A DNA stretch of 64,000 nt from positions 2,555,501 through 2,619,500 of the forward strand of contig NZ_MTPW01000001.1 of the NCBI RefSeq assembly GCF_002954765.1. The letters run 5' to 3'. How positions within the stretch are numbered: the first letter of the stretch is position 1; each line of letters opens with the position of its first letter. Shown here in pieces: positions 1 through 64,000 of the stretch. The DNA comes from Nonlabens arenilitoris. GTDB taxonomy: Bacteria > Bacteroidota > Bacteroidia > Flavobacteriales > Flavobacteriaceae. The notes under the pieces are model-generated. The model was not told the DNA's origin. It was given only the letters and a program-made list of their open reading frames with translations, and made no database searches. Made by a program: the position numbers and the translations under genes.

Positions 1-1413
1 CAAGGTGAGTGCTTGCTCGTAAAACAGGTCGTATGTATCATTTTTAAAGTGCGTGTAGTTAGGTCCGTTAGGAGAGAAGTTTTTAGAATACCCTAGCGAT
101 AAATAATTCTCGGCATCGGGATAATCGGCAATCCAGCTCGAGCGGAAGATATCTAGTTTTCCAGCACTACGGGCTTGGCGTAATGTAGATGGTGGCATGA
201 CTTCTACAATTGTTTTCACACCTATTTTTTCAAGTTCTTTCTGAATGAATTCGCACAGGTCTAGATAATTAGCACCAGTGGTAATCGTAATTTCGGGATT
301 AGTGTCACCAGTTTCAGTAATATATTGTTGTACTAATCGTTGTGCTTCATGGATATCATATTCATAACCTTTTACCACGCCACCAGCTGGTAGTCCGGCA
401 GGAATGAGTCCGCTAGTTGCAGGAATACCTATATTGTTGCGCAGGTATTTGATCATCTTCTTTCTGTCAAATCCTTTATTAATCGCCTGTCTAATCAGTT
501 TGTTTTGTAGTTCTGGAGTGTCGCTGTCTAGGTATAAACCTAGATATTCTGTATTTAAAAATGGAGCTTTTACTAATTTAGTGGTAGATAAGTATTTTGA
601 TTTTAATTCTCCAGTAGTAGTCAGCAATTCATCTTTATAACTAGGATCAATAGCATTTATAAAATCTAAATTTCCTTGAGCATATTCTAGGAATTCACTT
701 TGTTTATCATTTTTAAAAGTGATGGCGACCGCTTCTAGGTAAGGTAATGCTTTGCCAGTACTGTCTTTTTCGTGATAGTTGTTATTCTTGCGCAGTACCA
801 TTTTTACATTTTCTTCCCATCGTTTTAAATAGAAAGGTCCAGTGCCCACAGGATTTGAACGGTATTCATTTCCATATTTTTCTACAGCTTCTGGTAATAC
901 CACACTACAAAATTTCATGGTAAGTAATCCTAAGAATGCTGGAAATGGCTTTTTTAAAGTGATTCTTAATTGGTGCTCATCAATCGCGTTTATCGCAGCA
1001 ACGTTAGACATTACCCATGCACCAGGAGATGCTACCGCTGGATCTGTCAATCGTTCTAGGGAATATTTAAAGTCTAGTGCGGTTACTGGTCTCGCTTTCG
1101 CGAAAGCGTTTACTTCTTGAAAATAAATATCTTTCTTAAGTTGAAAAGTATAAACCAGTCCATCTTTACTGATGACCCAATCACTAGCAAGATCTGGAAC
1201 TACCTCGAGATTGTTATCCAGTTTTACCAGTCCATTATAAATTAAATTGCATGCCCATATATTGCGCTGATCTTTTGCAAATGCAGGATCTAGAGTGGTG
1301 ATGTTTGCATGTTCATTATATCTGAAAACTGTTGTTTCATCAATGGTAATACTAGTATCACCGCAATTGATGAATAGGAGCGACAGTAATAAAAAACAGC
1401 ATTTTTTAATCAT
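1..1413 (-). CDS. ABC transporter substrate-binding lipoprotein, oligopeptide type (partial, 3' end off window)
   Basis: An open frame runs from an ATG at 1413 leftward to base 1 with no stop, giving 471 residues of a longer protein. It begins MIKKCCFLLLSLLFINCGD, a lipoprotein signal peptide with the lipobox cysteine near residue 18. The body resembles the SBP_bac_5 family (OppA/DppA): a fold with stretches such as DPAFAKDQRNIWACNLIYNG, NPVGTGPFYLKRW and IFRSSWIADYPDAENYLS. In this family the protein binds peptides or similar solutes outside the inner membrane and hands them to an ABC permease; the permease genes are not visible here. The 16-bp palindrome lies inside the gene and is read as AFAKA. 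The family call is confident; the substrate is unknown. Confidence 0.85.
   Translation of the reverse strand, partial: MIKKCCFLLLSLLFINCGDTSITIDETTVFRYNEHANITTLDPAFAKDQRNIWACNLIYNGLVKLDNNLEVVPDLASDWVISKDGLVYTFQLKKDIYFQEVNAFAKARPVTALDFKYSLERLTDPAVASPGAWVMSNVAAINAIDEHQLRITLKKPFPAFLGLLTMKFCSVVLPEAVEKYGNEYRSNPVGTGPFYLKRWEENVKMVLRKNNNYHEKDSTGKALPYLEAVAITFKNDKQSEFLEYAQGNLDFINAIDPSYKDELLTTTGELKSKYLSTTKLVKAPFLNTEYLGLYLDSDTPELQNKLIRQAINKGFDRKKMIKYLRNNIGIPATSGLIPAGLPAGGVVKGYEYDIHEAQRLVQQYITETGDTNPEITITTGANYLDLCEFIQKELEKIGVKTIVEVMPPSTLRQARSAGKLDIFRSSWIADYPDAENYLSLGYSKNFSPNGPNYTHFKNDTYDLFYEQALTL
1093..1108. repeat. 16-bp palindrome CGCTTTCGCGAAAGCG, inside the substrate-binding protein gene
   Basis: Exact copy of the dispersed palindrome. 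On the coding (minus) strand it is read GCT TTC GCG AAA GCG, giving AFAKA between V-N and R-P-V of the lipoprotein. Confidence 0.95.
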
Positions 1414-1445
1414 GCTGTAAATATACTTTAACTCTTATTTTTTAA

Positions 1446-2266
1446 TCAATTTTGAGTTACTAAATGAATGAGCGATGCGGCGTCTGGGATATGTAGACTT
1501 TCTTCTTCAGAATTTTTGGAATGTTCTTCTGGCTGGCAAGTGATGATATTCCACTGGTTATTGTGATATTCTAACGCGGTTAAATTTTCTACCCAATCAC
1601 CACTATTAAGGTATAACGTGCTTCCTTTTGTATTAGTGATGACTCGTTTTTGTGGTTGATGTATGTGTCCACATATCACAGTGTCATAGCCATTTTCGAT
1701 AGCTAGATCTGTAGCTGTTTCTTCAAAATCAGTGATGAATTTAACAGCTCCTTTTACAGATTTTTTAATCTTTTTAGACAGTGAATACCTGTCTTTGCCC
1801 ATTTTAAGTAAAAACCAATTGATTATTTGATTGATTAAAATCAGTAGGTCATAGCCCAACCACCTAATTTTGCGAGCCATTTACTGTGTTGAATGGATGC
1901 GTCAAAAACATCACCATGAAAAATCCATACTTTTTGATGATTCAATTCTAGTACTAATTTATCTACTAAGGTAATATTCCCTAAAATGGTAGGCGAGAAT
2001 TTGCGCAACATCTCGTCATGATTACCTGTTATATAGGTAACTTCAGTTCCTTTACTGGCCATGTTTATAATGGTTTTTAAAACCTTTAAATGCGACTGCG
2101 GGAAATATCTTTTTCTAAACTGCCAGATGTCAATGATATCACCATTAAGTATGAGTTGGTCTGGTCTAATGGATTTTAAATAGGTGTTAAGTTCTCTCGC
2201 ATGGCAACCATAAGTGCCTAGGTGGACATCTGATATAACAACTATATTAACGGGTCTTTTTTTCAA
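1446..2266 (-). pseudogene. Calcineurin-like metallophosphoesterase (UDP-2,3-diacylglucosamine diphosphatase-like), frameshifted
   Basis: Two overlapping frames together make one family-length protein. The 5' part (2266 to 1841) has the metallophosphoesterase motifs SDVHLG, GDIIDIW, GNHDE and HGDVFD. The 3' part (reading to 1446) has GHIHQP and SGDWVENL. The natural join is ...LAKLGGW followed by GYDLLILINQ: the coding strand reads TGGGCTATGAC where TGGGGCTATGAC would keep the frame, so one base is missing in the C run at 1855-1857 of the plus strand. The family hydrolyses phosphoesters with two metal ions, and this subgroup is often annotated as LpxH-like although the substrate is not proven. 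Motifs on both sides are intact, so either a recent mutation or a consensus error is possible. Confidence 0.85.
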
Positions 2267-2410
2267 AGCTACTCTGTTTATTCAAAGTAATTATATCCTT
2301 AGCGATTCTGTATTAACCTAAGATTAAATGAAAGTTAGCTTTTAAAAATTAATTTATCGCAACAACTCAATAAGGCTAAGAGTATTAACAGATACCTAAC
2401 GAATACTTCT

Positions 2411-2418
2411 TATCTTTG
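2411..2418 (+). promoter_or_regulatory. Bacteroidetes -7 box TATCTTTG upstream of mtaB
   Basis: Matches TAnnTTTG, the -7 element of the main Bacteroidetes sigma factor, and ends 21 bases before the ATG at 2440. A TTG within it could be taken as an upstream start codon, but it would lie inside the promoter. Confidence 0.65.
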
Positions 2419-2439
2419 CCGGCCTATTTAATTACCTCT

Positions 2440-3759
2440 ATGTCTACAGAAATCGCTACAAAATCTGTTGCTTTTTATACACTAGGTTGTAAACTCAACT
2501 TTAGTGAAACTAGTACAATTGCTCGCAATTTTGAGCAAGAAGGATTTGAGCGCGTTGATTTTGAAAAACGTGCAGATATTTATGTTATTAATACTTGTAG
2601 TGTAACTGAAAATGCTGATAAACGTTTTAAGTCTATCGTAAAAAAGGCACAACAACTTAATCAAGATGCCTTTACAATCGCTGTAGGCTGCTATGCTCAA
2701 TTAAAGCCTGAGGAATTAGCCGCTGTTGATGGTGTAGATTTGGTACTAGGTGCTACAGAAAAATTTAAAATTACAGATTATCTTAATCAATTAAGTAAAG
2801 AAGAGCCTACGCAGATTCATTCTTGTGAGATTGATGAGGCAGACTTTTATGTAGGATCTTATTCCATAGGCGATCGTACTCGTGCTTTTTTAAAAGTACA
2901 AGATGGTTGTGATTATAAATGTACTTATTGTACTATTCCATTAGCGAGAGGTATTTCAAGAAGTGACACACTAGAAAACGTGATGGAAAATGCTCGATTG
3001 ATATCTGAGCAAGGAATTAAAGAAATCGTGCTTACTGGAGTGAATATAGGAGATTATGGAAAAGGTGAGTTTGGTAATAAACGACATGAGCACACTTTTC
3101 TTGATCTGGTTCACGCACTTGACACAGTCAACGGAATCGAGCGCTTGCGTATTTCTTCTATAGAACCTAATCTTTTAAAGAACGAAACCATAGAATTTGT
3201 GTCTGGAGCAAATGCTTTTGTACCACACTTTCACATACCGCTTCAAGCTGGTAATAACGAGTTGTTGGGTAAAATGAAACGTCGTTATAATCGCGAACTT
3301 TATGTAGATCGAGTGACTAAAATTAAAGAAGTCATGCCAGATTGCTGTATAGGTGTGGACGTGATTGTAGGTTTTCCTGGCGAGACTGATGATCATTTTC
3401 TAGATACCTATAACTTCTTAAGTAATTTGAATATTTCTTATTTACATGTTTTCACCTATTCTGAACGTGATAACACTGAAGCTGCTACTATGGAAGGTGT
3501 AGTACCTAAAAAAGTACGTGCAAAGCGTTCAAAGATGTTGCGTGGACTATCTGTAAAGAAACGTCGTGCGTTTTATGAAAGCCAGTTGGGTAAGACCAAA
3601 ACAGTACTTTGGGAAGCAGAGAATAAAGAAGGATTTATTCAAGGGTTTACAGAAAACTACGTAAAGGTAAAAACTTACTGGAATCCAGAATTAGTGAATG
3701 AACTTCAAACAGTAACGCTAGACGTTATTGATGAAGATGGACTGGTGAGAATCGTTTAG
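2440..3759 (+). CDS. mtaB: tRNA (N6-L-threonylcarbamoyladenosine(37)-C2)-methylthiotransferase
   Basis: This radical-SAM enzyme adds a methylthio group to t6A37 of ANN-decoding tRNAs. The 439-residue product has the MiaB-type layout. The N-terminal UPF0004 domain carries three cluster cysteines (TLGCKLNFSE, NTCSVTENAD, AVGCYAQLKP). The radical-SAM motif is CDYKCTYC, followed by PLARGISRS, and a C-terminal TRAM-like segment follows. MtaB rather than MiaB or RimO is favoured by the TLGCKLN opening and the overall length. I chose ATG 2440 (MSTEIATKS) over the in-frame TTG at 2416, because that codon sits in a -7 promoter box. It appears to be a single-gene unit, and a palindromic repeat lies 12 bases after its stop. 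Confidence 0.92.
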   Translation: MSTEIATKSVAFYTLGCKLNFSETSTIARNFEQEGFERVDFEKRADIYVINTCSVTENADKRFKSIVKKAQQLNQDAFTIAVGCYAQLKPEELAAVDGVDLVLGATEKFKITDYLNQLSKEEPTQIHSCEIDEADFYVGSYSIGDRTRAFLKVQDGCDYKCTYCTIPLARGISRSDTLENVMENARLISEQGIKEIVLTGVNIGDYGKGEFGNKRHEHTFLDLVHALDTVNGIERLRISSIEPNLLKNETIEFVSGANAFVPHFHIPLQAGNNELLGKMKRRYNRELYVDRVTKIKEVMPDCCIGVDVIVGFPGETDDHFLDTYNFLSNLNISYLHVFTYSERDNTEAATMEGVVPKKVRAKRSKMLRGLSVKKRRAFYESQLGKTKTVLWEAENKEGFIQGFTENYVKVKTYWNPELVNELQTVTLDVIDEDGLVRIV

Positions 3760-3770
3760 AATCCTTATGA

Positions 3771-3786
3771 CGCTTTCGCGGAAGCG
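3771..3786. repeat. Dispersed 16-bp palindrome, variant CGCTTTCGCGGAAGCG
   Basis: One mismatch from the consensus palindrome. It begins 12 bases after the mtaB stop and precedes the padR promoter region. Confidence 0.85.
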
Positions 3787-3819
3787 TAAAATCACAGATT
3801 TATTTGTTTACTTAAGAAT

Positions 3820-3839
3820 CTTATGTATATTTACATAAG
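3820..3839. promoter_or_regulatory. Probable PadR operator: perfect inverted repeat CTTATGTA-TATT-TACATAAG
   Basis: Two 8-base arms match perfectly around a 4-base spacer and contain ATGT/ACAT half-sites of the kind PadR-family dimers recognise. It lies 10 bases upstream of the padR ATG at 3850 and overlaps a near-match to the -7 box (TATATTTA). That position would allow autorepression. The site is seen directly; its role is inferred. Confidence 0.65.
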
Positions 3840-3849
3840 AACTTTAGGT

Positions 3850-4188
3850 ATGTCTACATCACAATTGTATCGAGGAAGTCTCACCACCATAATTCTCAAG
3901 TTACTCGAGGAAAATGGAGAAATGTACGGTTATGAAATCACTCAACGAGTTAAAGAATTAACGCAAGGTGATTTAGAAATTAAAGAAGGAGCGCTGTATC
4001 CATCATTACATAAAATGGAAGCGGCAGGACATCTTACCGTTACTGCAAAGAAAGTAGATAATCGAGTACGCAAGTATTATGATATCACACCAGTAGGAAA
4101 AGAAGAGACCGTTAACAGGCTTGCAGAACTAGATGAGTTTCTAGCAAACATGCAACGTATTATTAATCCTAAACTAAGTTTTGAATGA
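3850..4188 (+). CDS. PadR family transcriptional regulator
   Basis: The 112-residue winged-helix protein opens MSTSQLYRGSLTTIILKLLE and has the PadR core: MYGYEITQRVKE (recognition region), then LEIKEGALYPSLHKMEAAGHL and RKYYDITPVGKE (wing). PadR proteins are dimeric repressors whose C-terminal helix mediates dimerisation and whose ligands vary. I chose ATG 3850 over ATG 3823 because 3823 falls inside the palindromic operator and the family normally starts close to the first helix. The stop overlaps the next ATG by four bases (ATGA), so the two genes are translationally coupled. It probably controls its own operon through the site at 3820-3839. Confidence 0.88.
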   Translation: MSTSQLYRGSLTTIILKLLEENGEMYGYEITQRVKELTQGDLEIKEGALYPSLHKMEAAGHLTVTAKKVDNRVRKYYDITPVGKEETVNRLAELDEFLANMQRIINPKLSFE

Positions 4189-4889
4189 AATTAAACGACT
4201 CTCAAATAGAAGACTTATATGCTTTTACTAGAAAACACTATGTTGAGTATTATGATTTACAAACAGAGCTTGTGGATCATCTTGCAAATGCAATCGAAGA
4301 TCAATGGGAATTAAAACCTCATTTATCCTTTGAAGACGCGCTGCAAATAGAGTTTAAGAAATTTGGTGTGTTCGGGTTTATGGAAGTCGTCGAAGAACGA
4401 CAAAAAGTGCTATCCAAAAAATATTCTAAGTTGATTTGGAAACATTTAAAGGAGTATTTTAAGTTGCCCAAAATCATTCTACTTATAAGTTTGACCGTTG
4501 GGTTATACTACCTTATAGAACTGGCTATTGTAAACAGATCTGTATTAACCATTCTACTTGCATTATCCTTGATCGCTTATGTTGTAGATGCCATAATTCA
4601 TGTTAAAATAAATAAGGCCAAAAAGAATAGTGGTGAAAAGAAATGGATGTTTGAAGAGATTATACGTCAGTATGGTAGTGGATTGTGGTTGTTTTTTGTT
4701 CCTATACAAGGAATCAATATTTTGAACTCTAGTGGTATCGATTTTGTAGAAAAGAGTCCTGTATTTATTGCGGTCTTCAGTTTTGTTTTTGTTTTATTGT
4801 TCATGACTAGCTATATCATACAATTTGAAATTCCTAAAAAGGCAGAGCAGTACCTAGAAGAAACTTATCCAGAGTACAAACTTGTATAA
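4185..4889 (+). CDS. Membrane protein with HAAS/DUF1700-like N-terminus, partner of PadR
   Basis: The 234-residue protein has a soluble helical N-terminus (about 1-85: SQIEDLYAFTRKHYVEYYDLQTELVDHLANAIE). This resembles the HAAS signalling domain often encoded after PadR regulators. About four hydrophobic segments follow: ILLISLTVGLYYLIELAIV, VLTILLALSLIAYVVDAIIH, WLFFVPIQGINIL and PVFIAVFSFVFVLLFMTSYI. It overlaps padR by four bases and ends at a strong bidirectional terminator, making a clean two-gene operon. By analogy it senses or transmits an envelope signal to the PadR protein; that is inference. The HAAS similarity is judged by pattern only. Confidence 0.65.
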   Translation: MKLNDSQIEDLYAFTRKHYVEYYDLQTELVDHLANAIEDQWELKPHLSFEDALQIEFKKFGVFGFMEVVEERQKVLSKKYSKLIWKHLKEYFKLPKIILLISLTVGLYYLIELAIVNRSVLTILLALSLIAYVVDAIIHVKINKAKKNSGEKKWMFEEIIRQYGSGLWLFFVPIQGINILNSSGIDFVEKSPVFIAVFSFVFVLLFMTSYIIQFEIPKKAEQYLEETYPEYKLV

Positions 4890-4913
4890 TAAAGACTATT
4901 GTTAAAGCATAAA

Positions 4914-4946
4914 AAAAGTCCTTTTCAGAATATGAAAAGGACTTTT
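4914..4946. terminator. Bidirectional rho-independent terminator
   Basis: Arms 4914-4927 (AAAAGTCCTTTTCA) and 4933-4946 pair perfectly around a 5-base loop. A-tracts and T-tracts flank both sides, so it can end both the padR operon and the convergent lipoprotein gene. Confidence 0.85.
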
Positions 4947-4965
4947 CTAGTTTTAAATACTCTTT

Positions 4966-5751
4966 TTAATTTACAGTGTAAATAGTTAAGTCTTGAGTGG
5001 TTAGTACACTTGCACTTTGTGGTACAGGTAGATTAACGCCTAATGAAGAAAAGTCTTCAAGCATATAGTCTAATTGATTATCAGACTTTACTAGTCCTAC
5101 ATCTTGTGCCCAGTAATTATCTACTACTATTACATCTTGTGCGTCTAATAAGGTAATCGTCTGTGAAATAGGACCTATAGCAATGTCTGTACTAATACTT
5201 ACATTAATGATAAGTTGTGAGTGCAATAAGTCCGTAAACGTTCCAGCCGGAACTGTTATACTCGATTGATCTGCTAATTGTTTAGTAGAAACAACATAGT
5301 TAATGTCTAGGTCATAACCATCTACGGTTTCTGTAAACGTACCAGAAGTTGTGTAAAGCTCTTCATTATTATTAGCGTTTTGATCATATAATATACCGTC
5401 TACGATATCAATAGAGAAATCACCAACACCTTGAAAATCAAAACCGATAGTTCCGTTACCGATTAATTGCCCATTTGCAGCGGTTAACTCACCACTAGAA
5501 AGTACGCCTGTCATTAATCCAGCAGGAACTGCAGGATTTGCAGTTAGTGTGTAATTAGAACCTGAAACAGAACTTACCGTCAGTTCATCACTAGAACTAT
5601 CAGTTCCAGTAGCAACATCATAAGTCCATGTATTATTGGTTGCTAGTGGTAAATAACTAAAGTTATCATTGCTACGTCCAGTATCATCACTTTCTGTACA
5701 AGAAATGACGGCAACACTAGCAATACAAATTAAAGCAATCTTCTTAAACAT
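4966..5751 (-). CDS. Hypothetical lipoprotein
   Basis: The 261-residue protein begins MFKKIALICIASVAVISCTE, a lipoprotein signal with its cysteine at residue 18. The mature part is rich in S, T, D and beta-prone residues (NNTWTYDVATGTDSSSDELTV, GTFTETVDGYDLDINYVVS, VIVVDNYWAQDVGLVKS). This resembles small flavobacterial surface lipoproteins whose segments read like a DUF-type beta domain measuring or storing a bound substance. I do not recognise a specific family. It sits three bases downstream of a TonB-C-domain gene on the same strand, so the two are probably co-transcribed, and it ends at the terminator at 4914-4946. Confidence 0.7.
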   Translation of the reverse strand: MFKKIALICIASVAVISCTESDDTGRSNDNFSYLPLATNNTWTYDVATGTDSSSDELTVSSVSGSNYTLTANPAVPAGLMTGVLSSGELTAANGQLIGNGTIGFDFQGVGDFSIDIVDGILYDQNANNNEELYTTSGTFTETVDGYDLDINYVVSTKQLADQSSITVPAGTFTDLLHSQLIINVSISTDIAIGPISQTITLLDAQDVIVVDNYWAQDVGLVKSDNQLDYMLEDFSSLGVNLPVPQSASVLTTQDLTIYTVN

Positions 5752-5754
5752 CTT

Positions 5755-6213
5755 TTAATTATTTTGTGGTTGAGAAGGAGCTACAAGTGAATTAGATATT
5801 TTCTTTTTTGCAGGCTCTACAATAAGAGGTAATGTATATGTAACTGCCTTAGATTCACCTTTCATAGTTCCTGGAGTCACTTTAGGTAATAAAGAAAAAA
5901 TCCTTATGACTTCTTCTTTAATATCATTATTAAGAGCTTTAACTTTTACATCTGTAAAATCACCATCTGTAGTGATTGTAAATTGAACAATGACTTGTTG
6001 TTTACTGGATAAACTAGAAGTAATTTTACTGTTAAAATTCTTAGTGATTTCTTCTTGTAATTTAGCTTGGAAACATTCTTTGTCACCATTATCGCAACCA
6101 GGATAAGTAGGTGCTTTTTCAATTACTGCATAAGATACATCTTTAGCCGCTTGAACTTGAGCTGTAAGAGTTACACTTGACAATACAGCTATAAAGAATA
6201 TAATTTTTTTCAT
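5755..6213 (-). CDS. Secreted stand-alone TonB C-terminal-domain protein
   Basis: The 152-residue product has a signal peptide (MKKIIFFIAVLSSVTLTAQ) and then one domain similar to the TonB C-terminus as found in Flavobacteriia. It carries APTYPGCDNGDKECFQAKL with a cysteine pair, a QVIVQFTITTDGDFTDVKV strand and LPKVTPGTMKGESKAVTYTLPL. There is no N-terminal membrane anchor or proline-rich spanner of a classical TonB, so it cannot energise receptors in the usual way by itself. It is a paralogue of the gene at 6332-7102. Its role is unknown. Confidence 0.72.
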   Translation of the reverse strand: MKKIIFFIAVLSSVTLTAQVQAAKDVSYAVIEKAPTYPGCDNGDKECFQAKLQEEITKNFNSKITSSLSSKQQVIVQFTITTDGDFTDVKVKALNNDIKEEVIRIFSLLPKVTPGTMKGESKAVTYTLPLIVEPAKKKISNSLVAPSQPQNN

Positions 6214-6331
6214 GTTATTTATTTATGGGATAAAGATATCAATTTTTAAAGGCTTTACTAGAGATTCAACTTTAAGCAAATATGATTAAGACGAACAGAC
6301 TTAATTAATCGTTGAAAAACTATTTAATTTA

Positions 6332-7102
6332 TTAATCTACAGTAAAACGTATAGGTATAGTATAAGATACGACTACTTTTTCTCCATTTGTATATCCAGG
6401 TGTGACCTGTGGTAATTGCGCCATAACACGATGAGCTTCTAGATTTAAGAACTTATTTTTACCAGTAGCTTTAATATTACTAATATGTCCTGTTGTGTCA
6501 ATTTCATAATTAATATACGATCTTATAAATCCTGTATTAGAAGTCACCTGGGCGATATCTACATCTATAGTACGTACGATATGTTTTGCAACACCGCGAG
6601 ACATGCAGTTGTTCCATGTTTCTTGTGGTAAAGTTTCACAACCAGGATACATCGGTGGAACTTCAATAACTTTAATTGCATTTTTAAACTCAGTAGTGTC
6701 TTTTAAGCGTTCTATTTCTGTCGTTAATGGTGCTTTTGCTTCATTATTAATCAACATTAATTGTTGCGCTTTTTTCTTTTCACTATTACTTACATCGGTA
6801 GCATTAATGATGCTTTGATAAATAATGTTAGCCTCATCTTTTTTGCCTGTAACCTGTAGTATCATTGCTTTGTAACGTTGTGGAGTATAATCTCCATTAT
6901 TAAGCTGTAAAGCCGTCATGTGATCTATATTTAATATGGCGCTAGAATACTGTTCTCTACCTATTAATTCTTTGGCATTTTGAAATCGATCGCGATATTC
7001 TTGATAATCTGATTTATTTCTATCATTATTCATTGTAGTTTTTTGAGAACCACACGCCATTGTTAATAATACAGTAATGGTTAATAGTATAGATTTTTTC
7101 AT
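6332..7102 (-). CDS. Lipoprotein with helical repeat and TonB C-terminal-like domain
   Basis: The 256-residue product starts with a lipobox signal (ending LTMACGS, cysteine near residue 17). A helical, TPR-like part covers about 35-125 (REQYSSAILNIDHMTALQLN, GKKDEANIIYQSIINATD). The C-terminal domain matches that of its neighbour, with PPMYPGCETLPQETWNNC, FIRSYINYEIDTTGHISNIKA and LPQVTPGYTNGEKVVVSYTIP. As a lipoprotein it should sit in the envelope facing the periplasm or surface. It is separated from the downstream paralogue by about 120 bases, and is divergent from aroC. Function is unknown; a link to TonB-dependent uptake is only suggested by the domain. Confidence 0.7.
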   Translation of the reverse strand: MKKSILLTITVLLTMACGSQKTTMNNDRNKSDYQEYRDRFQNAKELIGREQYSSAILNIDHMTALQLNNGDYTPQRYKAMILQVTGKKDEANIIYQSIINATDVSNSEKKKAQQLMLINNEAKAPLTTEIERLKDTTEFKNAIKVIEVPPMYPGCETLPQETWNNCMSRGVAKHIVRTIDVDIAQVTSNTGFIRSYINYEIDTTGHISNIKATGKNKFLNLEAHRVMAQLPQVTPGYTNGEKVVVSYTIPIRFTVD

Positions 7103-7140
7103 TGTATGAATTTGTGTCCAAAGTTATGAATATGTCTGAC

Positions 7141-7148
7141 TATATTTG
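7141..7148 (+). promoter_or_regulatory. -7 box TATATTTG immediately before aroC
   Basis: Perfect TAnnTTTG match ending five bases before the aroC ATG at 7154. Transcription should begin within a few bases of the ATG, so the mRNA may be leaderless or nearly so. Confidence 0.6.
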
Positions 7149-7153
7149 TGCAT

Positions 7154-8218
7154 ATGGCAGGAAATACATTTGGTACAATTTTTAAGCTCACCACATTTGG
7201 TGAGTCACACGGTATAGCAATAGGTGGAATAATAGATGGTTGTCCAGCTGGTTTAAAGCTAGATATGGAAGCTATTCAACGAGATCTGGATAGACGTAGA
7301 CCAGGACAAAGTAAAATCGTAACTCAACGCAAAGAGTCTGATACCGTACAATTTATGTCTGGTATCTTTGAAGGTGTGACTACCGGTACGCCTATAGGAT
7401 TCCAAATTGTCAATGAGAATCAAAAATCTAAAGATTACTCACATATTAAAGATACTTACAGACCTAGTCATGCAGACAAAGTGTATGATGATAAATACGG
7501 TGTGCGCGATTATCGTGGTGGTGGACGCAGCAGTGCTCGAGAAACAGCAAGTAGAGTAGTGGCTGGCGCCATAGCAAAACAGTTATTGAACTCTTTTAAA
7601 ATTAATGCTTTTACTAGTAGTGTCGGCGATTTGTTTATCGATAAACCTTATCAAGATCTTGACTTTAATGAGATTGAAAATAATGCAGTAAGATGTCCAG
7701 ATTCCGCTTTCGCGAAAGCGTTTGAAGAAAAAATAATGCAAGTAAGAAAGGCAGGAGATACCATAGGCGGGACGATTACTTGTGTGATACAAAATGTACC
7801 TAGCGGTCTAGGAGAACCTGTATTTGACAAACTCCATGCAGACTTAGCCAAAGCGATGTTGTCCATTAATGCCGTAAAAGGATTTGAATATGGTAGTGGA
7901 TTTTGTGGCGCTAAAATGAAAGGAAGTGAACACAATGATCTTTATAATGAAGATGGAACCACTAAAACTAATTTAAGTGGTGGAATACAAGGTGGAATCT
8001 CTAACGGGATGGATATTTATTTTAGGGTAGCCTTTAAACCAGTAGCCACTTTAATTCAAAATCAAGAAACAATTAATAGTGCTGGTGAAAAAGTGATGAT
8101 GCAAGGTAAAGGTAGACACGATCCTTGTGTAGTACCTAGAGCGGTGCCTATTGTTGAGGCTATGGCGGCACTAGTTCTAGCAGACCATTTTTTAAGAGCA
8201 CGAACTACAAGATTATAA
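7154..8218 (+). CDS. aroC: Chorismate synthase
   Basis: This enzyme converts 5-enolpyruvylshikimate-3-phosphate to chorismate using reduced FMN, the last step of the shared aromatic pathway. The 354-residue product carries the family signatures: [49 protein letters not shown] and [19 protein letters not shown] chose ATG 7154 (MAGNTFG) rather than the GTG at 7148, because that codon overlaps the -7 box. A copy of the 16-bp palindrome is read in frame as AFAKA near residue 185. The shikimate dehydrogenase gene aroE is also in this window, at 44919. Confidence 0.96.
7705..7720. repeat. 16-bp palindrome inside aroC
   Basis: Exact consensus copy, read as AFAKA (GCT TTC GCG AAA GCG) in chorismate synthase between D-S and F-E-E. 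Confidence 0.95.
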
Positions 8219-8250
8219 AATATTATATTCGAACAGAATTAAAAGTATAC

Positions 8251-9579
8251 ATGAAGAAACTAGCACTACACTGGCAAATTTTAATAGGAATGGTTCTCGG
8301 AATCGTTTTTGGGTTTATCATGACTCAAGTAGATTGGGGAAAAGAATTTGTAGGTGATTGGGTCAATCCTTTTGGGACCATATTTGTCAATTTGTTGAAA
8401 CTAATTGCGGTACCATTAATTCTAGCATCATTAATCAAAGGTATCTCTGATTTAAAAGATATTGCAAAATTCCGCAATATGGGATTGCGTACGATTGTTA
8501 TTTATATATGTACGACTATAATTGCAATTACTGTAGGTCTAGGTTTAGTAAATCTATTTGCACCTGGAGATGGTATTTCTAAAGAAACTATTGCAAAACT
8601 GAGCTCTACCTATGAAGGTAATTCTAATATAGCTGGTAAACTGGCTACCGCTGCACAAACCAAAGACGCTGGACCATTACAAGCGCTAGTGGACATGGTG
8701 CCTAGTAATGCGGTCGCTGCAATGTCTAATAATAGTTTAATGCTACAGGTGATCTTCTTTGCGATTTTCTTAGGTATATCTATGTTATTAATAGGTGAGA
8801 AAAAAGCAGAACCTATGAAGAACTTCTTTGATAGTTTAAATGATGTTGTCTTAAAAATGGTAGACTTGATCATGCTTTTTGCTCCGTTTGCTGTGTTTGC
8901 TCTATTAGCAAATGTGGTTGTAAGTGCAGATGATCCAGAGGTATTACTAGCACTTTTATTTTATGCACTAACAGTGGTAGCTGGATTGCTTATTATGATT
9001 GTTATTTACTGTTTGATATTTGCATTGTACGTAAAGAAATCTCCGTTCTGGTTTTTACAAAAAATTGCTCCTGCTCAATTATTAGCTTTTTCTACTAGTT
9101 CTAGTGCTGCTACATTACCAGTTACTATGGAAAGAGTTGAAGAGCATATGGGTGTAGAGAAAGAAGTGTCTAGTTTTGTATTACCGGTAGGTGCAACAAT
9201 AAATATGGATGGAACCAGTTTATATCAAGCTGTAGCCGCAGTGTTTGTTTGTCAAGCGTTAGATATTGATTTAACCTTCAGCGCACAGTTGACCATTATT
9301 TTAACCGCATTACTTGCTTCTATAGGAAGTGCTGCCGTACCAGGAGCAGGAATGGTAATGCTCGTGATTGTACTGGAGTCTATTGATTTTCCTAGTGAAT
9401 TATTGCCAGTAGCTCTTGCCTTAATTTTTGCGGTAGATAGACCTTTAGATATGTTGCGAACTACAGTTAACGTGACAGGAGATGCAACAGTAGCATCTAT
9501 TGTTGCAAAATCTCTTGGTAAATTTGGTAAGCCTCATGTAGAGAATTGGGATGATAACCTAGAAGATGTAACTTCTTAA
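8251..9579 (+). CDS. Dicarboxylate/amino acid:cation symporter (DAACS, GltP/DctA type)
   Basis: The 442-residue inner-membrane protein has the DAACS fold with eight transmembrane helices and two re-entrant loops. The diagnostic serine-rich loop is FSTSSSAATLPVTMERV, followed by LPVGATINMDGTSLYQAV (the NMDGT motif), SIGSAAVPGAGMVMLVIVLE and FAVDRPLDMLRTTVNVTGDATVAS. Family members import C4-dicarboxylates, glutamate or aspartate with Na+ or H+. The substrate cannot be decided from sequence alone. It lies 32 bases after aroC and may be transcribed with it. Confidence 0.92.
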   Translation: MKKLALHWQILIGMVLGIVFGFIMTQVDWGKEFVGDWVNPFGTIFVNLLKLIAVPLILASLIKGISDLKDIAKFRNMGLRTIVIYICTTIIAITVGLGLVNLFAPGDGISKETIAKLSSTYEGNSNIAGKLATAAQTKDAGPLQALVDMVPSNAVAAMSNNSLMLQVIFFAIFLGISMLLIGEKKAEPMKNFFDSLNDVVLKMVDLIMLFAPFAVFALLANVVVSADDPEVLLALLFYALTVVAGLLIMIVIYCLIFALYVKKSPFWFLQKIAPAQLLAFSTSSSAATLPVTMERVEEHMGVEKEVSSFVLPVGATINMDGTSLYQAVAAVFVCQALDIDLTFSAQLTIILTALLASIGSAAVPGAGMVMLVIVLESIDFPSELLPVALALIFAVDRPLDMLRTTVNVTGDATVASIVAKSLGKFGKPHVENWDDNLEDVTS

Positions 9580-9682
9580 CGTTATGTTAATAAAAAATTA
9601 GGTATTTCACCGATTTGTTAAAGACTAAATAACAATGAACTGAAACGAATTAGGTACTTTTAAAATACTAAAGCACCTATTT

Positions 9683-11527
9683 ATGAAAGTTTTACGTATA
9701 ATTCTATTGTGCTTATTTGCATTTAATTACGCCTATGCTCAGGTAGGTATTGGTACTGAAACACCTGATCCAGCGGCAATATTGGATGTGCGTTCTGAAA
9801 TCAGCCCAGGAGTTTACGGTGGATTAAAATTACCGACACTTACATTAGCACAAAGAGCAACAATAACAGCACCCATCCCCGATGGTTTAATGATTTACCT
9901 AAGCGATGGAAACAATCGTTGTTTGCAGATTTATGATGGCACACGTAGTCAATGGATGGATTGGTATTGTATGAATGAATTGCCAGAGGCATCTCTCGTA
10001 GATTATACTGGAATTTTAGAAGTAGATGAAAATTTATCAGCTAGTTACACTTATACAGATGGTGAAAATGATACAGAATCTGGAACTTCTTATCAATGGT
10101 ATCGTGCAGATGATGCAAGTGGAACTAATGTTATTGCTATTTCAGGAGCAACCGCAGCTACTTATTTAACCACTACCGCAGACGGTAATTTTTATGTTGC
10201 TGTAGGTGTAACACCTAGAGCCAGTACTGGAGCTAGTCCAGGTATTGAGGTTTTAAGTCCTTATAGAGAAATAAAATTCAAACAGACAGAAATCGAGTTT
10301 GCCGTCGCTTCTAGTACTATCCCAGAAAATGATTTTAGCACAATCAATATTAATGTTCTCAATCCTAGTCCAACTGTTGCGACAACGGTTGAGGTCAATT
10401 TAAATGCTGCAAGCACCGCCGGTGTTTTAGGTACAGATTATGATATCGATGATAATAATAGTGTAGCGGTAACGGCTTTTCCATTCACGATGACAATTCC
10501 TGCAGGTGCGACAACTGCTAGTTTTGTTGTATACGCTTATGCAGATGATAATAATGCTGTAGATGAAATATTACAGTTAGATTTACAAAACCCTAGTGGT
10601 GGAATTAACCCAATTATAGGTGCGGTAGGTTCGCATTCAGTTACTTTTATAGATGATGATAGCGCTACTGAAATTGCCTTTGATTCTATCACCTATTCAG
10701 AAGTTGAAAACGGATTAGTCGGTTCTATTGATATCAATATCATTAATCCTTCTACTATAACAGCTACCACGGTTGAGGTAGCTCTTAACGCATCATCTAC
10801 AGCAACAAATGGAGTTGATTATGACACGGATGCCATAGGAACAGCACTAACTTTTCCTATCACAGTAACATTTCCTGCTAATACCAGTGCTTCACAACAA
10901 ATAGATTTCTTTATTACTAATGATCTCATTTCTGAAGGAGATGAAACGATTGTACTTGATTTACAAAATGTATCTGGTGGAATAAGCACCATTATAGGAG
11001 CAAATGCATCTACTACATTCAACATAGTGGATGATGAAGTGCCATTGTTTACAGAGATGAATCAAGATTTTGATTCTAGCGTTAATTGGAATTACACTCT
11101 TTCTCCAAGCGCCTATAATGTGAGCGATGATGTGTGGAATATAGTTAACTCTATGACCTCTATTTCTACGTTGAATGGAAACTTTTGGGGTATGAGGGAT
11201 TTAAATAATTCAAATGGAGGAGGGAACTTTCTTCATACATTGACTTTTGATGATGTAGATATTTCAGGAGGTACTAATGTTATATTTACATTTGATTATG
11301 AATCACAAGATTTAAATGCTGCTAGTGATCGATATGGTTATGAACTTTATTATGATGGTGTAGGGCAAGGACAGCAAAATATTTGTGCAGGTTGTGATAC
11401 AGACCTTAATGGAACTATCACTATAAATATTCCTAATACAGTTACAACATTTGGTGTTGTAATGTACGGTCGTTTCGATGGAGGAAGTGATCTCGCTGCA
11501 TTTGATAATTTTAGACTTTATCAATAA
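9683..11527 (+). CDS. Secreted surface protein with Calx-beta-like repeats
   Basis: The 614-residue protein has a signal peptide (MKVLRIILLCLFAFNYAYAQ). The flavobacterial surface module follows at about 20-110 (QVGIGTETPDPAAILDVRS, NRCLQIYDG, QWMDWYC), then a linker resembling an Ig-like fold (about 110-190). Two Calx-beta-type repeats follow at about 195-325 and 325-450; each has a V-x-V-N/A-L-N-A-S/A-S core and ends in DDD/VDDE, and the first contains YADDNNAVDEILQLDLQNPSG. The C-terminal jelly-roll-like domain (450-614) contains NFWGMRDLNNSNGGGNFLHT. Such Ca2+-binding repeats are common in adhesins. I see no type IX C-terminal sorting domain. It overlaps the next gene by one base. Confidence 0.75.
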   Translation: MKVLRIILLCLFAFNYAYAQVGIGTETPDPAAILDVRSEISPGVYGGLKLPTLTLAQRATITAPIPDGLMIYLSDGNNRCLQIYDGTRSQWMDWYCMNELPEASLVDYTGILEVDENLSASYTYTDGENDTESGTSYQWYRADDASGTNVIAISGATAATYLTTTADGNFYVAVGVTPRASTGASPGIEVLSPYREIKFKQTEIEFAVASSTIPENDFSTININVLNPSPTVATTVEVNLNAASTAGVLGTDYDIDDNNSVAVTAFPFTMTIPAGATTASFVVYAYADDNNAVDEILQLDLQNPSGGINPIIGAVGSHSVTFIDDDSATEIAFDSITYSEVENGLVGSIDINIINPSTITATTVEVALNASSTATNGVDYDTDAIGTALTFPITVTFPANTSASQQIDFFITNDLISEGDETIVLDLQNVSGGISTIIGANASTTFNIVDDEVPLFTEMNQDFDSSVNWNYTLSPSAYNVSDDVWNIVNSMTSISTLNGNFWGMRDLNNSNGGGNFLHTLTFDDVDISGGTNVIFTFDYESQDLNAASDRYGYELYYDGVGQGQQNICAGCDTDLNGTITINIPNTVTTFGVVMYGRFDGGSDLAAFDNFRLYQ

Positions 11528-12402
11528 TGAAATTTCTTCTACTCCTTCTTATACTAACAAATATATCTGCTGCACAAGTTGGTATTAATACTGATTTACC
11601 TAACGCTGCATCTGCTTTAGATATTTATGGTCAAAATACAGTAGGATTTGGTGGTCTATCAATACCTCTTGTGACAGAATCTCAAAGAGGTCAAATTATC
11701 ACCACACCTCAATCTGAAGGAATCATTGTTTTTGTGTCTTATGCCAGTGGCGTTAGATGTCTCGAGATTTATGATGGACAACAAGATGTATGGCAAAAAA
11801 TAAACTGTCTAACTTTAGATCCTATTATTTTATATACTGAGGATTTTGAAAGTTACACATCAGGTACTGGGATTAATGGATCTGGTAATTCAGGAGATTA
11901 TCCGGCTTCGGTTTCAAAATGGACTTTAAACGATATTTATGGAAGTCTAGCATCATCAGATTATGTAGAAACACAATCAGGTATGTTAGAAATTAACGAT
12001 ACTAATGGACCTATTGAGCTAGATACCCAATCTATTAACATTACTGGTTATAGTAATATATCGTTTAGTATAGATTTAAGTAGTACAGGACCGGTAGAAT
12101 ATAACCCATCACTACACAACACAGATGATACCAATTCTGTAAATGACTACATGGATGTGTCATATTCTATAGATGGTGGTGCATTTGTAACCATTACAGA
12201 TTTTAATGGTAATGGTACAACACACCATACCTTGATACCTTATTATGTAAGTGGTGGAGCAGGAAGCGCTCCTTATTTTCCAGATGATACAGTAACTCAA
12301 ACAGGATTAACCGGCTCTACTTTAGTCATAAAAGTTAGGTTTCAAAACTGGTCTGGAGATGAATTTTTCTATATTGACAATATTATAGTTACTGGTAATT
12401 AA
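11527..12402 (+). CDS. Secreted surface protein sharing the N-terminal module of its neighbour
   Basis: The 291-residue protein begins with a signal peptide (MKFLLLLLILTNISAAQ). The same QVGIN..P.AASALDIYG module follows, with VRCLEIYDGQQDVWQKINC echoing the upstream protein. A beta-rich domain from about 100 onward (DFESYTSGTGINGSGNSG, ...EFFYIDNIIVTGN) resembles carbohydrate-binding or adhesin jelly-rolls. Its ATG overlaps the stop of the previous gene (TAATG), so both are expressed together, and probably both are displayed outside the outer membrane. The ligand is unknown. Confidence 0.7.
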   Translation: MKFLLLLLILTNISAAQVGINTDLPNAASALDIYGQNTVGFGGLSIPLVTESQRGQIITTPQSEGIIVFVSYASGVRCLEIYDGQQDVWQKINCLTLDPIILYTEDFESYTSGTGINGSGNSGDYPASVSKWTLNDIYGSLASSDYVETQSGMLEINDTNGPIELDTQSINITGYSNISFSIDLSSTGPVEYNPSLHNTDDTNSVNDYMDVSYSIDGGAFVTITDFNGNGTTHHTLIPYYVSGGAGSAPYFPDDTVTQTGLTGSTLVIKVRFQNWSGDEFFYIDNIIVTGN

Positions 12403-12520
12403 GAAAAACTTTTTTAGCCTCTTAAAGTTGCTGTTAAAAAAGCCTTATTATTATAATACTACACTGGTTACTATCAGATTTTCTTCTTAGTTTTAAGCAC
12501 TACCAACTAAATTTGAAAAC

Positions 12521-13552
12521 ATGAATATTTGTTTCATCATGTATCCGTGGGACGAGATACAACCAGAACACGATTCTACACTAGCAATAATTCATGAATG
12601 TGTAAAGCGTGGCCATAAAGTAGCCGTTGCCACACCTGCAAACCTTACAATAAGAGATAGTATAGCATATGCCTTTTCTAGTGTAATTAAAAAGATGGAA
12701 AAGGTGCCAGCACAGTTCAAATCTTTTTACAAGCAAGTAGAGCTTAAAGAAAAGATGTTGCCACTAGCAGGATTTGACATTATTATGATGAGAGCAAATC
12801 CACCATTAGACCCTATAGCTTTAAATTTTTTAGATTCTGTAAAAGATGATGTATTTATAGTTAATGATATTGAAGGATTGCGAGAAGCAAATAATAAACT
12901 ATATACCGCTTGTTTTGAAGATCCTAATAACGAGATAATTCCCGCAACGCATGTTTCAAAAAACAAAGAATATCTAAAAAGTGTCATTAAAGATAATCCA
13001 AAGGATCGCATGATCATGAAACCATTAAATGGTTTTGGAGGTAGTGGTGTTATTATGATTGAGAAAAACGCGATGCATAATGTTAACTCATTGCTAGATT
13101 TTTATATCGATAATAAAGACGGTACTACTAATTATGTCATACTACAAGATTATATAGAAGGAGCAGATCAAGGCGATACTCGTATCTTATTGCTTAATGG
13201 TAAGCCCATAGGAGCTGTGAAACGAGTTCCTGGAGATGAAGATCATCGTTCTAACATTAGTGCTGGTGGTACCTTTCAACGTCACCAATTAACTAAAGCA
13301 GAAAAAAACCTATGTCATAAGATAGGTCCTAAACTTGTTAAAGATGGACTATATTTTGTAGGCATCGATGTTATTAATGGAATGTTAGTAGAGGTAAACG
13401 TAATGTCGCCAGGCGGTATTACTTACATAAACAAGGTATCTAAAGTAAAATTACAATGTAAAGTTGTCGACTTTTTTGAAGAAGTTGTAGGTGAAAAAAT
13501 ACTAGCTTCAGAGAGAAGAGATAAATTAAAAAGCTCCATACGCAATGCTTAA
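12521..13552 (+). CDS. ATP-grasp ligase, glutathione synthase/RimK-like
   Basis: The 343-residue protein opens MNICFIMYPWDEIQPEHDST, the pre-ATP-grasp domain seen in GshB-like enzymes. The ATP-grasp domain has the phosphate-binding loop MKPLNGFGGSGVIMIEKNA (about 167-186) and LQDYIEGADQGDTRILLLNGKPIGAVKR. The metal ligands lie in MLVEVNVMSPGG, with E291 and N293. These enzymes activate a carboxylate as an acyl phosphate and couple it to an amine. It is the first gene of a four-gene overlapping operon, and its stop overlaps the next ATG by eight bases. A true glutathione synthetase would need a gamma-glutamylcysteine ligase, and none is next to it. The substrate is therefore open: a peptide, amino-acid or tail ligase is plausible. 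Confidence 0.8.
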   Translation: MNICFIMYPWDEIQPEHDSTLAIIHECVKRGHKVAVATPANLTIRDSIAYAFSSVIKKMEKVPAQFKSFYKQVELKEKMLPLAGFDIIMMRANPPLDPIALNFLDSVKDDVFIVNDIEGLREANNKLYTACFEDPNNEIIPATHVSKNKEYLKSVIKDNPKDRMIMKPLNGFGGSGVIMIEKNAMHNVNSLLDFYIDNKDGTTNYVILQDYIEGADQGDTRILLLNGKPIGAVKRVPGDEDHRSNISAGGTFQRHQLTKAEKNLCHKIGPKLVKDGLYFVGIDVINGMLVEVNVMSPGGITYINKVSKVKLQCKVVDFFEEVVGEKILASERRDKLKSSIRNA

Positions 13553-14381
13553 ATTAAGTATCACTGAAATGCTGATGAAAATCGAGCGTGAAGAGCGATT
13601 TCATGCTGTGGCTACCGATTATTCTTTTTCAATTAAAATAGATAAATATGTACCCTTTGTTTGTGCAGCGGTACACGATGGCCATCACTTTCAGAAACAA
13701 TTGTGGGACAACTGTATGCATACACAGTATGACCGCTGGTATGAGGAAGATCCTTGTACTGGTGAGATGATTTCGGGATTACCTATTACTCTTATAGCAC
13801 ATGATTCTAGGTTTGAATACGATTTAAATAGAGATCCACTTGAAGCTATCTATGAAACTGCTTGGGGAAAAGAGCTATGGAAAAAACCGCTTTCGCGAAA
13901 GCAGAAAGATCAAGCCATTTTAAAGCATAATAATTTTTATAGAGTGGTACTGTCTTTGATAGTAAAGCTAGAAGAAATGTTTGGGTCGACGGTATTCTAT
14001 GATATACATTCTTATAATTGGAAAAGATGGGATCGTAAAGTACCCGTATTTAATCTAGGAACTAAAAATATAGATCAAGACCGATTTGTACATGACATAC
14101 AACAGTGGAAGGAAATACTAGATAAAATTGAATTGCCTATAGAACAAGAAATCAACTGCGGGATTAACGATGTATTTCAAGGTAATGGCTACTTTTTAAA
14201 ATATGTCACATCTAACTCCTTAAATACTTTAGTACTGGCAACAGAGATTTCTAAAGTATATTGTGATGAAGAAACTGGAGTCATTTATCCAGATATTGTT
14301 CACGCGATAAAAGATCAATTTAAGTATTATATACAAGCGCATGCACACAGATTTTATGAAAGACACGAACGTATTGTTTAA
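13545..14381 (+). CDS. N-formylglutamate amidohydrolase-like hydrolase (FGase family)
   Basis: The 278-residue protein has the FGase-type zinc hydrolase features: VCAAVHDGHHFQKQLWD with H44-x3-H48, DPCTGEMISGLPITLIAHDSRFEYDLNRDP, and FYDIHSYN. The canonical family cleaves N-formylglutamate in histidine degradation, but no hut genes are present here. The gene is embedded between an ATP-grasp ligase and a DUF1704 peptidase, overlapping both. The context suggests it removes a group that the ligase adds or acts on the same peptide-like substrate; that is inference. A copy of the palindrome is read as LSRK in this gene. Confidence 0.78.
   Translation: MLKLSITEMLMKIEREERFHAVATDYSFSIKIDKYVPFVCAAVHDGHHFQKQLWDNCMHTQYDRWYEEDPCTGEMISGLPITLIAHDSRFEYDLNRDPLEAIYETAWGKELWKKPLSRKQKDQAILKHNNFYRVVLSLIVKLEEMFGSTVFYDIHSYNWKRWDRKVPVFNLGTKNIDQDRFVHDIQQWKEILDKIELPIEQEINCGINDVFQGNGYFLKYVTSNSLNTLVLATEISKVYCDEETGVIYPDIVHAIKDQFKYYIQAHAHRFYERHERIV
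13888..13903. repeat. 16-bp palindrome (last base differs) inside the FGase-like gene
   Basis: Fifteen of 16 bases match (ends GCA instead of GCG). It is read CTT TCG CGA AAG, giving LSRK, a different frame from the copies in aroC and purL. Confidence 0.85.
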
Positions 14382-15537
14382 GGGAGAAAAACTTAATCAC
14401 GCAGCTATTTATGATATAGATGCAAACGTTCATAGACTAGTAAGTAAAATTGAGTTGCTGGCCTACATCAATCCATTAAATATCGCACAAGAACGCAAAA
14501 ACTTCTTTAAAGAAAAATTCAATTACCAACCTGATTTTAAGTATCGTAAGGTAAAATTTAAACCTTATAAACTTCATAGACTATTTTTCTCTCAACGATT
14601 AGAACGTGTAGAAGATGAGTTAATTCAAAGTCTTTATAAAGATATTATATACACATATAGTGGTCTTGTACAATGTATTGAGACGATTAAAGAGCCAGGA
14701 AACAAATTTTACTTTAATAGTCTAAGATTCTTTGGAACGCCTACAGAAAGGATGGTAGATAATGCAAAGTTTATCTTGCATCATCAGGTACCTGTTTCTG
14801 AAAAGGCTTTATTTGAAAAAACGTTATCTACAGAAGACGCCATAGAATATTTTAAAAACTTCAGAAATCAATATGGTTTTGATTTTTCTATAAAAACCAG
14901 TTCTGCCATGAGTGCTGCAGCGATGGTTTCTAATAATGAACAATGTTTATATCTCAAAAAGAATCAAAAGTTCTCGAGACATGAGCTAGAATTACTAGGC
15001 CATCATGAAATAGGTGTCCATCTAGTCACTACTTTCAATGCGTTAGAACAACCTTTAAAGGTTTTTAGTAACGGCTTTCCTAATAATGTAGAGACTCAAG
15101 AAGGGCTTGCGGTTATGTCTGAATATTTAAGCGGTAATCTGACCATGACTCGCTTACATGAACTAGCTTATAGAGTTATAGCGGTAGACTCTCTTACAAA
15201 AGGCTACTCCTTTGCAGATACTTTTGATCTTATACATAATCAGTATAAGTTAAAAAAAGAAAAAGCTTTTAATATCACCTTGCGTGTGCACCGTGGTGGA
15301 GGTTTTACTAAAGACGCCTTGTACTTATCTGGTCTTAAGAAAATATATGATCTGTACAAAGCTGGAAACTCACTAGATCATTTGATGATGGGGAAATGCT
15401 CACTAGAGTATGCTCCAGTAGTTAATGAATTGTTGAATCAAGGACTAGCCATACCGTCAAAATATAAATCACTATCCCTGCAATTAGAGCCTGTCATTGA
15501 TCCAACCATTGATTTTATTTTAAAAAATCTTAAATAA
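14341..15537 (+). CDS. DUF1704 metallopeptidase (QEGLA-motif protein)
   Basis: The 398-residue protein belongs to the family annotated as flavohemoglobin expression-modulating QEGLA motif protein (DUF1704). It has H222-E-I-G-V-H227 (HExxxH, in GHHEIGVHLVTTFN) and E254 in ETQEGLAVMSEYLSG, giving a set of two histidines and a glutamate to bind zinc. THYR-like and RVHRGGGFTKDALYLSG stretches complete the family pattern. Eukaryotic DUF1704 proteins (MATCAP/KIAA0895L) are carboxypeptidases that remove the C-terminal tyrosine of alpha-tubulin. It starts inside the FGase gene (41-base overlap; ATG 14356 is an alternative) and its stop overlaps the next ATG by one base. Peptidase activity is likely; the substrate is unknown. 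Confidence 0.82.
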   Translation: MHTDFMKDTNVLFKGEKLNHAAIYDIDANVHRLVSKIELLAYINPLNIAQERKNFFKEKFNYQPDFKYRKVKFKPYKLHRLFFSQRLERVEDELIQSLYKDIIYTYSGLVQCIETIKEPGNKFYFNSLRFFGTPTERMVDNAKFILHHQVPVSEKALFEKTLSTEDAIEYFKNFRNQYGFDFSIKTSSAMSAAAMVSNNEQCLYLKKNQKFSRHELELLGHHEIGVHLVTTFNALEQPLKVFSNGFPNNVETQEGLAVMSEYLSGNLTMTRLHELAYRVIAVDSLTKGYSFADTFDLIHNQYKLKKEKAFNITLRVHRGGGFTKDALYLSGLKKIYDLYKAGNSLDHLMMGKCSLEYAPVVNELLNQGLAIPSKYKSLSLQLEPVIDPTIDFILKNLK

Positions 15538-16889
15538 TGAGATATCTCATACTGCTTTTTACATGTTTTTGCTTTTTAGTAGCTCAATCTCAAAAGAAAG
15601 TTCCTGTAAACTTAACCTTTGAGTATACAGATACACTTACTGTTAACGAATTTGTCTGGGTAGGGCAACCAGGATTAGATTATGGTACCTCTCTAGAAGC
15701 TATGGAAAATGGCTATTTACCTTATAACGGCTTTCAGTATTTAAACTGGTTGAATCATAAAGTACAGTTACATTTAGAAGAGGAAGATACTTTTACTATT
15801 GTATTAGGTCAGGATTTTGATGAGTATAGTTTCTATTATGCTGGTGAGGTAGGAGCTATTAAAAACAATTATATATTAGATAGAGTTCGATTATTACAAG
15901 AATTAGAAACAGATGCTTCTTATCAAAAGTCAGATAGAGAACAGGCAAAGTTGTTATTAGAACAAAAGAAGGACAGTATGCTATCCATAGCTGGATCCTT
16001 AGGGCTTACAGATTCTTTTATAAAGGATGAAAAAAAATATTGGCAGTATTATATCAATTACCACTACGTTTTTCATGATGTACTACGTAATGAAGACTTA
16101 GATTTTACATCACTAGACATAACTGATTTTCCTGAAATGGATTATGACAATCAAGAAGATCATTTTAATTATAGAGATTATTTAAAATTAAGTCTGGCTT
16201 ACCATTATCTGAAAATTAATACGCTGCAGGATTATGATAGTATGAAAGATGCAGTAAAAGATATTGATTCAAGAATTCTTAAATTTAGTTTAATACCTAT
16301 TTGGGCTGATCAGATTTATAAAAGAAATTCTCGTAGCGAGGATTACATGCGATTAGTCAATAGATTTTCTAATTCACCTTCTCATTACCGATCTGTAAAG
16401 GATATCTATAATAAACGGAATAGGTTAACGCAGGGAGATTTCTTTCCTTTTCCTGAAACGACTGATTTTTATGATAAACCTATTGAGCTAGAAAAGGCTA
16501 AAGGTAAGCCAGCATATATACTAATATATGCGCCAGAAGATGAGTATATTGATAACAACTTTCTAAAGTGGAATCAATTTTATTTACAACATCGAGATGA
16601 AGATGCGCGTTTTATTACTATCGGTCTAGGGACTGATCGAGTTAAGGCAGTTTTTAAAGATGTTTTTTTAAATTCTCAAATTGTAGGATCCCATTTAAGT
16701 ACCAGTCCCAGAGAAGCTAGAAATCTTTTAGAAAATCTAAGTATAGGTTATGTGCCTACCATTATCAAGATAGATGAAAGCGGTAACATCATTGATTTTA
16801 ATGTAAATGCTAACTTAAAAAAAGTAAATCCTTTTCAAAGTCGTCCCATTATTTTAAGATGGAGATCTGAACTAGGGAAAAGCTTTTAG
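15537..16889 (+). CDS. Exported protein with C-terminal thioredoxin-like fold, no CXXC
   Basis: The 450-residue protein has a signal peptide ([19 protein letters not shown]). A helical, acidic middle part follows, and about 140 C-terminal residues look like a thioredoxin fold of the TlpA/DUF4369 sort ([59 protein letters not shown], with the cis-proline in VPT). The CXXC redox motif is absent: the position holds PEDEY. It therefore probably acts as a binding or scaffold protein. It is the last gene of the operon starting at 12521 (TAATG overlap) and converges by four bases with the DUF3050 gene. Confidence 0.65.
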
Positions 16890-17677
16890 TGGTTATATGA
16901 TACTTGCATTTTATCTTCAGTAATCTGATTATTGATAGTATCCCATAAGGCAATCCTTTTTTCGAGCGCTAATTTTGCAACGGTTAAGACTTCATCCCAC
17001 TTTACTTGATCTGTACCACATAATTCCTCTATCATCTGTAATGATAAAGGACCATGCTCATCTCCATCTAATTCTATATGTCGTTCTAGGTAATAGCGTA
17101 GTTTATTAAATTTATTATTCTTAGCATCGGCAGTTTTAAGAATCTCTATAAATATATCAGGTATTACATCTTCTCTGCCAAAGGTGAAAGCAGACGCTAT
17201 TAAATGTGCTTTATCGGTCTCAATGATGTCAAAGGTGAATTTCACAAAATCAATAACACCATCATTAATTTCAAGTTTTCTTAATGCCGATCCTACAGTC
17301 TCTCCAGATTGAATTGAATTTATAAAATCTTGAATTTGATGAGTATCTGCACCGACTTGATACATCGCATCTAGATACATTTCAAAATGACTTTTAGGCT
17401 CGCCTATTTCATTAATATCACTTTCTTCACCATGTACTATCTCATTGATAAAACGGGCTAGAGTAGGGTTTTTTACAGGTATCCATGGAGTGGAAACATT
17501 AGTTAATTGAATTTGTAAAGATTTTAAAAGTGACATAAAATCCCATACTGCATACACATGGTTCTCCATAAACATTTTTACATCATCCATACTAGATAAA
17601 TTATTGTATAGTTGATGTTGTTGCAATTGATTTCTTAAATCAGCAATTTGGTCTTCTATGTGATGTACTTGTTTCAT
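16886..17677 (-). CDS. DUF3050 protein, heme-oxygenase-like fold
   Basis: The 263-residue protein matches the DUF3050 pattern: [58 protein letters not shown] and [22 protein letters not shown]. The conserved E/H/D/E/H residues in helices (E in EIVHGEE, H in SHFE, E and H in [14 protein letters not shown]) are the sort used by heme-oxygenase-like di-iron enzymes. I infer a metal-dependent oxygenase. The substrate is not known. Its stop overlaps that of the convergent thioredoxin-like gene. It is not obviously in an operon. Confidence 0.75.
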
Positions 17678-17776
17678 CCTATCGTCATTTGATTTTTACA
17701 ACCATGTAGTTGTAAAAGGAAACGGCAACTTACATCCTGATTTGTTGAGAAATTTTAAAATTTCCTTAAAAGTGAT

Positions 17777-18433
17777 TTAGAAATAACTCAACATTTTCAT
17801 GATAAGAACTATGGGAGCTATAATGACACCTATATAGAAGATTCTCTTACCGTGTTTTTTATCTTTTAATGAGTAGGAATCAACTTTTTGACCATTGGGC
17901 AAAGTCTTCTTTGATGTCCATAAAAAATAACCGATGATTAAACCTAAAAAGCCACCTAGGATAGAAAAAATATAACCGGCAATAATCCATGCCTGTTGAT
18001 TATCATCGGGTTTTGCTAGTTCTTCTAATCGTTGTTTTTTTAAAGAAATGAGCAACTCTTTGTCTATAGATTTCCCACGTTCTTTCAATAACTTTTGAGC
18101 TAGTGTGTAATCTAGACTGCTCCATTCATCAGATTTTAATAGTACATCATACAGTTCTTCATCCGTAAAGTCAAAGAGATAATAGTCTTTCTCAATTTCA
18201 TCGAGCACAGCGTTTGAATGTTGTTCTAGAATATCTTCAGCCTTGTTAAAATCGGCTTCATTGATACGCAATTCTATTTTATGTTGTAGGGTACTGCCTG
18301 AAAATGTGACGTCTACTGGCGGTACATTATCATCGAGAACGACATCTATATTATTGTTTTCTAATAATTCTTTTATTTCTAGTGCTAGTTCTAAAGTTGG
18401 AAATCTTCTAAATATTGAATATTCTTCTTGCAT
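17777..18433 (-). CDS. DUF2007-type protein with two membrane helices
   Basis: The 218-residue protein starts with a DUF2007-like domain (SIFRRFPTLELALEIKELLE, VTFSGSTLQHKIELRINEADFNKAEDIL, about 1-80). This ferredoxin-like fold resembles the PII-like signalling fold. A charged helical linker follows, then two hydrophobic helices (WIIAGYIFSILGGFLGLIIGYFLW and IFYIGVIIAPIVLIMKML). It probably sits in the inner membrane with the DUF2007 domain inside. Function is unknown. The palindrome at 18455 lies just upstream of its start. Confidence 0.65.
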   Translation of the reverse strand: MQEEYSIFRRFPTLELALEIKELLENNNIDVVLDDNVPPVDVTFSGSTLQHKIELRINEADFNKAEDILEQHSNAVLDEIEKDYYLFDFTDEELYDVLLKSDEWSSLDYTLAQKLLKERGKSIDKELLISLKKQRLEELAKPDDNQQAWIIAGYIFSILGGFLGLIIGYFLWTSKKTLPNGQKVDSYSLKDKKHGKRIFYIGVIIAPIVLIMKMLSYF

Positions 18434-18454
18434 ATGGTTAGGTTGTTAAGAGTC

Positions 18455-18470
18455 CGCTTTCGCGAAAGCG
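18455..18470. repeat. 16-bp palindrome, intergenic
   Basis: Exact consensus copy 22 bases upstream of the DUF2007 gene start and next to the terminator of the DUF3857 gene. Confidence 0.95.
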
Positions 18471-18483
18471 TATTTTAAATAAA

Positions 18484-18511
18484 AAAGAGGTTATGATATC
18501 ATAACCTCTTT
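18484..18511. terminator. Perfect 28-base palindrome, terminator of the DUF3857 gene
   Basis: Two 14-base arms (left arm AAAGAGGTTATGAT) meet with no spacer and carry A and T tracts at the ends. It lies 24 bases after the stop of the 18535-22296 gene. With no unpaired loop, the outer pairs would form the hairpin. Confidence 0.75.
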
Positions 18512-18534
18512 CATAAAGTAAAACAGAGATATCC

Positions 18535-21500
18535 TTATTTGTAAGCTAAGTATTGTTCTCTAGTCTCGATTACAGATTTTACAAAGTTCTTAAAATCTGC
18601 ATATTCTGAAGCTTTGATAACTTCTAAGCTAGGTTTAGATACAATTTTAACCTCTATCTTATTAGGTGCTAGTTCTTTATAGGTGATTGTATAACTATGT
18701 TTTTTATAGCTTAGCGATTTACTCTCTGGAACTTCAATAAACTTTTTACCGTCTTCTAACTCAATGGTGATAGATTCAGTATAAGAAGATGTGTCTTCAT
18801 AATCACGATATAGAATGTCGTGCTTGCGTTCATCCTCGGCAATTATACTTTGTGTATATGGAACAGAGAATAGTGGTAATTGAAAGGTTTTCATTTTACC
18901 GATGGATCCTGGTTTAGATAATAAATTAAGTTCTGTTTCAACCTCAATACCATCTGATTTATGATCATATGTTGCTTTAACGATCTTATCTACATCAAAT
19001 GTGGTCGTAGATCTATTTTCTAAGAATGATTTTAAATTGTCCTTTTTTAGCTCTTCATTTTCCTCATCTGCTAGACTACGTAAGTATGATGAAGTACTTG
19101 CTTTAAGATTGGTAGTCAGTTTTGCTTTAAAGGCATCTTCTTTAACCGTTATATAAGCTGTAGTGTTATATTGACTAGGTGCTGTTGCCGCATCTTGTAG
19201 GATGAATAAATCATTAGTCATCTTATCATTTTTATCATATGGTATTTCTAGACCTATCGCATGATTTAATGATCCAGGAACTGATTTATAAGGTAAATAT
19301 TTATCTGTTAATTCTAGAAACTGTTCTTGCCCATCTATTTTAGTTTTGACGATACAGTGATTAAAATCTCTAGATGGAAGTTTTAAAGCATTCTCTCCAT
19401 AGTCTGATGTAAGTATTAAAACTAGATTTGCGTCTAGATCACTCATAGAAGCTAATGTTACAAATAGGGTAGAGAAGTCTTTACAGTCTCCTAGTTTAGA
19501 TTTTATCGTTTTAGATGGCTTTTGTGGAACATAGCCACTTTGCTTAAAGCTTACATAACTGTATGTAAATTCATCTGTGATATAGTCATAAATAGCTTTT
19601 GCTTTTTCGTCATCTGATTTACCTTCATGCCCGTTAGGGAATATGGTATTATAAGCAGTAGTAACTTCGTCTTCTATTTCTATCTGACTGCGCACTAAAT
19701 CAGAATACCATTCTGATATATCTTTCCAGTCTTTTAACGTACTGATATGGATATGCTCTGTCTGATCTACTAGGTTTTTCATGTAGTCTTCTGCTAGTGT
19801 GATTGCAGCTACATCTTTAATACTCCATTCATAAGTCTGCATTCCATCAGTCTTATATTTTTTTACTGGGATCTCTCCATTGACAACCTCGTGGTATAGT
19901 GGTCTATTACTTTCTGAAATAACTCTTAAGTGATATTGCTTTATAGGGTGATATCCTTTTACATTATATACATTATCATAGTCTTTATAAAATCTTCCGT
20001 ACGTGTAGTACTCTGTTTCATAATCTAGGTAAACGATATCACCTATTTCTAGATTATTAAAGACCATGCTAGAACCACTGCGTTCTGCTGGTTCAATACT
20101 TTTATCCTTTTTAACGATTTCTGATTTAGTTATTGTGTAATTACCTCCTAAACCTAGATTGTATTCTTTAATTGATTCTATACCGTTAAGTGTGGTTACT
20201 TCATAAATCATAGTACCGTGATAACGTACACCACCACGACTATATAGCATTAAATTATTTTCTTCTAATAAAATATTGAGGCCATAGTTATTCTCCATGC
20301 CACTATCACGATTTTTCTCAATGTATTTGTAATGATCTTTAGTCTTTATTTTTTCCATAGGATCTGTAATCCCTTTAAGATCATATACTTTGCGACGTAA
20401 GGATAGGTCTGATAAACTACGTTCTAATTTTTCTTCATACCATTTAATGGCTTCTTTCTTATTCTCTAACTTTAAGTAAGTATCACCCATTAATGTACGT
20501 AGTCTTAAGGCGTCTGGGTAATTTTTCAATCCTTTATTGATCAGCTTTAAAGACTCATCATACTTCTTATTTTCATTATATACATAAACCATTCTTTGTA
20601 AATAATTGTTATAAAAGTCATATCTCAACAGATTGGTTTTCATTATGTCTTCCCATTCTTGCTTGCGGTTTTCTCTACTATAAATGCCTGCTAAATTATT
20701 AATGATGTACCATGAGTGATATTTTTTATGCGCATCAGTTAAGATTTGCTCATATCGCTTTTCATCATTTAAAATAGAGTTATAGAATCCAGCATAGGTA
20801 GCCAGACCTTTTATTGTGGTTCTTTCATCTTTAACAAGTCTATCTAGAATCTTTTCAGCTTGTTTTTCTTCTTCATTACGCAGTGCAATGAATAAATCAC
20901 ACATTTCATCTATAGTATTAAGGTTAGTCGCACCTTGAATAGCTGTCATTTTTTTTCTGAATTCTTGTTGATCCAGATTCATAAGCTTATCTGTGTCAGC
21001 AAATTCTAATATTAATGATTGATAATAATCTGGATCATTCTTCATTAAATTCTCCATGACTTTAAGAGCTTCATCACCTTGATCACTTTCAGTATAAGCA
21101 TTCATCAACATGGTGTTTAGTAAAGAGCTTTGTGGGTTTTTCTTTAATTGTTCTTTTACTAAGTTGATTGTTTCTTTATATCGTGCATTGTGTTGTAAAC
21201 TATGGTATAAACCATAGAAACTTAAGAAGTCGTCTGGATTATCATTCAGTTTATTTCTAAAAAATGCCTCCATAGGATGTTCTAAGGCTATGGCATTAAC
21301 ACTTGCTGTCGTTCCTTTAGTGTAAGATTTTTTACTGAGGTCATTGCCTAGGTTAAGTAGTTTACCATCCGTGTCCATAAATCTTGCAATGTAGTAAGGT
21401 GTACCACTAGAGGCAGATTTAATTAAAATTCTATTAGTTCCTGCGTTAAGTGTTACTTCTATTTGATGAGCATCAAGTTCAGTGCGCACGTCTTCTTTAT

Positions 21501-22296
21501 CTTCTAATATTTCAACATCATTTAAGAATACCTTAATGATACCGCCACGACCTAGATGTAAAACAGCTCTTTGTTCTTTATCTGACTGAATAAATGTTTG
21601 CGCATAGTTTATTTTATTTCCATATTCATCATGATTGATAAAGTCTTTATAAGGGCTCAATGGATTATCTGGTGCGACATACCAGTTTACAATTCCGTTA
21701 CCATTGGTATCAAAGCCTTTTACAGCAGTAGCCTTGTTTTCTGGAGCATAAGTAATGTTTAGTCCACTATCATTTAAGTTTTCAAAAGGTCCTACTAGTT
21801 CCCAGTTCTCAATGTTTTTAATAGATGCAACCAGTTGTTTTTGCTTATCAAAATCTCTTGAAACCTCTGCATGAATGCTTTGCATATATGAATATGCATC
21901 TTTAAGGCTTGCATTTTTGAGCTGCGGCGTTTCAATTTCTGCTAGTCTTCTCAATTCTAGAGGTGCAAATCCTTGTGATTCATAATCTGAAAAAAGAAAG
22001 GTCTCATGCCACGAGGCAAATAAATAAGGCTCAAAATCTGCTTTATTGAGTAGGCCTTCTAAATAATTATAGTCATTTGCTATTTCTCCATTTTCCTTAA
22101 GAACAATTTGTTTTAAGTAGTAATTCTCTACATTACTTTGATCTAGTTTTTCTACTAGTTTAAGGGCATCAGCTCGTTCATTGTTGAGTAATAGATTGAT
22201 AACCTTTTCTGATTTTTGAGCACTTAATTGAGTTGAAAATCCTAATAGAAATACAACCATTAAGGATTTAAGCACAGTCATTTTATTTTTCTGCAT
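18535..22296 (-). CDS. Large exported protein with TPR-like repeats, DUF3857 and transglutaminase domains
   Basis: The 1253-residue product starts with a signal peptide (after MQKNK, MTVLKSLMVVFLLGFSTQLSAQ). Helical TPR-type repeats cover roughly 380-640 (ETINLVKEQLKKNPQSSLLN, DEALKVMENLMKNDPDYYQS, KYDESLKLINKGLKNYPDAL). A DUF3857 beta domain covers about 660-830. A transglutaminase-like core contains KLGDCKDFSTLFVTLA (C), FNHCIVKTK (H) and FLELTDKYLPY (D), a complete Cys-His-Asp set. A final DUF3858-like beta domain lies at the C-terminus. Proteins of this layout are common next to outer-membrane systems in Bacteroidetes, but their reaction is unproven. It appears to be transcribed alone. 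Confidence 0.85.
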   Translation of the reverse strand: MQKNKMTVLKSLMVVFLLGFSTQLSAQKSEKVINLLLNNERADALKLVEKLDQSNVENYYLKQIVLKENGEIANDYNYLEGLLNKADFEPYLFASWHETFLFSDYESQGFAPLELRRLAEIETPQLKNASLKDAYSYMQSIHAEVSRDFDKQKQLVASIKNIENWELVGPFENLNDSGLNITYAPENKATAVKGFDTNGNGIVNWYVAPDNPLSPYKDFINHDEYGNKINYAQTFIQSDKEQRAVLHLGRGGIIKVFLNDVEILEDKEDVRTELDAHQIEVTLNAGTNRILIKSASSGTPYYIARFMDTDGKLLNLGNDLSKKSYTKGTTASVNAIALEHPMEAFFRNKLNDNPDDFLSFYGLYHSLQHNARYKETINLVKEQLKKNPQSSLLNTMLMNAYTESDQGDEALKVMENLMKNDPDYYQSLILEFADTDKLMNLDQQEFRKKMTAIQGATNLNTIDEMCDLFIALRNEEEKQAEKILDRLVKDERTTIKGLATYAGFYNSILNDEKRYEQILTDAHKKYHSWYIINNLAGIYSRENRKQEWEDIMKTNLLRYDFYNNYLQRMVYVYNENKKYDESLKLINKGLKNYPDALRLRTLMGDTYLKLENKKEAIKWYEEKLERSLSDLSLRRKVYDLKGITDPMEKIKTKDHYKYIEKNRDSGMENNYGLNILLEENNLMLYSRGGVRYHGTMIYEVTTLNGIESIKEYNLGLGGNYTITKSEIVKKDKSIEPAERSGSSMVFNNLEIGDIVYLDYETEYYTYGRFYKDYDNVYNVKGYHPIKQYHLRVISESNRPLYHEVVNGEIPVKKYKTDGMQTYEWSIKDVAAITLAEDYMKNLVDQTEHIHISTLKDWKDISEWYSDLVRSQIEIEDEVTTAYNTIFPNGHEGKSDDEKAKAIYDYITDEFTYSYVSFKQSGYVPQKPSKTIKSKLGDCKDFSTLFVTLASMSDLDANLVLILTSDYGENALKLPSRDFNHCIVKTKIDGQEQFLELTDKYLPYKSVPGSLNHAIGLEIPYDKNDKMTNDLFILQDAATAPSQYNTTAYITVKEDAFKAKLTTNLKASTSSYLRSLADEENEELKKDNLKSFLENRSTTTFDVDKIVKATYDHKSDGIEVETELNLLSKPGSIGKMKTFQLPLFSVPYTQSIIAEDERKHDILYRDYEDTSSYTESITIELEDGKKFIEVPESKSLSYKKHSYTITYKELAPNKIEVKIVSKPSLEVIKASEYADFKNFVKSVIETREQYLAYK

Positions 22297-22438
22297 TAGT
22301 TATTGGTTAGTCGTTAATATTGTCGCCTACAATATAGCTCATTATCTTAATTAACAAAAGGTCCTTGAAAGAAGATTTTTACAAAACATTATTAAAAGTG
22401 TTAAGGTTTTTTACCTTTACCGTTCATAATAAATAAAC

Positions 22439-23038
22439 ATGTCAGACTTACTTAAACAATTAGAAGATCGATCAGGTAATAGCTGTGAACTTTGCAGCGC
22501 AACAGATACACTAGAGCAAAAAGTGGAACTTGCAGTTTATGAGGTGCCAGAATCTCCTAAAAACGTAAAAGAAATTGCCATTTTAGCATGTAAAACCTGT
22601 CGCGAGCAGTTAGAGGACAGTAGTAAGGTAGATGTCAATCACTGGCGTGCACTTAATGATTCAATGTGGAGTACAGTACCAGCAGTACAAGTTGTAGTTT
22701 ATAGAATGTTAGATCAATTAAAGGCAGAAGGCTGGCCTCAAGATTTACTAGACATGATGTATATGGAAGAAGAAACAAAAGCCTGGGCTGAAGATGGGAT
22801 TCAACGTGGTCCACAAATCATTCATAGAGATGTCAATGGCAACATTTTAAAAAGAGGTGACAGCGTTGTAATAATTAAAGATCTAGATGTAAAAGGATCG
22901 AGTCTAGTGGCAAAACGTGGTACTGCCGTACGTAATATATCATTAGTACATGATAATGCAGACCAAATTGAAGGTCGTGTAGGACCTACACAAGTTGTGC
23001 TATTAACTCAATACGTAAAGAAAACATCTGGCGAATAA
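22439..23038 (+). CDS. PhnA-domain zinc-ribbon protein
   Basis: The 199-residue cytoplasmic protein has a zinc ribbon at its N-terminus (NSCELCSAT and ACKTCREQL, two CxxC pairs). A central helical segment follows, and the C-terminal PhnA domain is seen at about 130-199 (RDVNGNILKRGDSVVIIKDL, SLVAKRGTAVRNISLVHDN, IEGRV). PhnA was named after a phosphonate operon, but in most genomes, as here, no phosphonate genes are near, and its role remains unclear. A promoter-like TACCTTTA lies about 25 bases before the ATG. Confidence 0.8.
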   Translation: MSDLLKQLEDRSGNSCELCSATDTLEQKVELAVYEVPESPKNVKEIAILACKTCREQLEDSSKVDVNHWRALNDSMWSTVPAVQVVVYRMLDQLKAEGWPQDLLDMMYMEEETKAWAEDGIQRGPQIIHRDVNGNILKRGDSVVIIKDLDVKGSSLVAKRGTAVRNISLVHDNADQIEGRVGPTQVVLLTQYVKKTSGE

Positions 23039-23085
23039 TTAAAACATATGCTCTGAAGAAATTACATTTCAAATCGGTAGAGATA

Positions 23086-24768
23086 CTAAAATGAATACTT
23101 TTTTCTTCTCATATAATTAAATACTAAACCGAATATGGCAACCGCAACTAGTGGTAATAAAACATTAATCAATTGCCATTTTGTACGTTCATCATAACTC
23201 TTTTTGAGATTTAAAAATGGAACCGTGATATTTTTACTACGCAATTGAATTAATCCAGTATCATCTAATAGGTAGTTTACGGTATTCATTAAAAATTCTT
23301 TATTTCCATAAAGAACACCAGTACGTATGTCATAACCTAGTTCTTGCGCTTTTCCCGCATCTATTTGATTTTTCATTACATCTCCATCAGCTATAAGAAC
23401 GATAGCGCTTTCTTTACCATTGTCAACGGTCTTAGTAATTTCAAATGGTTTTATTCTATTTTTATAAGCACTGGTAAAGCTACCTTCGGCGAGAACAGCT
23501 AGCGGTTTTTCACCTACCTTAGTCGCTAGAGGATCTATAGGTTGATCTAATTCTGAAAGAGAAATAGCTGCCGGTAATATTTTAATTTGTGTGTCAGGCG
23601 ATGTGCTTAATAATACGGTCTTTTTAATATTGTTTTTAAGGGTATCAATAGTTCCCGTGTATTCAAATTTTACTACTTCCAGATTTTTAGTAATAGGATT
23701 ATCGCTATCAGATTTTGAAATAGGGTAATATGGCCAGTCAAAAGCCTCATATTGCGTATTACGACCTTGACCAGTGGCTAGAGCAAGTCCACCAGCTCTT
23801 TCATCCTTTACGATTCCGTTATTAAGCCTTAACCCATATTTAAAAAGTAAATTATCTAGATTTAAATCTCTAGGCATTCCATAGCCTATCGATTGTGGAT
23901 TTGCAAGGCTATCATTTTCAAATATAATAGGATCTGCAGCTAGTAACATTTTTCCACCATTCATGATATATTGATCGATAATATAGTTTTTAGTCTCGCT
24001 AAAAGCAACAGTAGGTTTGGGTTCAATGATTAAATCAAATTTTTTAAGTTGATTTAAAACATCTACAGGAGTTACACTATCATTGTCCTTTACAAATTCG
24101 ATCCCAAAAGGTGCTACACGGTAGTATTGTTGTAAGGTCTTAATAAAATCCCTGATTTGTAAATCACTTAATTCACCACTATCTCTTAAAACAGCAATGG
24201 TTTTAGACTTTTCATTAATGACTTTACTCATTCCGTCTGCAAACTGATATTCTAGCTCTTGTATAGATGAGTTAACACGTTCCTCCATCGTGGCTCGAGC
24301 TACAGTCTTTAATAATGGAACTGCGGTAGTTTTACCATTATAAACCATAATAGCCCATGGAAACACCACTACTTTAGTGCTCTTTCCACCTTCCATGATA
24401 GTTGCCATAGCTGGTTTAATACCATACTGTGCCAGTCGCATAGTAATTTGCTCTACAGCTTCAATGCTCTCATCTTCAGTAGGGTTAACAAAATTAAATT
24501 TGATATTTTTATTTATCGCAGCATACTCTTCAAGTAGTTGCTGCGTTTCAGATTGTAGTTTACGGAACTCAGGTGGTAACTCACCATCTAAAAATACGTC
24601 TATAAGCATCGTGCTCTCAACACTTTCTGCAAGCTGCGTCGCAACAGGTGACAATGTGTAGCGTTGATCTTTAGTTAAATCAAAACGTTCATACCATTTA
24701 CTAGCTCCATAATTGATAAGAACCAGTGCTGCAATAATTACGATTAGGGATATAATTATTTTCTTCAT
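23086..24768 (-). CDS. gldG: Gliding motility ABC transporter component GldG
   Basis: The 560-residue protein has an N-terminal membrane helix (KKIIISLIVIIAALVLINYGAS), then KWYERFDLTKDQRYTLSPVA, the start seen in GldG/ABC-type gliding proteins. A long periplasmic region contains an ABC-type uncharacterised domain (LIDVFLDGELPPEFRKLQSE, GKMLLAADPI, VVLIADGDVMKNQ). A C-terminal helix ends in RRKKYSF. In Flavobacterium johnsoniae, GldA-GldF-GldG form an ABC transporter needed for gliding. It lies two bases after gldF; gldA is not in this window. Assignment rests on the opening, the length and the gldF neighbour. Confidence 0.9.
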   Translation of the reverse strand: MKKIIISLIVIIAALVLINYGASKWYERFDLTKDQRYTLSPVATQLAESVESTMLIDVFLDGELPPEFRKLQSETQQLLEEYAAINKNIKFNFVNPTEDESIEAVEQITMRLAQYGIKPAMATIMEGGKSTKVVVFPWAIMVYNGKTTAVPLLKTVARATMEERVNSSIQELEYQFADGMSKVINEKSKTIAVLRDSGELSDLQIRDFIKTLQQYYRVAPFGIEFVKDNDSVTPVDVLNQLKKFDLIIEPKPTVAFSETKNYIIDQYIMNGGKMLLAADPIIFENDSLANPQSIGYGMPRDLNLDNLLFKYGLRLNNGIVKDERAGGLALATGQGRNTQYEAFDWPYYPISKSDSDNPITKNLEVVKFEYTGTIDTLKNNIKKTVLLSTSPDTQIKILPAAISLSELDQPIDPLATKVGEKPLAVLAEGSFTSAYKNRIKPFEITKTVDNGKESAIVLIADGDVMKNQIDAGKAQELGYDIRTGVLYGNKEFLMNTVNYLLDDTGLIQLRSKNITVPFLNLKKSYDERTKWQLINVLLPLVAVAIFGLVFNYMRRKKYSF

Positions 24769-24770
24769 TC

Positions 24771-25496
24771 TTATTGCTTCTGGGTGATTATTTTAAGGCT
24801 CAATTCGCTTAAAGCGAAAAATAATACAGCAACACTTAAGAAATAGATCACATCTCTAGTATCTATAACGCCTCGTGCCATACTTTCATAATGATATTTT
24901 AAACCAAGAAAGGCTAGACTGTCATTATTAATTACGGTTGAGAATCCTTCAAAACCAAAATACATCACAAAGCATAAAACAGCGGCTAGTAAAAAGGCAA
25001 TGATTTGATTTGAGGTAACAGATGAACAAAAAATCCCTATACCTACATAACACAATACGAGCAGTAAAATACCTGCATAACTACCTATAGCGCTACCTAT
25101 ATCTAGATTGTTAACTGTTTCTCCTAGTTGCCCTATGGTAAACACATATAGCAACGTGGGAAGTAGTGCTATGATGATAAGCGTTACACCAGCGAGATAT
25201 TTACCAGCGATAATTTTCCTAAAGGAGATAGGTCGGGTAAAAATCATTTCTAATGTTCCCAGATTGCGTTCTATGGTAAAACTGCGCATCGTCACTGCTG
25301 GAATAAGAAATATGAACAACCATGGCGCTAATAAAAAAAACGGTGATAAATCTGCAAAACCATAATTAAGAATATTGAACTCACCATCAAAAACAAAAAG
25401 GAATAGACTTGTTACTAATAAAAATATGGCGATTACTAGATAACCTGTAATGCTAGAAAAATAGCTTCTTAATTCTTTTAAATAAATGGCTCTCAT
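24771..25496 (-). CDS. gldF: Gliding motility ABC transporter permease GldF
   Basis: The 241-residue membrane protein has six hydrophobic helices of the ABC-2 type. It opens MRAIYLKELRSYFSSITGYL and has RSFTIERNLGTLEMIFTRPISFRKIIAGKYLA, a conserved loop of this family. It is the permease partner of GldG and a GldA ATPase encoded elsewhere. The start overlaps the upstream monooxygenase-like gene by four bases, and gldG follows after two bases. All four genes from 26616 to 23086 therefore read as one operon. Confidence 0.9.
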   Translation of the reverse strand: MRAIYLKELRSYFSSITGYLVIAIFLLVTSLFLFVFDGEFNILNYGFADLSPFFLLAPWLFIFLIPAVTMRSFTIERNLGTLEMIFTRPISFRKIIAGKYLAGVTLIIIALLPTLLYVFTIGQLGETVNNLDIGSAIGSYAGILLLVLCYVGIGIFCSSVTSNQIIAFLLAAVLCFVMYFGFEGFSTVINNDSLAFLGLKYHYESMARGVIDTRDVIYFLSVAVLFFALSELSLKIITQKQ

Positions 25497-25789
25497 AAAA
25501 GACTATGTATTTTATTTAAAGAGTTGGCACTAGGTTTTTGGTCAAAAAGAGCCTTAGTCGCTGGCCATACTTCACTAAATAACGCAGAATGTCTATAATT
25601 ATTAAGCGCTTCTTCATTTTCCCAATAACTGTAGGTATAAAAACTACAGTAATCTTCTTTATCTTGATAGAGTTCTAATAAACTACAACCATCTTGAGCA
25701 CGTATTTGCTCTTTATGAGATTCAAACAATTTCTCAAATGCAGTGACAGCGTCTGGTCTAAAATGCATTCTTACGATACGTACTATCAT
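25493..25789 (-). CDS. Small ABM-fold protein (putative quinol monooxygenase)
   Basis: The 98-residue protein has the antibiotic-biosynthesis-monooxygenase ferredoxin-like fold: VRIVRMHFRPDAVTAFEKLFE, CSLLELYQDKEDYCSFYTYS, YWENEEALNNYRHSALFSEVW. Members are dimeric and act on quinones or heme, but many have no known substrate. It overlaps gldF by four bases and the SAM-hydrolase-like gene by four bases. Its place in the gliding operon is conserved-looking but unexplained. Confidence 0.78.
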   Translation of the reverse strand: MIVRIVRMHFRPDAVTAFEKLFESHKEQIRAQDGCSLLELYQDKEDYCSFYTYSYWENEEALNNYRHSALFSEVWPATKALFDQKPSANSLNKIHSLL

Positions 25790-26616
25790 GTCTCGTTAAA
25801 TTTTATATTGATAGGCGTGTTGTCCTTGAGTCCAAATAGACTGCTGGCACTACCTACAGTTATAGGGTTAGATTTATATGTAGCGATTTCAATATACCCA
25901 GAACTATTGAATATAACTATAGCCCTACCGTCTATATCACGTTTATAGTCTTCTTTATTAAAATCTATAAAACCAGAGTAATGGTCATAGATTTTAAAAT
26001 GTTTCTCACTACGTGCGGTAAGTGTAAAATCTCGACCTTTTCCAGTATTTTTAAAAAGCTCTCTAGTAATATTAGTAACCGCATTGCCGTAATTATCTAT
26101 ATAAATGACCTGTCCATTGATAGAATTACTAGCAACGGCAGGCTGCATACCAGATATGTTTTTTAATTTCTCAATAGGCTTACCTATGACTTCTAGAGTT
26201 CCGCCACGAGCGATGTGACATGCCGTTTGTACAAAAGCATCCATAACGGTAAAGTTAGAAGTAATGCGATCGTGAATATTAATTTCGACTATTTTATCTG
26301 CATTAAACTTTGCAGTTAATAAACACATAATCCCATTATCTGCACAGACAAAATAATGTCCGTCCATATAAACCGCTACATGTTTATTGTCCGGTGTATG
26401 TTCAGCATCAACACCTATGATATGTATCGTTCCTTTAGGGAACGTATAATAGGCATTTTTGATAATATATGCTGCTTCAGCAATGTGAAAAGGTGTTACT
26501 AAGTGTGAAATATCAACAATATTCACATCTGGCAACTCACTAAAGATTGCCCCTTTAACCGCGCCTACATAGGGATCTTTTAATCCAAAATCTGTGGTCA
26601 ATGTGATTATAGGCAT
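25786..26616 (-). CDS. SAM hydroxide adenosyltransferase family (DUF62)
   Basis: The 276-residue protein begins MPIITLTTDFGLKDPYVGAVKG, the nucleotide-binding start of the DUF62 family. It continues with VNIVDISHLVTPFHIAEAAYII, GVDAEHTPDNKHVAVYMDG and FVCADNGIMCLL. A C-terminal beta domain contains GQVIYIDNYGNAVTNI. Characterised members hydrolyse S-adenosylmethionine to adenosine and methionine, and relatives are fluorinases and chlorinases. It heads the operon with gldF and gldG, and is divergent from phoH. I see no sign that it is a halogenase, and active-site residues cannot be tested without alignment. Confidence 0.85.
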   Translation of the reverse strand: MPIITLTTDFGLKDPYVGAVKGAIFSELPDVNIVDISHLVTPFHIAEAAYIIKNAYYTFPKGTIHIIGVDAEHTPDNKHVAVYMDGHYFVCADNGIMCLLTAKFNADKIVEINIHDRITSNFTVMDAFVQTACHIARGGTLEVIGKPIEKLKNISGMQPAVASNSINGQVIYIDNYGNAVTNITRELFKNTGKGRDFTLTARSEKHFKIYDHYSGFIDFNKEDYKRDIDGRAIVIFNSSGYIEIATYKSNPITVGSASSLFGLKDNTPINIKFNET

Positions 26617-26776
26617 AAAGGTGCTGGAAAGTTGTTAATTAAATAAGGATTAAAATTTTGTTACTATTGCGGTTTTCCTATTACAATTCTTTAAATTGTT
26701 ACAAGTTTTGCAAAAGTTACAAGCTCAAGCAAAATTAAAAAATAATAAACGCAATCATTCATATAATCACACGCTT

Positions 26777-27730
26777 TTGAACGAACTTATCATTGATCTG
26801 TCAGAATCTAATCCTAGAGAGTTTTTTGGGGTAAGAAATAAAAATTTAGCTTTTTTAAAACAACATTTTCCCAAACTTAAAATTGTTGCCCGAGGTAGCA
26901 CGATGAAGGTTTTTGGAGATGAGGAACAGCTCACAGAATTTGATAAACGCATCCAGATGATGCTAGAACACTATGGAAAATATAATACCATGGATGAAAA
27001 TATTATGGAAAGAGTCTTAACCAGTAATAGTAGAGAAGACTATGATAATGGAAAAGGTAGTGGTGATACCTTAGTACATGGTGTTAGTGGTAAAATAATT
27101 AAGGCCAAAACACCTAATCAGCGTAAACTGGTAGAATTATGTAAAAAGAATGATATGGTTTTTGCCATAGGTCCAGCCGGTACCGGTAAAACATATATGG
27201 GAGTTGCTATGGCTGTAAAAGCGCTTAAGGAAAAGCAAGTGCGACGCATTATTATGACCAGACCAGCAGTTGAAGCAGGCGAGAACCTAGGGTTTTTACC
27301 AGGTGATCTTAAAGAAAAATTAGATCCTTACATGCAGCCTATCTATGATGCATTGCGCGATATGATACCTGGAGAGAAACTATCAAGTTATATAGAAAAA
27401 GGAATTATTCAAATCGCTCCATTAGCGTTTATGAGAGGTAGAACACTTGATGGTGCTTTTGTTATATTAGATGAAGCCCAAAACACAACTCATGCACAAA
27501 TGAAGATGTTCTTAACACGTATGGGAAAAGACGCAAAGTTTTTCATTACCGGTGATCCTGGACAAATTGATTTACCACGACGTGTGATCTCTGGCCTTAA
27601 AGAAGCTTTATTAATCCTTAAAGATGTGGATGGAGTAGGTATGATGTACTTAGATGATAAAGATGTTGTACGTCATAGACTGGTTAAGAAGGTAATTGCA
27701 GCATATAAAGATATTGAGAATAGAAATTAA
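26777..27730 (+). CDS. PhoH family ATPase (TTG start likely)
   Basis: The protein has a KH-like N-terminus (FGDEEQLTEFDKRIQMMLEH) and the PhoH P-loop domain: Walker A AIGPAGTGKTYMG, MTRPAVEAGENLGFLPGDL, Walker B GAFVILDEAQNT, and FITGDPGQIDLP. PhoH proteins are RNA-linked ATPases whose role is unclear. No ATG lies before the conserved start of the fold. The reading that fits family length uses TTG at 26777 (MNELIIDLSES, 317 residues). An upstream TTG at 26696 is also in frame but would add a basic, poorly conserved-looking tail. It is divergent from the gldFG operon. Confidence 0.88.
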   Translation: MNELIIDLSESNPREFFGVRNKNLAFLKQHFPKLKIVARGSTMKVFGDEEQLTEFDKRIQMMLEHYGKYNTMDENIMERVLTSNSREDYDNGKGSGDTLVHGVSGKIIKAKTPNQRKLVELCKKNDMVFAIGPAGTGKTYMGVAMAVKALKEKQVRRIIMTRPAVEAGENLGFLPGDLKEKLDPYMQPIYDALRDMIPGEKLSSYIEKGIIQIAPLAFMRGRTLDGAFVILDEAQNTTHAQMKMFLTRMGKDAKFFITGDPGQIDLPRRVISGLKEALLILKDVDGVGMMYLDDKDVVRHRLVKKVIAAYKDIENRN

Positions 27731-27741
27731 GGGTATTATTT

Positions 27742-27757
27742 CGCTTTCGCGAAAGCG
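27742..27757. repeat. 16-bp palindrome, 12 bases after the phoH stop
   Basis: Exact consensus copy in the phoH-purC gap. Confidence 0.95.
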
Positions 27758-27876
27758 AACACAACACACCAAATTTACTTTTCATATTTAGTCAATAACT
27801 TATTGAAAATATACTGTCGTTTTTCTCTAAAATTTAAGAAGATTATTTGAAATTTGTAATTCACATGAGATGTACT

Positions 27877-28842
27877 ATGAATTTACCGAATACCATTACA
27901 GATATAGATTTTAACTTTCCTAACCAGACTAATGTTTATAAAGGTAAAGTGAGACAAGTTTACAGCATTAACGATGACTTGCTAGTAATGGTAGCCAGTG
28001 ATAGATTGAGTGCGTTTGATGTAGTAATGCCACGTGGTATACCTTATAAAGGTCAGATACTTAATCAAATAGCGACGCAAATGATGCAGGCGACCGAAGA
28101 TCTAGTTCCTAACTGGTTGCTAGCTAGCCCAGATCCTAATGTCGCTATAGGTTATCAGTGCGAACCTTTTAAAGTTGAAATGGTGATACGTGGTTATATG
28201 AGTGGTCATGCCGCTAGAGAATATAAGGCTGGTCGTAGAGTATTATGTGGTGTGCCTATGCCAGACGGAATGAAGGAAAATGATAAGTTCCCAGAACCTA
28301 TCATCACACCTGCTACTAAGGCAGAGATGGGAGATCATGATGAAGATATTTCTAGAGAAGACATTATATCTCGAGGAATCGTTAGTGAACACGACTATGA
28401 GATTTTAGAAAAGTATACTCGAGATTTGTATAAGCGTGGTAGTCAACTTGCAAAAAAGAGAGGCTTAATACTGGTAGATACAAAGTATGAATTTGGTAAA
28501 ACTAAAGATGGAAAAATAGTCTTAATAGATGAGATTCACACACCGGATTCTTCACGATACTTTTATGCTGAAGGTTATCAGGAGCGTCAAGATAAAAACG
28601 AACCTCAAAAACAATTGAGTAAAGAATTTGTGCGTCAGTGGTTAATTTCTCATGATTTTCAAGGACTAGAAGGACAGACTTTACCAGAGATGGATGATGA
28701 TTATATACTATCGGTAAGTGAGCGATATATAGAATTATATGAAAAGATCACAGGTAAAGAATTTGAAAAATCAGATACCAGTGATATTAAAAACCGTATT
28801 GAGTCTAATGTTCAAGATTGGTTTGAAGCAAACTTTATGTAA
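27877..28842 (+). CDS. purC: Phosphoribosylaminoimidazole-succinocarboxamide synthase
   Basis: SAICAR synthase joins CAIR and aspartate using ATP in de novo purine synthesis. The 321-residue product (from [12 protein letters not shown]) carries [60 protein letters not shown] and [14 protein letters not shown], covering the ATP and substrate motifs. I chose ATG 27877 because the upstream residues from TTG 27847 or ATG 27865 do not resemble the family. It is a single-gene unit. purA and purL are also in this window, but far apart. Confidence 0.94.
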
Positions 28843-28892
28843 TTGTTTTAGAATTTATATGTAAATATTTTTGTGGCTTTCATATTATAAGG

Positions 28893-29627
28893 CTACCTAT
28901 ATTCTGGGTTTTCAAATTCCCATCGCTTTCCATCATCCCATTGAGCTCTAGAATTCCCATAGCTAGGATATCCGCCGTTTGACTTTAGCATAGAGGCTAG
29001 ATGTAATAGGTTATAGGTCATAAATGTTGTGTTTCTATTAGTTAAATCACTTTTAAAGCCTACTGGTGGATTTATCTTTTCACCTTGCCATTCTGTGTCA
29101 CCATAACTAGGTCCAGGACCTACTTCACCTATCCAACCGCAATCTGCTTGTGGTGGAATAGAGTAGCCTACATGTTGTAAAGAATATAGAATTCCCATCG
29201 CACAGTGTTTTACACCATCTTCATTACCCGTTATAATACAACCACCTACTTTACCATAGAATTTATATTGCCCTTTATCATTTGTTTGTCCACTCATAGC
29301 ATAGAGTCGCTCAATAAGTTTCTGTGCTTGAGATGATTTCTCGCCCAGCCATATTGGAGTTCCGACGATAAGAATATCTGCATTGATAATTTTATTAAAT
29401 AGGGTAGGCCATTCATCCTTATCCCAACCATGTTCTGTCATATCTGGATAGACGCCACTAGCAACGTCGTGGTCGATAAACCTGATGGATTCAACAGTAA
29501 CATTTTCTTTTATCATAATCTCTTTAGAGACATCAATTAAGGAATCCGTATGGCTATGTTGAGGAGATTTCTTTAAGGTACAATTCACGTATACAACACT
29601 TAAGTTGCTGAAATCATGTTTTTGCAT
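28893..29627 (-). CDS. Flavodoxin-fold NAD(P)H-dependent oxidoreductase
   Basis: The 244-residue cytoplasmic protein has the flavodoxin-like FMN fold: SVVYVNCTLKKSPQHSHTD, INADILIVGTPIWLGEKSSQ, GGCIITGNEDGVKHCAMGIL. It matches the NADPH-dependent FMN reductase/multimeric flavodoxin group. It then has a tail rich in aromatic residues (GYPSYGNSRAQWDDG). FMN use is likely; the electron acceptor is unknown. It is transcribed alone, and convergent with purC. Confidence 0.78.
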   Translation of the reverse strand: MQKHDFSNLSVVYVNCTLKKSPQHSHTDSLIDVSKEIMIKENVTVESIRFIDHDVASGVYPDMTEHGWDKDEWPTLFNKIINADILIVGTPIWLGEKSSQAQKLIERLYAMSGQTNDKGQYKFYGKVGGCIITGNEDGVKHCAMGILYSLQHVGYSIPPQADCGWIGEVGPGPSYGDTEWQGEKINPPVGFKSDLTNRNTTFMTYNLLHLASMLKSNGGYPSYGNSRAQWDDGKRWEFENPEYR

Positions 29628-29820
29628 AATACTTTATCGAGATTTAATTATTCAAGGAATATCGTTTAAGGATATGACCTTTTACAATGCTTAAGTTATT
29701 ATTAATCATTGAGATATAGTCTTAATGAAATCGCAAAATGTAAAGCTTATTTTTATTTGAAATTAGAATTTTAGGATTGTTAAGATTAAAAATTGCAATC
29801 TGGAATAGGTATTTATAAAC

Positions 29821-30798
29821 TTAACTCTTCAAAGGTCTTTTTTTAATCATACCACCTTTGATATCTTTTATACTATTCATGATTATGAAAGCATTAGGTT
29901 CAATCTTTTCAATTTCAGTATTCAGTTTATTTAATTCTAGACGTGTAATAACAGTATAGATGATATCCATATCTTTAACGACTCCATTCTTTGCATATCC
30001 GCCTTGCCCTTTATAAATGGTAACTCCACGGCCTAGTTTACCTATTAGAACTTCTTTAATGCGATTACTTTGTGATGATATAATGGTTACACCTATATAT
30101 TCTTCAATACCTTCAATAACAAAATCTAGTGTTTTAGATGCGGCGATGTATGTAATCATTGAATAGAGAGCGATTTCTATTGATAAAAAATAAGCAGCAA
30201 ATGAAAATATAATAATATTAATGAGAATAATTATATCACCTATGGTAGTAGAGAATTTTTTACTTAAAAATATAGCTAGAATTTCTGTTCCATCGATAAC
30301 CGCGCCACCTCTTATAGATAAACCTATTCCTGCACCTAAAAAGAAACCTCCAAAAATGGCAACCAGCAAATCATCATCAGTTACATTAGGGAAAGGCACG
30401 ACAGCAACGCATAAAGCTAATCCCATAATAGCCAGTGCTGTTTTAATGGCAAATCGTTTACCCATTATTTTATATCCCAATACAACAAATGGTAAATTCA
30501 CTCCTATAATAAGTAGGTATAAAGGCACTCCAGTCACGGCTGCAACTAGCAGTGATATACCTGTAGCGCCACCATCAATAAAATCGTTAGTTAGTAAAAA
30601 GCCTTTAAAGCCGAATGATGCCGAAAATATACCAATGACTATAAGAACAAAGTTTTTAAAATTACGTTTTAGAGAGATTACAAAATCATGATATTTTTTA
30701 GCTAATCTGTATTCTGAAGGATGTCCCTTTGGAAACTTCTTTTTATCCCTGAACTTTTTTGTCGATTGAACAATAAGATTTGCTAAAAATGGATTCAT
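29821..30798 (-). CDS. YitT family membrane protein (DUF2179)
   Basis: The 325-residue protein has a basic N-terminus (MNPFLANLIVQSTKKFRDKKKF), five to six hydrophobic helices (FVLIVIGIFSASFGFKGFLL, GISLLVAAVTGVPLYLLIIGV, IALYSMITYIAA), and a C-terminal soluble DUF2179 domain (about 240-320, SNRIKEVLIGKLGRGVTIYKGQGG, IIYTVITRLELNKLNTEI). The family is widespread, and its transport role is not established. It is transcribed toward the flavodoxin-fold gene, with a 193-base AT-rich gap between them. Confidence 0.85.
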   Translation of the reverse strand: MNPFLANLIVQSTKKFRDKKKFPKGHPSEYRLAKKYHDFVISLKRNFKNFVLIVIGIFSASFGFKGFLLTNDFIDGGATGISLLVAAVTGVPLYLLIIGVNLPFVVLGYKIMGKRFAIKTALAIMGLALCVAVVPFPNVTDDDLLVAIFGGFFLGAGIGLSIRGGAVIDGTEILAIFLSKKFSTTIGDIIILINIIIFSFAAYFLSIEIALYSMITYIAASKTLDFVIEGIEEYIGVTIISSQSNRIKEVLIGKLGRGVTIYKGQGGYAKNGVVKDMDIIYTVITRLELNKLNTEIEKIEPNAFIIMNSIKDIKGGMIKKRPLKS

Positions 30799-31138
30799 TA
30801 TAGTCTTAATGATTAAGGGTTTGGTAAAAAAAAAAATGGGTGTTTATAGAATTATAAATTTTTATTTATAAAATACACAATATTATTTAAAGATATTAAT
30901 TAGAACCTAATAAACTATAGCTATACTGCTAATTAAACAATAATATTATCACCTTATTTAATGAATTAAGCTGTATGTAATCAGGTGTTTATGGGTTCTG
31001 TCTGGCAGTGGGATTATAGTTTATGTTAAAGATGTAATATAGTCTTTAATTTAAAAAATCAAATTCACGAATTTTTAAGTTTACAATTGATCAATAGGTG
31101 TTTAATTTTGGTAAATTAAGGATCACTTTTTAAGTCCT
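30799..31138. other. 340-base AT-rich gene-free stretch, divergent promoter region
   Basis: No coding frame with family signature is visible. It has a 13-base A run near 30824-30836, AT-rich promoter-like sequence on both sides, and a short richer stretch (about 30975-31015). It separates the YitT gene from the divergent flavoprotein gene and probably contains the promoters of both. Confidence 0.55.
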
Positions 31139-31146
31139 TACTTTTG
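31139..31146 (+). promoter_or_regulatory. -7 box TACTTTTG before the FMO-type gene
   Basis: Matches TAnnTTTG and ends 24 bases before the ATG at 31171. The TTG within it would be an alternative start only if translation began inside the promoter. Confidence 0.6.
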
Positions 31147-31170
31147 CATCGAATTATAAAGAGTAACTCG

Positions 31171-32214
31171 ATGTTGGATTATGTAGTAATTGGTGGCGCA
31201 CAAGCAGGTTTATCTATAGCATACCATTTACAAGAACAGAATAAAAATTTTTTAATTGTCGATGGCGAGGAGCAAATAGGCGCGTCTTGGTTAAATAGAT
31301 GGGACTCGCTTAAATTATTTACACCTACAGAATACAATCATTTACCTGGATTAAAATTTAAAGCACCAAAAAATCATTACCCAACAAAATTTGAAGTAGC
31401 AAATTATTTTAAAGCTTATGTCAAAAAATTTGAAATACCAGTTCAGTTCAACACATTAATTACGTCTGTTCGCAAAAACAAGAAGACTTTTACAATAGAG
31501 TATAAAGATGGAATTATTGAAGCTAAAAATGTAGTTATAGCTACGGGACCTTTTCATATTCCTTACACACCGCCATGTCATACTAAAGCTTCTCAAGAAA
31601 TACTTCAAATTCACAGTAATTATTATAAAAATGCGAACCAGTTACAAAATGGAGATGCGCTAGTTGTAGGTGGTGGTGATTCTGGATATCAGATTCTGAA
31701 TGAAATTTCAAAAGATTCTTCTAGAACGGTTTACTTTTCTGGTGATACTACTGTTAAATCTTTACCACAACAGTTTTTAGGTAAAACATTATGGTGGTGG
31801 TTTACGGTGACTGGTTTTTTAAAATATAATAAGTATAGCTGGATAGGGAAGAAGATTAACTCATCTACACAACCAGTTATAGGTACAGATGTAAAAGAAA
31901 TACTTTCAAGAGAAAATGTCATTCCAGTAGGAAGAACTAGAGATGCATCAGATCACAAGATATTCTTTGAAAAAAAGAAAGTTTCTACAATTAAAAATAT
32001 AATTTGGGCAACTGGTTACCGTCCTAACTTTTCATGGATAGAAGGTCTAGAATTAGATGCAGATAATTATCCTAAAAATTACAGGGGAATCAGTAACATT
32101 AAAGGATTATATTTCATGGGATTGCCATGGATGTATACTCGTGGTTCTGCGACTTTAGGAGGTGTGTCTAAAGATGCTCAATTTCTAGCAAACTATATAA
32201 GTTCTAACAATTAG
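31171..32214 (+). CDS. FAD/NAD(P)-binding oxidoreductase, flavin-containing monooxygenase type
   Basis: The 347-residue protein begins MLDYVVIGGAQAGLSIAYHL, the FAD dinucleotide motif. It has a second motif, DALVVGGGDSGYQILNE, for NAD(P)H. KLFTPTEYNHLPGLKF and IIWATGYRPNFSWIEG are typical of CzcO/FMO-like proteins. Such enzymes oxidise small organic or sulfur and nitrogen compounds. I chose ATG 31171 over the TTG at 31144, which sits in the promoter. It is transcribed alone and ends at a strong bidirectional terminator. The substrate is unknown. Confidence 0.86.
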   Translation: MLDYVVIGGAQAGLSIAYHLQEQNKNFLIVDGEEQIGASWLNRWDSLKLFTPTEYNHLPGLKFKAPKNHYPTKFEVANYFKAYVKKFEIPVQFNTLITSVRKNKKTFTIEYKDGIIEAKNVVIATGPFHIPYTPPCHTKASQEILQIHSNYYKNANQLQNGDALVVGGGDSGYQILNEISKDSSRTVYFSGDTTVKSLPQQFLGKTLWWWFTVTGFLKYNKYSWIGKKINSSTQPVIGTDVKEILSRENVIPVGRTRDASDHKIFFEKKKVSTIKNIIWATGYRPNFSWIEGLELDADNYPKNYRGISNIKGLYFMGLPWMYTRGSATLGGVSKDAQFLANYISSNN

Positions 32215-32233
32215 TTCTAAATTGATTTTATTA

Positions 32234-32268
32234 AAAATGCCGCTAGAATTTAATCTCAGCGGCATTTT
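32234..32268. terminator. Bidirectional terminator
   Basis: Arms 32234-32244 (AAAATGCCGCT) and 32258-32268 pair perfectly with A and T tails. It lies between the FMO-type gene and the convergent PLP-enzyme gene. Confidence 0.85.
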
Positions 32269-32289
32269 AATTTGAATACATCTCTAACT

Positions 32290-34134
32290 TTAAATATGAT
32301 CAACAAATTCTTTAAATACCCTTTTATGTAACTCTAGGTCTAGATCTGGTGATAGAGAAGCTCGAACTATATAGTCTTTATCTCCTTCTTTGGTAGTACC
32401 TTGAGTTGATGTCGCTGGTATGGTCCAGTAGCAACCTTTCAATTGCCCATAACTCACACAAAATTTACTTTCGTTTGGTATTTCAGTGATCATTAGATTG
32501 ATGAGCTTAAGGTTTAAAGCTCTTTTATAGGTTTCTTTCTCTTCCTCGGTAGCACCTTTTGTAGGTAGGTCTAGAGAGAAAACAGATGGTGTAAATCCTT
32601 GTTTTGCAAGCTCTTCAGATACAAAATTGATTTTTGCATTAGGCAAAGTCTCTTGGACAAATGTTACAAATTCACGGGTGTTTTTATAAGCGTCTTTAAT
32701 ACGTTGATTCATTGACGGCAATTGAGCTGCAAGAATCTCATATTGTAAATCTGTTGCTTCATTATCACACAAGGTTAAGTGTAACTCAATCTTATCCATC
32801 AACTTACTAGTTTTATTGTTACCTACACAGTATCCGGCAGTACATTTTCCACCACTAGGGAATTTAGAACCGCTGGCATACGATATTGTTCTTACTGTTG
32901 ATAACATTTTACCATCACCTAGAAAATGTACATTAGGACAAAAAGTTTGATCTAGAATAAATACTGGATCTATCGCCGTTGTTCCCTCTGGTGTTTTACG
33001 CTCTTTACTTAAAGCATTTTTCAAAGCCACTAGATCAGGAACTTCAACTCTTGGATTTGTTGGTATCTCAGCAATAATGTATGGAACAGCATCTTGAGCA
33101 GCGATTTGATTTAAAACATTATCTATACTTTGTACCATATCATTATCACCATCTACCGGTAAGTCTACAACAGCTACATTGCTTAAGCAGGCAGCTACAC
33201 GTCTGGCTTGATCATTAGTTCCACCATAACAATTAGGTGGTACAATAAATTTGATAGCTTTGCCAGGATGGTTTTCTTGCGCGTCGTGTACTAATCCCAT
33301 CATTATGGCATATTGAATAGATAATCCACTAGATGCAACTAAAGGTGATAACTGCGTACCTGTTATTTCTTTAATAGAGTTTAATACACTAGTTTTATCA
33401 TTAGTGACGTCACTATCTGTCACAATAATAGGTTGTTGCTTTACTAGCGATTTTAAAGCCACTAATGAATTAGATGGTGTCATTGCTATAGTTTCTCTTC
33501 TACGTACATGTTGTATGTCAGAAACATAGGATTTATCTAAAGAGCTATTAATAACTAAAACACTACCCAATTTGCCATGCAAGCTGATCACAAAGTCAAT
33601 ATTTGAACTAATATTTACTGTATTTATGCTATCATTCTCAGTGATGAAAATAGTACTACCATTAAATGCTACTATCTCAGATGGGTCGTTTACTTTTTGT
33701 AATTGAAATTCATATCCATAAACTTCTTTTAAAATTGTTGTATTAAAAATGGATGGTAATTCACCTGTATAATTAATCTGAGTATCTCGATTTTCCAACA
33801 AATTTTTTCTCAATACGGCAAGTACAGGAATTATTTTTGAAGAAAAACTAATAACATTTTCTGCCTCTAGTCCATTTAACTGAGCAATTCCCCATTCTAA
33901 CACACTAGATAATGGATGGCCCAATCTTATATAATCGTAAGCTGTAGGTAATACAGCTAGAGCACCAGTAGAAGCATTATTTTTACTATAAAGAGTTTCT
34001 AATTGCTCTAGGAATTGTGTTTTTGCAAGTTTTTCATTATAAATATCCAGTCTATGAGTGGTAAGGCCTAGCCAGTCAGAAGGATGGTTTTTGATTATTT
34101 CTTCTAAATAATTGAGAACTTTATTGTCTTTCAT
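32290..34134 (-). CDS. Long PLP-dependent Cys/Met-metabolism-type enzyme
   Basis: The 614-residue protein resembles the cystathionine gamma-synthase/lyase fold in its C-terminal two thirds. It has VPPNCYGGTNDQARRVAA, an IIAEIPTNPRVEVPDL stretch, FILDQTFCPNVHFLGDGK and the PLP-lysine region YASGSKFPSGGKCTAGY. The first 230 residues are an added domain with no recognised motif. Typical CGS proteins are about 400 residues, so this is a long subgroup. The reaction (transsulfuration, decarboxylation or other) is unknown. It is transcribed alone between a terminator and a ZIP-like gene. Confidence 0.7.
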   Translation of the reverse strand: MKDNKVLNYLEEIIKNHPSDWLGLTTHRLDIYNEKLAKTQFLEQLETLYSKNNASTGALAVLPTAYDYIRLGHPLSSVLEWGIAQLNGLEAENVISFSSKIIPVLAVLRKNLLENRDTQINYTGELPSIFNTTILKEVYGYEFQLQKVNDPSEIVAFNGSTIFITENDSINTVNISSNIDFVISLHGKLGSVLVINSSLDKSYVSDIQHVRRRETIAMTPSNSLVALKSLVKQQPIIVTDSDVTNDKTSVLNSIKEITGTQLSPLVASSGLSIQYAIMMGLVHDAQENHPGKAIKFIVPPNCYGGTNDQARRVAACLSNVAVVDLPVDGDNDMVQSIDNVLNQIAAQDAVPYIIAEIPTNPRVEVPDLVALKNALSKERKTPEGTTAIDPVFILDQTFCPNVHFLGDGKMLSTVRTISYASGSKFPSGGKCTAGYCVGNNKTSKLMDKIELHLTLCDNEATDLQYEILAAQLPSMNQRIKDAYKNTREFVTFVQETLPNAKINFVSEELAKQGFTPSVFSLDLPTKGATEEEKETYKRALNLKLINLMITEIPNESKFCVSYGQLKGCYWTIPATSTQGTTKEGDKDYIVRASLSPDLDLELHKRVFKEFVDHI

Positions 34135-34260
34135 AAGTATTAAAATAGTGGTACAAAAATATAGATTAATTAAGGGTCTCAGGAATGTTTAACAAGATGT
34201 TTAATATCCTGTGGTTGGGTCTTAAGAATCTAAACCATATACTATTCCTTTTTCATAACA

Positions 34261-34955
34261 TCATTCCCCTAGATTATTCAAGAATAAAGCGATAATAAGC
34301 CCAATAGTTGTGGCTATTCCAGACCAGTATTTATCTTTCTTAAATGATTTAGGAAATACCTCTAAAGCTAGTGAAGCTACTACAGCGCCACCTGCAAAAC
34401 ATTTTATATAATTTAAATACTCTTGTTTTACATCAGTTAATAAAAAATGACCTATTAATGCTGCACCAGCAAGAATAGCGGCGGTAGCGACCCACAAAAG
34501 GAGCACTTTCTTTTTAGAATGATTTTCAGCCATTTCTTTAGCACCACCAGCAGCTTCTGGTAAATTAGACAATAAAATAGAACCAGATAATGCTGCTACA
34601 GATAAAGGACCAGCACCTATTAAAGCTACGCCCAATGCCAGATTCTCAGGTATACCATCTAGTGTAATTGCAGCTAGTAAACCACCACCACTGTCATCAC
34701 CCCATTTTTTTTAACAAGATAATCTAATCCCGTAAACGTACTAGCACCTATAAATACTACCGTTATAGCAACGTAAAAAGAATTATTCTCAATCGCTGGA
34801 CTGATAAGCTCCAATAGAGCAGACACTAATAAAGCGCCACCAGCTAAAGCTACCAAAAAACCTTCTGTTTTTTTAGAGAGGCTACCATATATACCCCATA
34901 ATGCACCAGCAATTAATGCTGCCGATACTACAAATATTACAATGCTAGTTGTCAT
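34261..34955 (-). pseudogene. ZIP family metal transporter, frameshifted
   Basis: Two frames join into one ZIP protein of about 231 residues. The N-terminal part (34955 to about 34710) has TM1-3 (MTTSIVIFVVSAALIAGALW, LVALAGGALLVSALLELI). After the break the frame continues as KKKWGDDSGGGLLAAITLDGIPENLALG, with the TM4 metal site DGIPENLA. SNLPEAAGGAKE in TM5 and three further helices follow. The run of eight T at 34705-34712 (plus strand) would be nine in the intact gene. ZIP proteins import Zn2+ or Fe2+. Every downstream motif is conserved, so a consensus error or a very recent mutation is likely. Confidence 0.85.
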
Positions 34956-34989
34956 ACTTATTCATTTTATGCCCCATGTGCGGTTGATT

Positions 34990-35013
34990 ATTACGCTTTC
35001 GCGAAAGCGTAAT
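34990..35013. repeat. 16-bp palindrome extended to 24 bases (ATTA...TAAT)
   Basis: The core 34994-35009 is an exact consensus copy, and the flanking ATTA and TAAT extend the inverted symmetry by four bases on each side. It is intergenic, just upstream of the ZIP gene. Confidence 0.95.
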
Positions 35014-35172
35014 CCATGAACATTTATTTCACAAAACACCTTAGAAAATGAATCCATCAATAAATATGGATTAAGCACATAAGAATTTCCTTTTTAAAAA
35101 TACTTAATTTAAAAAAGCCCAAATAAAAATTTTAAAAATCTTTGAGCTTTGGGGAAAGAATAAAGCTTTAAA

Positions 35173-35922
35173 CTAATTCTGGTCCAGATAAGCATGGAAC
35201 CAATAGTCGATACGAATAGGTTCTTTTTGCGTTGATGGTCTTTCACCACGGTTGCCTCTACCGCCACCAGATCCACCACGACCACCGCCACGTTGATTGC
35301 CTCCTCGCATACTTACGCCAGTATCTGATTGACCTTCACGGTCTTTATTTTTTTCTGGCATGTTTGTAAAAACACCTATGGTAAGTTGTGACAGATCAAT
35401 TTCCTCTTCTTTAGAAATTTTATTCTTAGGGATCTTTATGAAATATTCTAGAACGTTTTGTTCTTCGCCAGTCATTTGAAAGCCCAGTGAGATGTCAAAA
35501 GCATTTAAATCTTTATGAAACTCTTGTTGATCGCCATAAAAAGCAAATTCTGCTTCACCTGGTACACTAGCAATAATTTCTTGATAATCGATAGTAGGCG
35601 CTTCTTCTGTATTATTTTGTGGTCTAGATGATCTATTAGGGCGTTGCGGTGTGCTGTGATATGGATATCTTACAAATACTTCTTTCTCTTTATGGCCAGT
35701 TTCATCAAAGTAAACGGTAAGTCCGTGTCTAAGGATAGAGAGCGACGTTTCTTTATGAGAGGTACTTATAGTTAAAAATAAATAGTTAGAATCTTGATCC
35801 ACTGTATAATTGATGTGATGATCTGTGACCTGTGTAGCATTTGCAGGTTCTTGAATCATTGCTAGTGTACCATTACTGGTAAATACGGCAATAAAAAACC
35901 ATAAGAGTTCTTTAAATCTCAT
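35173..35922 (-). CDS. Exported protein with C-terminal RGG-rich tract
   Basis: The 249-residue protein begins with a signal-like helix (MRFKELLWFFIAVFTSNGTLA). It has a beta-rich body with HGLTVYFDETGHKEKEVFV and FAFYGDQQEFHKDLNAFDIS. A low-complexity stretch near 205-230 (GGNQRGGGRGGSGGGRGNRG) is of a kind seen in RNA-binding or disordered linkers. It ends IRIDYWFHAYLDQN. I do not recognise a family. The GC-rich tract is out of keeping with the AT-rich surroundings. An ORF in another frame at 35109-35291 is a shadow of this one. Confidence 0.6.
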   Translation of the reverse strand: MRFKELLWFFIAVFTSNGTLAMIQEPANATQVTDHHINYTVDQDSNYLFLTISTSHKETSLSILRHGLTVYFDETGHKEKEVFVRYPYHSTPQRPNRSSRPQNNTEEAPTIDYQEIIASVPGEAEFAFYGDQQEFHKDLNAFDISLGFQMTGEEQNVLEYFIKIPKNKISKEEEIDLSQLTIGVFTNMPEKNKDREGQSDTGVSMRGGNQRGGGRGGSGGGRGNRGERPSTQKEPIRIDYWFHAYLDQN

Positions 35923-35997
35923 AACTGTCCTTTTAAGTTGGTCCTATGACTGCTTGAACATGAAAAAGTTTAAAGAATAAAAATACGCAGCAACTAA

Positions 35998-36432
35998 TCA
36001 GGCATTATAGATGTCAAATGATTCGGCTACAGATTCCATTAAATCTTCATTTTCAAAATCCTGATCAGACATTTTAGAAAGTCGCTCTAGGTATTTGTCA
36101 AACTGTCCATTTTTAAAAATAGTAAGCATCTTGCCACCATGTTTACAACGAGCCGCATGCCAGATGTTGACAGGTACGGTTATGGTATCTCCTTGTTTGA
36201 GAATAATGGTTTGATCATCAAATATCAAATCCACCTCGCCTTCTAGGATATAAAAGACCTCAGTCATCAATTTATGATGATGTCTAGGTAAATAAAATCC
36301 TGGCTTTAGAGTATCCTCAACGATACATAATTCACCGTTAGTTTGATCAGAAGATAGTTTTACAAAGCAGTGATCTTGTGAGTAGTTATAGTTTTTACCT
36401 TCGCCTTTTCTTATGGTTTCTACTTTATTCAT
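35998..36432 (-). CDS. Cupin-domain protein
   Basis: The 144-residue protein from MNKVETIRKGEG has a double-stranded beta-helix cupin: FYLPRHHHKLMTEVFYILEGE contains the HxH...E metal-binding motif, and ITVPVNIWHAARCKHGG gives the second motif. Helices at the C-terminus follow. Single-domain cupins of this kind act in sugar-phosphate, amino-acid or regulator roles; no specific substrate is evident. I chose ATG 36432 over the TTG at 36468 because the extra 12 residues do not look conserved. It is downstream of the symporter gene, on the same strand. Confidence 0.75.
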   Translation of the reverse strand: MNKVETIRKGEGKNYNYSQDHCFVKLSSDQTNGELCIVEDTLKPGFYLPRHHHKLMTEVFYILEGEVDLIFDDQTIILKQGDTITVPVNIWHAARCKHGGKMLTIFKNGQFDKYLERLSKMSDQDFENEDLMESVAESFDIYNA

Positions 36433-36517
36433 GTTAATAATTGATTTTATTTCCACTTTTTCGCGCAAGCAAAAAAAATAGTTTTGAGTATTGATACTTA
36501 AGCAATTGATTTAGGTA

Positions 36518-38248
36518 TTAAAATAACTTCTTTCTTAACGCTATTAATCCCAAAACACATATAATAAATAGTCCCATTAGACTACTTCCCATTGTATAAT
36601 CTCCATAAAGAAATTTACCGATAGAAAACAGCAGGCTGTATACCCCAATGATTCCCATAAAAAAGCCCCAAATTTTTACTGGAAAATTATGGAACTTTGA
36701 TTCTTTTCCAAAAATGACATGATTAAAGTGCTCTAGAGTCTCTGCTTGTGTAGGTCTGGTGGTAAATGTGGCGATAAGCCATGCAACGGTAGTAACAACA
36801 ACGTTGAAACATATTTTTTCATAACCAGCCCAGTTTGCAAATAGTTGCGTGTCTAATCGACTGTCTGCAAAAAATATCATAGCAATAATTAAAGAGCTTG
36901 CCATTGCGGTAATCTCACTCCATGGATTAATACGATGCCAAAACCATCGCATAATAAACAGCAAGCCTGATCCAGCACCTATTTGTATGACTAGGTCAAA
37001 AGCATCCTTTGCTTGTTCTAAAACTAATGATAATAGGCCAGCACAAGCCATCATGGCAACGATAGAAAGCCTTCCTACTATTATTTTTTGTTTTTCACTG
37101 GCATCCTTTTTTATAAACCTAGCATAGAAATCGTTCACTACATAACTAGAACCCCAATTTAAATGAGTGGATATAGTGCTCATAAAAGCAGCTATTAAAC
37201 TAGTAATAACTAGGCCTAACAGACCAGCAGGTAAGAACGTAAGCATCGCTGGGTAACTCAAATCGTCTTTAACAAACTTAGGATTTAGATTAGGAAAAGC
37301 AGTCGCTAGCGAGTCTAAATTAGGATAGATAATAAGAGATGCCAGTCCTATAATGATCCATGGCCATGGACGTAAGGCATAGTGTGCTAGATTAAAAAAT
37401 AACACGGCCCAAGTGGCGTTTTTTTCATCCTTTGCTGCAAGCATGCGTTGTGCAACATAGCCACCACCACCAGGCTCTGCACCAGGATACCAGGTACTCC
37501 ACCATTGAACAGCAAGTGGGATTAAGAAAATACCCATCATCAACTCTGTATTAGAAAAGTCAGGCAGTAAATCAATCTTACCGGCAACATTAGGATGCGT
37601 GATGAGGTTTTGCATACCATTGATCTCAGGTAAGTCTAGAATGTACATAGTAGCCCATATAGATCCTACCATGGCAATTATAAACTGTATAAAATCTGTG
37701 ATTAACACGCCTTTTAATCCACCTAATAAAGAATAAAGTACGGTAACAATAGAAGCAATCCACAATGTTTCACCTGCAGTAAAGCCAAACATCACATTAC
37801 CTATTTTTATTGCTGCCAGGCATACGGTAGCCATAATAATGACATTAAATATAACGCCTAGATATATCGCTCTAAAACCTCTCAAAAACGCTGCACTTTT
37901 ACCATGATATCTTAACTCATAAAACTCTAGATCTGTAGTAACTCCACTGCGGCGCCATAATCTAGCATAGAAAAAGACCGTTAACATACCGGTAAGTAAA
38001 AAAGCCCACCATTCCCAGTTACCGGCTACACCGGTATTGCGCACGATACCTGCGACCAGATTAGGCGTGTCTGCTGCAAAAGTGGTAGCCACCATAGAAA
38101 CTCCTAGAAGCCACCATGGCATGTTACGACCAGATAAATAAAAGGAAGATGCGTTCTTAGAACTTTTTTTTGAGACAGCTATTCCTACAAATAGTGATAC
38201 TAAAAAGAACGATATGATGATCAGAAAGTCAATGAGTTCTAGTGCCAT
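36518..38248 (-). CDS. Sodium:solute symporter (SSS family)
   Basis: The 576-residue membrane protein has about 13 hydrophobic helices. SSS features are FYLSGRNMPWWLLGVSMVATTFAADTPNLVAG, where TM1-2 residues bind Na+ and substrate, and LLGGLKGVLITDFIQFIIAM, the GxxK/T...Q-F helix. ISTHLNWGSSYVVNDFYARF is the conserved loop. Family members import sugars, proline, pantothenate or other solutes with Na+. The neighbouring genes are pfkA, gapA and a GlcNAc-kinase-like gene, so a sugar or nucleoside substrate is a reasonable guess only. Confidence 0.9.
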   Translation of the reverse strand: MALELIDFLIIISFFLVSLFVGIAVSKKSSKNASSFYLSGRNMPWWLLGVSMVATTFAADTPNLVAGIVRNTGVAGNWEWWAFLLTGMLTVFFYARLWRRSGVTTDLEFYELRYHGKSAAFLRGFRAIYLGVIFNVIIMATVCLAAIKIGNVMFGFTAGETLWIASIVTVLYSLLGGLKGVLITDFIQFIIAMVGSIWATMYILDLPEINGMQNLITHPNVAGKIDLLPDFSNTELMMGIFLIPLAVQWWSTWYPGAEPGGGGYVAQRMLAAKDEKNATWAVLFFNLAHYALRPWPWIIIGLASLIIYPNLDSLATAFPNLNPKFVKDDLSYPAMLTFLPAGLLGLVITSLIAAFMSTISTHLNWGSSYVVNDFYARFIKKDASEKQKIIVGRLSIVAMMACAGLLSLVLEQAKDAFDLVIQIGAGSGLLFIMRWFWHRINPWSEITAMASSLIIAMIFFADSRLDTQLFANWAGYEKICFNVVVTTVAWLIATFTTRPTQAETLEHFNHVIFGKESKFHNFPVKIWGFFMGIIGVYSLLFSIGKFLYGDYTMGSSLMGLFIICVLGLIALRKKLF

Positions 38249-38364
38249 AGGTAAAAGTTATTAACGATAACGTTTGAATTTTTAGAATTGGTTAAATATA
38301 GAATAAAACATGAGTTTCATTAAGGATTCTTTGCTAGATTAGCATGGATTATATGAAAAACGCA

Positions 38365-39351
38365 ATGAATCAAACGATTAAGAAAATAGGTGTTATGACC
38401 TCTGGAGGCGATTCTCCAGGGATGAATGCTGCATTAAGATCAGTAGTACGTACCTGTGCATTTCATGGTGTAGAATGTTTAGGTATTTATCGCGGTTATC
38501 AAGGATTGATAGAAGGTGATTTTAAAGAAATGACTGCACGTAGTGTCAATAATATCATTAATAAAGGTGGAACGATACTTAAAAGTGCACGTTCTCAAGA
38601 ATTCCGCACGGTAGAAGGAAGAAAGAAAGCTTATGAGCACGTAAAAGCATCTGGTATGGATGCGTTAGTGGTAATAGGTGGAGATGGTAGTTTTACCGGT
38701 GGTATGGTCTTTAATGAAGAGTTTAACTTTCCTGTAATGGGAATTCCTGGTACTATAGATAATGATATTTATGGGACCAGTTCAACCTTAGGTTTTGACA
38801 CTGCATTAAATACGGTAGTAGAGTGTATCGATAAGATTAGGGATACGGCCAGTTCTCACAACAGACTATTTTTTGTAGAGGTCATGGGACGTGATGTAGG
38901 GCACATCGCTCTTAATGCTGGAGTAGGTGCTGGTGCAGAGGAGATTCTTATACCTGAAGAAGACATGGGGAAAGATCGTCTCGTAGAGAGTTTAAAACGC
39001 AGTCGCGAGTCTGGTAAATCATCGAGTATAGTAGTAGTTGCCGAAGGTGATAAGACAGGTGATAACGTGTTTGAGTTAAAAGATTATGTAGAGAAGAACA
39101 TGCCAGAGTATGAGGTACGTGTATCTGTACTAGGTCACATGCAACGCGGTGGCTCGCCATCATGTTGGGATCGTGTTCTCGCCAGTCGTATGGGCGTTAA
39201 AGCAGTAGAAAGTCTTCTAGAAGGTAAGACTAATTATATGGTCGGTATCAATAATAATAAGATTGAGTTATGTCCATTGGACATGGCTGTAAAAGGTAAA
39301 ACCGAAATTGACACAGAGCTCTTACGAGTATCTGATATCATGACGGTATAA
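38365..39351 (+). CDS. pfkA: 6-phosphofructokinase
   Basis: This glycolytic enzyme phosphorylates fructose 6-phosphate at the expense of ATP. The 328-residue product from MNQTIKKIGVMTSGGDSPGMNAA has the GGDSPG substrate loop, VVIGGDGSFTGG, PGTIDNDIYGT, TALNTVVECIDKIRDTASSH and VEVMGRDVGHIAL, with allosteric-site residues later in the chain. An in-frame ATG 21 bases upstream (38344) cannot be excluded. It is followed by gapA 70 bases later, so pfkA and gapA may share transcription. A palindromic repeat lies 16 bases after its stop. Confidence 0.94.
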   Translation: MNQTIKKIGVMTSGGDSPGMNAALRSVVRTCAFHGVECLGIYRGYQGLIEGDFKEMTARSVNNIINKGGTILKSARSQEFRTVEGRKKAYEHVKASGMDALVVIGGDGSFTGGMVFNEEFNFPVMGIPGTIDNDIYGTSSTLGFDTALNTVVECIDKIRDTASSHNRLFFVEVMGRDVGHIALNAGVGAGAEEILIPEEDMGKDRLVESLKRSRESGKSSSIVVVAEGDKTGDNVFELKDYVEKNMPEYEVRVSVLGHMQRGGSPSCWDRVLASRMGVKAVESLLEGKTNYMVGINNNKIELCPLDMAVKGKTEIDTELLRVSDIMTV

Positions 39352-39366
39352 TAGATTTTTTAAATA

Positions 39367-39382
39367 CGCTTTCGCGAAAGCG
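39367..39382. repeat. 16-bp palindrome between pfkA and gapA
   Basis: Exact consensus copy beginning 16 bases after the pfkA stop. Confidence 0.95.
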
Positions 39383-39420
39383 TGCAAACAACAATTAATA
39401 AGAACTAACAATTAAATAAG

Positions 39421-40425
39421 ATGAGTAAAAAACTGAAATTAGCAATCAACGGATTTGGTCGCATAGGACGTATCGTTTTTAGAGCAACTCTAGAACGTGC
39501 CAACGTAGAAGTAGTAGCAATTAATGATTTAGTAGATGTAGAACAACTAGCTTACTTGCTAGAATATGATTCTGTACACGGACGTTATGGTGGATCTATT
39601 GAAATTAAAGATGGTAACTTAATCATTGACGGCGTACAAGTTCGTGTCACTGCAGAGCGTGACCCGAAGAACTTAAAATGGGATGAAGTAGGAGTAGACG
39701 TTGTTGCAGATTGTACCGGTATTTTTACTGATCTAGATAGTGCACAGGCACATATCGATGCTGGAGCAAAGAAAGTGGTGATATCTGCACCATCAAAAAC
39801 AGCACCTATGTTTGTAATGGGTGTTAACGATCATGAATTAACTGCAGATCATAAAATTGTATCTAACGCTTCATGTACGACAAACTGTCTAGCACCTATG
39901 GCAAAGATACTTGATGAGAATTTTGGTATTGCTGAGGCTTTAATGACTACAGTACATGCAACTACAGCAACGCAAGCAACTGTTGATGGTCCTAGCAAGA
40001 AAAACTATCGACTAGGTCGTAGTGCTATGAATAATATTATACCTGCAACAACTGGTGCGGCAGTGGCAGTTACTAAGGTGATTCCATCTTTAAAGGGGAA
40101 ATTAACGGGTATGGCGTTCCGTGTGCCTACGGTTGATGTATCTGTAGTAGATTTAACGGTTAAGTTAAATAAAGAAACTTCTCTAGAAGAAATTAATAAA
40201 GCGTTTAAAGATGCGTCTACAGGTGCTATGGCTGGTGTAGTAGGTTATACTGATGAAGCAGTGGTGTCACAGGATTTTGTAAGTGATGCTAGAACTAGTA
40301 TATATGATGCAGGCGCAGCTATAGAATTAAACCCTACATTCTTTAAGTTAGTTAGCTGGTATGATAACGAGTTTGGTTATTCTAATAAGTTAGTAGACCT
40401 AGCTGAAAAAGTACACTCTCTATAA
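39421..40425 (+). CDS. gapA: Type I glyceraldehyde-3-phosphate dehydrogenase
   Basis: This glycolytic enzyme makes 1,3-bisphosphoglycerate with NAD+ reduction. The 334-residue product has the NAD motif [25 protein letters not shown], the catalytic cysteine in [13 protein letters not shown], and [18 protein letters not shown] with the catalytic histidine. [17 protein letters not shown] closes the C-terminal domain. A terminator follows immediately. It sits in line with pfkA, and expression with it is plausible. Confidence 0.96.
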
Positions 40426-40432
40426 TTTTAAA

Positions 40433-40461
40433 AAGGCTATCGATTACATATCGATAGCCTT
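40433..40461. terminator. Terminator after gapA
   Basis: Arms 40433-40444 (AAGGCTATCGAT) and 40450-40461 pair perfectly around a 5-base loop, followed by CTTTTTT. Confidence 0.85.
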
Positions 40462-40507
40462 CTTTTTTCTATCCAGCCCAAGGATAGACTTTATTAAATA
40501 CTTTTTT

Positions 40508-41365
40508 ATGATTTTAATTACAGATAGTGGCTCTACTAAGTGCGACTGGATTGCTCTTGATAATAATGGAGAGCAGCTATTTAAAGTGAAAACAGGTGGT
40601 ATGAATCCAGCCATTCTTACTCTTGAAGAATTGCCTTTGCGCATTCTAGAAAGTAAAGAATTAGTAGCACATAAGGATCAGGTTGAAAAACTATTTTTTT
40701 ATGGTGCAGGTTGTGGTACAGAAAATCCTAGACTTGCTCTTGAGAATTTATTGAAAAATTATTTTTCAAATGCAGAAGTAGTCGTTAAAGAAGATACAGC
40801 AGCGGCGGTTTATGCGGCAGTAGGTGATGAGCCTGGCATCGTTTGTATATTAGGTACTGGTTCTAACTGCTGTTTCAGTGATGGAAATACTATAGAGCAA
40901 CGTGTCGTTTCTCTTGGATATACGCTTATGGATGAGGCCAGTGGGAACTGGTATGGTAAAAATTTATTGAGAGATTATGGTTTTAAAAATATGCCATCAG
41001 ATTTAATGAATAAATTTGAAAAAGCATATAATCTGGATCCGGATTATTTAAAATTTCATCTGTATAAGCAACCTAATCCTAATGCTTTTCTAGCGCATCA
41101 TGCTGAATTTATTTTTCAAAACCTTGATGAACGTTACATTAAAAAATTACTTAGGAAAGGATTGCGTAAGTTTTCTCGTAATATGATTTTACAATTTAGA
41201 GAAGAAATTAAATCTTATGAAGTTCATTTTGTAGGTAGTATTGCCCACTTTGCACAAGATAGAATTAAACAGGTCGCTGCAGAGTTTGGTTATGAAGTTG
41301 GAAACATAGTACGTAGACCGATTGATGGTCTTGTAGCATATCACAGAAATAAATTAAAAGCTTAA
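40508..41365 (+). CDS. BadF/BadG-family ATPase, GlcNAc-kinase-like
   Basis: The 285-residue protein has the ASKHA sugar-kinase fold: MILITDSGSTKCDWIALDN (phosphate-1, adenosine site), YGAGCGTENPR, VVKEDTAAAVYAAVGDEPG and ILGTGSNCCFSDGN. The C-terminal FVGSIAHFAQDRIKQVA and RPIDGLVAYHRNKL follow the N-acetylglucosamine kinase pattern. Such kinases phosphorylate amino sugars, and in Flavobacteria they are often linked to wall or chitin sugar recycling. Its neighbours pfkA and gapA fit sugar use. It converges on the CIA30-like gene with four bases of overlap. Confidence 0.8.
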   Translation: MILITDSGSTKCDWIALDNNGEQLFKVKTGGMNPAILTLEELPLRILESKELVAHKDQVEKLFFYGAGCGTENPRLALENLLKNYFSNAEVVVKEDTAAAVYAAVGDEPGIVCILGTGSNCCFSDGNTIEQRVVSLGYTLMDEASGNWYGKNLLRDYGFKNMPSDLMNKFEKAYNLDPDYLKFHLYKQPNPNAFLAHHAEFIFQNLDERYIKKLLRKGLRKFSRNMILQFREEIKSYEVHFVGSIAHFAQDRIKQVAAEFGYEVGNIVRRPIDGLVAYHRNKLKA

Positions 41366-41904
41366 ATAAATTTGATGTAGTCTATTTGCAATTCAAAAGG
41401 ACCTTCTTCTTTATCTAATAATATAATTCCCAATCGCAAGATGTTTTCTAATTGTGATTGGGATATTTTTTTACCGGTTTGTTCTCCTACTTTATATTCT
41501 TTAAAATTTCCGAGCGGTAATTGAACGGTAGTCCACTGATCACTATTATTAGAAAATTGATGTTTATAGTTAGGATACCACCAGGAACGATAAGCATCTA
41601 ACTGAAAAGAAAACCGCCGGCCTGTACTTTTAAATTTTATTTCAACAGCTGTGAGGTCTTTAAGATTAAAATTTCCATAAGGACTGCGATAGCTGGCAAA
41701 ACCACCATTATTTTTTAATGATGTTGTACCAGAAAATAAAACGTAATTTTCATATGCCACTGCTGTGCTTTGCGATAAACCACCCATTACGTCATCATTT
41801 ACTATCACCCAATCATTAGTATTCCCAGATTTACCAAAATCAATAATATCTATAGTATTTATCATACTTATGGGAATCAATAATAAAATGAGAAAACGTA
41901 CCAT
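41362..41904 (-). CDS. CIA30-like exported protein
   Basis: The 180-residue protein has a signal-like start (MVRFLILLLIPISMINTID). It then has the beta-sandwich pattern seen in CIA30/NADH:ubiquinone intermediate-associated proteins: WVIVNDDVMGGLSQSTAVAYE, FSGTTSLKNNGGFASYRSP and QLENILRLGIILLDKEEGPFELQIDYI. In bacteria these are secreted or periplasmic carbohydrate-binding-like proteins of unknown role. It is preceded by a short gap to the DUF1963-like gene. Confidence 0.75.
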   Translation of the reverse strand: MVRFLILLLIPISMINTIDIIDFGKSGNTNDWVIVNDDVMGGLSQSTAVAYENYVLFSGTTSLKNNGGFASYRSPYGNFNLKDLTAVEIKFKSTGRRFSFQLDAYRSWWYPNYKHQFSNNSDQWTTVQLPLGNFKEYKVGEQTGKKISQSQLENILRLGIILLDKEEGPFELQIDYIKFI

Positions 41905-41977
41905 GTTAAATAAGTCGAATGATATGGTAAAGCTTTCTATCGATAAGTAAAATTAAATTCAGATGCTTTATATGGCT

Positions 41978-42700
41978 CTATTGCCGTTGCACAAATTGTT
42001 GAATTTCTTTACCATCTGTGAAATAGTAGTGGACTACTGTGTTGTTGAGGTCCTCTATTTGAAACAAGAATTGTAGCTCTTTTATTTTTCTAAAATCTAT
42101 ATCGTTAATCATCCATTGTGGATAGCCATATATTTGTTGTGTAATATCTATATCGCATAGTGCTTTTTTAGCTCTTTTATAAAGTGTCCATGGATGGTTA
42201 GGAGCAAGTTTAACGATCAGTTTGTGGATTTCAGGATACCTGTGTATTATTTCTTCCCAGATAGGAAGAGAAACGATAGCAGTCTGTTTGTACCTTTTAT
42301 CTGAGATAAGATTTAAATCTGATGGTATAAGTTCCTTTAACTCATTCCATTCTTCTTTCTTAAAATAGAAATATTGCAAATTAGTATGATCTTTTCGTAA
42401 GCCGTCTTCATGCTGAAAAATAGCTACTTTAAAATCATTTGTAGTTAAAGAACCTTGGTACTGTAACGGCTTATCCTTCCTGTTACTAGGCCATATGCTA
42501 TCTATAGGGAATAATGGGAATTTATCGTCAACTTCATTTGATTGTGAAAGATGTTGAGCAGGCAATTGAATAGGCCTTAAGGCCTCTACAACGGTTTGAA
42601 TAGTGGTTTGAGAAATTTCCGCTTTTGGATCACGACTATCCATCAAAGAGCCATGTTCACCTTTAGGTGTTTCAAAAAGGCTTTTTAAAAATTTAAACAT
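41978..42700 (-). CDS. Hypothetical protein, possibly DUF1963/YwqG-like
   Basis: The 240-residue protein is soluble with no signal peptide. Its C-terminal part (ITQQIYGYPQWMINDIDFRK, LQFLFQIEDLNNTVVHYYFT) resembles the DUF1963/YwqG pattern, in which a G-x-P-x-W/Q box is followed by a LFQI strand, but the rest is diverged. I see no catalytic motif. It has no close operon partner. The function is unknown, and the family link is tentative. Confidence 0.5.
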   Translation of the reverse strand: MFKFLKSLFETPKGEHGSLMDSRDPKAEISQTTIQTVVEALRPIQLPAQHLSQSNEVDDKFPLFPIDSIWPSNRKDKPLQYQGSLTTNDFKVAIFQHEDGLRKDHTNLQYFYFKKEEWNELKELIPSDLNLISDKRYKQTAIVSLPIWEEIIHRYPEIHKLIVKLAPNHPWTLYKRAKKALCDIDITQQIYGYPQWMINDIDFRKIKELQFLFQIEDLNNTVVHYYFTDGKEIQQFVQRQ

Positions 42701-42730
42701 GACTTCTGATTTTGATTATAAAAATAAAAA

Positions 42731-42756
42731 AAAGCACCAGAATCTACTGGTGCTTT
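42731..42756. terminator. Terminator after the DUF349 gene
   Basis: Arms 42731-42740 (AAAGCACCAG) and 42747-42756 pair around a 6-base loop, downstream of the stop at 42784 on the minus strand. Confidence 0.8.
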
Positions 42757-42783
42757 AAAGTTATGCTATTCAATAGAACTGAA

Positions 42784-44855
42784 CTATTCTGTTGCCTCAG
42801 AAGATTCTTCATCTTTTGAATCTTCGTCATCTGTTTTGTTCATTTGACGTTCAAGAATATTGAGCTGTTTTTGCTTTTCTTTAATTAAGTCTAGTTCTTT
42901 ATCTAATGCAGCTGTGTTCTTTTTTAGTTGAACTACAAAAGGGTTTTTATCATCTTTTGCGTTAATAAACTGCATGTTATTTTCAAGCTGTCTTTTTTCG
43001 TCTTGTATTTCATCACGACGCTTTTTTAAATAAAAGCGCTCATTTGTAAAATCACGAGCATCTCCAGATTCTAAACTAGAAAGTTTAGACTGATATTTAA
43101 GCATTTCTGCATCCACAGCGCTCATTCCAGCAGCTTTTAATTTAGCTTGTAATAATTTATCAAACTTGTCTTGAATATGACGTTTAGAATAAGGAACTCT
43201 ACCTATTGCTGCCCAGTCTGCCATATGTTTTTCAACATCAGCCTTCATAGCATCTTGATCATCTTGTGGTAACATTTCTTTTAAGGCATCAAAGACTCTC
43301 ATCTTTGCCTCAAAATTTGCTGTTTCCTCAGCATTCTCTTCTTTTCTTTGTGCATTTTTCTTATCAAAGAAACCATTACACGCAGCCTGAAAACGCTTCC
43401 AGATTTTATCACTTACTTTCCTAGGAACATGACCTATCTCTTTCCATTCACTTTGAATACGCTTCATAACAGGTAAAGAGCCATTGAAATCATCGCCAGC
43501 CAGGTGCTGCTCAGCAATCTCTATAAGTTTCATTTTCTTATCTAGATTCTCTTGCTGATCTTTCTTTAGGTCTTTATAGAAGGCGTTTTTTGCATGATTA
43601 AATTCACGTCCAACAATTCTAAATTGTTCCCATAAATGATTGTTCAATGCTTTAGTTGCAGGTCCAGTTTGAGTAAATAATTCTTTCAAAGCATTTACTT
43701 CCTCTAGACGGTCCTGCCATCCTTTATGATTTTTGGCACCAGCTGCTGTAATTTTTTAATTTCAGCGATTATGTTTTGCTTAATCGTTTGGTTTTTATCA
43801 GCTAGTTTATCGCGCTCTTCATAATAAGCTTGTCTTTTATCATGTATCACTTTAGTTGCTGCACTAAATTTATCCCAGATTGGATCTCTATGTTCTTTAG
43901 CTACTGGTCCAGCATCTTCTTTCCACATGCGGTGTAATTCTTGAAGCTCACGTAAAGCCTTATGGATGTCTGGCTCATTTCCTAGCTCTTCAGCACGTGC
44001 GATGATTTTATTATGAAAATCTAGATTACGTTCAAAGTCTTTATCACGTAATTCTTTACTTAAATCAATGTAATCATAGAAGTTTTGAGTGTGTAAACGA
44101 TAATCATTCCATACGATGTTATAAGCATCATGTGGTATTTTACCAGTATTTTTCCACTCTTGTTGTAGGGCATTGAACTTTTTAAAAGTAGTCCCTATAT
44201 TTTCCTCTTCATCAATTAAATTCTTAATAGATTCAATGATGTTTTTTCTCTTTTCAAGATTGTCTTCTTGTTCTTTACGTTGTTGACGTTGAAACTCTCC
44301 ACGTTGTTTGCGATATAAACTGTGTAAATCGTTAAACTCTTTACTGATAGGATTATCATAAACAAACTCTGGAGCCGGAGCTTCTTCTGTAGCTGGATTT
44401 GCTTTTACAAATTCATCACGAGCTTCTTTCTCAGCTTCTTGATCTTTTGATTCAAACGCTTTTTTGATATCATCTACATGAGTTTTAATCGTGTTGATAG
44501 GAAAATCCTGTATCAATTGTCTTAAAGATGCTACTAATGCAGGCATTTCTAAGGTATTATAATCTGTATCAGGCAATGTTTGAGCTTCAACATCTTCTAC
44601 ATGATCATCACTGTCGTCATCATTGTCTGTAGTAGTCTCAGTTTCTTTAAGAGTTTCAGCTGGTGCTTCAACTTTCTCATCCTTAATATCTTCACTAGTT
44701 ACGGTTTCTGCTGGTGTAACTGTGGTTGCTTCTACATTTGTTGTAGATTCTGTATTCATGTCATTTTCTGGCATGTCTTGTGGGTTCTGGTCAGTGTTGT
44801 TCACGTTTTCTAAATTTCCGTCTGCATCTTTATGCAGGTTGTCGTTCGTATCCAT
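42784..44855 (-). pseudogene. DUF349 protein, frameshifted
   Basis: Two frames join into one DUF349 protein of about 690 residues, the usual length in Flavobacteriia. The N-terminal part (44855 to about 43740) has an acidic, disordered start, then DUF349 repeats such as FKKFNALQQEWKNTGKIPHDAYNIVWNDY. After the break the frame continues as GAKNHKGWQDRLEEVNALKELF, and more repeats follow (KRIQSEWKEIGHVPRKVSDK). The coding strand reads CTGGTGCC where CTGGGTGCC would hold the frame; the missing base is at the CC run 43739-43740 of the plus strand. DUF349 proteins are long coiled-coil-like repeat proteins of unknown role. The break is probably a consensus error or recent mutation. Confidence 0.85.
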
Positions 44856-44918
44856 AATATAGATTTAAAGGAGTGCAAGATAAAGAGAATCACTAGATAT
44901 GGCAATGATTAAACAGGA

Positions 44919-45710
44919 TTACTGATTCCATAATTCCCAAGACTTCTCTGCTTGATGTACCAGCATTTGATATCCATTAGTTACTCGAGCACCATGGACC
45001 TTTCCCATTTTCATAAACATAGTATTGCTAGGATTGTAGACTAGATCATATAAAATATGCTCTTTTGTGATATGATCATAGGGTAAATCTGGTCTATCTT
45101 CAATATCTGGATAAGTCCCTACAGGTGTAGAGTTAATGATAAGTGAAATTATTTTAAGGACCTCGTTATCTACTTTTTCATAGGGAATACTGTACTCGGC
45201 CTGTGGATTACGAGAAACAAATAGATGTGGTACTTTAAGCGCATCTAATGTATAAGATATGGCTTTTGACGCGCCACCTGTCCCTAAGATTAGAGCATTT
45301 TGTTGAATAGGTAAAAACGGTTCTAGACTTTTTGCAAATCCGTAAACATCTGTATTATGTCCTATCCATTCATTATCTTCTATAACTACTGTATTTACAG
45401 CGCCTATAGTTTTGGCTTCAGGTGTTAATCGATCACAAATTTTAAGCATGGATTCTTTGTATGGAATCGTAACATTGAGTCCACGTATGATCTCATTTTT
45501 ACCATTGGTGGTTTTAGTGATAGGGTTGTAGGTCACGCTTTCGCGAAAGCGTAATAAATCATCCTCTGTTTTTATTTCAAAGTTGCGGTATTCATGATCT
45601 TCTAATCCCAAGTTTTCAAATTTTTCTGTAAAATAAGCTCGAGAAAAACTATAGTCCAATCTCTGGCCTATGAGTCCAAAAACGCTATGCGGGATTTGCT
45701 TGTTGTCCAT
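44919..45710 (-). CDS. aroE: Shikimate dehydrogenase
   Basis: This enzyme reduces 3-dehydroshikimate with NADPH, a step before chorismate in aromatic biosynthesis. The 263-residue product has the substrate loop SVFGLIGQRLDYSFSRAYFTEKF, GLNVTIPYKESML, the NADPH site ALILGTGGASKAISYTLD and the C-terminal VTNGYQMLVHQAEKSWELW. Its start overlaps the second DUF368 gene by 26 bases, so expression is coupled to it. A palindromic repeat is read as RFRES near residue 55. The start ATG at 45710 is clear. Confidence 0.92.
   Translation of the reverse strand: MDNKQIPHSVFGLIGQRLDYSFSRAYFTEKFENLGLEDHEYRNFEIKTEDDLLRFRESVTYNPITKTTNGKNEIIRGLNVTIPYKESMLKICDRLTPEAKTIGAVNTVVIEDNEWIGHNTDVYGFAKSLEPFLPIQQNALILGTGGASKAISYTLDALKVPHLFVSRNPQAEYSIPYEKVDNEVLKIISLIINSTPVGTYPDIEDRPDLPYDHITKEHILYDLVYNPSNTMFMKMGKVHGARVTNGYQMLVHQAEKSWELWNQ
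45536..45551. repeat. 16-bp palindrome inside aroE
   Basis: Exact consensus copy, read CGC TTT CGC GAA AGC, giving RFRES. This is a third reading frame compared with the AFAKA and LSRK copies. Confidence 0.95.
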
Positions 45711-46704
45711 ATTTATCTATAAGATATACGATTAAGAAACCAGCAATTATAAGTCCTATTGCTAGCCAGGTATGTGCTGTTGTAAGGTCTGGCCAGTAGC
45801 GGCTATAGTTTTCTAGTATAGGGTTACCACTAGCGTCTGTCATATAATTACCAGCTACATCTATGGTGTATATTTCTTTTTTCCATGGCCATACCACACC
45901 TAGTGAGCCTGTTATAAACCCTATAATCATGGCATTAGTCTCATTGCGGTAGTGTTTAAAGGTCCAGCCCAGTAGGTGTGATAAACTAATGAGACCTATA
46001 AATGACCCTAGTAGAAAGACTCCTAAAATAGCGAGTAAGTCCATATGAATAGGATCATTCCACCAAGAAAAATCCCATTGTACGACCGCGACCATCGTAT
46101 CAAAAAAGGCATTGATACTGTCTACTAAAAGCAATACATAATTACCTAGTAAAATAAGTATAAAACTGCCGCTTAAACCAGGTAAAGTCATGCCAGATAT
46201 GCTTACCATACCACAAAAAAATACAAAAAATAAGTTAGTATTATCTGTGGCTGGATCTAGTAGTGAGGTACCTACACCTATAGCGGTACCTATAGCTAGA
46301 ATCATAATATTTTTGCGTGTCCAGGCATCATAATCTCTAGAGATATAATAGATAGATCCTAGTATCATCCCAAAAAATGCTGACCACACCAGTATAGGAT
46401 AATTTTTAATTAGTATATCAAATCCTTTACTTACTGTAAAATAACTGAGGACTTCTCCCAGAATGATTAGGGATAGAAAACGACCATTTATATATTCATA
46501 GAAGGTTTTAAACCTACCATTAAATAATAATTTGAGTGCTTTAAGATTAAGTTTTTGAAATGAATATATGAACTCTTCATAAAATCCGGCTACATATGCC
46601 ACGACGCCACCACTTACTCCAGGAACCTTATTTGCGGTTCCCATAGCAATGCCTTTTAATACTAAGTAGAATTTATCGCTAAAACTACGGGTAGGTTGTC
46701 GCAC
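45685..46704 (-). CDS. DUF368 membrane protein, second tandem copy
   Basis: The 339-residue membrane protein has about eight to ten helices and the DUF368 signatures KGIAMGTANKVPGVSGGVVAYV and ISGMTLPGLSGSFILILLG, with the paired PGxSG motifs of the fold. DUF368 proteins (PopT) have recently been shown to move undecaprenyl-phosphate back across the inner membrane. It uses a GTG start that overlaps the stop of the first DUF368 gene (TAGTG), and its 3' end overlaps aroE. Its N-terminus lacks the usual wider glycine motif, so it may be a diverged paralogue. Confidence 0.85.
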   Translation of the reverse strand: MRQPTRSFSDKFYLVLKGIAMGTANKVPGVSGGVVAYVAGFYEEFIYSFQKLNLKALKLLFNGRFKTFYEYINGRFLSLIILGEVLSYFTVSKGFDILIKNYPILVWSAFFGMILGSIYYISRDYDAWTRKNIMILAIGTAIGVGTSLLDPATDNTNLFFVFFCGMVSISGMTLPGLSGSFILILLGNYVLLLVDSINAFFDTMVAVVQWDFSWWNDPIHMDLLAILGVFLLGSFIGLISLSHLLGWTFKHYRNETNAMIIGFITGSLGVVWPWKKEIYTIDVAGNYMTDASGNPILENYSRYWPDLTTAHTWLAIGLIIAGFLIVYLIDKYGQQANPA

Positions 46705-47657
46705 TAGTTCGTTTTTTTATGAGCTACTTTTTCTAATATAAGTATAAGTAAAAATCCTAGAACCATAAGTATCCCAGCATATAAAATAAGAGCGTCACCC
46801 GTAAAATTTTGCGGTAAAATACTTTTCTCTAGAAACGGCACTTCTTCTCCATGTGAATTAATTCTGGTTTTAAGAATCACTTTCCATGGCCATAATTTAT
46901 TGAGTGAACCTATCATAAATCCTGTAAGTAATGCTAGAGTTAAGTTTTTATGGTTTTCAAATAACCATGTAAGTGCTCTAGAAAATAACTTAATACCCAA
47001 AATAGCACCTATGGCTACCATGAGAAGATTGGTAAAATAATCCCATGCTGCACTCCAATCTCCAGCAATAATAGCTTCCATAAATCCTGTAATCGATCCT
47101 AGTACTGTTTCATAACTACCTAGTAGTAGTAATAAAAATGCACCAGAAACACCTGGTAGGATCATAGCTATTATCGCTATAAAACCAGAAAATAGTAAAT
47201 ACCACCAGCTTTCTGGAGAGGCAACCGGCTCTGCAATAGTAATCCAGTAAGATAGAGCAGCACCTATAATCATAATGGTGATGGCTGCTACGTTCCATCG
47301 TGTGATTTGTTTTGCTATATAAAGGATACTGGCTAGAACTAATCCAAAGAAAAAGGACCAAACTAGAATAGGATGCGCACCTAATAAATAGGTGATTAGC
47401 TTAGAAAGACTTAAAATACTGATCGCTATACCAATGATTAATGACAGTAAGAAGCCTAAATTGTAACGTTTAAAAGTGGCAGCTATACCGTGATTAAAAA
47501 AAGATTTAAAAACGCCTATATCTAATCTATCAATAGTTTTTATGAGTTCTTCATAAATGCCAGTAATGAACGCTATGGTACCACCAGATACACCAGGTAC
47601 GACATCTGCCGCGCCCATCAGTATTCCTTTAATTGCTGTTGCTATGTATTTTTTCAA
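46704..47657 (-). CDS. DUF368 membrane protein, first tandem copy (PopT-like)
   Basis: The 317-residue membrane protein has KGILMGAADVVPGVSGGTIAFITGIYEE and MILPGVSGAFLLLLLGSYE, the two inverted PGVSG motifs that mark DUF368. These proteins recycle the C55 lipid carrier needed for wall and capsule synthesis. A second copy follows with a one-base overlap, then aroE. Two copies in tandem suggest either a heteromeric pair or copies tuned to different conditions or carrier lipids; neither can be told from sequence. It is separated from purA by a terminator. Confidence 0.87.
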   Translation of the reverse strand: MKKYIATAIKGILMGAADVVPGVSGGTIAFITGIYEELIKTIDRLDIGVFKSFFNHGIAATFKRYNLGFLLSLIIGIAISILSLSKLITYLLGAHPILVWSFFFGLVLASILYIAKQITRWNVAAITIMIIGAALSYWITIAEPVASPESWWYLLFSGFIAIIAMILPGVSGAFLLLLLGSYETVLGSITGFMEAIIAGDWSAAWDYFTNLLMVAIGAILGIKLFSRALTWLFENHKNLTLALLTGFMIGSLNKLWPWKVILKTRINSHGEEVPFLEKSILPQNFTGDALILYAGILMVLGFLLILILEKVAHKKTN

Positions 47658-47682
47658 AGGTTAAATCTTTAATGGTATCAAA

Positions 47683-47705
47683 AAAAAGCCTCAAAGAGGC
47701 TTTTT
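47683..47705. terminator. Terminator after purA
   Basis: Arms 47683-47692 (AAAAAGCCTC) and 47696-47705 pair around AAA. It lies between the purA stop at 47711 and the DUF368 operon. Confidence 0.8.
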
Positions 47706-47710
47706 AAAAT

Positions 47711-48982
47711 TTATCTATGGATAGTTTGCGTTCTATCTGGACCTACACTAACTACTTTGATAGGGATTTCTAACTCTTTTTCAAGGAAGTCAATATAATT
47801 GTTCAATTCTGCTGGGAATTGTGAAGGATCACTCATTTTAGTTAAATCTTCTTTCCAGCAAGGGAATTCAGTATAAATAGGTGTTACATTTTCTGCCTCA
47901 ATGTTATATGGTAAATGGTGTATGGTTTCACCTTTATATTTATAACCTGTACAAACTTGTAGACTATCAAAACCTGAAAGCACATCTCCTTTCATCATCA
48001 TCAATTGTGTAACACCATTGATTTGACAAGTATATTTAAGAGCTACAAGATCTAACCATCCACAACGACGTGGTCTACCAGTAACTGCACCAAATTCGTG
48101 GCCTACTTTAGCCATTTCAGCACCTACCTCATCAAATAATTCTGTAGGGAATGGACCACTACCTACACGAGTTGTGTAAGCTTTAAAGATTCCATATACT
48201 TCACCTATCTGATTAGGAGCAACACCTAATCCAGTACAGGCACCAGCGGCTGTAGTATTTGAAGAGGTGACAAATGGATAAGTACCAAAGTCTATGTCTA
48301 GCAAAGAACCTTGCGCACCTTCAGCAAGAATTGTTTTTCCATTGCGTTGAGCGTTTTGGAAATATTCTTCAGAATCTATAAAGGTTAATTCTTTTAAACG
48401 CTCTACTGCGGTAAAGAATTCCTTCTCTAACTCGGCAAGGTCATATTGAATTTGAACATCATGAAAACCGATTAAGGCTTCATGCTTATTTGCTAGATTG
48501 CGGTATTTTTCTTTCCAGTTATCTTGTTCTAGATCACCTATACGTAAACCATTACGGCCTGTCTTATCCATATAAGTAGGACCTATTCCTTTAAGAGTAG
48601 AGCCTATTTTTGCTTTACCTTTTGAAGTTTCAGATGCGGCATCTAGTAAACGATGTGTAGGTAAAATGATGTGAGCTTTTCTTGAAATGATCAATTTACT
48701 CTTGTAATCAATTTTAAACTGCTCTAAACCATCTAATTCTTGTACAAAAACTACAGGATCTATAACAACTCCATTTCCTATAACGTTGATAGCTTTTTCA
48801 TGAAATATACCTGATGGAATCGTTCTTAAAACGTGTTTAATACCATCAAATTCTAGAGTGTGTCCTGCGTTAGGTCCACCTTGAAACCTCGCGATGATAT
48901 CATAGTCTGCAGTTAATACATCTACTATTTTTCCTTTTCCCTCATCGCCCCATTGAAGGCCGAGCAATAAATCTACTGCCAT
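47711..48982 (-). CDS. purA: Adenylosuccinate synthase
   Basis: This enzyme joins IMP and aspartate using GTP, the first committed step to AMP. The 423-residue product has LLGLQWGDEGKGKIVDVLT (GTP loop), GGPNAGHTLEF, RKAHIILPTHRLLD, KIGSTLKGIGPTYMDK, ILAEGAQGSLLDIDFGTYPFVTSSN and TGRPRRCGWLDLVALKY. It is the last gene of the spoT-fur-purA operon; its ATG overlaps the fur stop by one base (TAATG). In other bacteria (p)ppGpp inhibits PurA, which makes the shared operon with the ppGpp enzyme meaningful. Confidence 0.96.
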   Translation of the reverse strand: MAVDLLLGLQWGDEGKGKIVDVLTADYDIIARFQGGPNAGHTLEFDGIKHVLRTIPSGIFHEKAINVIGNGVVIDPVVFVQELDGLEQFKIDYKSKLIISRKAHIILPTHRLLDAASETSKGKAKIGSTLKGIGPTYMDKTGRNGLRIGDLEQDNWKEKYRNLANKHEALIGFHDVQIQYDLAELEKEFFTAVERLKELTFIDSEEYFQNAQRNGKTILAEGAQGSLLDIDFGTYPFVTSSNTTAAGACTGLGVAPNQIGEVYGIFKAYTTRVGSGPFPTELFDEVGAEMAKVGHEFGAVTGRPRRCGWLDLVALKYTCQINGVTQLMMMKGDVLSGFDSLQVCTGYKYKGETIHHLPYNIEAENVTPIYTEFPCWKEDLTKMSDPSQFPAELNNYIDFLEKELEIPIKVVSVGPDRTQTIHR

Positions 48983-49449
48983 TAGTCTTGTTTTTCAGTT
49001 GTGTTTTTAAGGCCGTAAAAATATAAAGAATGATTGGTAATTGTGACATTAAAAATCTCTTCAATGGTCTTTTTTATTGACTCTATTCTCGGGTCACAAA
49101 ATTCGATAACTTCTCCGGTATCTGTAAGGATTACATGATCGTGTTGTTTATCAAAAAATGACTTCTCATAATGCGATTGATTTTGACCAAATTGATGCCT
49201 TCTTACCAAACCACTAGCTAGTAATAATTCTATAGTATTATAAAGTGTGGCGCGGCTTACACGGTAATTTTGGTTCTTCATTTTTATGTATAATGACTCC
49301 ACATCAAAGTGGTCTTCACTAGCATAAATTTCATTCAAAATGGCATAACGTTCAGGTGTCTTACGATGCTTATTATCGGTAAGAAATTGAGTGAATACAT
49401 TCTTCACTATTTCCTGTTCGTTTTCTAAACTGTTAATAATTTTACTCAT
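48982..49449 (-). CDS. Fur family transcriptional regulator lacking CxxC zinc sites
   Basis: The 155-residue protein has the Fur winged helix ([44 protein letters not shown]) and a dimerisation domain with [20 protein letters not shown], keeping HxH-type metal ligands. The two CxxC structural-zinc motifs of classical Fur are absent: the usual C-x-x-C position reads LTDTGEV, and only one cysteine remains. It may sense iron, zinc, manganese or peroxide; the sequence does not decide. It lies six bases after the spoT stop and overlaps purA by one base, so it may regulate the operon. Confidence 0.87.
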
Positions 49450-49454
49450 ATTTT

Positions 49455-51656
49455 TTATACTCTCGTGACTTTATCAATCCCGTTAAGCTTATTTAAATTT
49501 TCCATTAACTTCACGAGCATATTTTTATGGGGTACCACTACAGTGATTTCTCCTTTAAAAATTCCATCATTACTTGTAAAACTAATATTTCTAATGTTTA
49601 CATGCATGTTTTCAGATATGACTCTAGTCACTTCTTGAACTAATCCCATGCGATCAATACCGGTAAGTATCACGTCTGCACGATACTCTTGCTGACTAGA
49701 ATCGATCCATTTTGCACTCATGATACGATATGCAAATTTACTTTGCATACTAATAGCATTAGGACAATTATTTTTATGAACTTTAATACCTTCTGTAACA
49801 GTAACAAATCCAAAAACAGAATCGCCTGGTAAAGGGCTACAACACTTTGAAAAAGAATAATCTAGTTTTTGTTGATCTTTCCCAAAAACCAACTGATCAT
49901 AATTCTCAGTTACCTCTTCTTTGTGAATATCAGGATTTTCTTTAGGCTTCCTGATTTTGTTTTTAATAAAAGAATACAAGGCGTTACTACGACTATTTGC
50001 GTATTCTTTGATCATTTTATTATCTATAGTTCCTAGACCTACTCGATAAAATAAATCGTGACTGGTTTTTAACTTAAAGAAGTTAACCATTTGATTTATG
50101 GACTTTTCATCCAGTGGTATTTTTAAAGAACGTAGTTTTCTATTCAATACAGCTTTACCTTCTAGAGCCAGATCTTTCTGATCATCTTTTAAAGCAGACT
50201 TAATTTTTTGCCTTGCTCTAGCGGTAGTTGCATAATCCAGCCAGTTCTTAGTAGGCTTTTGATTTTCTGAAGTGATAATATCTACCTGATCACCACTACT
50301 TAATTCATGTGATAAAGGTACTAGTTTACCATTAACACGGGCACCTCGAGTTTTAAGTCCTACTTCAGTATGGATACTAAAAGCAAAATCTAAAGGTGTT
50401 GCTCCTTTAGGTAAAGACTTTAATTCACCTTTAGGTGTGAATACAAATATCTCTTTGCTGTATAAATTGAGTTTAAACTCTTCAACAAAGTCTATGGCGC
50501 TAGAGTCAGCATTTTCTAGAGCATCTTGCAATCTATTTAACCATACATCTAATCCATCTTCTTGATCACCTTGTTTATATTTATAGTGTGCGGCATAACC
50601 TTTTTCAGCAATTTCATGCATACGTTCGCTGCGTATTTGTACTTCTACCCAGCGACCATCTGGTCCCATTACAGTGATGTGTAAAGCTTCATATCCAGTA
50701 GACTTAGGACTACTTATCCAGTCACGCAATCGTACAGGATTAGGTCTGAAGTGGTCAGTTACGATAGAATAAATCTTCCAAGCAAGGAACTTCTCATTTG
50801 CTCGATCACTACGGAAAACAATACGTACTGCAAACTTATCATAAACCTCATCAAAGGTGACATTTTGCTTTAACATCTTGCGACGTATTGAGAATACAGA
50901 TTTGGGTCTACCTTTTATGGTGTATTCTAGTCCTTCTTTTTTTAAGGAATCATCAATAATAGAAGCAAAATCAGCAATAAATTGATCTTGTTCCTCTTTA
51001 GATTCTTTTATAGATTGTTGTATGTCATTAAAAACATCAGGTTCTGTATACTTTAGTCCTAGATCTTCAAGTTCAGTTTTAATATTATACAGTCCTAATC
51101 TATGAGCGATAGGCGCATAAATATATAAAGTCTCACTAGCTATTTTAACCTGTTTATAATCAGGCATACTGTCCATGGTTTGCATGTTATGCAAGCGGTC
51201 AGCTATTTTTATGATGATTACTCTTATATCTTCATTAAGCGTGAGTAACATCTTACGGAAGTTCTCTGCCTGTTGAGAGATATCGGCATCTTTTTTAAGA
51301 TGAGCTATTTTAGTAAGTCCATCAACTATTTTTGCGATCGTAGTGCCAAATAGTCTCTCAATATCATCTAGTGTATATTCTGTATCCTCAACAACGTCAT
51401 GTAATAATGCAGCGGCTATGGCACTAGCGTCTAGACCTATCTGTTTTGCAACAATTTTTGCTACCGCTATTGGATGAAAGATATAGGCCTCTCCAGATTT
51501 ACGACGTTGCGGCGCATGTGCTTCTACGGCAATATCAAAAGCCTTGCGTATCAGTTTTTTATCTTCGTCAGTAAGTGTTTGATAACTTATCTTTAGTAGA
51601 TCTTTATAACCTTGTGCAATGCGTTTATTCTCTTCTAGAATTTCTAGTTCTGTCAT
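49455..51656 (-). CDS. Bifunctional (p)ppGpp synthetase/hydrolase (RelA/SpoT homologue)
   Basis: The 733-residue protein is the stringent-response enzyme. In order it has an HD hydrolase domain ([27 protein letters not shown]), a synthetase domain ([41 protein letters not shown]), a TGS domain ([27 protein letters not shown]), a cysteine-bearing region ([11 protein letters not shown]) and a C-terminal ACT domain. Both catalytic motif sets look intact, so both directions are likely. Its promoter has a TAACTTTA box a few bases before the ATG. It heads the operon with fur and purA. Confidence 0.94.
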
Positions 51657-51660
51657 ATAG

Positions 51661-51668
51661 TAAAGTTA
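51661..51668 (-). promoter_or_regulatory. -7-like box TAACTTTA before the RelA/SpoT gene
   Basis: Seven of eight positions match TAnnTTTG on the minus strand, ending four bases before the ATG at 51656. As at aroC, transcription would begin close to or inside the start codon. Confidence 0.45.
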
Positions 51669-51724
51669 CACTTCTCTTTTTAAAAAGGCAATGATTTTAA
51701 AGGGAGATTGTTAGGTTTTTTAGT

Positions 51725-51740
51725 CGCTTCCGCGAAAGCG
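51725..51740. repeat. 16-bp palindrome variant CGCTTCCGCGAAAGCG, intergenic
   Basis: One mismatch from consensus, upstream of the spoT start, between two minus-strand genes. Confidence 0.85.
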
Positions 51741-51771
51741 TAAAAGATATAATTAAGGCATCTTAAATTTC

Positions 51772-52497
51772 TTAATTACTTATACCTATCATTACACCAA
51801 ATCTACCGTCCATTTGTTCAACACCATTTTCTGGATCAAAAATACGGGATACAAATCCATCGAGATAAAGAGCGTTCTTACAGCCTTGTTTTTTAAAAAA
51901 TAGAGCTAAATCATAAAAATTGATTTTTTCTCTAGATTGGACTAATAAAATACGCCCATCAGGTAAAATACCTACCGCATTACGGATATGTAAATTCTTG
52001 GAATCTTGATTAAATGCGGGATGCAGTTTCCCATCTATAACTAACATAGGTCCAGATTGTGTCGCATAGGTCATTTCACTTAAATCGGTAAGTTTACTGG
52101 TTGCGGCCACTTGTGCGCGTCCATTTCTTGTAAGATAAAAAACACCATTAGGTTGTAAATAAAAATTACCATAAGCTACAGTTGTAGTGTCTAGCTTTTT
52201 AAGAATGATTTTGTTTTCTATATAAAGGCCTTGAGGTGAATGGTCTTTAAGATACATGCCTGCATTCATGGCATAGAGTAGGCTGTCGCCACGCTGGTCG
52301 AGGTGATTTTTGAGTTGGGTAAAAGTTTTTAAAGGTTTACCATAATTATCCAGCCAGTATAACTGCAGTTTTTGCTCTTTTAGATCGACTACTTTTATAT
52401 GAAAACGCTCATCTTTTATAACGTCCTCTTGCGCTTTATGACAAGAGCAAATCAGTAATGTAGGGATTAAAACTAGAAGTAAAAGCCTGTAATTCAT
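51772..52497 (-). CDS. Phosphodiester glycosidase-like (NAGPA) lipoprotein
   Basis: The 241-residue protein has a lipoprotein signal (MNYRLLLLVLIPTLLICSCHK). The NAGPA/DUF2233 fold follows: LYAMNAGMYLKDHSPQGLYI, TQSGPMLVIDGKLHPAF, IRNAVGILPDGRILLVQS and GCKNALYLDGFVSRIF. Relatives remove phosphodiester-linked N-acetylglucosamine or act in exopolysaccharide or wall metabolism. The DG and NAxGMY residues of the active site are present. It should sit in the envelope. It appears to be transcribed alone. Confidence 0.85.
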   Translation of the reverse strand: MNYRLLLLVLIPTLLICSCHKAQEDVIKDERFHIKVVDLKEQKLQLYWLDNYGKPLKTFTQLKNHLDQRGDSLLYAMNAGMYLKDHSPQGLYIENKIILKKLDTTTVAYGNFYLQPNGVFYLTRNGRAQVAATSKLTDLSEMTYATQSGPMLVIDGKLHPAFNQDSKNLHIRNAVGILPDGRILLVQSREKINFYDLALFFKKQGCKNALYLDGFVSRIFDPENGVEQMDGRFGVMIGISN

Positions 52498-52647
52498 TAA
52501 TGAGGTATTAGATTTTTAAAGATATGGGATTGTTATAACACAAACTTTAAAATGTTAAGAATTGTTAACGTTTTCATAGCATTTATGATTAGAAGAGTGA
52601 GATGGCATATTTTGTAAGCCTAAAATATTTTACTACATCTTAATCTT

Positions 52648-55086
52648 ATGAAGAAATCAGGCTTATTCATTGCGATGTTGCTGCTGTTTGCGTTTTCGAC
52701 ATCTTGTAAAACAGCACAAAAAGCTGTCGCCGCAAAAACAGAATCAGAAAAAACAAGTAAGAAAAAATCAAAATTTAAACCCTACTCTAAGGTGGTTACA
52801 AGTGATGCTGTAACAGATGATGGGCTTTTTAAAACGCATCAAGTTGAAGACGATTTTTTCTATGAGATCCCTAATGATATGCTCGAGAAAGACATGCTAT
52901 GGGTAACACGTATTGCACAAATCCCATCTAATCTAGGTGGTGGTTATATGAATGCTGGTAGTAAAACAAACCAGCAAGTAGTGGCTTGGGAACGATTTCA
53001 AAATAAAATTTTATTAAAAGTAAAGTCTTTTTCTGAGGTGGCTTTAGATTCTACCGCAGCCATAAGCAACTCTGTAAAAGTTAATAATTATGAACCTATC
53101 ATGTATGCTTTTGATATTGTAGCCTTCAGTGCAGACTCTACCGCTGTAGTTATCAATGTAACTAAGTTTTTAAGTACCGATGTACCATCCATAAGTGGAC
53201 TGAGTTCAAGATTAAGAAAACAGTATAAGGTTAGAAGTCTGGATAAAGAGCGCAGTTTTATAAATTCTGTGAAGTCATTTCCAGAAAATATAGAGGTTAA
53301 ACAAGATTTTACATATACCGCTGCAGAACCACCTTCTAACAGCTCTGTAGGGTCGATAAGCATGCAGGTTAATCAATCTATGATCTTACTGCCAGAAGTA
53401 CCTATGCAGCCTAGATTATTTGATCCTAGAGTAGGCTTTTTTACAGTAGATCAGATAGATTATTCTAGTAAAGCATTAAAGGCTGATGAGAAAACCTATA
53501 TACGTCGATGGAGATTAGAACCTAAGGATCCAGAAGCTTATGCTCGTGGTGAATTAGTAGAGCCTATTAAGCCTATTGTTTACTATCTAGATCCTGGTAC
53601 ACCAGAGAATTTAAAAGAATATATTAAACAAGGAATAGAGGACTGGCAAAAACCATTTGAGACTGCAGGATTTAAAAATGCAATCATTGCCAGGGATGCA
53701 CCTACACCAGAGGAAGATCCAGAGTTTAGCCCAGAAGATATTAGATACTCTGTGGTAAGATATGTGGCTAGTACAACACGTAATGCCGTAGGACCATCTG
53801 TAAGTGATCCACGTAGTGGAGAAATTATAGAAAGCGATATCATCTGGTATCACAATCACTTAAGATCATATAGAAACAGATACTTATTAGAAACTGGTGC
53901 AGCTAATCCTAGTGCACGTACTTTAGATACTGATACTAAAGAAATGGGTGAGATGATGCGCCAGGTAATCGCACATGAGATAGGACATGCATTAGGTTTT
54001 CCTCACAATATGGCAGCTAGTTATGCTTATGATGTTGAAGATTATAGAAATGGAGCCTTTACACAAGAAAATGGTATCGCTGCTAGTTTAATGGACTATG
54101 CACGTTACAATTATATTGCACAACCAGGTGATGAGAATATCAGGTTTGTACGTCAAATGGGACCATACGATCACTATGCCACTAATTGGGGTTATCGTGT
54201 GATTCCAGAGGCTACATCTCCAGAAGATGAAGTGGCTACTTTAAATAGTTGGATTATGGAAAAAGCTGGTGATCCTGTTTATAAATTTGGTCGTCAGAGT
54301 AGTCGTTTTGATCCACAATCTCAAACCGAAGCAATAGGTAATAATCCTATAAAAGCGAGTACTTATGGAATGAAAAACTTGAAATACGTTGCTCAAAATT
54401 TATCTCAATGGACATCTAGTCAAACAGATAATTATGACGATTTACAAGAATTGTACGGCGAGCTATTAGGCGTGTATTCAAGATATGCTGGTCATGTAGT
54501 GACTAATGTAGGTGGCGTTAATGAAGATCTTAAAAAACCATCTCAATCGGGAACAGTGTACAGTACGGTAGATAAAAAGACTCAACAAGAATCTGTACAG
54601 TGGATTATTAAAAACGTTTTTGAAACACCTAGCTGGTTAGTTGATAAAAATATCGTTCAAAATATAGGGCCTGAAGGTTACTTTGACAGGTTAAGATCAA
54701 TACAGGCACGTCAATTAAATAGTTTACTAAGCTTTGACCGTATCGGTAGATTGATTAATTCTGAAACGGTAGATGCAAATTATTATACGGCATTAGAGAT
54801 GTTACAAGATGTTAGAAAGGGAATATTTTCAAAATCTACTACAGATATTTATAGGAGAAATCTACAAAGAGTTTATATCGATAGACTTTCTTATTTAATG
54901 ACTGAAGATTCTTCTCGCAGTTCTTATAATATCGCACAAAGTGATGTTAGAGCATTAGTTAGAGGTGAGTTAAACACTTTACAATCAACCTTACGCAGTA
55001 AGAGAAACTCAGCATCTAATCAGGTTAATAAATACCACTATGAAGATTTACTGGCTCGAGTTGATTTAATACTGAATCCTCGATAA
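52648..55086 (+). CDS. Zinc-dependent metalloprotease lipoprotein (DUF5117/DUF4953 type)
   Basis: The 812-residue protein has a lipobox signal ending AFSTSCKTA. Its N-terminal part has the DUF5118/DUF5117 pattern (DGLFKTHQVEDDFFYEIPNDML, DMLWVTRIAQIPSNLGGGY). The metalloprotease domain has AHEIGHALGFPHN (HExxHxxGxxH), with IIWYHNHLRSYRNR before it. ASLMDYARYNYIAQPGD is the met-turn-like region. The C-terminal half continues the family. It should be anchored in the outer membrane or face the periplasm. It ends at the terminator 55109-55136. Confidence 0.88.
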   Translation: MKKSGLFIAMLLLFAFSTSCKTAQKAVAAKTESEKTSKKKSKFKPYSKVVTSDAVTDDGLFKTHQVEDDFFYEIPNDMLEKDMLWVTRIAQIPSNLGGGYMNAGSKTNQQVVAWERFQNKILLKVKSFSEVALDSTAAISNSVKVNNYEPIMYAFDIVAFSADSTAVVINVTKFLSTDVPSISGLSSRLRKQYKVRSLDKERSFINSVKSFPENIEVKQDFTYTAAEPPSNSSVGSISMQVNQSMILLPEVPMQPRLFDPRVGFFTVDQIDYSSKALKADEKTYIRRWRLEPKDPEAYARGELVEPIKPIVYYLDPGTPENLKEYIKQGIEDWQKPFETAGFKNAIIARDAPTPEEDPEFSPEDIRYSVVRYVASTTRNAVGPSVSDPRSGEIIESDIIWYHNHLRSYRNRYLLETGAANPSARTLDTDTKEMGEMMRQVIAHEIGHALGFPHNMAASYAYDVEDYRNGAFTQENGIAASLMDYARYNYIAQPGDENIRFVRQMGPYDHYATNWGYRVIPEATSPEDEVATLNSWIMEKAGDPVYKFGRQSSRFDPQSQTEAIGNNPIKASTYGMKNLKYVAQNLSQWTSSQTDNYDDLQELYGELLGVYSRYAGHVVTNVGGVNEDLKKPSQSGTVYSTVDKKTQQESVQWIIKNVFETPSWLVDKNIVQNIGPEGYFDRLRSIQARQLNSLLSFDRIGRLINSETVDANYYTALEMLQDVRKGIFSKSTTDIYRRNLQRVYIDRLSYLMTEDSSRSSYNIAQSDVRALVRGELNTLQSTLRSKRNSASNQVNKYHYEDLLARVDLILNPR

Positions 55087-55108
55087 AGAAACTTGATTTC
55101 ATTTTTTT

Positions 55109-55136
55109 AAAAAGCAGTCTAATAAGGCTGCTTTTT
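55109..55136. terminator. Terminator after the metalloprotease gene
   Basis: Arms AAAAAGCAG (55109-55117) and CTGCTTTTT (55128-55136) pair around a 10-base loop, ending in a T run. Confidence 0.7.
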
Positions 55137-55143
55137 TTGTTGA

Positions 55144-55159
55144 CGCTTTCGCGAAAGCG
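55144..55159. repeat. 16-bp palindrome between two convergent genes
   Basis: Exact consensus copy six bases beyond the stop of the MFS gene. Confidence 0.95.
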
Positions 55160-55165
55160 GGAACA

Positions 55166-56470
55166 TTACAACTCTTGTGGTAATTCTCTAGTGTTTATAC
55201 GATGAAAGAAATATGCGGCTATTAATCCTACTATTGCAAATATGGCCAGCATCAAAAACACTTTTTGAAAACCTAGTGAGCCAGGAGAATTGTCTAATAG
55301 TATTCCCATGGCAGGACCCATAAATATATCTGGTGTATAGCCTACTAAAGATATGAGCCCTACGGCAGTACCGGTAACGGCCATGGGTATCTTTCCTTCT
55401 TGTATGGCTGCAAAGTATAAGGTTCTAAAGGCATATACTCCAGTAGCGACGGTTATGATTGTAAAGCCAAAAAGTAGAGTAGTATCAGGCTGTATTAGAC
55501 CAGATACAAATATGAATGCTCCTATAATAGTAATTGTAAAACTGATGATCATCATTAATGAAGATCGCGTTTTATCTGCCAGCAGTCCTATGATGATACC
55601 TATGATGATACGTATACCCAGTAAATTACTGCCTATAGCGGCAGCATCTGTTTCATTATATCCCATGACTTCATTAGCATATTGAGAATAAATATCTGTG
55701 ATTTTATAACCAGTATAAGCACATAATATAATAATCATCAATAACCATACTGATGGTAACTTAATGACATTAAGGTAGTTGTTGAATACCTGACGGGTAG
55801 ATAGTATTCTAGGACTAGTTTGCTGATGAGGATGATCTTTTAATACCATGATCAATAAAACTCCTATCAAAGCAATAATGATAGAACAAATGAGAACGAT
55901 GTATCGATAGGCTTCTTTACGCTCTAGTAAGCTTGAATCTTCAATCTTATTGACTAATAGTATGGAAAAAATAAGAATACCCAACCATCCAAAGGCAAAC
56001 GAAATTAATCCACGGCCACCATCTAGTAAACCAAAGGCGATTCCTTGCCGGTGTTGTCCACCCCAAATTCTGGTAGCTTTAATCATTGCTGCCCAAAACA
56101 GAAAAATAGTGGTAAAGCCCCAATAACCATACAGAAGACTTAATCCCATATATGAAGGATAAGTAGACATGTACATTCCGCCTAAAGCGGTAAGGAATAA
56201 AGAAAAGGCCATTAAATAACGCGGCTGAAACTTATCTGCTAGGCTGCCACCTAATAGGTATGAGATAAAAGCAACAATACCATATATAGAAAAACAGGCT
56301 CCTAATTGTAGGTTACTAAGTTCAAATAAATCTAATACGGTAGGTCTAAAGATGCGAGCTAGTACAAAGGGTAAAATAAAATTAGCTTCTCCTGCTAGAA
56401 TGAGGAGAATGATGTTGAATAATTTTTGTCTTTTACTTAAAATGCTGCTAGGATTTAAAGTAAATGTAAT
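55166..56470 (-). CDS. MFS transporter; no ATG, GTG or TTG at its expected N-terminus
   Basis: From ATG 56212 the protein is 348 residues, lacking the first two helices of the MFS fold. The same frame is open upstream to a TGA at 56480-56482 and reads on as convincing MFS sequence: NIILLILAGEANFILPFVLAR, LFELSNLQLGACFSIYG, IVAFISYLLGGSLADKFQPR (TM2 and the conserved loop). No ATG, GTG or TTG occurs in that stretch. An ATT at 56470 or a damaged start must be used. The 12-helix protein also has YGYWGFTTIFLFWAAMIKA and GRGLISFAFGWLG. The substrate is unknown, and the start coordinate given is a best guess. Confidence 0.7.
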   Translation of the reverse strand: MTFTLNPSSILSKRQKLFNIILLILAGEANFILPFVLARIFRPTVLDLFELSNLQLGACFSIYGIVAFISYLLGGSLADKFQPRYLMAFSLFLTALGGMYMSTYPSYMGLSLLYGYWGFTTIFLFWAAMIKATRIWGGQHRQGIAFGLLDGGRGLISFAFGWLGILIFSILLVNKIEDSSLLERKEAYRYIVLICSIIIALIGVLLIMVLKDHPHQQTSPRILSTRQVFNNYLNVIKLPSVWLLMIIILCAYTGYKITDIYSQYANEVMGYNETDAAAIGSNLLGIRIIIGIIIGLLADKTRSSLMMIISFTITIIGAFIFVSGLIQPDTTLLFGFTIITVATGVYAFRTLYFAAIQEGKIPMAVTGTAVGLISLVGYTPDIFMGPAMGILLDNSPGSLGFQKVFLMLAIFAIVGLIAAYFFHRINTRELPQEL

Positions 56471-56500
56471 AAATAGATATCACAGAAAATAGGGTATAAA

Positions 56501-56529
56501 AAAAGGCTGCTTTATTTAAGCAGCCTTTT
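56501..56529. terminator. Terminator of the secreted-protein gene, upstream of the MFS gene
   Basis: Arms 56501-56512 (AAAAGGCTGCTT) and 56518-56529 pair perfectly around TATTT. It lies after the stop of the 56548-57117 gene. Confidence 0.8.
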
Positions 56530-56547
56530 AGAAAATTCAGGGAGAAT

Positions 56548-57117
56548 TTAAATCGTGATAGACTTGTAGAAAGTCTTCCCAGCAGATTTCATGACAATGA
56601 AGTATTCACCTTTCTTATCAGATGATAGTTGATAGATTCTACTTAACACTGCAGCGTCTGAAATCTCATCTTCGTGGATCAAATTGTCATTATAGTATAT
56701 CTGTACATCTAATACCTCATCACTAGATACTAGCTGTGATATAAGGATTTGATTATTTTTCTGTACCGCAACTGGTTTATAAAAAACATTCTCTGTTGAA
56801 AAGGATACAATACCGTTATTGACATTAAATTGTTGAATTAAGACCTGGCTGTCTTTATTTAATTCAATACGGTAAGTCCCATTTTCTAAAGTGGTTAAAT
56901 CAAACTGCTGTTTGTAATTACCGTTTAATTGTATCGTCTCGCTATAAAGAGTAACCTCTGTAGCATCCTTAATGGTCAATAATTGACCTTTCTTCACATT
57001 GTTAAACTTTACTGTAGTTACATTTTTTGCAGGAACAGTGTTTGTCAATTTTGCCGCATAGCCTGTTAACGTGGTCAACATAAGTGCTATAATTATTAAA
57101 TTTTTCATTGTTTTCAT
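56548..57117 (-). CDS. Secreted hypothetical protein
   Basis: The product of about 190 residues starts with a signal peptide (MKTMKNLIIIALMLTTLTGYAA). It is beta-rich: NNVKKGQLLTIKDATEVTLYS, NGTYRIELNKDSQVLIQQFN, EYFIVMKSAGKTFYKSITI. Two tandem beta-sandwich-like units of about 80 residues seem present, as in DUF3244-like flavobacterial exported proteins. No catalytic motif is visible. I chose ATG 57117 (MKTMKNLII) over the upstream ATG at 57168, because the signal peptide begins there. It is divergent from the AraC gene. Confidence 0.6.
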   Translation of the reverse strand: MKTMKNLIIIALMLTTLTGYAAKLTNTVPAKNVTTVKFNNVKKGQLLTIKDATEVTLYSETIQLNGNYKQQFDLTTLENGTYRIELNKDSQVLIQQFNVNNGIVSFSTENVFYKPVAVQKNNQILISQLVSSDEVLDVQIYYNDNLIHEDEISDAAVLSRIYQLSSDKKGEYFIVMKSAGKTFYKSITI

Positions 57118-57302
57118 CTTTTTATAGTTTGTTGATGATTTACATGACAAATTTAAAGTGCTATGCAAGCATACAAAACAACAGATTTGACCATGTTATA
57201 TGCTATATTAACCTTGTATGTGAAACTATAACGTTATCGTATTAAAATAACATATAATTAAGAAATTTAGGCCGACCTTTGTAATCAATTAATAGATGTC
57301 GT

Positions 57303-58172
57303 ATGTTACTTAAAAAGCCCACTTTAAAGAAAATTAATCCAGATTTTGGGAATTCTATTTTTGTTCAAAAAAGTACTACAGAACGTAGTGAACTTAAACC
57401 TTTCTGGCATTTTCATCCCGAGATTGAACTAGTATATGTTAATGAAGGTAAAGGGAAACGCCACATAGGTAATCATATGTCCTATTATAATGATAGTCAA
57501 TTATTATTAATAGGCTCTATGCTACCACATATAGGATATACAGATAGGCCTAATCATGGATCTGAACTACTGGTGCAATTCTTACCTAATTTTTTAGGTG
57601 ATAGCTTTTTTAATGTGCCCGAGATGGAACCTATTAAACATCTATTTGAAAGAGCAAAGAACGGTTTGCTCTTTAAACAACAAACTCAGGATCTACTGGG
57701 AGAAAAAATTCATAAACTTCATGAGTTAAAAGGATTTTCAAGGACCTTGTTACTATTAGATATTTTAAATGAACTTGCCATAACAGATGATTATGAAATC
57801 TTAAATGCAGAGAGTTTTACCTTTGAGACTGAAGTGCAAGACAATTCTAAAACCGAAATTATCTACAAATACATCAATCAAAATTTTCAAAACCATATAC
57901 CGTTAGAAGAAATAGCAAATCAGGTAAGTATGACCGTTCCTGCTTTTTGTCGTTATTTTAAAAAGACCTCTGGTAAAACATTTACTAAGATTGTAAATGA
58001 GTATAGAGTAGTGCATGCTACAAAGCTATTATCAGAAACACAACTTAGTATAACAGATATCTGTTTTGATTGTGGATTTAATAATTTCTCACACTTCAAT
58101 AAAATATTTAAAGAGTTCACCGGTAAGAGCGCCAGTAAATATAGACAAGAGCTTAAGCAGATTCTTCAATAA
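57303..58172 (+). CDS. AraC family transcriptional regulator with cupin sensor
   Basis: The 289-residue protein has an N-terminal cupin-type ligand domain (PFWHFHPEIELVYVNEGKGKRHIG, about 30-90). The C-terminal AraC double helix-turn-helix contains IPLEEIANQVSMTVPAFCRYF and LSITDICFDCGFNNFSHFNKIF. FKEFTGKSASKYRQE is the conserved last helix. It probably binds a sugar or organic ligand. The neighbour downstream is a succinate-semialdehyde dehydrogenase, and the divergent gene encodes a secreted protein; either could be a target, but no operator was found. Confidence 0.87.
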   Translation: MLLKKPTLKKINPDFGNSIFVQKSTTERSELKPFWHFHPEIELVYVNEGKGKRHIGNHMSYYNDSQLLLIGSMLPHIGYTDRPNHGSELLVQFLPNFLGDSFFNVPEMEPIKHLFERAKNGLLFKQQTQDLLGEKIHKLHELKGFSRTLLLLDILNELAITDDYEILNAESFTFETEVQDNSKTEIIYKYINQNFQNHIPLEEIANQVSMTVPAFCRYFKKTSGKTFTKIVNEYRVVHATKLLSETQLSITDICFDCGFNNFSHFNKIFKEFTGKSASKYRQELKQILQ

Positions 58173-58348
58173 GACTTCACATCGTTTTTAGTAATTATGT
58201 AAATAATTGATTTTAATTTTAACGATTAGCAGTGTTAGATGTTAACATACCTATAATAGCTCGTTAATTTATAGCGTTTATAAAGACTATTCTTATTTAT
58301 TTAACGGGATAGTGTATTGTACAGCTCTATATTTAAATAAAAAAAATT

Positions 58349-59728
58349 ATGAGCGATAAAGTCACAACCATAAACCCAGCAACCGGTAAAGAGATTAAAT
58401 CATATGATTTAATGACAGAAGAGCAAACGCTACAAGCAGTAGAAAATTGTCATAAAGCATTTGAAAATTGGAAAGCTACTCCTATTGAAGAAAGAGGAAA
58501 AATTATCAAAAAAATAGGAGAGAAGTTTAAAGAACATCAAGAAGAGTTTGCCCAATTAATGACTGAAGAGATGGGGAAACTATTTAAACATGGTAAACAA
58601 GAACTAGACCTGTGCGCAGGTATTTGTGAATATACCGCAGCTACCGGACCTCAAGAATTAGCAAATGAAGAAATCGATTTGCAAAATGGAGGTAAAGGTA
58701 TCGTGACTTATTCGCCACTAGGTGTTATTTATGGAATACAACCATGGAACTTCCCAGCCTATCAGGTGGTACGTTATTCTATCGTTAACTTAATGGCGGG
58801 TAATGGAATATTGCTTAAACATGCCGCAAATGTTACTGGTAGTGCATTAAAACTAAAAGAGATATATGAAGAAGCTGGATTACCTAAAGATTTATTTACT
58901 GTATTAATCATTGATCACGACATCAGTGAAAAAATCATCGAACATGATCTAGTGCGCGGTGTTACCTTTACAGGTAGTGCAGGCGCTGGTAGTAAAATAG
59001 GAGAGCAAGCAGGTAAAAATATTAAAAAGACTGTCCTTGAACTAGGTAGTAATGATGCTTATATCGTCCTTGAAGATGCAGATGTTGAACTAGCCGTAAA
59101 AACCTGTACACGTGGACGTATCTACAACAACGGAGAAACCTGTGTCGCGGCAAAGAGATTTATCGTGGTGGATGCGGTCTATGAAGAATTTAAGAAAGGC
59201 TTTGTAGAGCGCATGAGTAATATCAAACATGGAGATCCTATGGATGAAAATTCACAATTAGGACCTATGGCTAGAAAAGACCTCAGAGAGAAAATCCATG
59301 ACCAAGTTCAAGAAAGTATTGAAAATGGAGCTGAGGTGTTATGTGGTGGAGAGTTGCCAGATGGCGATGGTTATTATTATCCATCTACCGTATTAGGAAA
59401 CGTGACACCTGGGCAACCAGCTTATGATGATGAGCTTTTTGGACCAGTAGCATCACTAATTAAAGCAAAAGATCAAGATGATGCCATGCGCATTGCAAAC
59501 GATAGTCGTTTTGGATTAGGTGGCGGAATCTTCTCTAAAGATGAAGATAAAGCAATAGAATTAGCACAAAATCATTTTGATACAGGAATGGTCTTTATCA
59601 ACTCCTTTGGACTAGCTCAGGTAGATATGCCATTTGGTGGAGTGAAAGATTCTGGTTTTGGTAGAGAGCATGGAGGATTTGGTATCAAAGAATTTGTAAA
59701 TGCTAAAGCAATAAATATTTTGAAATAA
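58349..59728 (+). CDS. NAD(P)-dependent succinate-semialdehyde dehydrogenase
   Basis: The 459-residue aldehyde dehydrogenase has GVIYGIQPWNFPAYQVVRYS and LLKHAANVTGSALKL for cofactor binding. FTGSAGAGSKIGEQAGKNIKKTVLELGSNDAY holds the general-base glutamate, and NNGETCVAAKRFIV the catalytic cysteine. FGPVASLIKAKDQDDAMRIAN lies further on. It oxidises succinate semialdehyde to succinate, mostly in 4-aminobutyrate use. The distinction from other aldehyde dehydrogenases rests on overall pattern. It ends at a strong terminator and is preceded by a 176-base gap. Confidence 0.88.
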   Translation: MSDKVTTINPATGKEIKSYDLMTEEQTLQAVENCHKAFENWKATPIEERGKIIKKIGEKFKEHQEEFAQLMTEEMGKLFKHGKQELDLCAGICEYTAATGPQELANEEIDLQNGGKGIVTYSPLGVIYGIQPWNFPAYQVVRYSIVNLMAGNGILLKHAANVTGSALKLKEIYEEAGLPKDLFTVLIIDHDISEKIIEHDLVRGVTFTGSAGAGSKIGEQAGKNIKKTVLELGSNDAYIVLEDADVELAVKTCTRGRIYNNGETCVAAKRFIVVDAVYEEFKKGFVERMSNIKHGDPMDENSQLGPMARKDLREKIHDQVQESIENGAEVLCGGELPDGDGYYYPSTVLGNVTPGQPAYDDELFGPVASLIKAKDQDDAMRIANDSRFGLGGGIFSKDEDKAIELAQNHFDTGMVFINSFGLAQVDMPFGGVKDSGFGREHGGFGIKEFVNAKAINILK

Positions 59729-59747
59729 CCATATATCATATTTCAAT

Positions 59748-59777
59748 AAAAAACCACTACGAGAGTAGTGGTTTTTT
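59748..59777. terminator. Terminator after the aldehyde dehydrogenase gene
   Basis: Arms 59748-59760 (AAAAAACCACTAC) and 59765-59777 pair perfectly around GAGA, with T tract. Confidence 0.9.
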
Positions 59778-60407
59778 GTTTTGAAATGACTTTGAAATTT
59801 GATAAGCCACCTATTTTTATTGTCAATTTCTCAATCTCAAAGTGATGGTTGTTAAAATTCATACTGCTGCATGACGGTATCGACTAATGAGATTAATGTT
59901 ATTATTAATATCTTCTTTTTATACCATACATGATAAGAAAATTACATTGCATGTTGGCTTTTAGTGAGTCTTGAAATAGTTATGCAACGTTCACGAGCGA
60001 GATGCTCTTTTCAACTTAGAAACTTGTCACGCTGAATTTATTTCAGCGTCTCCAATTACAGCGCTATGAGTTATTTGCTAGTACAAGCTTTAAATCTCTA
60101 CTAATAGCAGATTCTGAGTCAAGCTCAGAATGACAGATAAGATTTGACACGCCAACTATCAGCATTGACATGGTCAAAATATGGTCGAGATGATGTAGTT
60201 TTTAATAGATTTTTTTGAACTTGACTAAACATGCGAAGAAGAAACTTAGCATGTTAGATTCAATTTAAGTATCCGCATTACAAATGCTCAGTTTAAAATG
60301 CACGCGTTGCAAACGCGCGCGACGTGGATAAGATTGTTACAATAAATGAATCAGTAGTGTTGCTTTTAACTACGTATAATATTAAGATAGTATTTGAAAT
60401 AACTTAT
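59778..60407. other. Gene-free stretch with several short inverted repeats
   Basis: No frame with family signature exists across about 630 bases. It holds four small inverted repeats: ACGCTGAA at 60029-60036 with 60042-60049; ATTCTGAG at 60111-60118 with 60124-60131; GCATT-ACA-AATGC at 60275-60287; and CGCGTT-GCA-AACGCG at 60303-60317. Composition is mixed. The last two share one architecture (5-6 base arms, 3-base loop), as in the repeat units interspersed in flavobacterial genomes. Possibly the remains of a mobile or interspersed repeat element. Confidence 0.5.
60303..60317. repeat. Small inverted repeat CGCGTT-GCA-AACGCG
   Basis: Six-base arms around three bases, in a stretch with the related GCATT-ACA-AATGC 16 bases upstream. 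It may mark a remnant repeat unit. Confidence 0.55.
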
Positions 60408-61157
60408 TTATATAACCTTCTCAAATTCCAATTTTAAATCCGTCGGATGAGGATAAACTATGTATACGGATGCATTTGGATATTTTGATTCTTGAATTTC
60501 TAAAAGCATTTTATAAAGTCCCAATTTGCTGTCTATTACTTTATGTCCTATATAAATACCTTTTACGTTTGAATTGCAGTATTTCATTTCACGGTTATCA
60601 TTCCTAAGGTCTGTTATTATCCTCCATTCCTTTTCATATTCCCAATGACTTAATTTTGTTGTAAATAAGTATTGATGAGCATATGGTTTTTTAACATCAA
60701 CCTTTTTTGGCTTATTAGGATATATTACTGGTCTAAGACCAAATGCCCTATATTCTTCAAGATTTGTTTCAATTTCCATTTCATCAAACTGAAGAGCAAA
60801 ACCGTTGTAATTGTTTGTGTAATGCGCCCATAATAAATGATTATCTATTGTTTCAGATAAGCAGCAAACACCGGAAGATGAATAGTTATTGTGTTGAACT
60901 GTTGTTAAATTTTCAACACCTTTTATTGGAGTAACTAAATTTACATTACAATCAAAAGGATCATTAAAAGAACTTGGGTTAGCCAGATAAAAATAACCTC
61001 TAAATAGACTATCCAAGCTAAAAATATCAAGAGAATGAAACTTATATAAAGATTTTGGATTTTCAATTATATTTTCATTTTTATAAACATCCCAAATATT
61101 TCCCTCGGATATTCTTTCTACAAATTTATACTTGTCGTCAATAATAAATTCTTTCAT
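60408..61157 (-). CDS. DUF2971 protein
   Basis: The 249-residue soluble protein has DUF2971 features: LYKFHSLDIFSLDSLFRGYFYLANPSSFNDPFDCN, GVCCLSETIDNHLLWAHYTNNYNGFALQFDE and LSHWEYEKEWRIITDL. This fold has some resemblance to ADP-ribosyltransferase-like proteins, and members are scattered in bacterial accessory regions, some near defence genes. The role is unknown. Here it is a lone gene next to a gene-free stretch, with no defence partner. The gene may have been acquired. Confidence 0.75.
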   Translation of the reverse strand: MKEFIIDDKYKFVERISEGNIWDVYKNENIIENPKSLYKFHSLDIFSLDSLFRGYFYLANPSSFNDPFDCNVNLVTPIKGVENLTTVQHNNYSSSGVCCLSETIDNHLLWAHYTNNYNGFALQFDEMEIETNLEEYRAFGLRPVIYPNKPKKVDVKKPYAHQYLFTTKLSHWEYEKEWRIITDLRNDNREMKYCNSNVKGIYIGHKVIDSKLGLYKMLLEIQESKYPNASVYIVYPHPTDLKLEFEKVI

Positions 61158-61328
61158 TCGTTCATCCTATTAGTGAAAACTACTAGTATTTCATAATATA
61201 AAATTTTAACTGGATATCAGCTTAGTCCATAATACATTTATCATTTCGACTCAATCAAACTCGAGAATTCACAGACGTTGATAATCAAGGCAATACTTAC
61301 TAATTGTTATTATGAATAAATTATTAGC

Positions 61329-61520
61329 TTAATTCCCTGATAATTCCTTAACCACTTTAATTAATTCTTTTTGCACTAGGTTTAACGACTCAACTCTATC
61401 TATAAGTGATTCACAAACCTTTGTAAGAACCTCTATTTTATCTTCTGGAGCTATACTATCTTCTCTTGTAAAGTTTAGATAATTTACTAAAGAACTTTTC
61501 CATTCATCAAAATCTGACAT
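61329..61520 (-). CDS. Short hypothetical protein, coiled-coil-like
   Basis: A 63-residue frame starting MSDFDEWKSSLVNYLNFT is rich in E, K and L with heptad-like spacing (ESLIDRVESLNLVQKELIKVVKEL). It is 17 bases from purL and lies on the same strand. A real gene is plausible, since the composition is protein-like, but there is no homology call. It could also be chance. Confidence 0.45.
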   Translation of the reverse strand: MSDFDEWKSSLVNYLNFTREDSIAPEDKIEVLTKVCESLIDRVESLNLVQKELIKVVKELSGN

Positions 61521-61537
61521 ATATAATTTATTTAATA

Positions 61538-64000
61538 TTATTTACCACTCAACCAAACACGAGCATTTACAAATGCTTCCAGCCATGGTGTTACTTCGTC
61601 ATTCTTGCGGTCTGTAGGGTAGTGCGCCCAGTTCCATGAGAATGTAGATCGTTCTAGGTGTGGCATCATTACTAGGTGACGTCCATCTTCACTGTTTAAC
61701 ATCGCTGCGTTATAGTCAGATCCATTAGGGTTTGCTGGATAGCTATCATAACCATAAGTTGCTGGGATTTGATAAGCACTGCGGTCTTTAGGTAAATGGA
61801 ATTTCCCTTCTCCGTGTGCCGCCCAAATTCCTAGTTTGCTGCCGGCAAGTGACTCCAGCATAATAGAATTGTTTTTGGCAATTTCTACACTGGTAAAATT
61901 ACATTCAAACTTACCACTAGCGTTGTGCAACATCTTAGGCTTCTCATCATGGTCTGGATTAATTAATCCTAGCTCTACAAAGAGTTGGCAACCGTTACAA
62001 ACACCTATACTCATGGTGTCTGGTCTGGCGAAAAAGTTTTTCAATGCGGTATTTGCTTTCTCATTATAAAGGAAAGCACCAGCCCAACCTTTGGCACTTC
62101 CCAATACATCACTGTTTGAGAATCCACCTACTGCGGCTATAAACTGTACATCCTCTAATGTCTCACGTCCAGCAATTAAGTCGGTCATGTGCACATCGAT
62201 TACTTCAAATCCTGCGAGGTACATGGCGCGTGCCATTTCTCTTTCAGAATTACTTCCTTTTTCACGTATTACCGCTGCTTTGATGCGTTTTTGCGGCAAT
62301 TCAGGCAGTTTTCCTGTAAAATGCGCTGGAAAGTTGAATTCTAGTGGTTGCTCTACATAATTCACCGCACGCTCATCGGCCATGCCGTTAAACGATTGTT
62401 GTTGATCTAGTAGTCGTGAGGTTTCATACCACACATCACGCATGTCATCTACATCAATGATATGATCGTTAATGTCTAGTACAGCCTCATCGATCGCGTG
62501 ACCTATTTTATAGAAAGGTACTTCGGCTTTTAAGAGCTCACTTTCCACACTTTCATCGGTTACTTGTAATACGATCCCTGCGTTTTCTGCAAAAAGGACT
62601 TTTACCATATCATGGCCTACACCGCTCAGGTCTAGATCCATTCCTACACCTAGTGATGGGAAACACATCTCTAGTAATGTGGTGATCAATCCACCACTAG
62701 CAACATCGTGTCCTGCGAGTACTTTGCCTTGTTTTATTAAATTTTGTATTGCGGTAAACGCTTTCGCGAAAGCGTCACTATTCACAATCGTAGGGCATTC
62801 ATCACCTATCCTGTTGCGCGTTTGTGCAAAACTAGATCCACCCAATTTATGGTCATCACCACTCATGTTGATGTAGTAAATAGGTGCGTTATCATCTCGC
62901 TGTAGTACAGGCTCAACAACTTTAGAAATATCATCACAAGACCCAACGGTACTGATAATCACCGTTCCTGGAGCAAGCACATCCATATCTGGATATTTTT
63001 GCTTCATAGAAAGGCTGTCTTTACCAGTAGGAATGTTGATTCCTAATTCAATGGCAAAATCACTAACGGCTTTTACAGCGCTGTATAATCGGGCATCTTC
63101 ACCAGGATTGTTACAAGGCCACATCCAGTTAGCACTTAGACTCACGCCTTTAAGGCCTTTTTCTAATGGTGCAAATACCAGATTAGTAAGCGACTCTGCA
63201 ATAGCATTGCGAGAACCAGCAGCTGGATCGATTAATGCGGCAACTGGTGCGTGACCTATCGTCGTCGCCACTCCATTTTTACCATTATAATCCATCGCCA
63301 TCACACCGACGTTATTTAATGGTAGTTGTAGTTCTCCACAAGTTTGTTGTTTGGCCACACGACCAGTTACACAGCGATCTACTTTATTAGTCAACCAGTC
63401 TTTACAGGCAACCGCTTCTAGTTGTAATACCTGATAGAGGTAAAGGTTAAAATCTTTTCCATCATATGTTACTGGTGCATAGGTACGATGAATGGTTTTA
63501 TCATCCATAATGGTTTTAGGACTAGAGCCAAACATGTCTTCTAGTGCCAGATCCATAGGACTGCGACCATCTTTTTCACTAAAGGTGAATTTATTATCTC
63601 CCGTAACTTTACCTACTTTATATAATGGTGCACGCTCACGAGCAGCAATTTCTTCTAGTATAGGCGTGTCTTTTGTATCCATCACTAATCCCATACGTTC
63701 TTGAGACTCGTTACCGATTAACTCTTTGCGAGAAAGTGTAGGATCACCGACCGGTAAGGCATCTACATCGATCACACCACCAGTTTCTTCTACCAGTTCT
63801 GACAGACAGTTTAAGTGTCCACCAGCTCCATGATCGTGAATCGATTTAATAGGATTGTTATCACTTTCTACCAGTCCACGTATGGCATTTGCAGCACGTT
63901 TTTGCATCTCTGGATTAGAGCGTTGTACGGCGTTTAATTCTAGACCAGAATCTAGCGCGCCAGTATCTGCACTACTTACGGCAGCGCCACCCATTCCTAT
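61538..64000 (-). CDS. purL: Phosphoribosylformylglycinamidine synthase (partial, 5' end off window)
   Basis: This large purine-synthesis enzyme turns FGAR into FGAM using glutamine and ATP. The visible 820 residues are the C-terminal two thirds of the ~1220-residue single-chain form. They have RIGMGGAAVSS-type start sequence, SIHDHGAGGHLNCL, GLVMDTKDTPILEEIAA, GKDSLSMKQKYPD (AIRS-type repeats), and then the glutaminase domain IAAVGGFSNSDVLGSAKGWAG, GVCNGCQLFVELG (catalytic Cys) and WAAHGEGKFHLP (His/Glu). A palindrome copy is read as AFAKA. The frame is open to base 64000. Confidence 0.95.
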   Translation of the reverse strand: MGMGGAAVSSADTGALDSGLELNAVQRSNPEMQKRAANAIRGLVESDNNPIKSIHDHGAGGHLNCLSELVEETGGVIDVDALPVGDPTLSRKELIGNESQERMGLVMDTKDTPILEEIAARERAPLYKVGKVTGDNKFTFSEKDGRSPMDLALEDMFGSSPKTIMDDKTIHRTYAPVTYDGKDFNLYLYQVLQLEAVACKDWLTNKVDRCVTGRVAKQQTCGELQLPLNNVGVMAMDYNGKNGVATTIGHAPVAALIDPAAGSRNAIAESLTNLVFAPLEKGLKGVSLSANWMWPCNNPGEDARLYSAVKAVSDFAIELGINIPTGKDSLSMKQKYPDMDVLAPGTVIISTVGSCDDISKVVEPVLQRDDNAPIYYINMSGDDHKLGGSSFAQTRNRIGDECPTIVNSDAFAKAFTAIQNLIKQGKVLAGHDVASGGLITTLLEMCFPSLGVGMDLDLSGVGHDMVKVLFAENAGIVLQVTDESVESELLKAEVPFYKIGHAIDEAVLDINDHIIDVDDMRDVWYETSRLLDQQQSFNGMADERAVNYVEQPLEFNFPAHFTGKLPELPQKRIKAAVIREKGSNSEREMARAMYLAGFEVIDVHMTDLIAGRETLEDVQFIAAVGGFSNSDVLGSAKGWAGAFLYNEKANTALKNFFARPDTMSIGVCNGCQLFVELGLINPDHDEKPKMLHNASGKFECNFTSVEIAKNNSIMLESLAGSKLGIWAAHGEGKFHLPKDRSAYQIPATYGYDSYPANPNGSDYNAAMLNSEDGRHLVMMPHLERSTFSWNWAHYPTDRKNDEVTPWLEAFVNARVWLSGK
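62759..62774. repeat. 16-bp palindrome inside purL
   Basis: Exact consensus copy, read as AFAKA (GCT TTC GCG AAA GCG) in the purL reading frame. Confidence 0.95.

Follow-up and report, generated by a model that had tools for sequence, protein, structure and literature searches.

What product do the overlapping enzyme genes of the marine bacterium Nonlabens arenilitoris serve, and what does the kinship of one of them with a human tubulin-trimming enzyme tell about it? The genome comprises 3.32 Mb in three contigs. The window, which is the whole stretch of 64 000 nucleotides that was analysed, carries four consecutive forward-strand open reading frames in the ORF list. Gene 1 (12521–13552, 343 aa; Pfam GSH-S_N and GSH-S_ATP) encodes an ATP-grasp, glutathione-synthetase-like protein, termed GS1, which is a predicted peptide ligase on the basis of its Pfam, NCBIfam and 1gsa matches. 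Gene 2 (13545–14381, 278 aa; Pfam FGase) encodes a predicted FGase-fold metallohydrolase, and gene 3 (14341–15537, 398 aa from the first ATG; Pfam MATCAP) a predicted metallocarboxypeptidase of the MATCAP/DUF1704 or QEGLA family. Gene 4 (15537–16889, 450 aa) encodes an exported protein and is treated at the end. Sequence, fold and genome comparisons establish that the ligase, FGase and MATCAP proteins belong together, with their catalytic residues kept and the two hydrolases often joined in one polypeptide. Our tentative answer to the first question, in which doubt slightly outweighs belief, is that they work inside the cell as a conserved set of three enzymes, which together form and break an amide bond at the C terminus of a small peptide or of an amino-acid conjugate.

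The initial annotation gave overlaps of 8, 41 and 1 bases between the four genes. The first and last stand; the value of 41 holds for the first ATG of gene 3 only. The most likely start of this gene is the ATG at 14356, in agreement with the 393 aa of the database protein, and the overlap is then 26 bases. Among named organisms, Nonlabens has the nearest relatives of the MATCAP protein, and Nonlabens ulvanivorans (L091) has the identical gene order, gene 4 included. No literature on the bacterial cassette was found among the matches listed.

The proposal of a functional cassette had been made to depend on conserved neighbours, and it survives this comparison. A scan of named genomes gave at least 575 confirmed places; the best 80 (loci L033–L112, a sample biased to the query type) were compared, and all three genes are kept together at 70 of them. 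FGase and MATCAP occur together at 76 of these 80 loci and are fused at 55. The ligase accompanies a fused FGase–MATCAP protein at 49 loci, and at 21 all three are present with no unbroken fusion, including L045 and L061, where the reading frame is broken rather than cleanly unfused. Six loci have the fused protein and no cassette-type ligase in the stretch examined (at one of them, L074, the place of the ligase is masked), and four have MATCAP alone, so that the cassette can come apart. In 28 of the 70 full loci, the ends of the ligase alignment and the FGase alignment run 1–13 nt into each other. The 80 loci, many of them from metagenome bins, belong to Bacteroidota (49), Pseudomonadota (27), Verrucomicrobiota, Thermodesulfobacteriota and Bdellovibrionota (one each), and one is unassigned. 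The adjacency is more than chance, as it is seen again in several phyla and FGase–MATCAP fusions are common. The cassette of L053, from a Verrucomicrobiales metagenome bin, is Bacteroidota-like and falls within Bacteroidota in the tree, reflecting either gene transfer or a mis-binned contig.

The MATCAP domain (PF08014) is present in 10 of 148 Bacteroidota genomes, this one among them. Each of the nine others has a ligase gene no more than four genes from MATCAP, and eight have an FGase gene at such a distance; in L014, FGase and MATCAP are one fused protein. An FGase relative occurs in 10 of the 148 genomes, namely nine of the 10 that bear MATCAP and one of the 138 others; G053 has the ligase and MATCAP and lacks FGase. 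Ligases scoring 100 bits or more occur in 11 genomes (10 of 10 and one of 138), with a cut-off picked after the list was seen and 16 more genomes with weaker matches left uncounted. The Fisher probabilities of co-occurrence with MATCAP are 1.4e-12 for FGase and 1.1e-14 for the ligase (148 genomes, relatedness ignored). In the class to which Photobacterium lutimaris belongs, 21 of 143 genomes also have MATCAP, and 127 plasmid records have a match. Eleven plasmid loci were examined: in six, from rhizobia and related bacteria, FGase, a long MATCAP and a ligase are adjacent; two from Photobacterium combine the ligase with fused FGase–MATCAP, one from Vibrio lacks a ligase beside its fused protein, and the remaining two show MATCAP only. 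L021 and L026 represent one species. The arrangement of ligase and fused protein is found in Photobacterium at L023, L030 and named Photobacterium loci. Seven further loci of the long or fused type have both FGase and ligase in four cases and at least one of them in all seven.

The MATCAP protein scores 324.8 bits against PF08014 (cut-off 27). The residues H222, E223, H227 and E254, singled out by the initial annotation, are invariant in 81 aligned MATCAPs, and the protein has the HExxxH motif and the third ligand E of the family. The fold is also that of the family, the closest being human MATCAP, followed by the DUF885 and M32 carboxypeptidases. The protein is a predicted metallocarboxypeptidase, and fold and profile both confirm its presumed kinship with the eukaryotic MATCAPs. 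It is 21% identical to human MATCAP/TMCP1 (KIAA0895L; 7z5g, 7z6s) over the aligned part; when the profiles are aligned, the human protein is seven residues longer ahead of the G-x-F-[ST]-K-D region, whereas the bacterial gene is distinguished by lying beside, or being fused to, FGase near a ligase. Against the QEGLA model TIGR02421, the window protein scores 317.2, under the NCBIfam cut-off of 338.65, which is passed by the fused relatives L070 (458) and L014 (381).

Bacterial MATCAPs are of three types, which form separate groups in a 74-row tree made by a quick method and carrying a long-branch warning; near-copies, database proteins and, for speed, ten rows were dropped from it. These are the cassette type (short or fused), the long type (about 610–660 aa, accompanied by a distinct kind of ligase, GS2) and the solo type (about 430–465 aa, one of 702). 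The unfused Flavobacteriaceae clade of the window (nine rows, SH-aLRT 100) sits among fused rows, the enclosing forks having a support of 83–89. Because of this nesting, the overlapping FGase and MATCAP genes of the window may have arisen by the split of a fused gene; several separate fusions are the alternative. The long MATCAPs have an extra N-terminal region of some 230–260 residues, for which the single protein scanned (L017:8955-10784) gave no Pfam match. Thirteen solo-type gammaproteobacterial loci were taken, with a MATCAP reading frame in 12 and none in L177. None of the 12 has FGase or a cassette-strength ligase within four reading frames on either side, L169 showing a weak ATP-grasp match of 64 bits, and the solo type was accordingly rejected as a clue to function.

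The FGase protein passes the Pfam cut-off of PF05013, and its fold resembles 2q7s and the M14 carboxypeptidases; its profile gave nothing at E 1 against the sequences of solved structures. Of the two metal ligands initially assigned to it, H44 is kept in 64 of 65 rows, with one gap. H48 is not: the commonest residues at this position are Q (25 of 65) and R (17 of 65), and H155, present in 63 of the 65 rows, is a better candidate for the second ligand. With 17 bits against the HutG model TIGR02017, far under its cut-off of 278.75, the protein is not classed as the histidine-degradation enzyme. It differs from N-formylglutamate amidohydrolase (2q7s, 2odf) in this failure and in its common fusion to MATCAP. 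Among the loci without a ligase, FGase residues are changed strongly in L075 and L083, less in L027 and little in L066 and L111. FGase decay is not cleanly tied to ligase loss, since L064, also without a ligase, has an intact FGase and L068, which keeps the ligase, a changed one. In L075, L083, L027 and L068, the FGase half lacks several conserved residues and the MATCAP half is kept.

The ligase matches PF02955 (186 bits) and PF02951 (90 bits), the NCBIfam subfamily PRK12458 (456 bits, over the cut-off of 408) and the Escherichia coli GshB structure 1gsa (E 6e-38), and no tubulin tyrosine ligase model is among its Pfam matches at E 0.1, nor did such a relation show in the NCBIfam and structure matches. 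It belongs to the glutathione-synthetase family, the parallel with tubulin tyrosine ligases drawn earlier is not supported, and the tubulin analogy is supported for one enzyme only, MATCAP. Residues D283/E291/N293 and R91/R221/R235/R243 are conserved. The metal ligands E291 and N293, named in the initial annotation, align with E281/N283 of E. coli GshB and are invariant in 77 cassette ligases. In an alignment of five GshB (E. coli and four others, L115 not among them), 77 GS1 and 10 GS2 rows, the metal ligands and main arginines (R86/R210/R225/R233 in E. coli numbering) are common to all three groups. Positions uniform in the five GshB rows are nevertheless altered in the 77 GS1 ligases: D9 to Y in 97%, K87 to A in 66%, D88 to N in 86%, T288 to G in 100% and C289 to G in 87%.

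This family membership raises the question of whether the ligase makes a glutathione analogue that the two hydrolases recycle. The ligase passes the glutathione synthase model PRK05246 (289.9 bits, cut-off 272) but not TIGR01380 (239 bits, cut-off 299). Genes fitting a thiol system occur nearby: of 101 loci, 17 have a rhodanese cluster, which frequently separates ligase and FGase, and 15 have a cluster of DCC1-like thiol-disulfide proteins, yet wherever the origin is named these loci are from Flavobacteriaceae or genomes of the same family. Two rhodaneses scanned are mercaptopyruvate sulfurtransferase-like (216 and 205 against a cut-off of 250). The GshA families PF04107 and PF04262 are both absent from this genome, and among the ten cassette-bearing Bacteroidota genomes GCS2 occurs in one and Glu_cys_ligase in none. 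All five Gammaproteobacteria tested (G148–G151, G158) hold a stronger GshB elsewhere (262–274 bits) besides the cassette ligase (184–203 bits), which is thus a separate paralogue where both occur. G152–G156 (Bacteriovoracaceae, Verrucomicrobiales and Bacteroidota) have the cassette ligase and no match of GshB strength, and a Desulfocapsa genome gave weak ligase/GshB matches only. Together with the replaced GshB residues, the near-absence of these two GshA families and the separate GshB make a thiol or glutathione-like system rather unlikely, and it is unlikely, judging from the sequences, that the cassette ligase is an ordinary glutathione synthetase.

That the cassette serves to attach a terminal group and take it off again is a plausible prediction. 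In the amide-bond cycle that we favour, the ATP-grasp ligase would activate a terminal carboxylate as an acyl phosphate and couple it, in the manner of GshB, with the amino group of a second amino acid, and the FGase-fold and MATCAP domains would hydrolyse terminal residues of the product. The cell could thereby raise or drain a peptide pool. Glutathionylspermidine synthetase/amidase pairs a ligase with an amidase on one product and would work like the cassette; its domains are unrelated, and the likeness is an analogy only. The conserved partner ligase and the often-fused second hydrolase make the role of the bacterial relatives of tubulin carboxypeptidases testable. The cassette is widely conserved, and the labels ‘glutathione synthase/synthetase’ and ‘flavohemoglobin expression-modulating protein’ in annotated records designate parts of one unit, which would correct the annotation; one of these parts is a bacterial cousin of the human tubulin-trimming enzyme.

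Published data suggest when such a pool might matter. In the portion of PMC10308900 available, the Photobacterium damselae genes A0J47_RS17020 (‘GshB’) and A0J47_RS17025 (QEGLA), consecutive by tag and equated with the cassette by label and tag only, are 38.4 and 27.5 times up in 1% versus 3% NaCl. The response is broad, as 888 genes of this organism are up at low salt in the same excerpt, and in this one organism the effect of salt on the cassette may be indirect. The response suggests a role when osmolarity falls, perhaps to store amino acids such as glutamate or to clear them. Vibrio vulnificus VV2_1203 (COG3930) and VV2_1204 (glutathione synthetase), equated with the cassette by label only, are both listed among 80 clade-specific genes in the part of PMC3091676 available.

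The substrate might also be a protein, the ligase adding and MATCAP removing C-terminal residues in a bacterial counterpart of tubulin tyrosination/glutamylation. The MATCAP fold and catalytic residues agree with this, and the cassette-type profile (13 rows) is the nearest of the three bacterial types to human MATCAP, with 63.5 bits against 46.1 for the long type (14 rows) and 23.1 for the solo type (13 rows); a mixed profile of 73 rows, mostly of the cassette type, reaches 72.5 bits. The human enzymes act in tail processing and deglutamylation according to the available part of PMC10499314, and the S6 glutamate ligase RimK is 52-fold up in the low-salt data seen from PMC10308900. The cassette ligase, however, has a GSH-S N-terminal domain, and its family is one known for small peptides; such a tail cycle appears quite improbable. 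The FGase domain, too, would be better suited to small N-acyl amino acids than to protein tails. Also distinctly unlikely is the wider idea of a forerunner of the tubulin tail code, performing C-terminal ligation and deligation on peptides or a protein, with a carboxypeptidase ancestral to the eukaryotic MATCAPs, and tying up or releasing glutamate-type amino acids when osmolarity falls.

Gene order and fusion show joint use only, and they would also suit a pathway that runs in one direction, towards synthesis or breakdown, with the hydrolases preparing or completing the product without reversing the ligase. At L047, L051, L054 (750–9414) and L057, the cassette is preceded on its own strand by agmatinase-like, deoxyhypusine-synthase-family and related genes; the deoxyhypusine-synthase-family gene of L054 scores 594 bits against the 1,9-bis(guanidino)-5-aza-nonane synthase model. 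This family is not enriched with MATCAP, since 119 of the 148 Bacteroidota genomes have it, as do eight of the 10 that bear MATCAP, and a polyamine link was rejected on this ground and for the small number of loci. The commonest non-cassette neighbour cluster, that of a GltP-like dicarboxylate/amino-acid symporter, reaches just 21 of 101 loci, which also argues against a one-way pathway, to which we give little credence. The symporter gene lies 14 nt (L013) and 20 nt (L012) upstream of the ligase; in the window (8251–9579, forward strand; NCBIfam GltP 262 bits, below the cut-off of 638), two exported genes on the same strand (9683–12402) intervene.

Two other candidate roles were discarded. 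The three cassette proteins have no PADLOC match at E 0.01, against a part in anti-phage defence, and the best graspetide-type model is MvdC with 16.5 against 425 bits; as the genes overlap, there is no room for a precursor gene within the cassette. Promoter-like sites number 26, compared with 22.1 (s.d. 4.6) in shuffled sequences, and are not clearly more frequent.

Gene 4 lies outside the wider unit and is a genus-level accessory. The initial annotation counted it as a cassette member with a thioredoxin fold, and neither view was borne out. It is found at only L091 among 100 other loci and has no match in NCBIfam, nor in Pfam with the limit relaxed to E 10, its C-terminal part being thioredoxin-like by eye, without CxxC. 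Homologues occur in 17 of 59 relatives, and by coordinates the gene adjoins the short MATCAP in 10 of the 17 short-MATCAP genomes of the genus (G000, G301, G303, G304, G308, G312, G315, G316, G319 and G320). Its best PADLOC match, to SduA, is marginal (E 0.0096). Downstream, the next gene (16886–17677, reverse strand) encodes a protein that scores 338 bits as DUF3050; it also resembles haem oxygenases weakly, under the cut-off.
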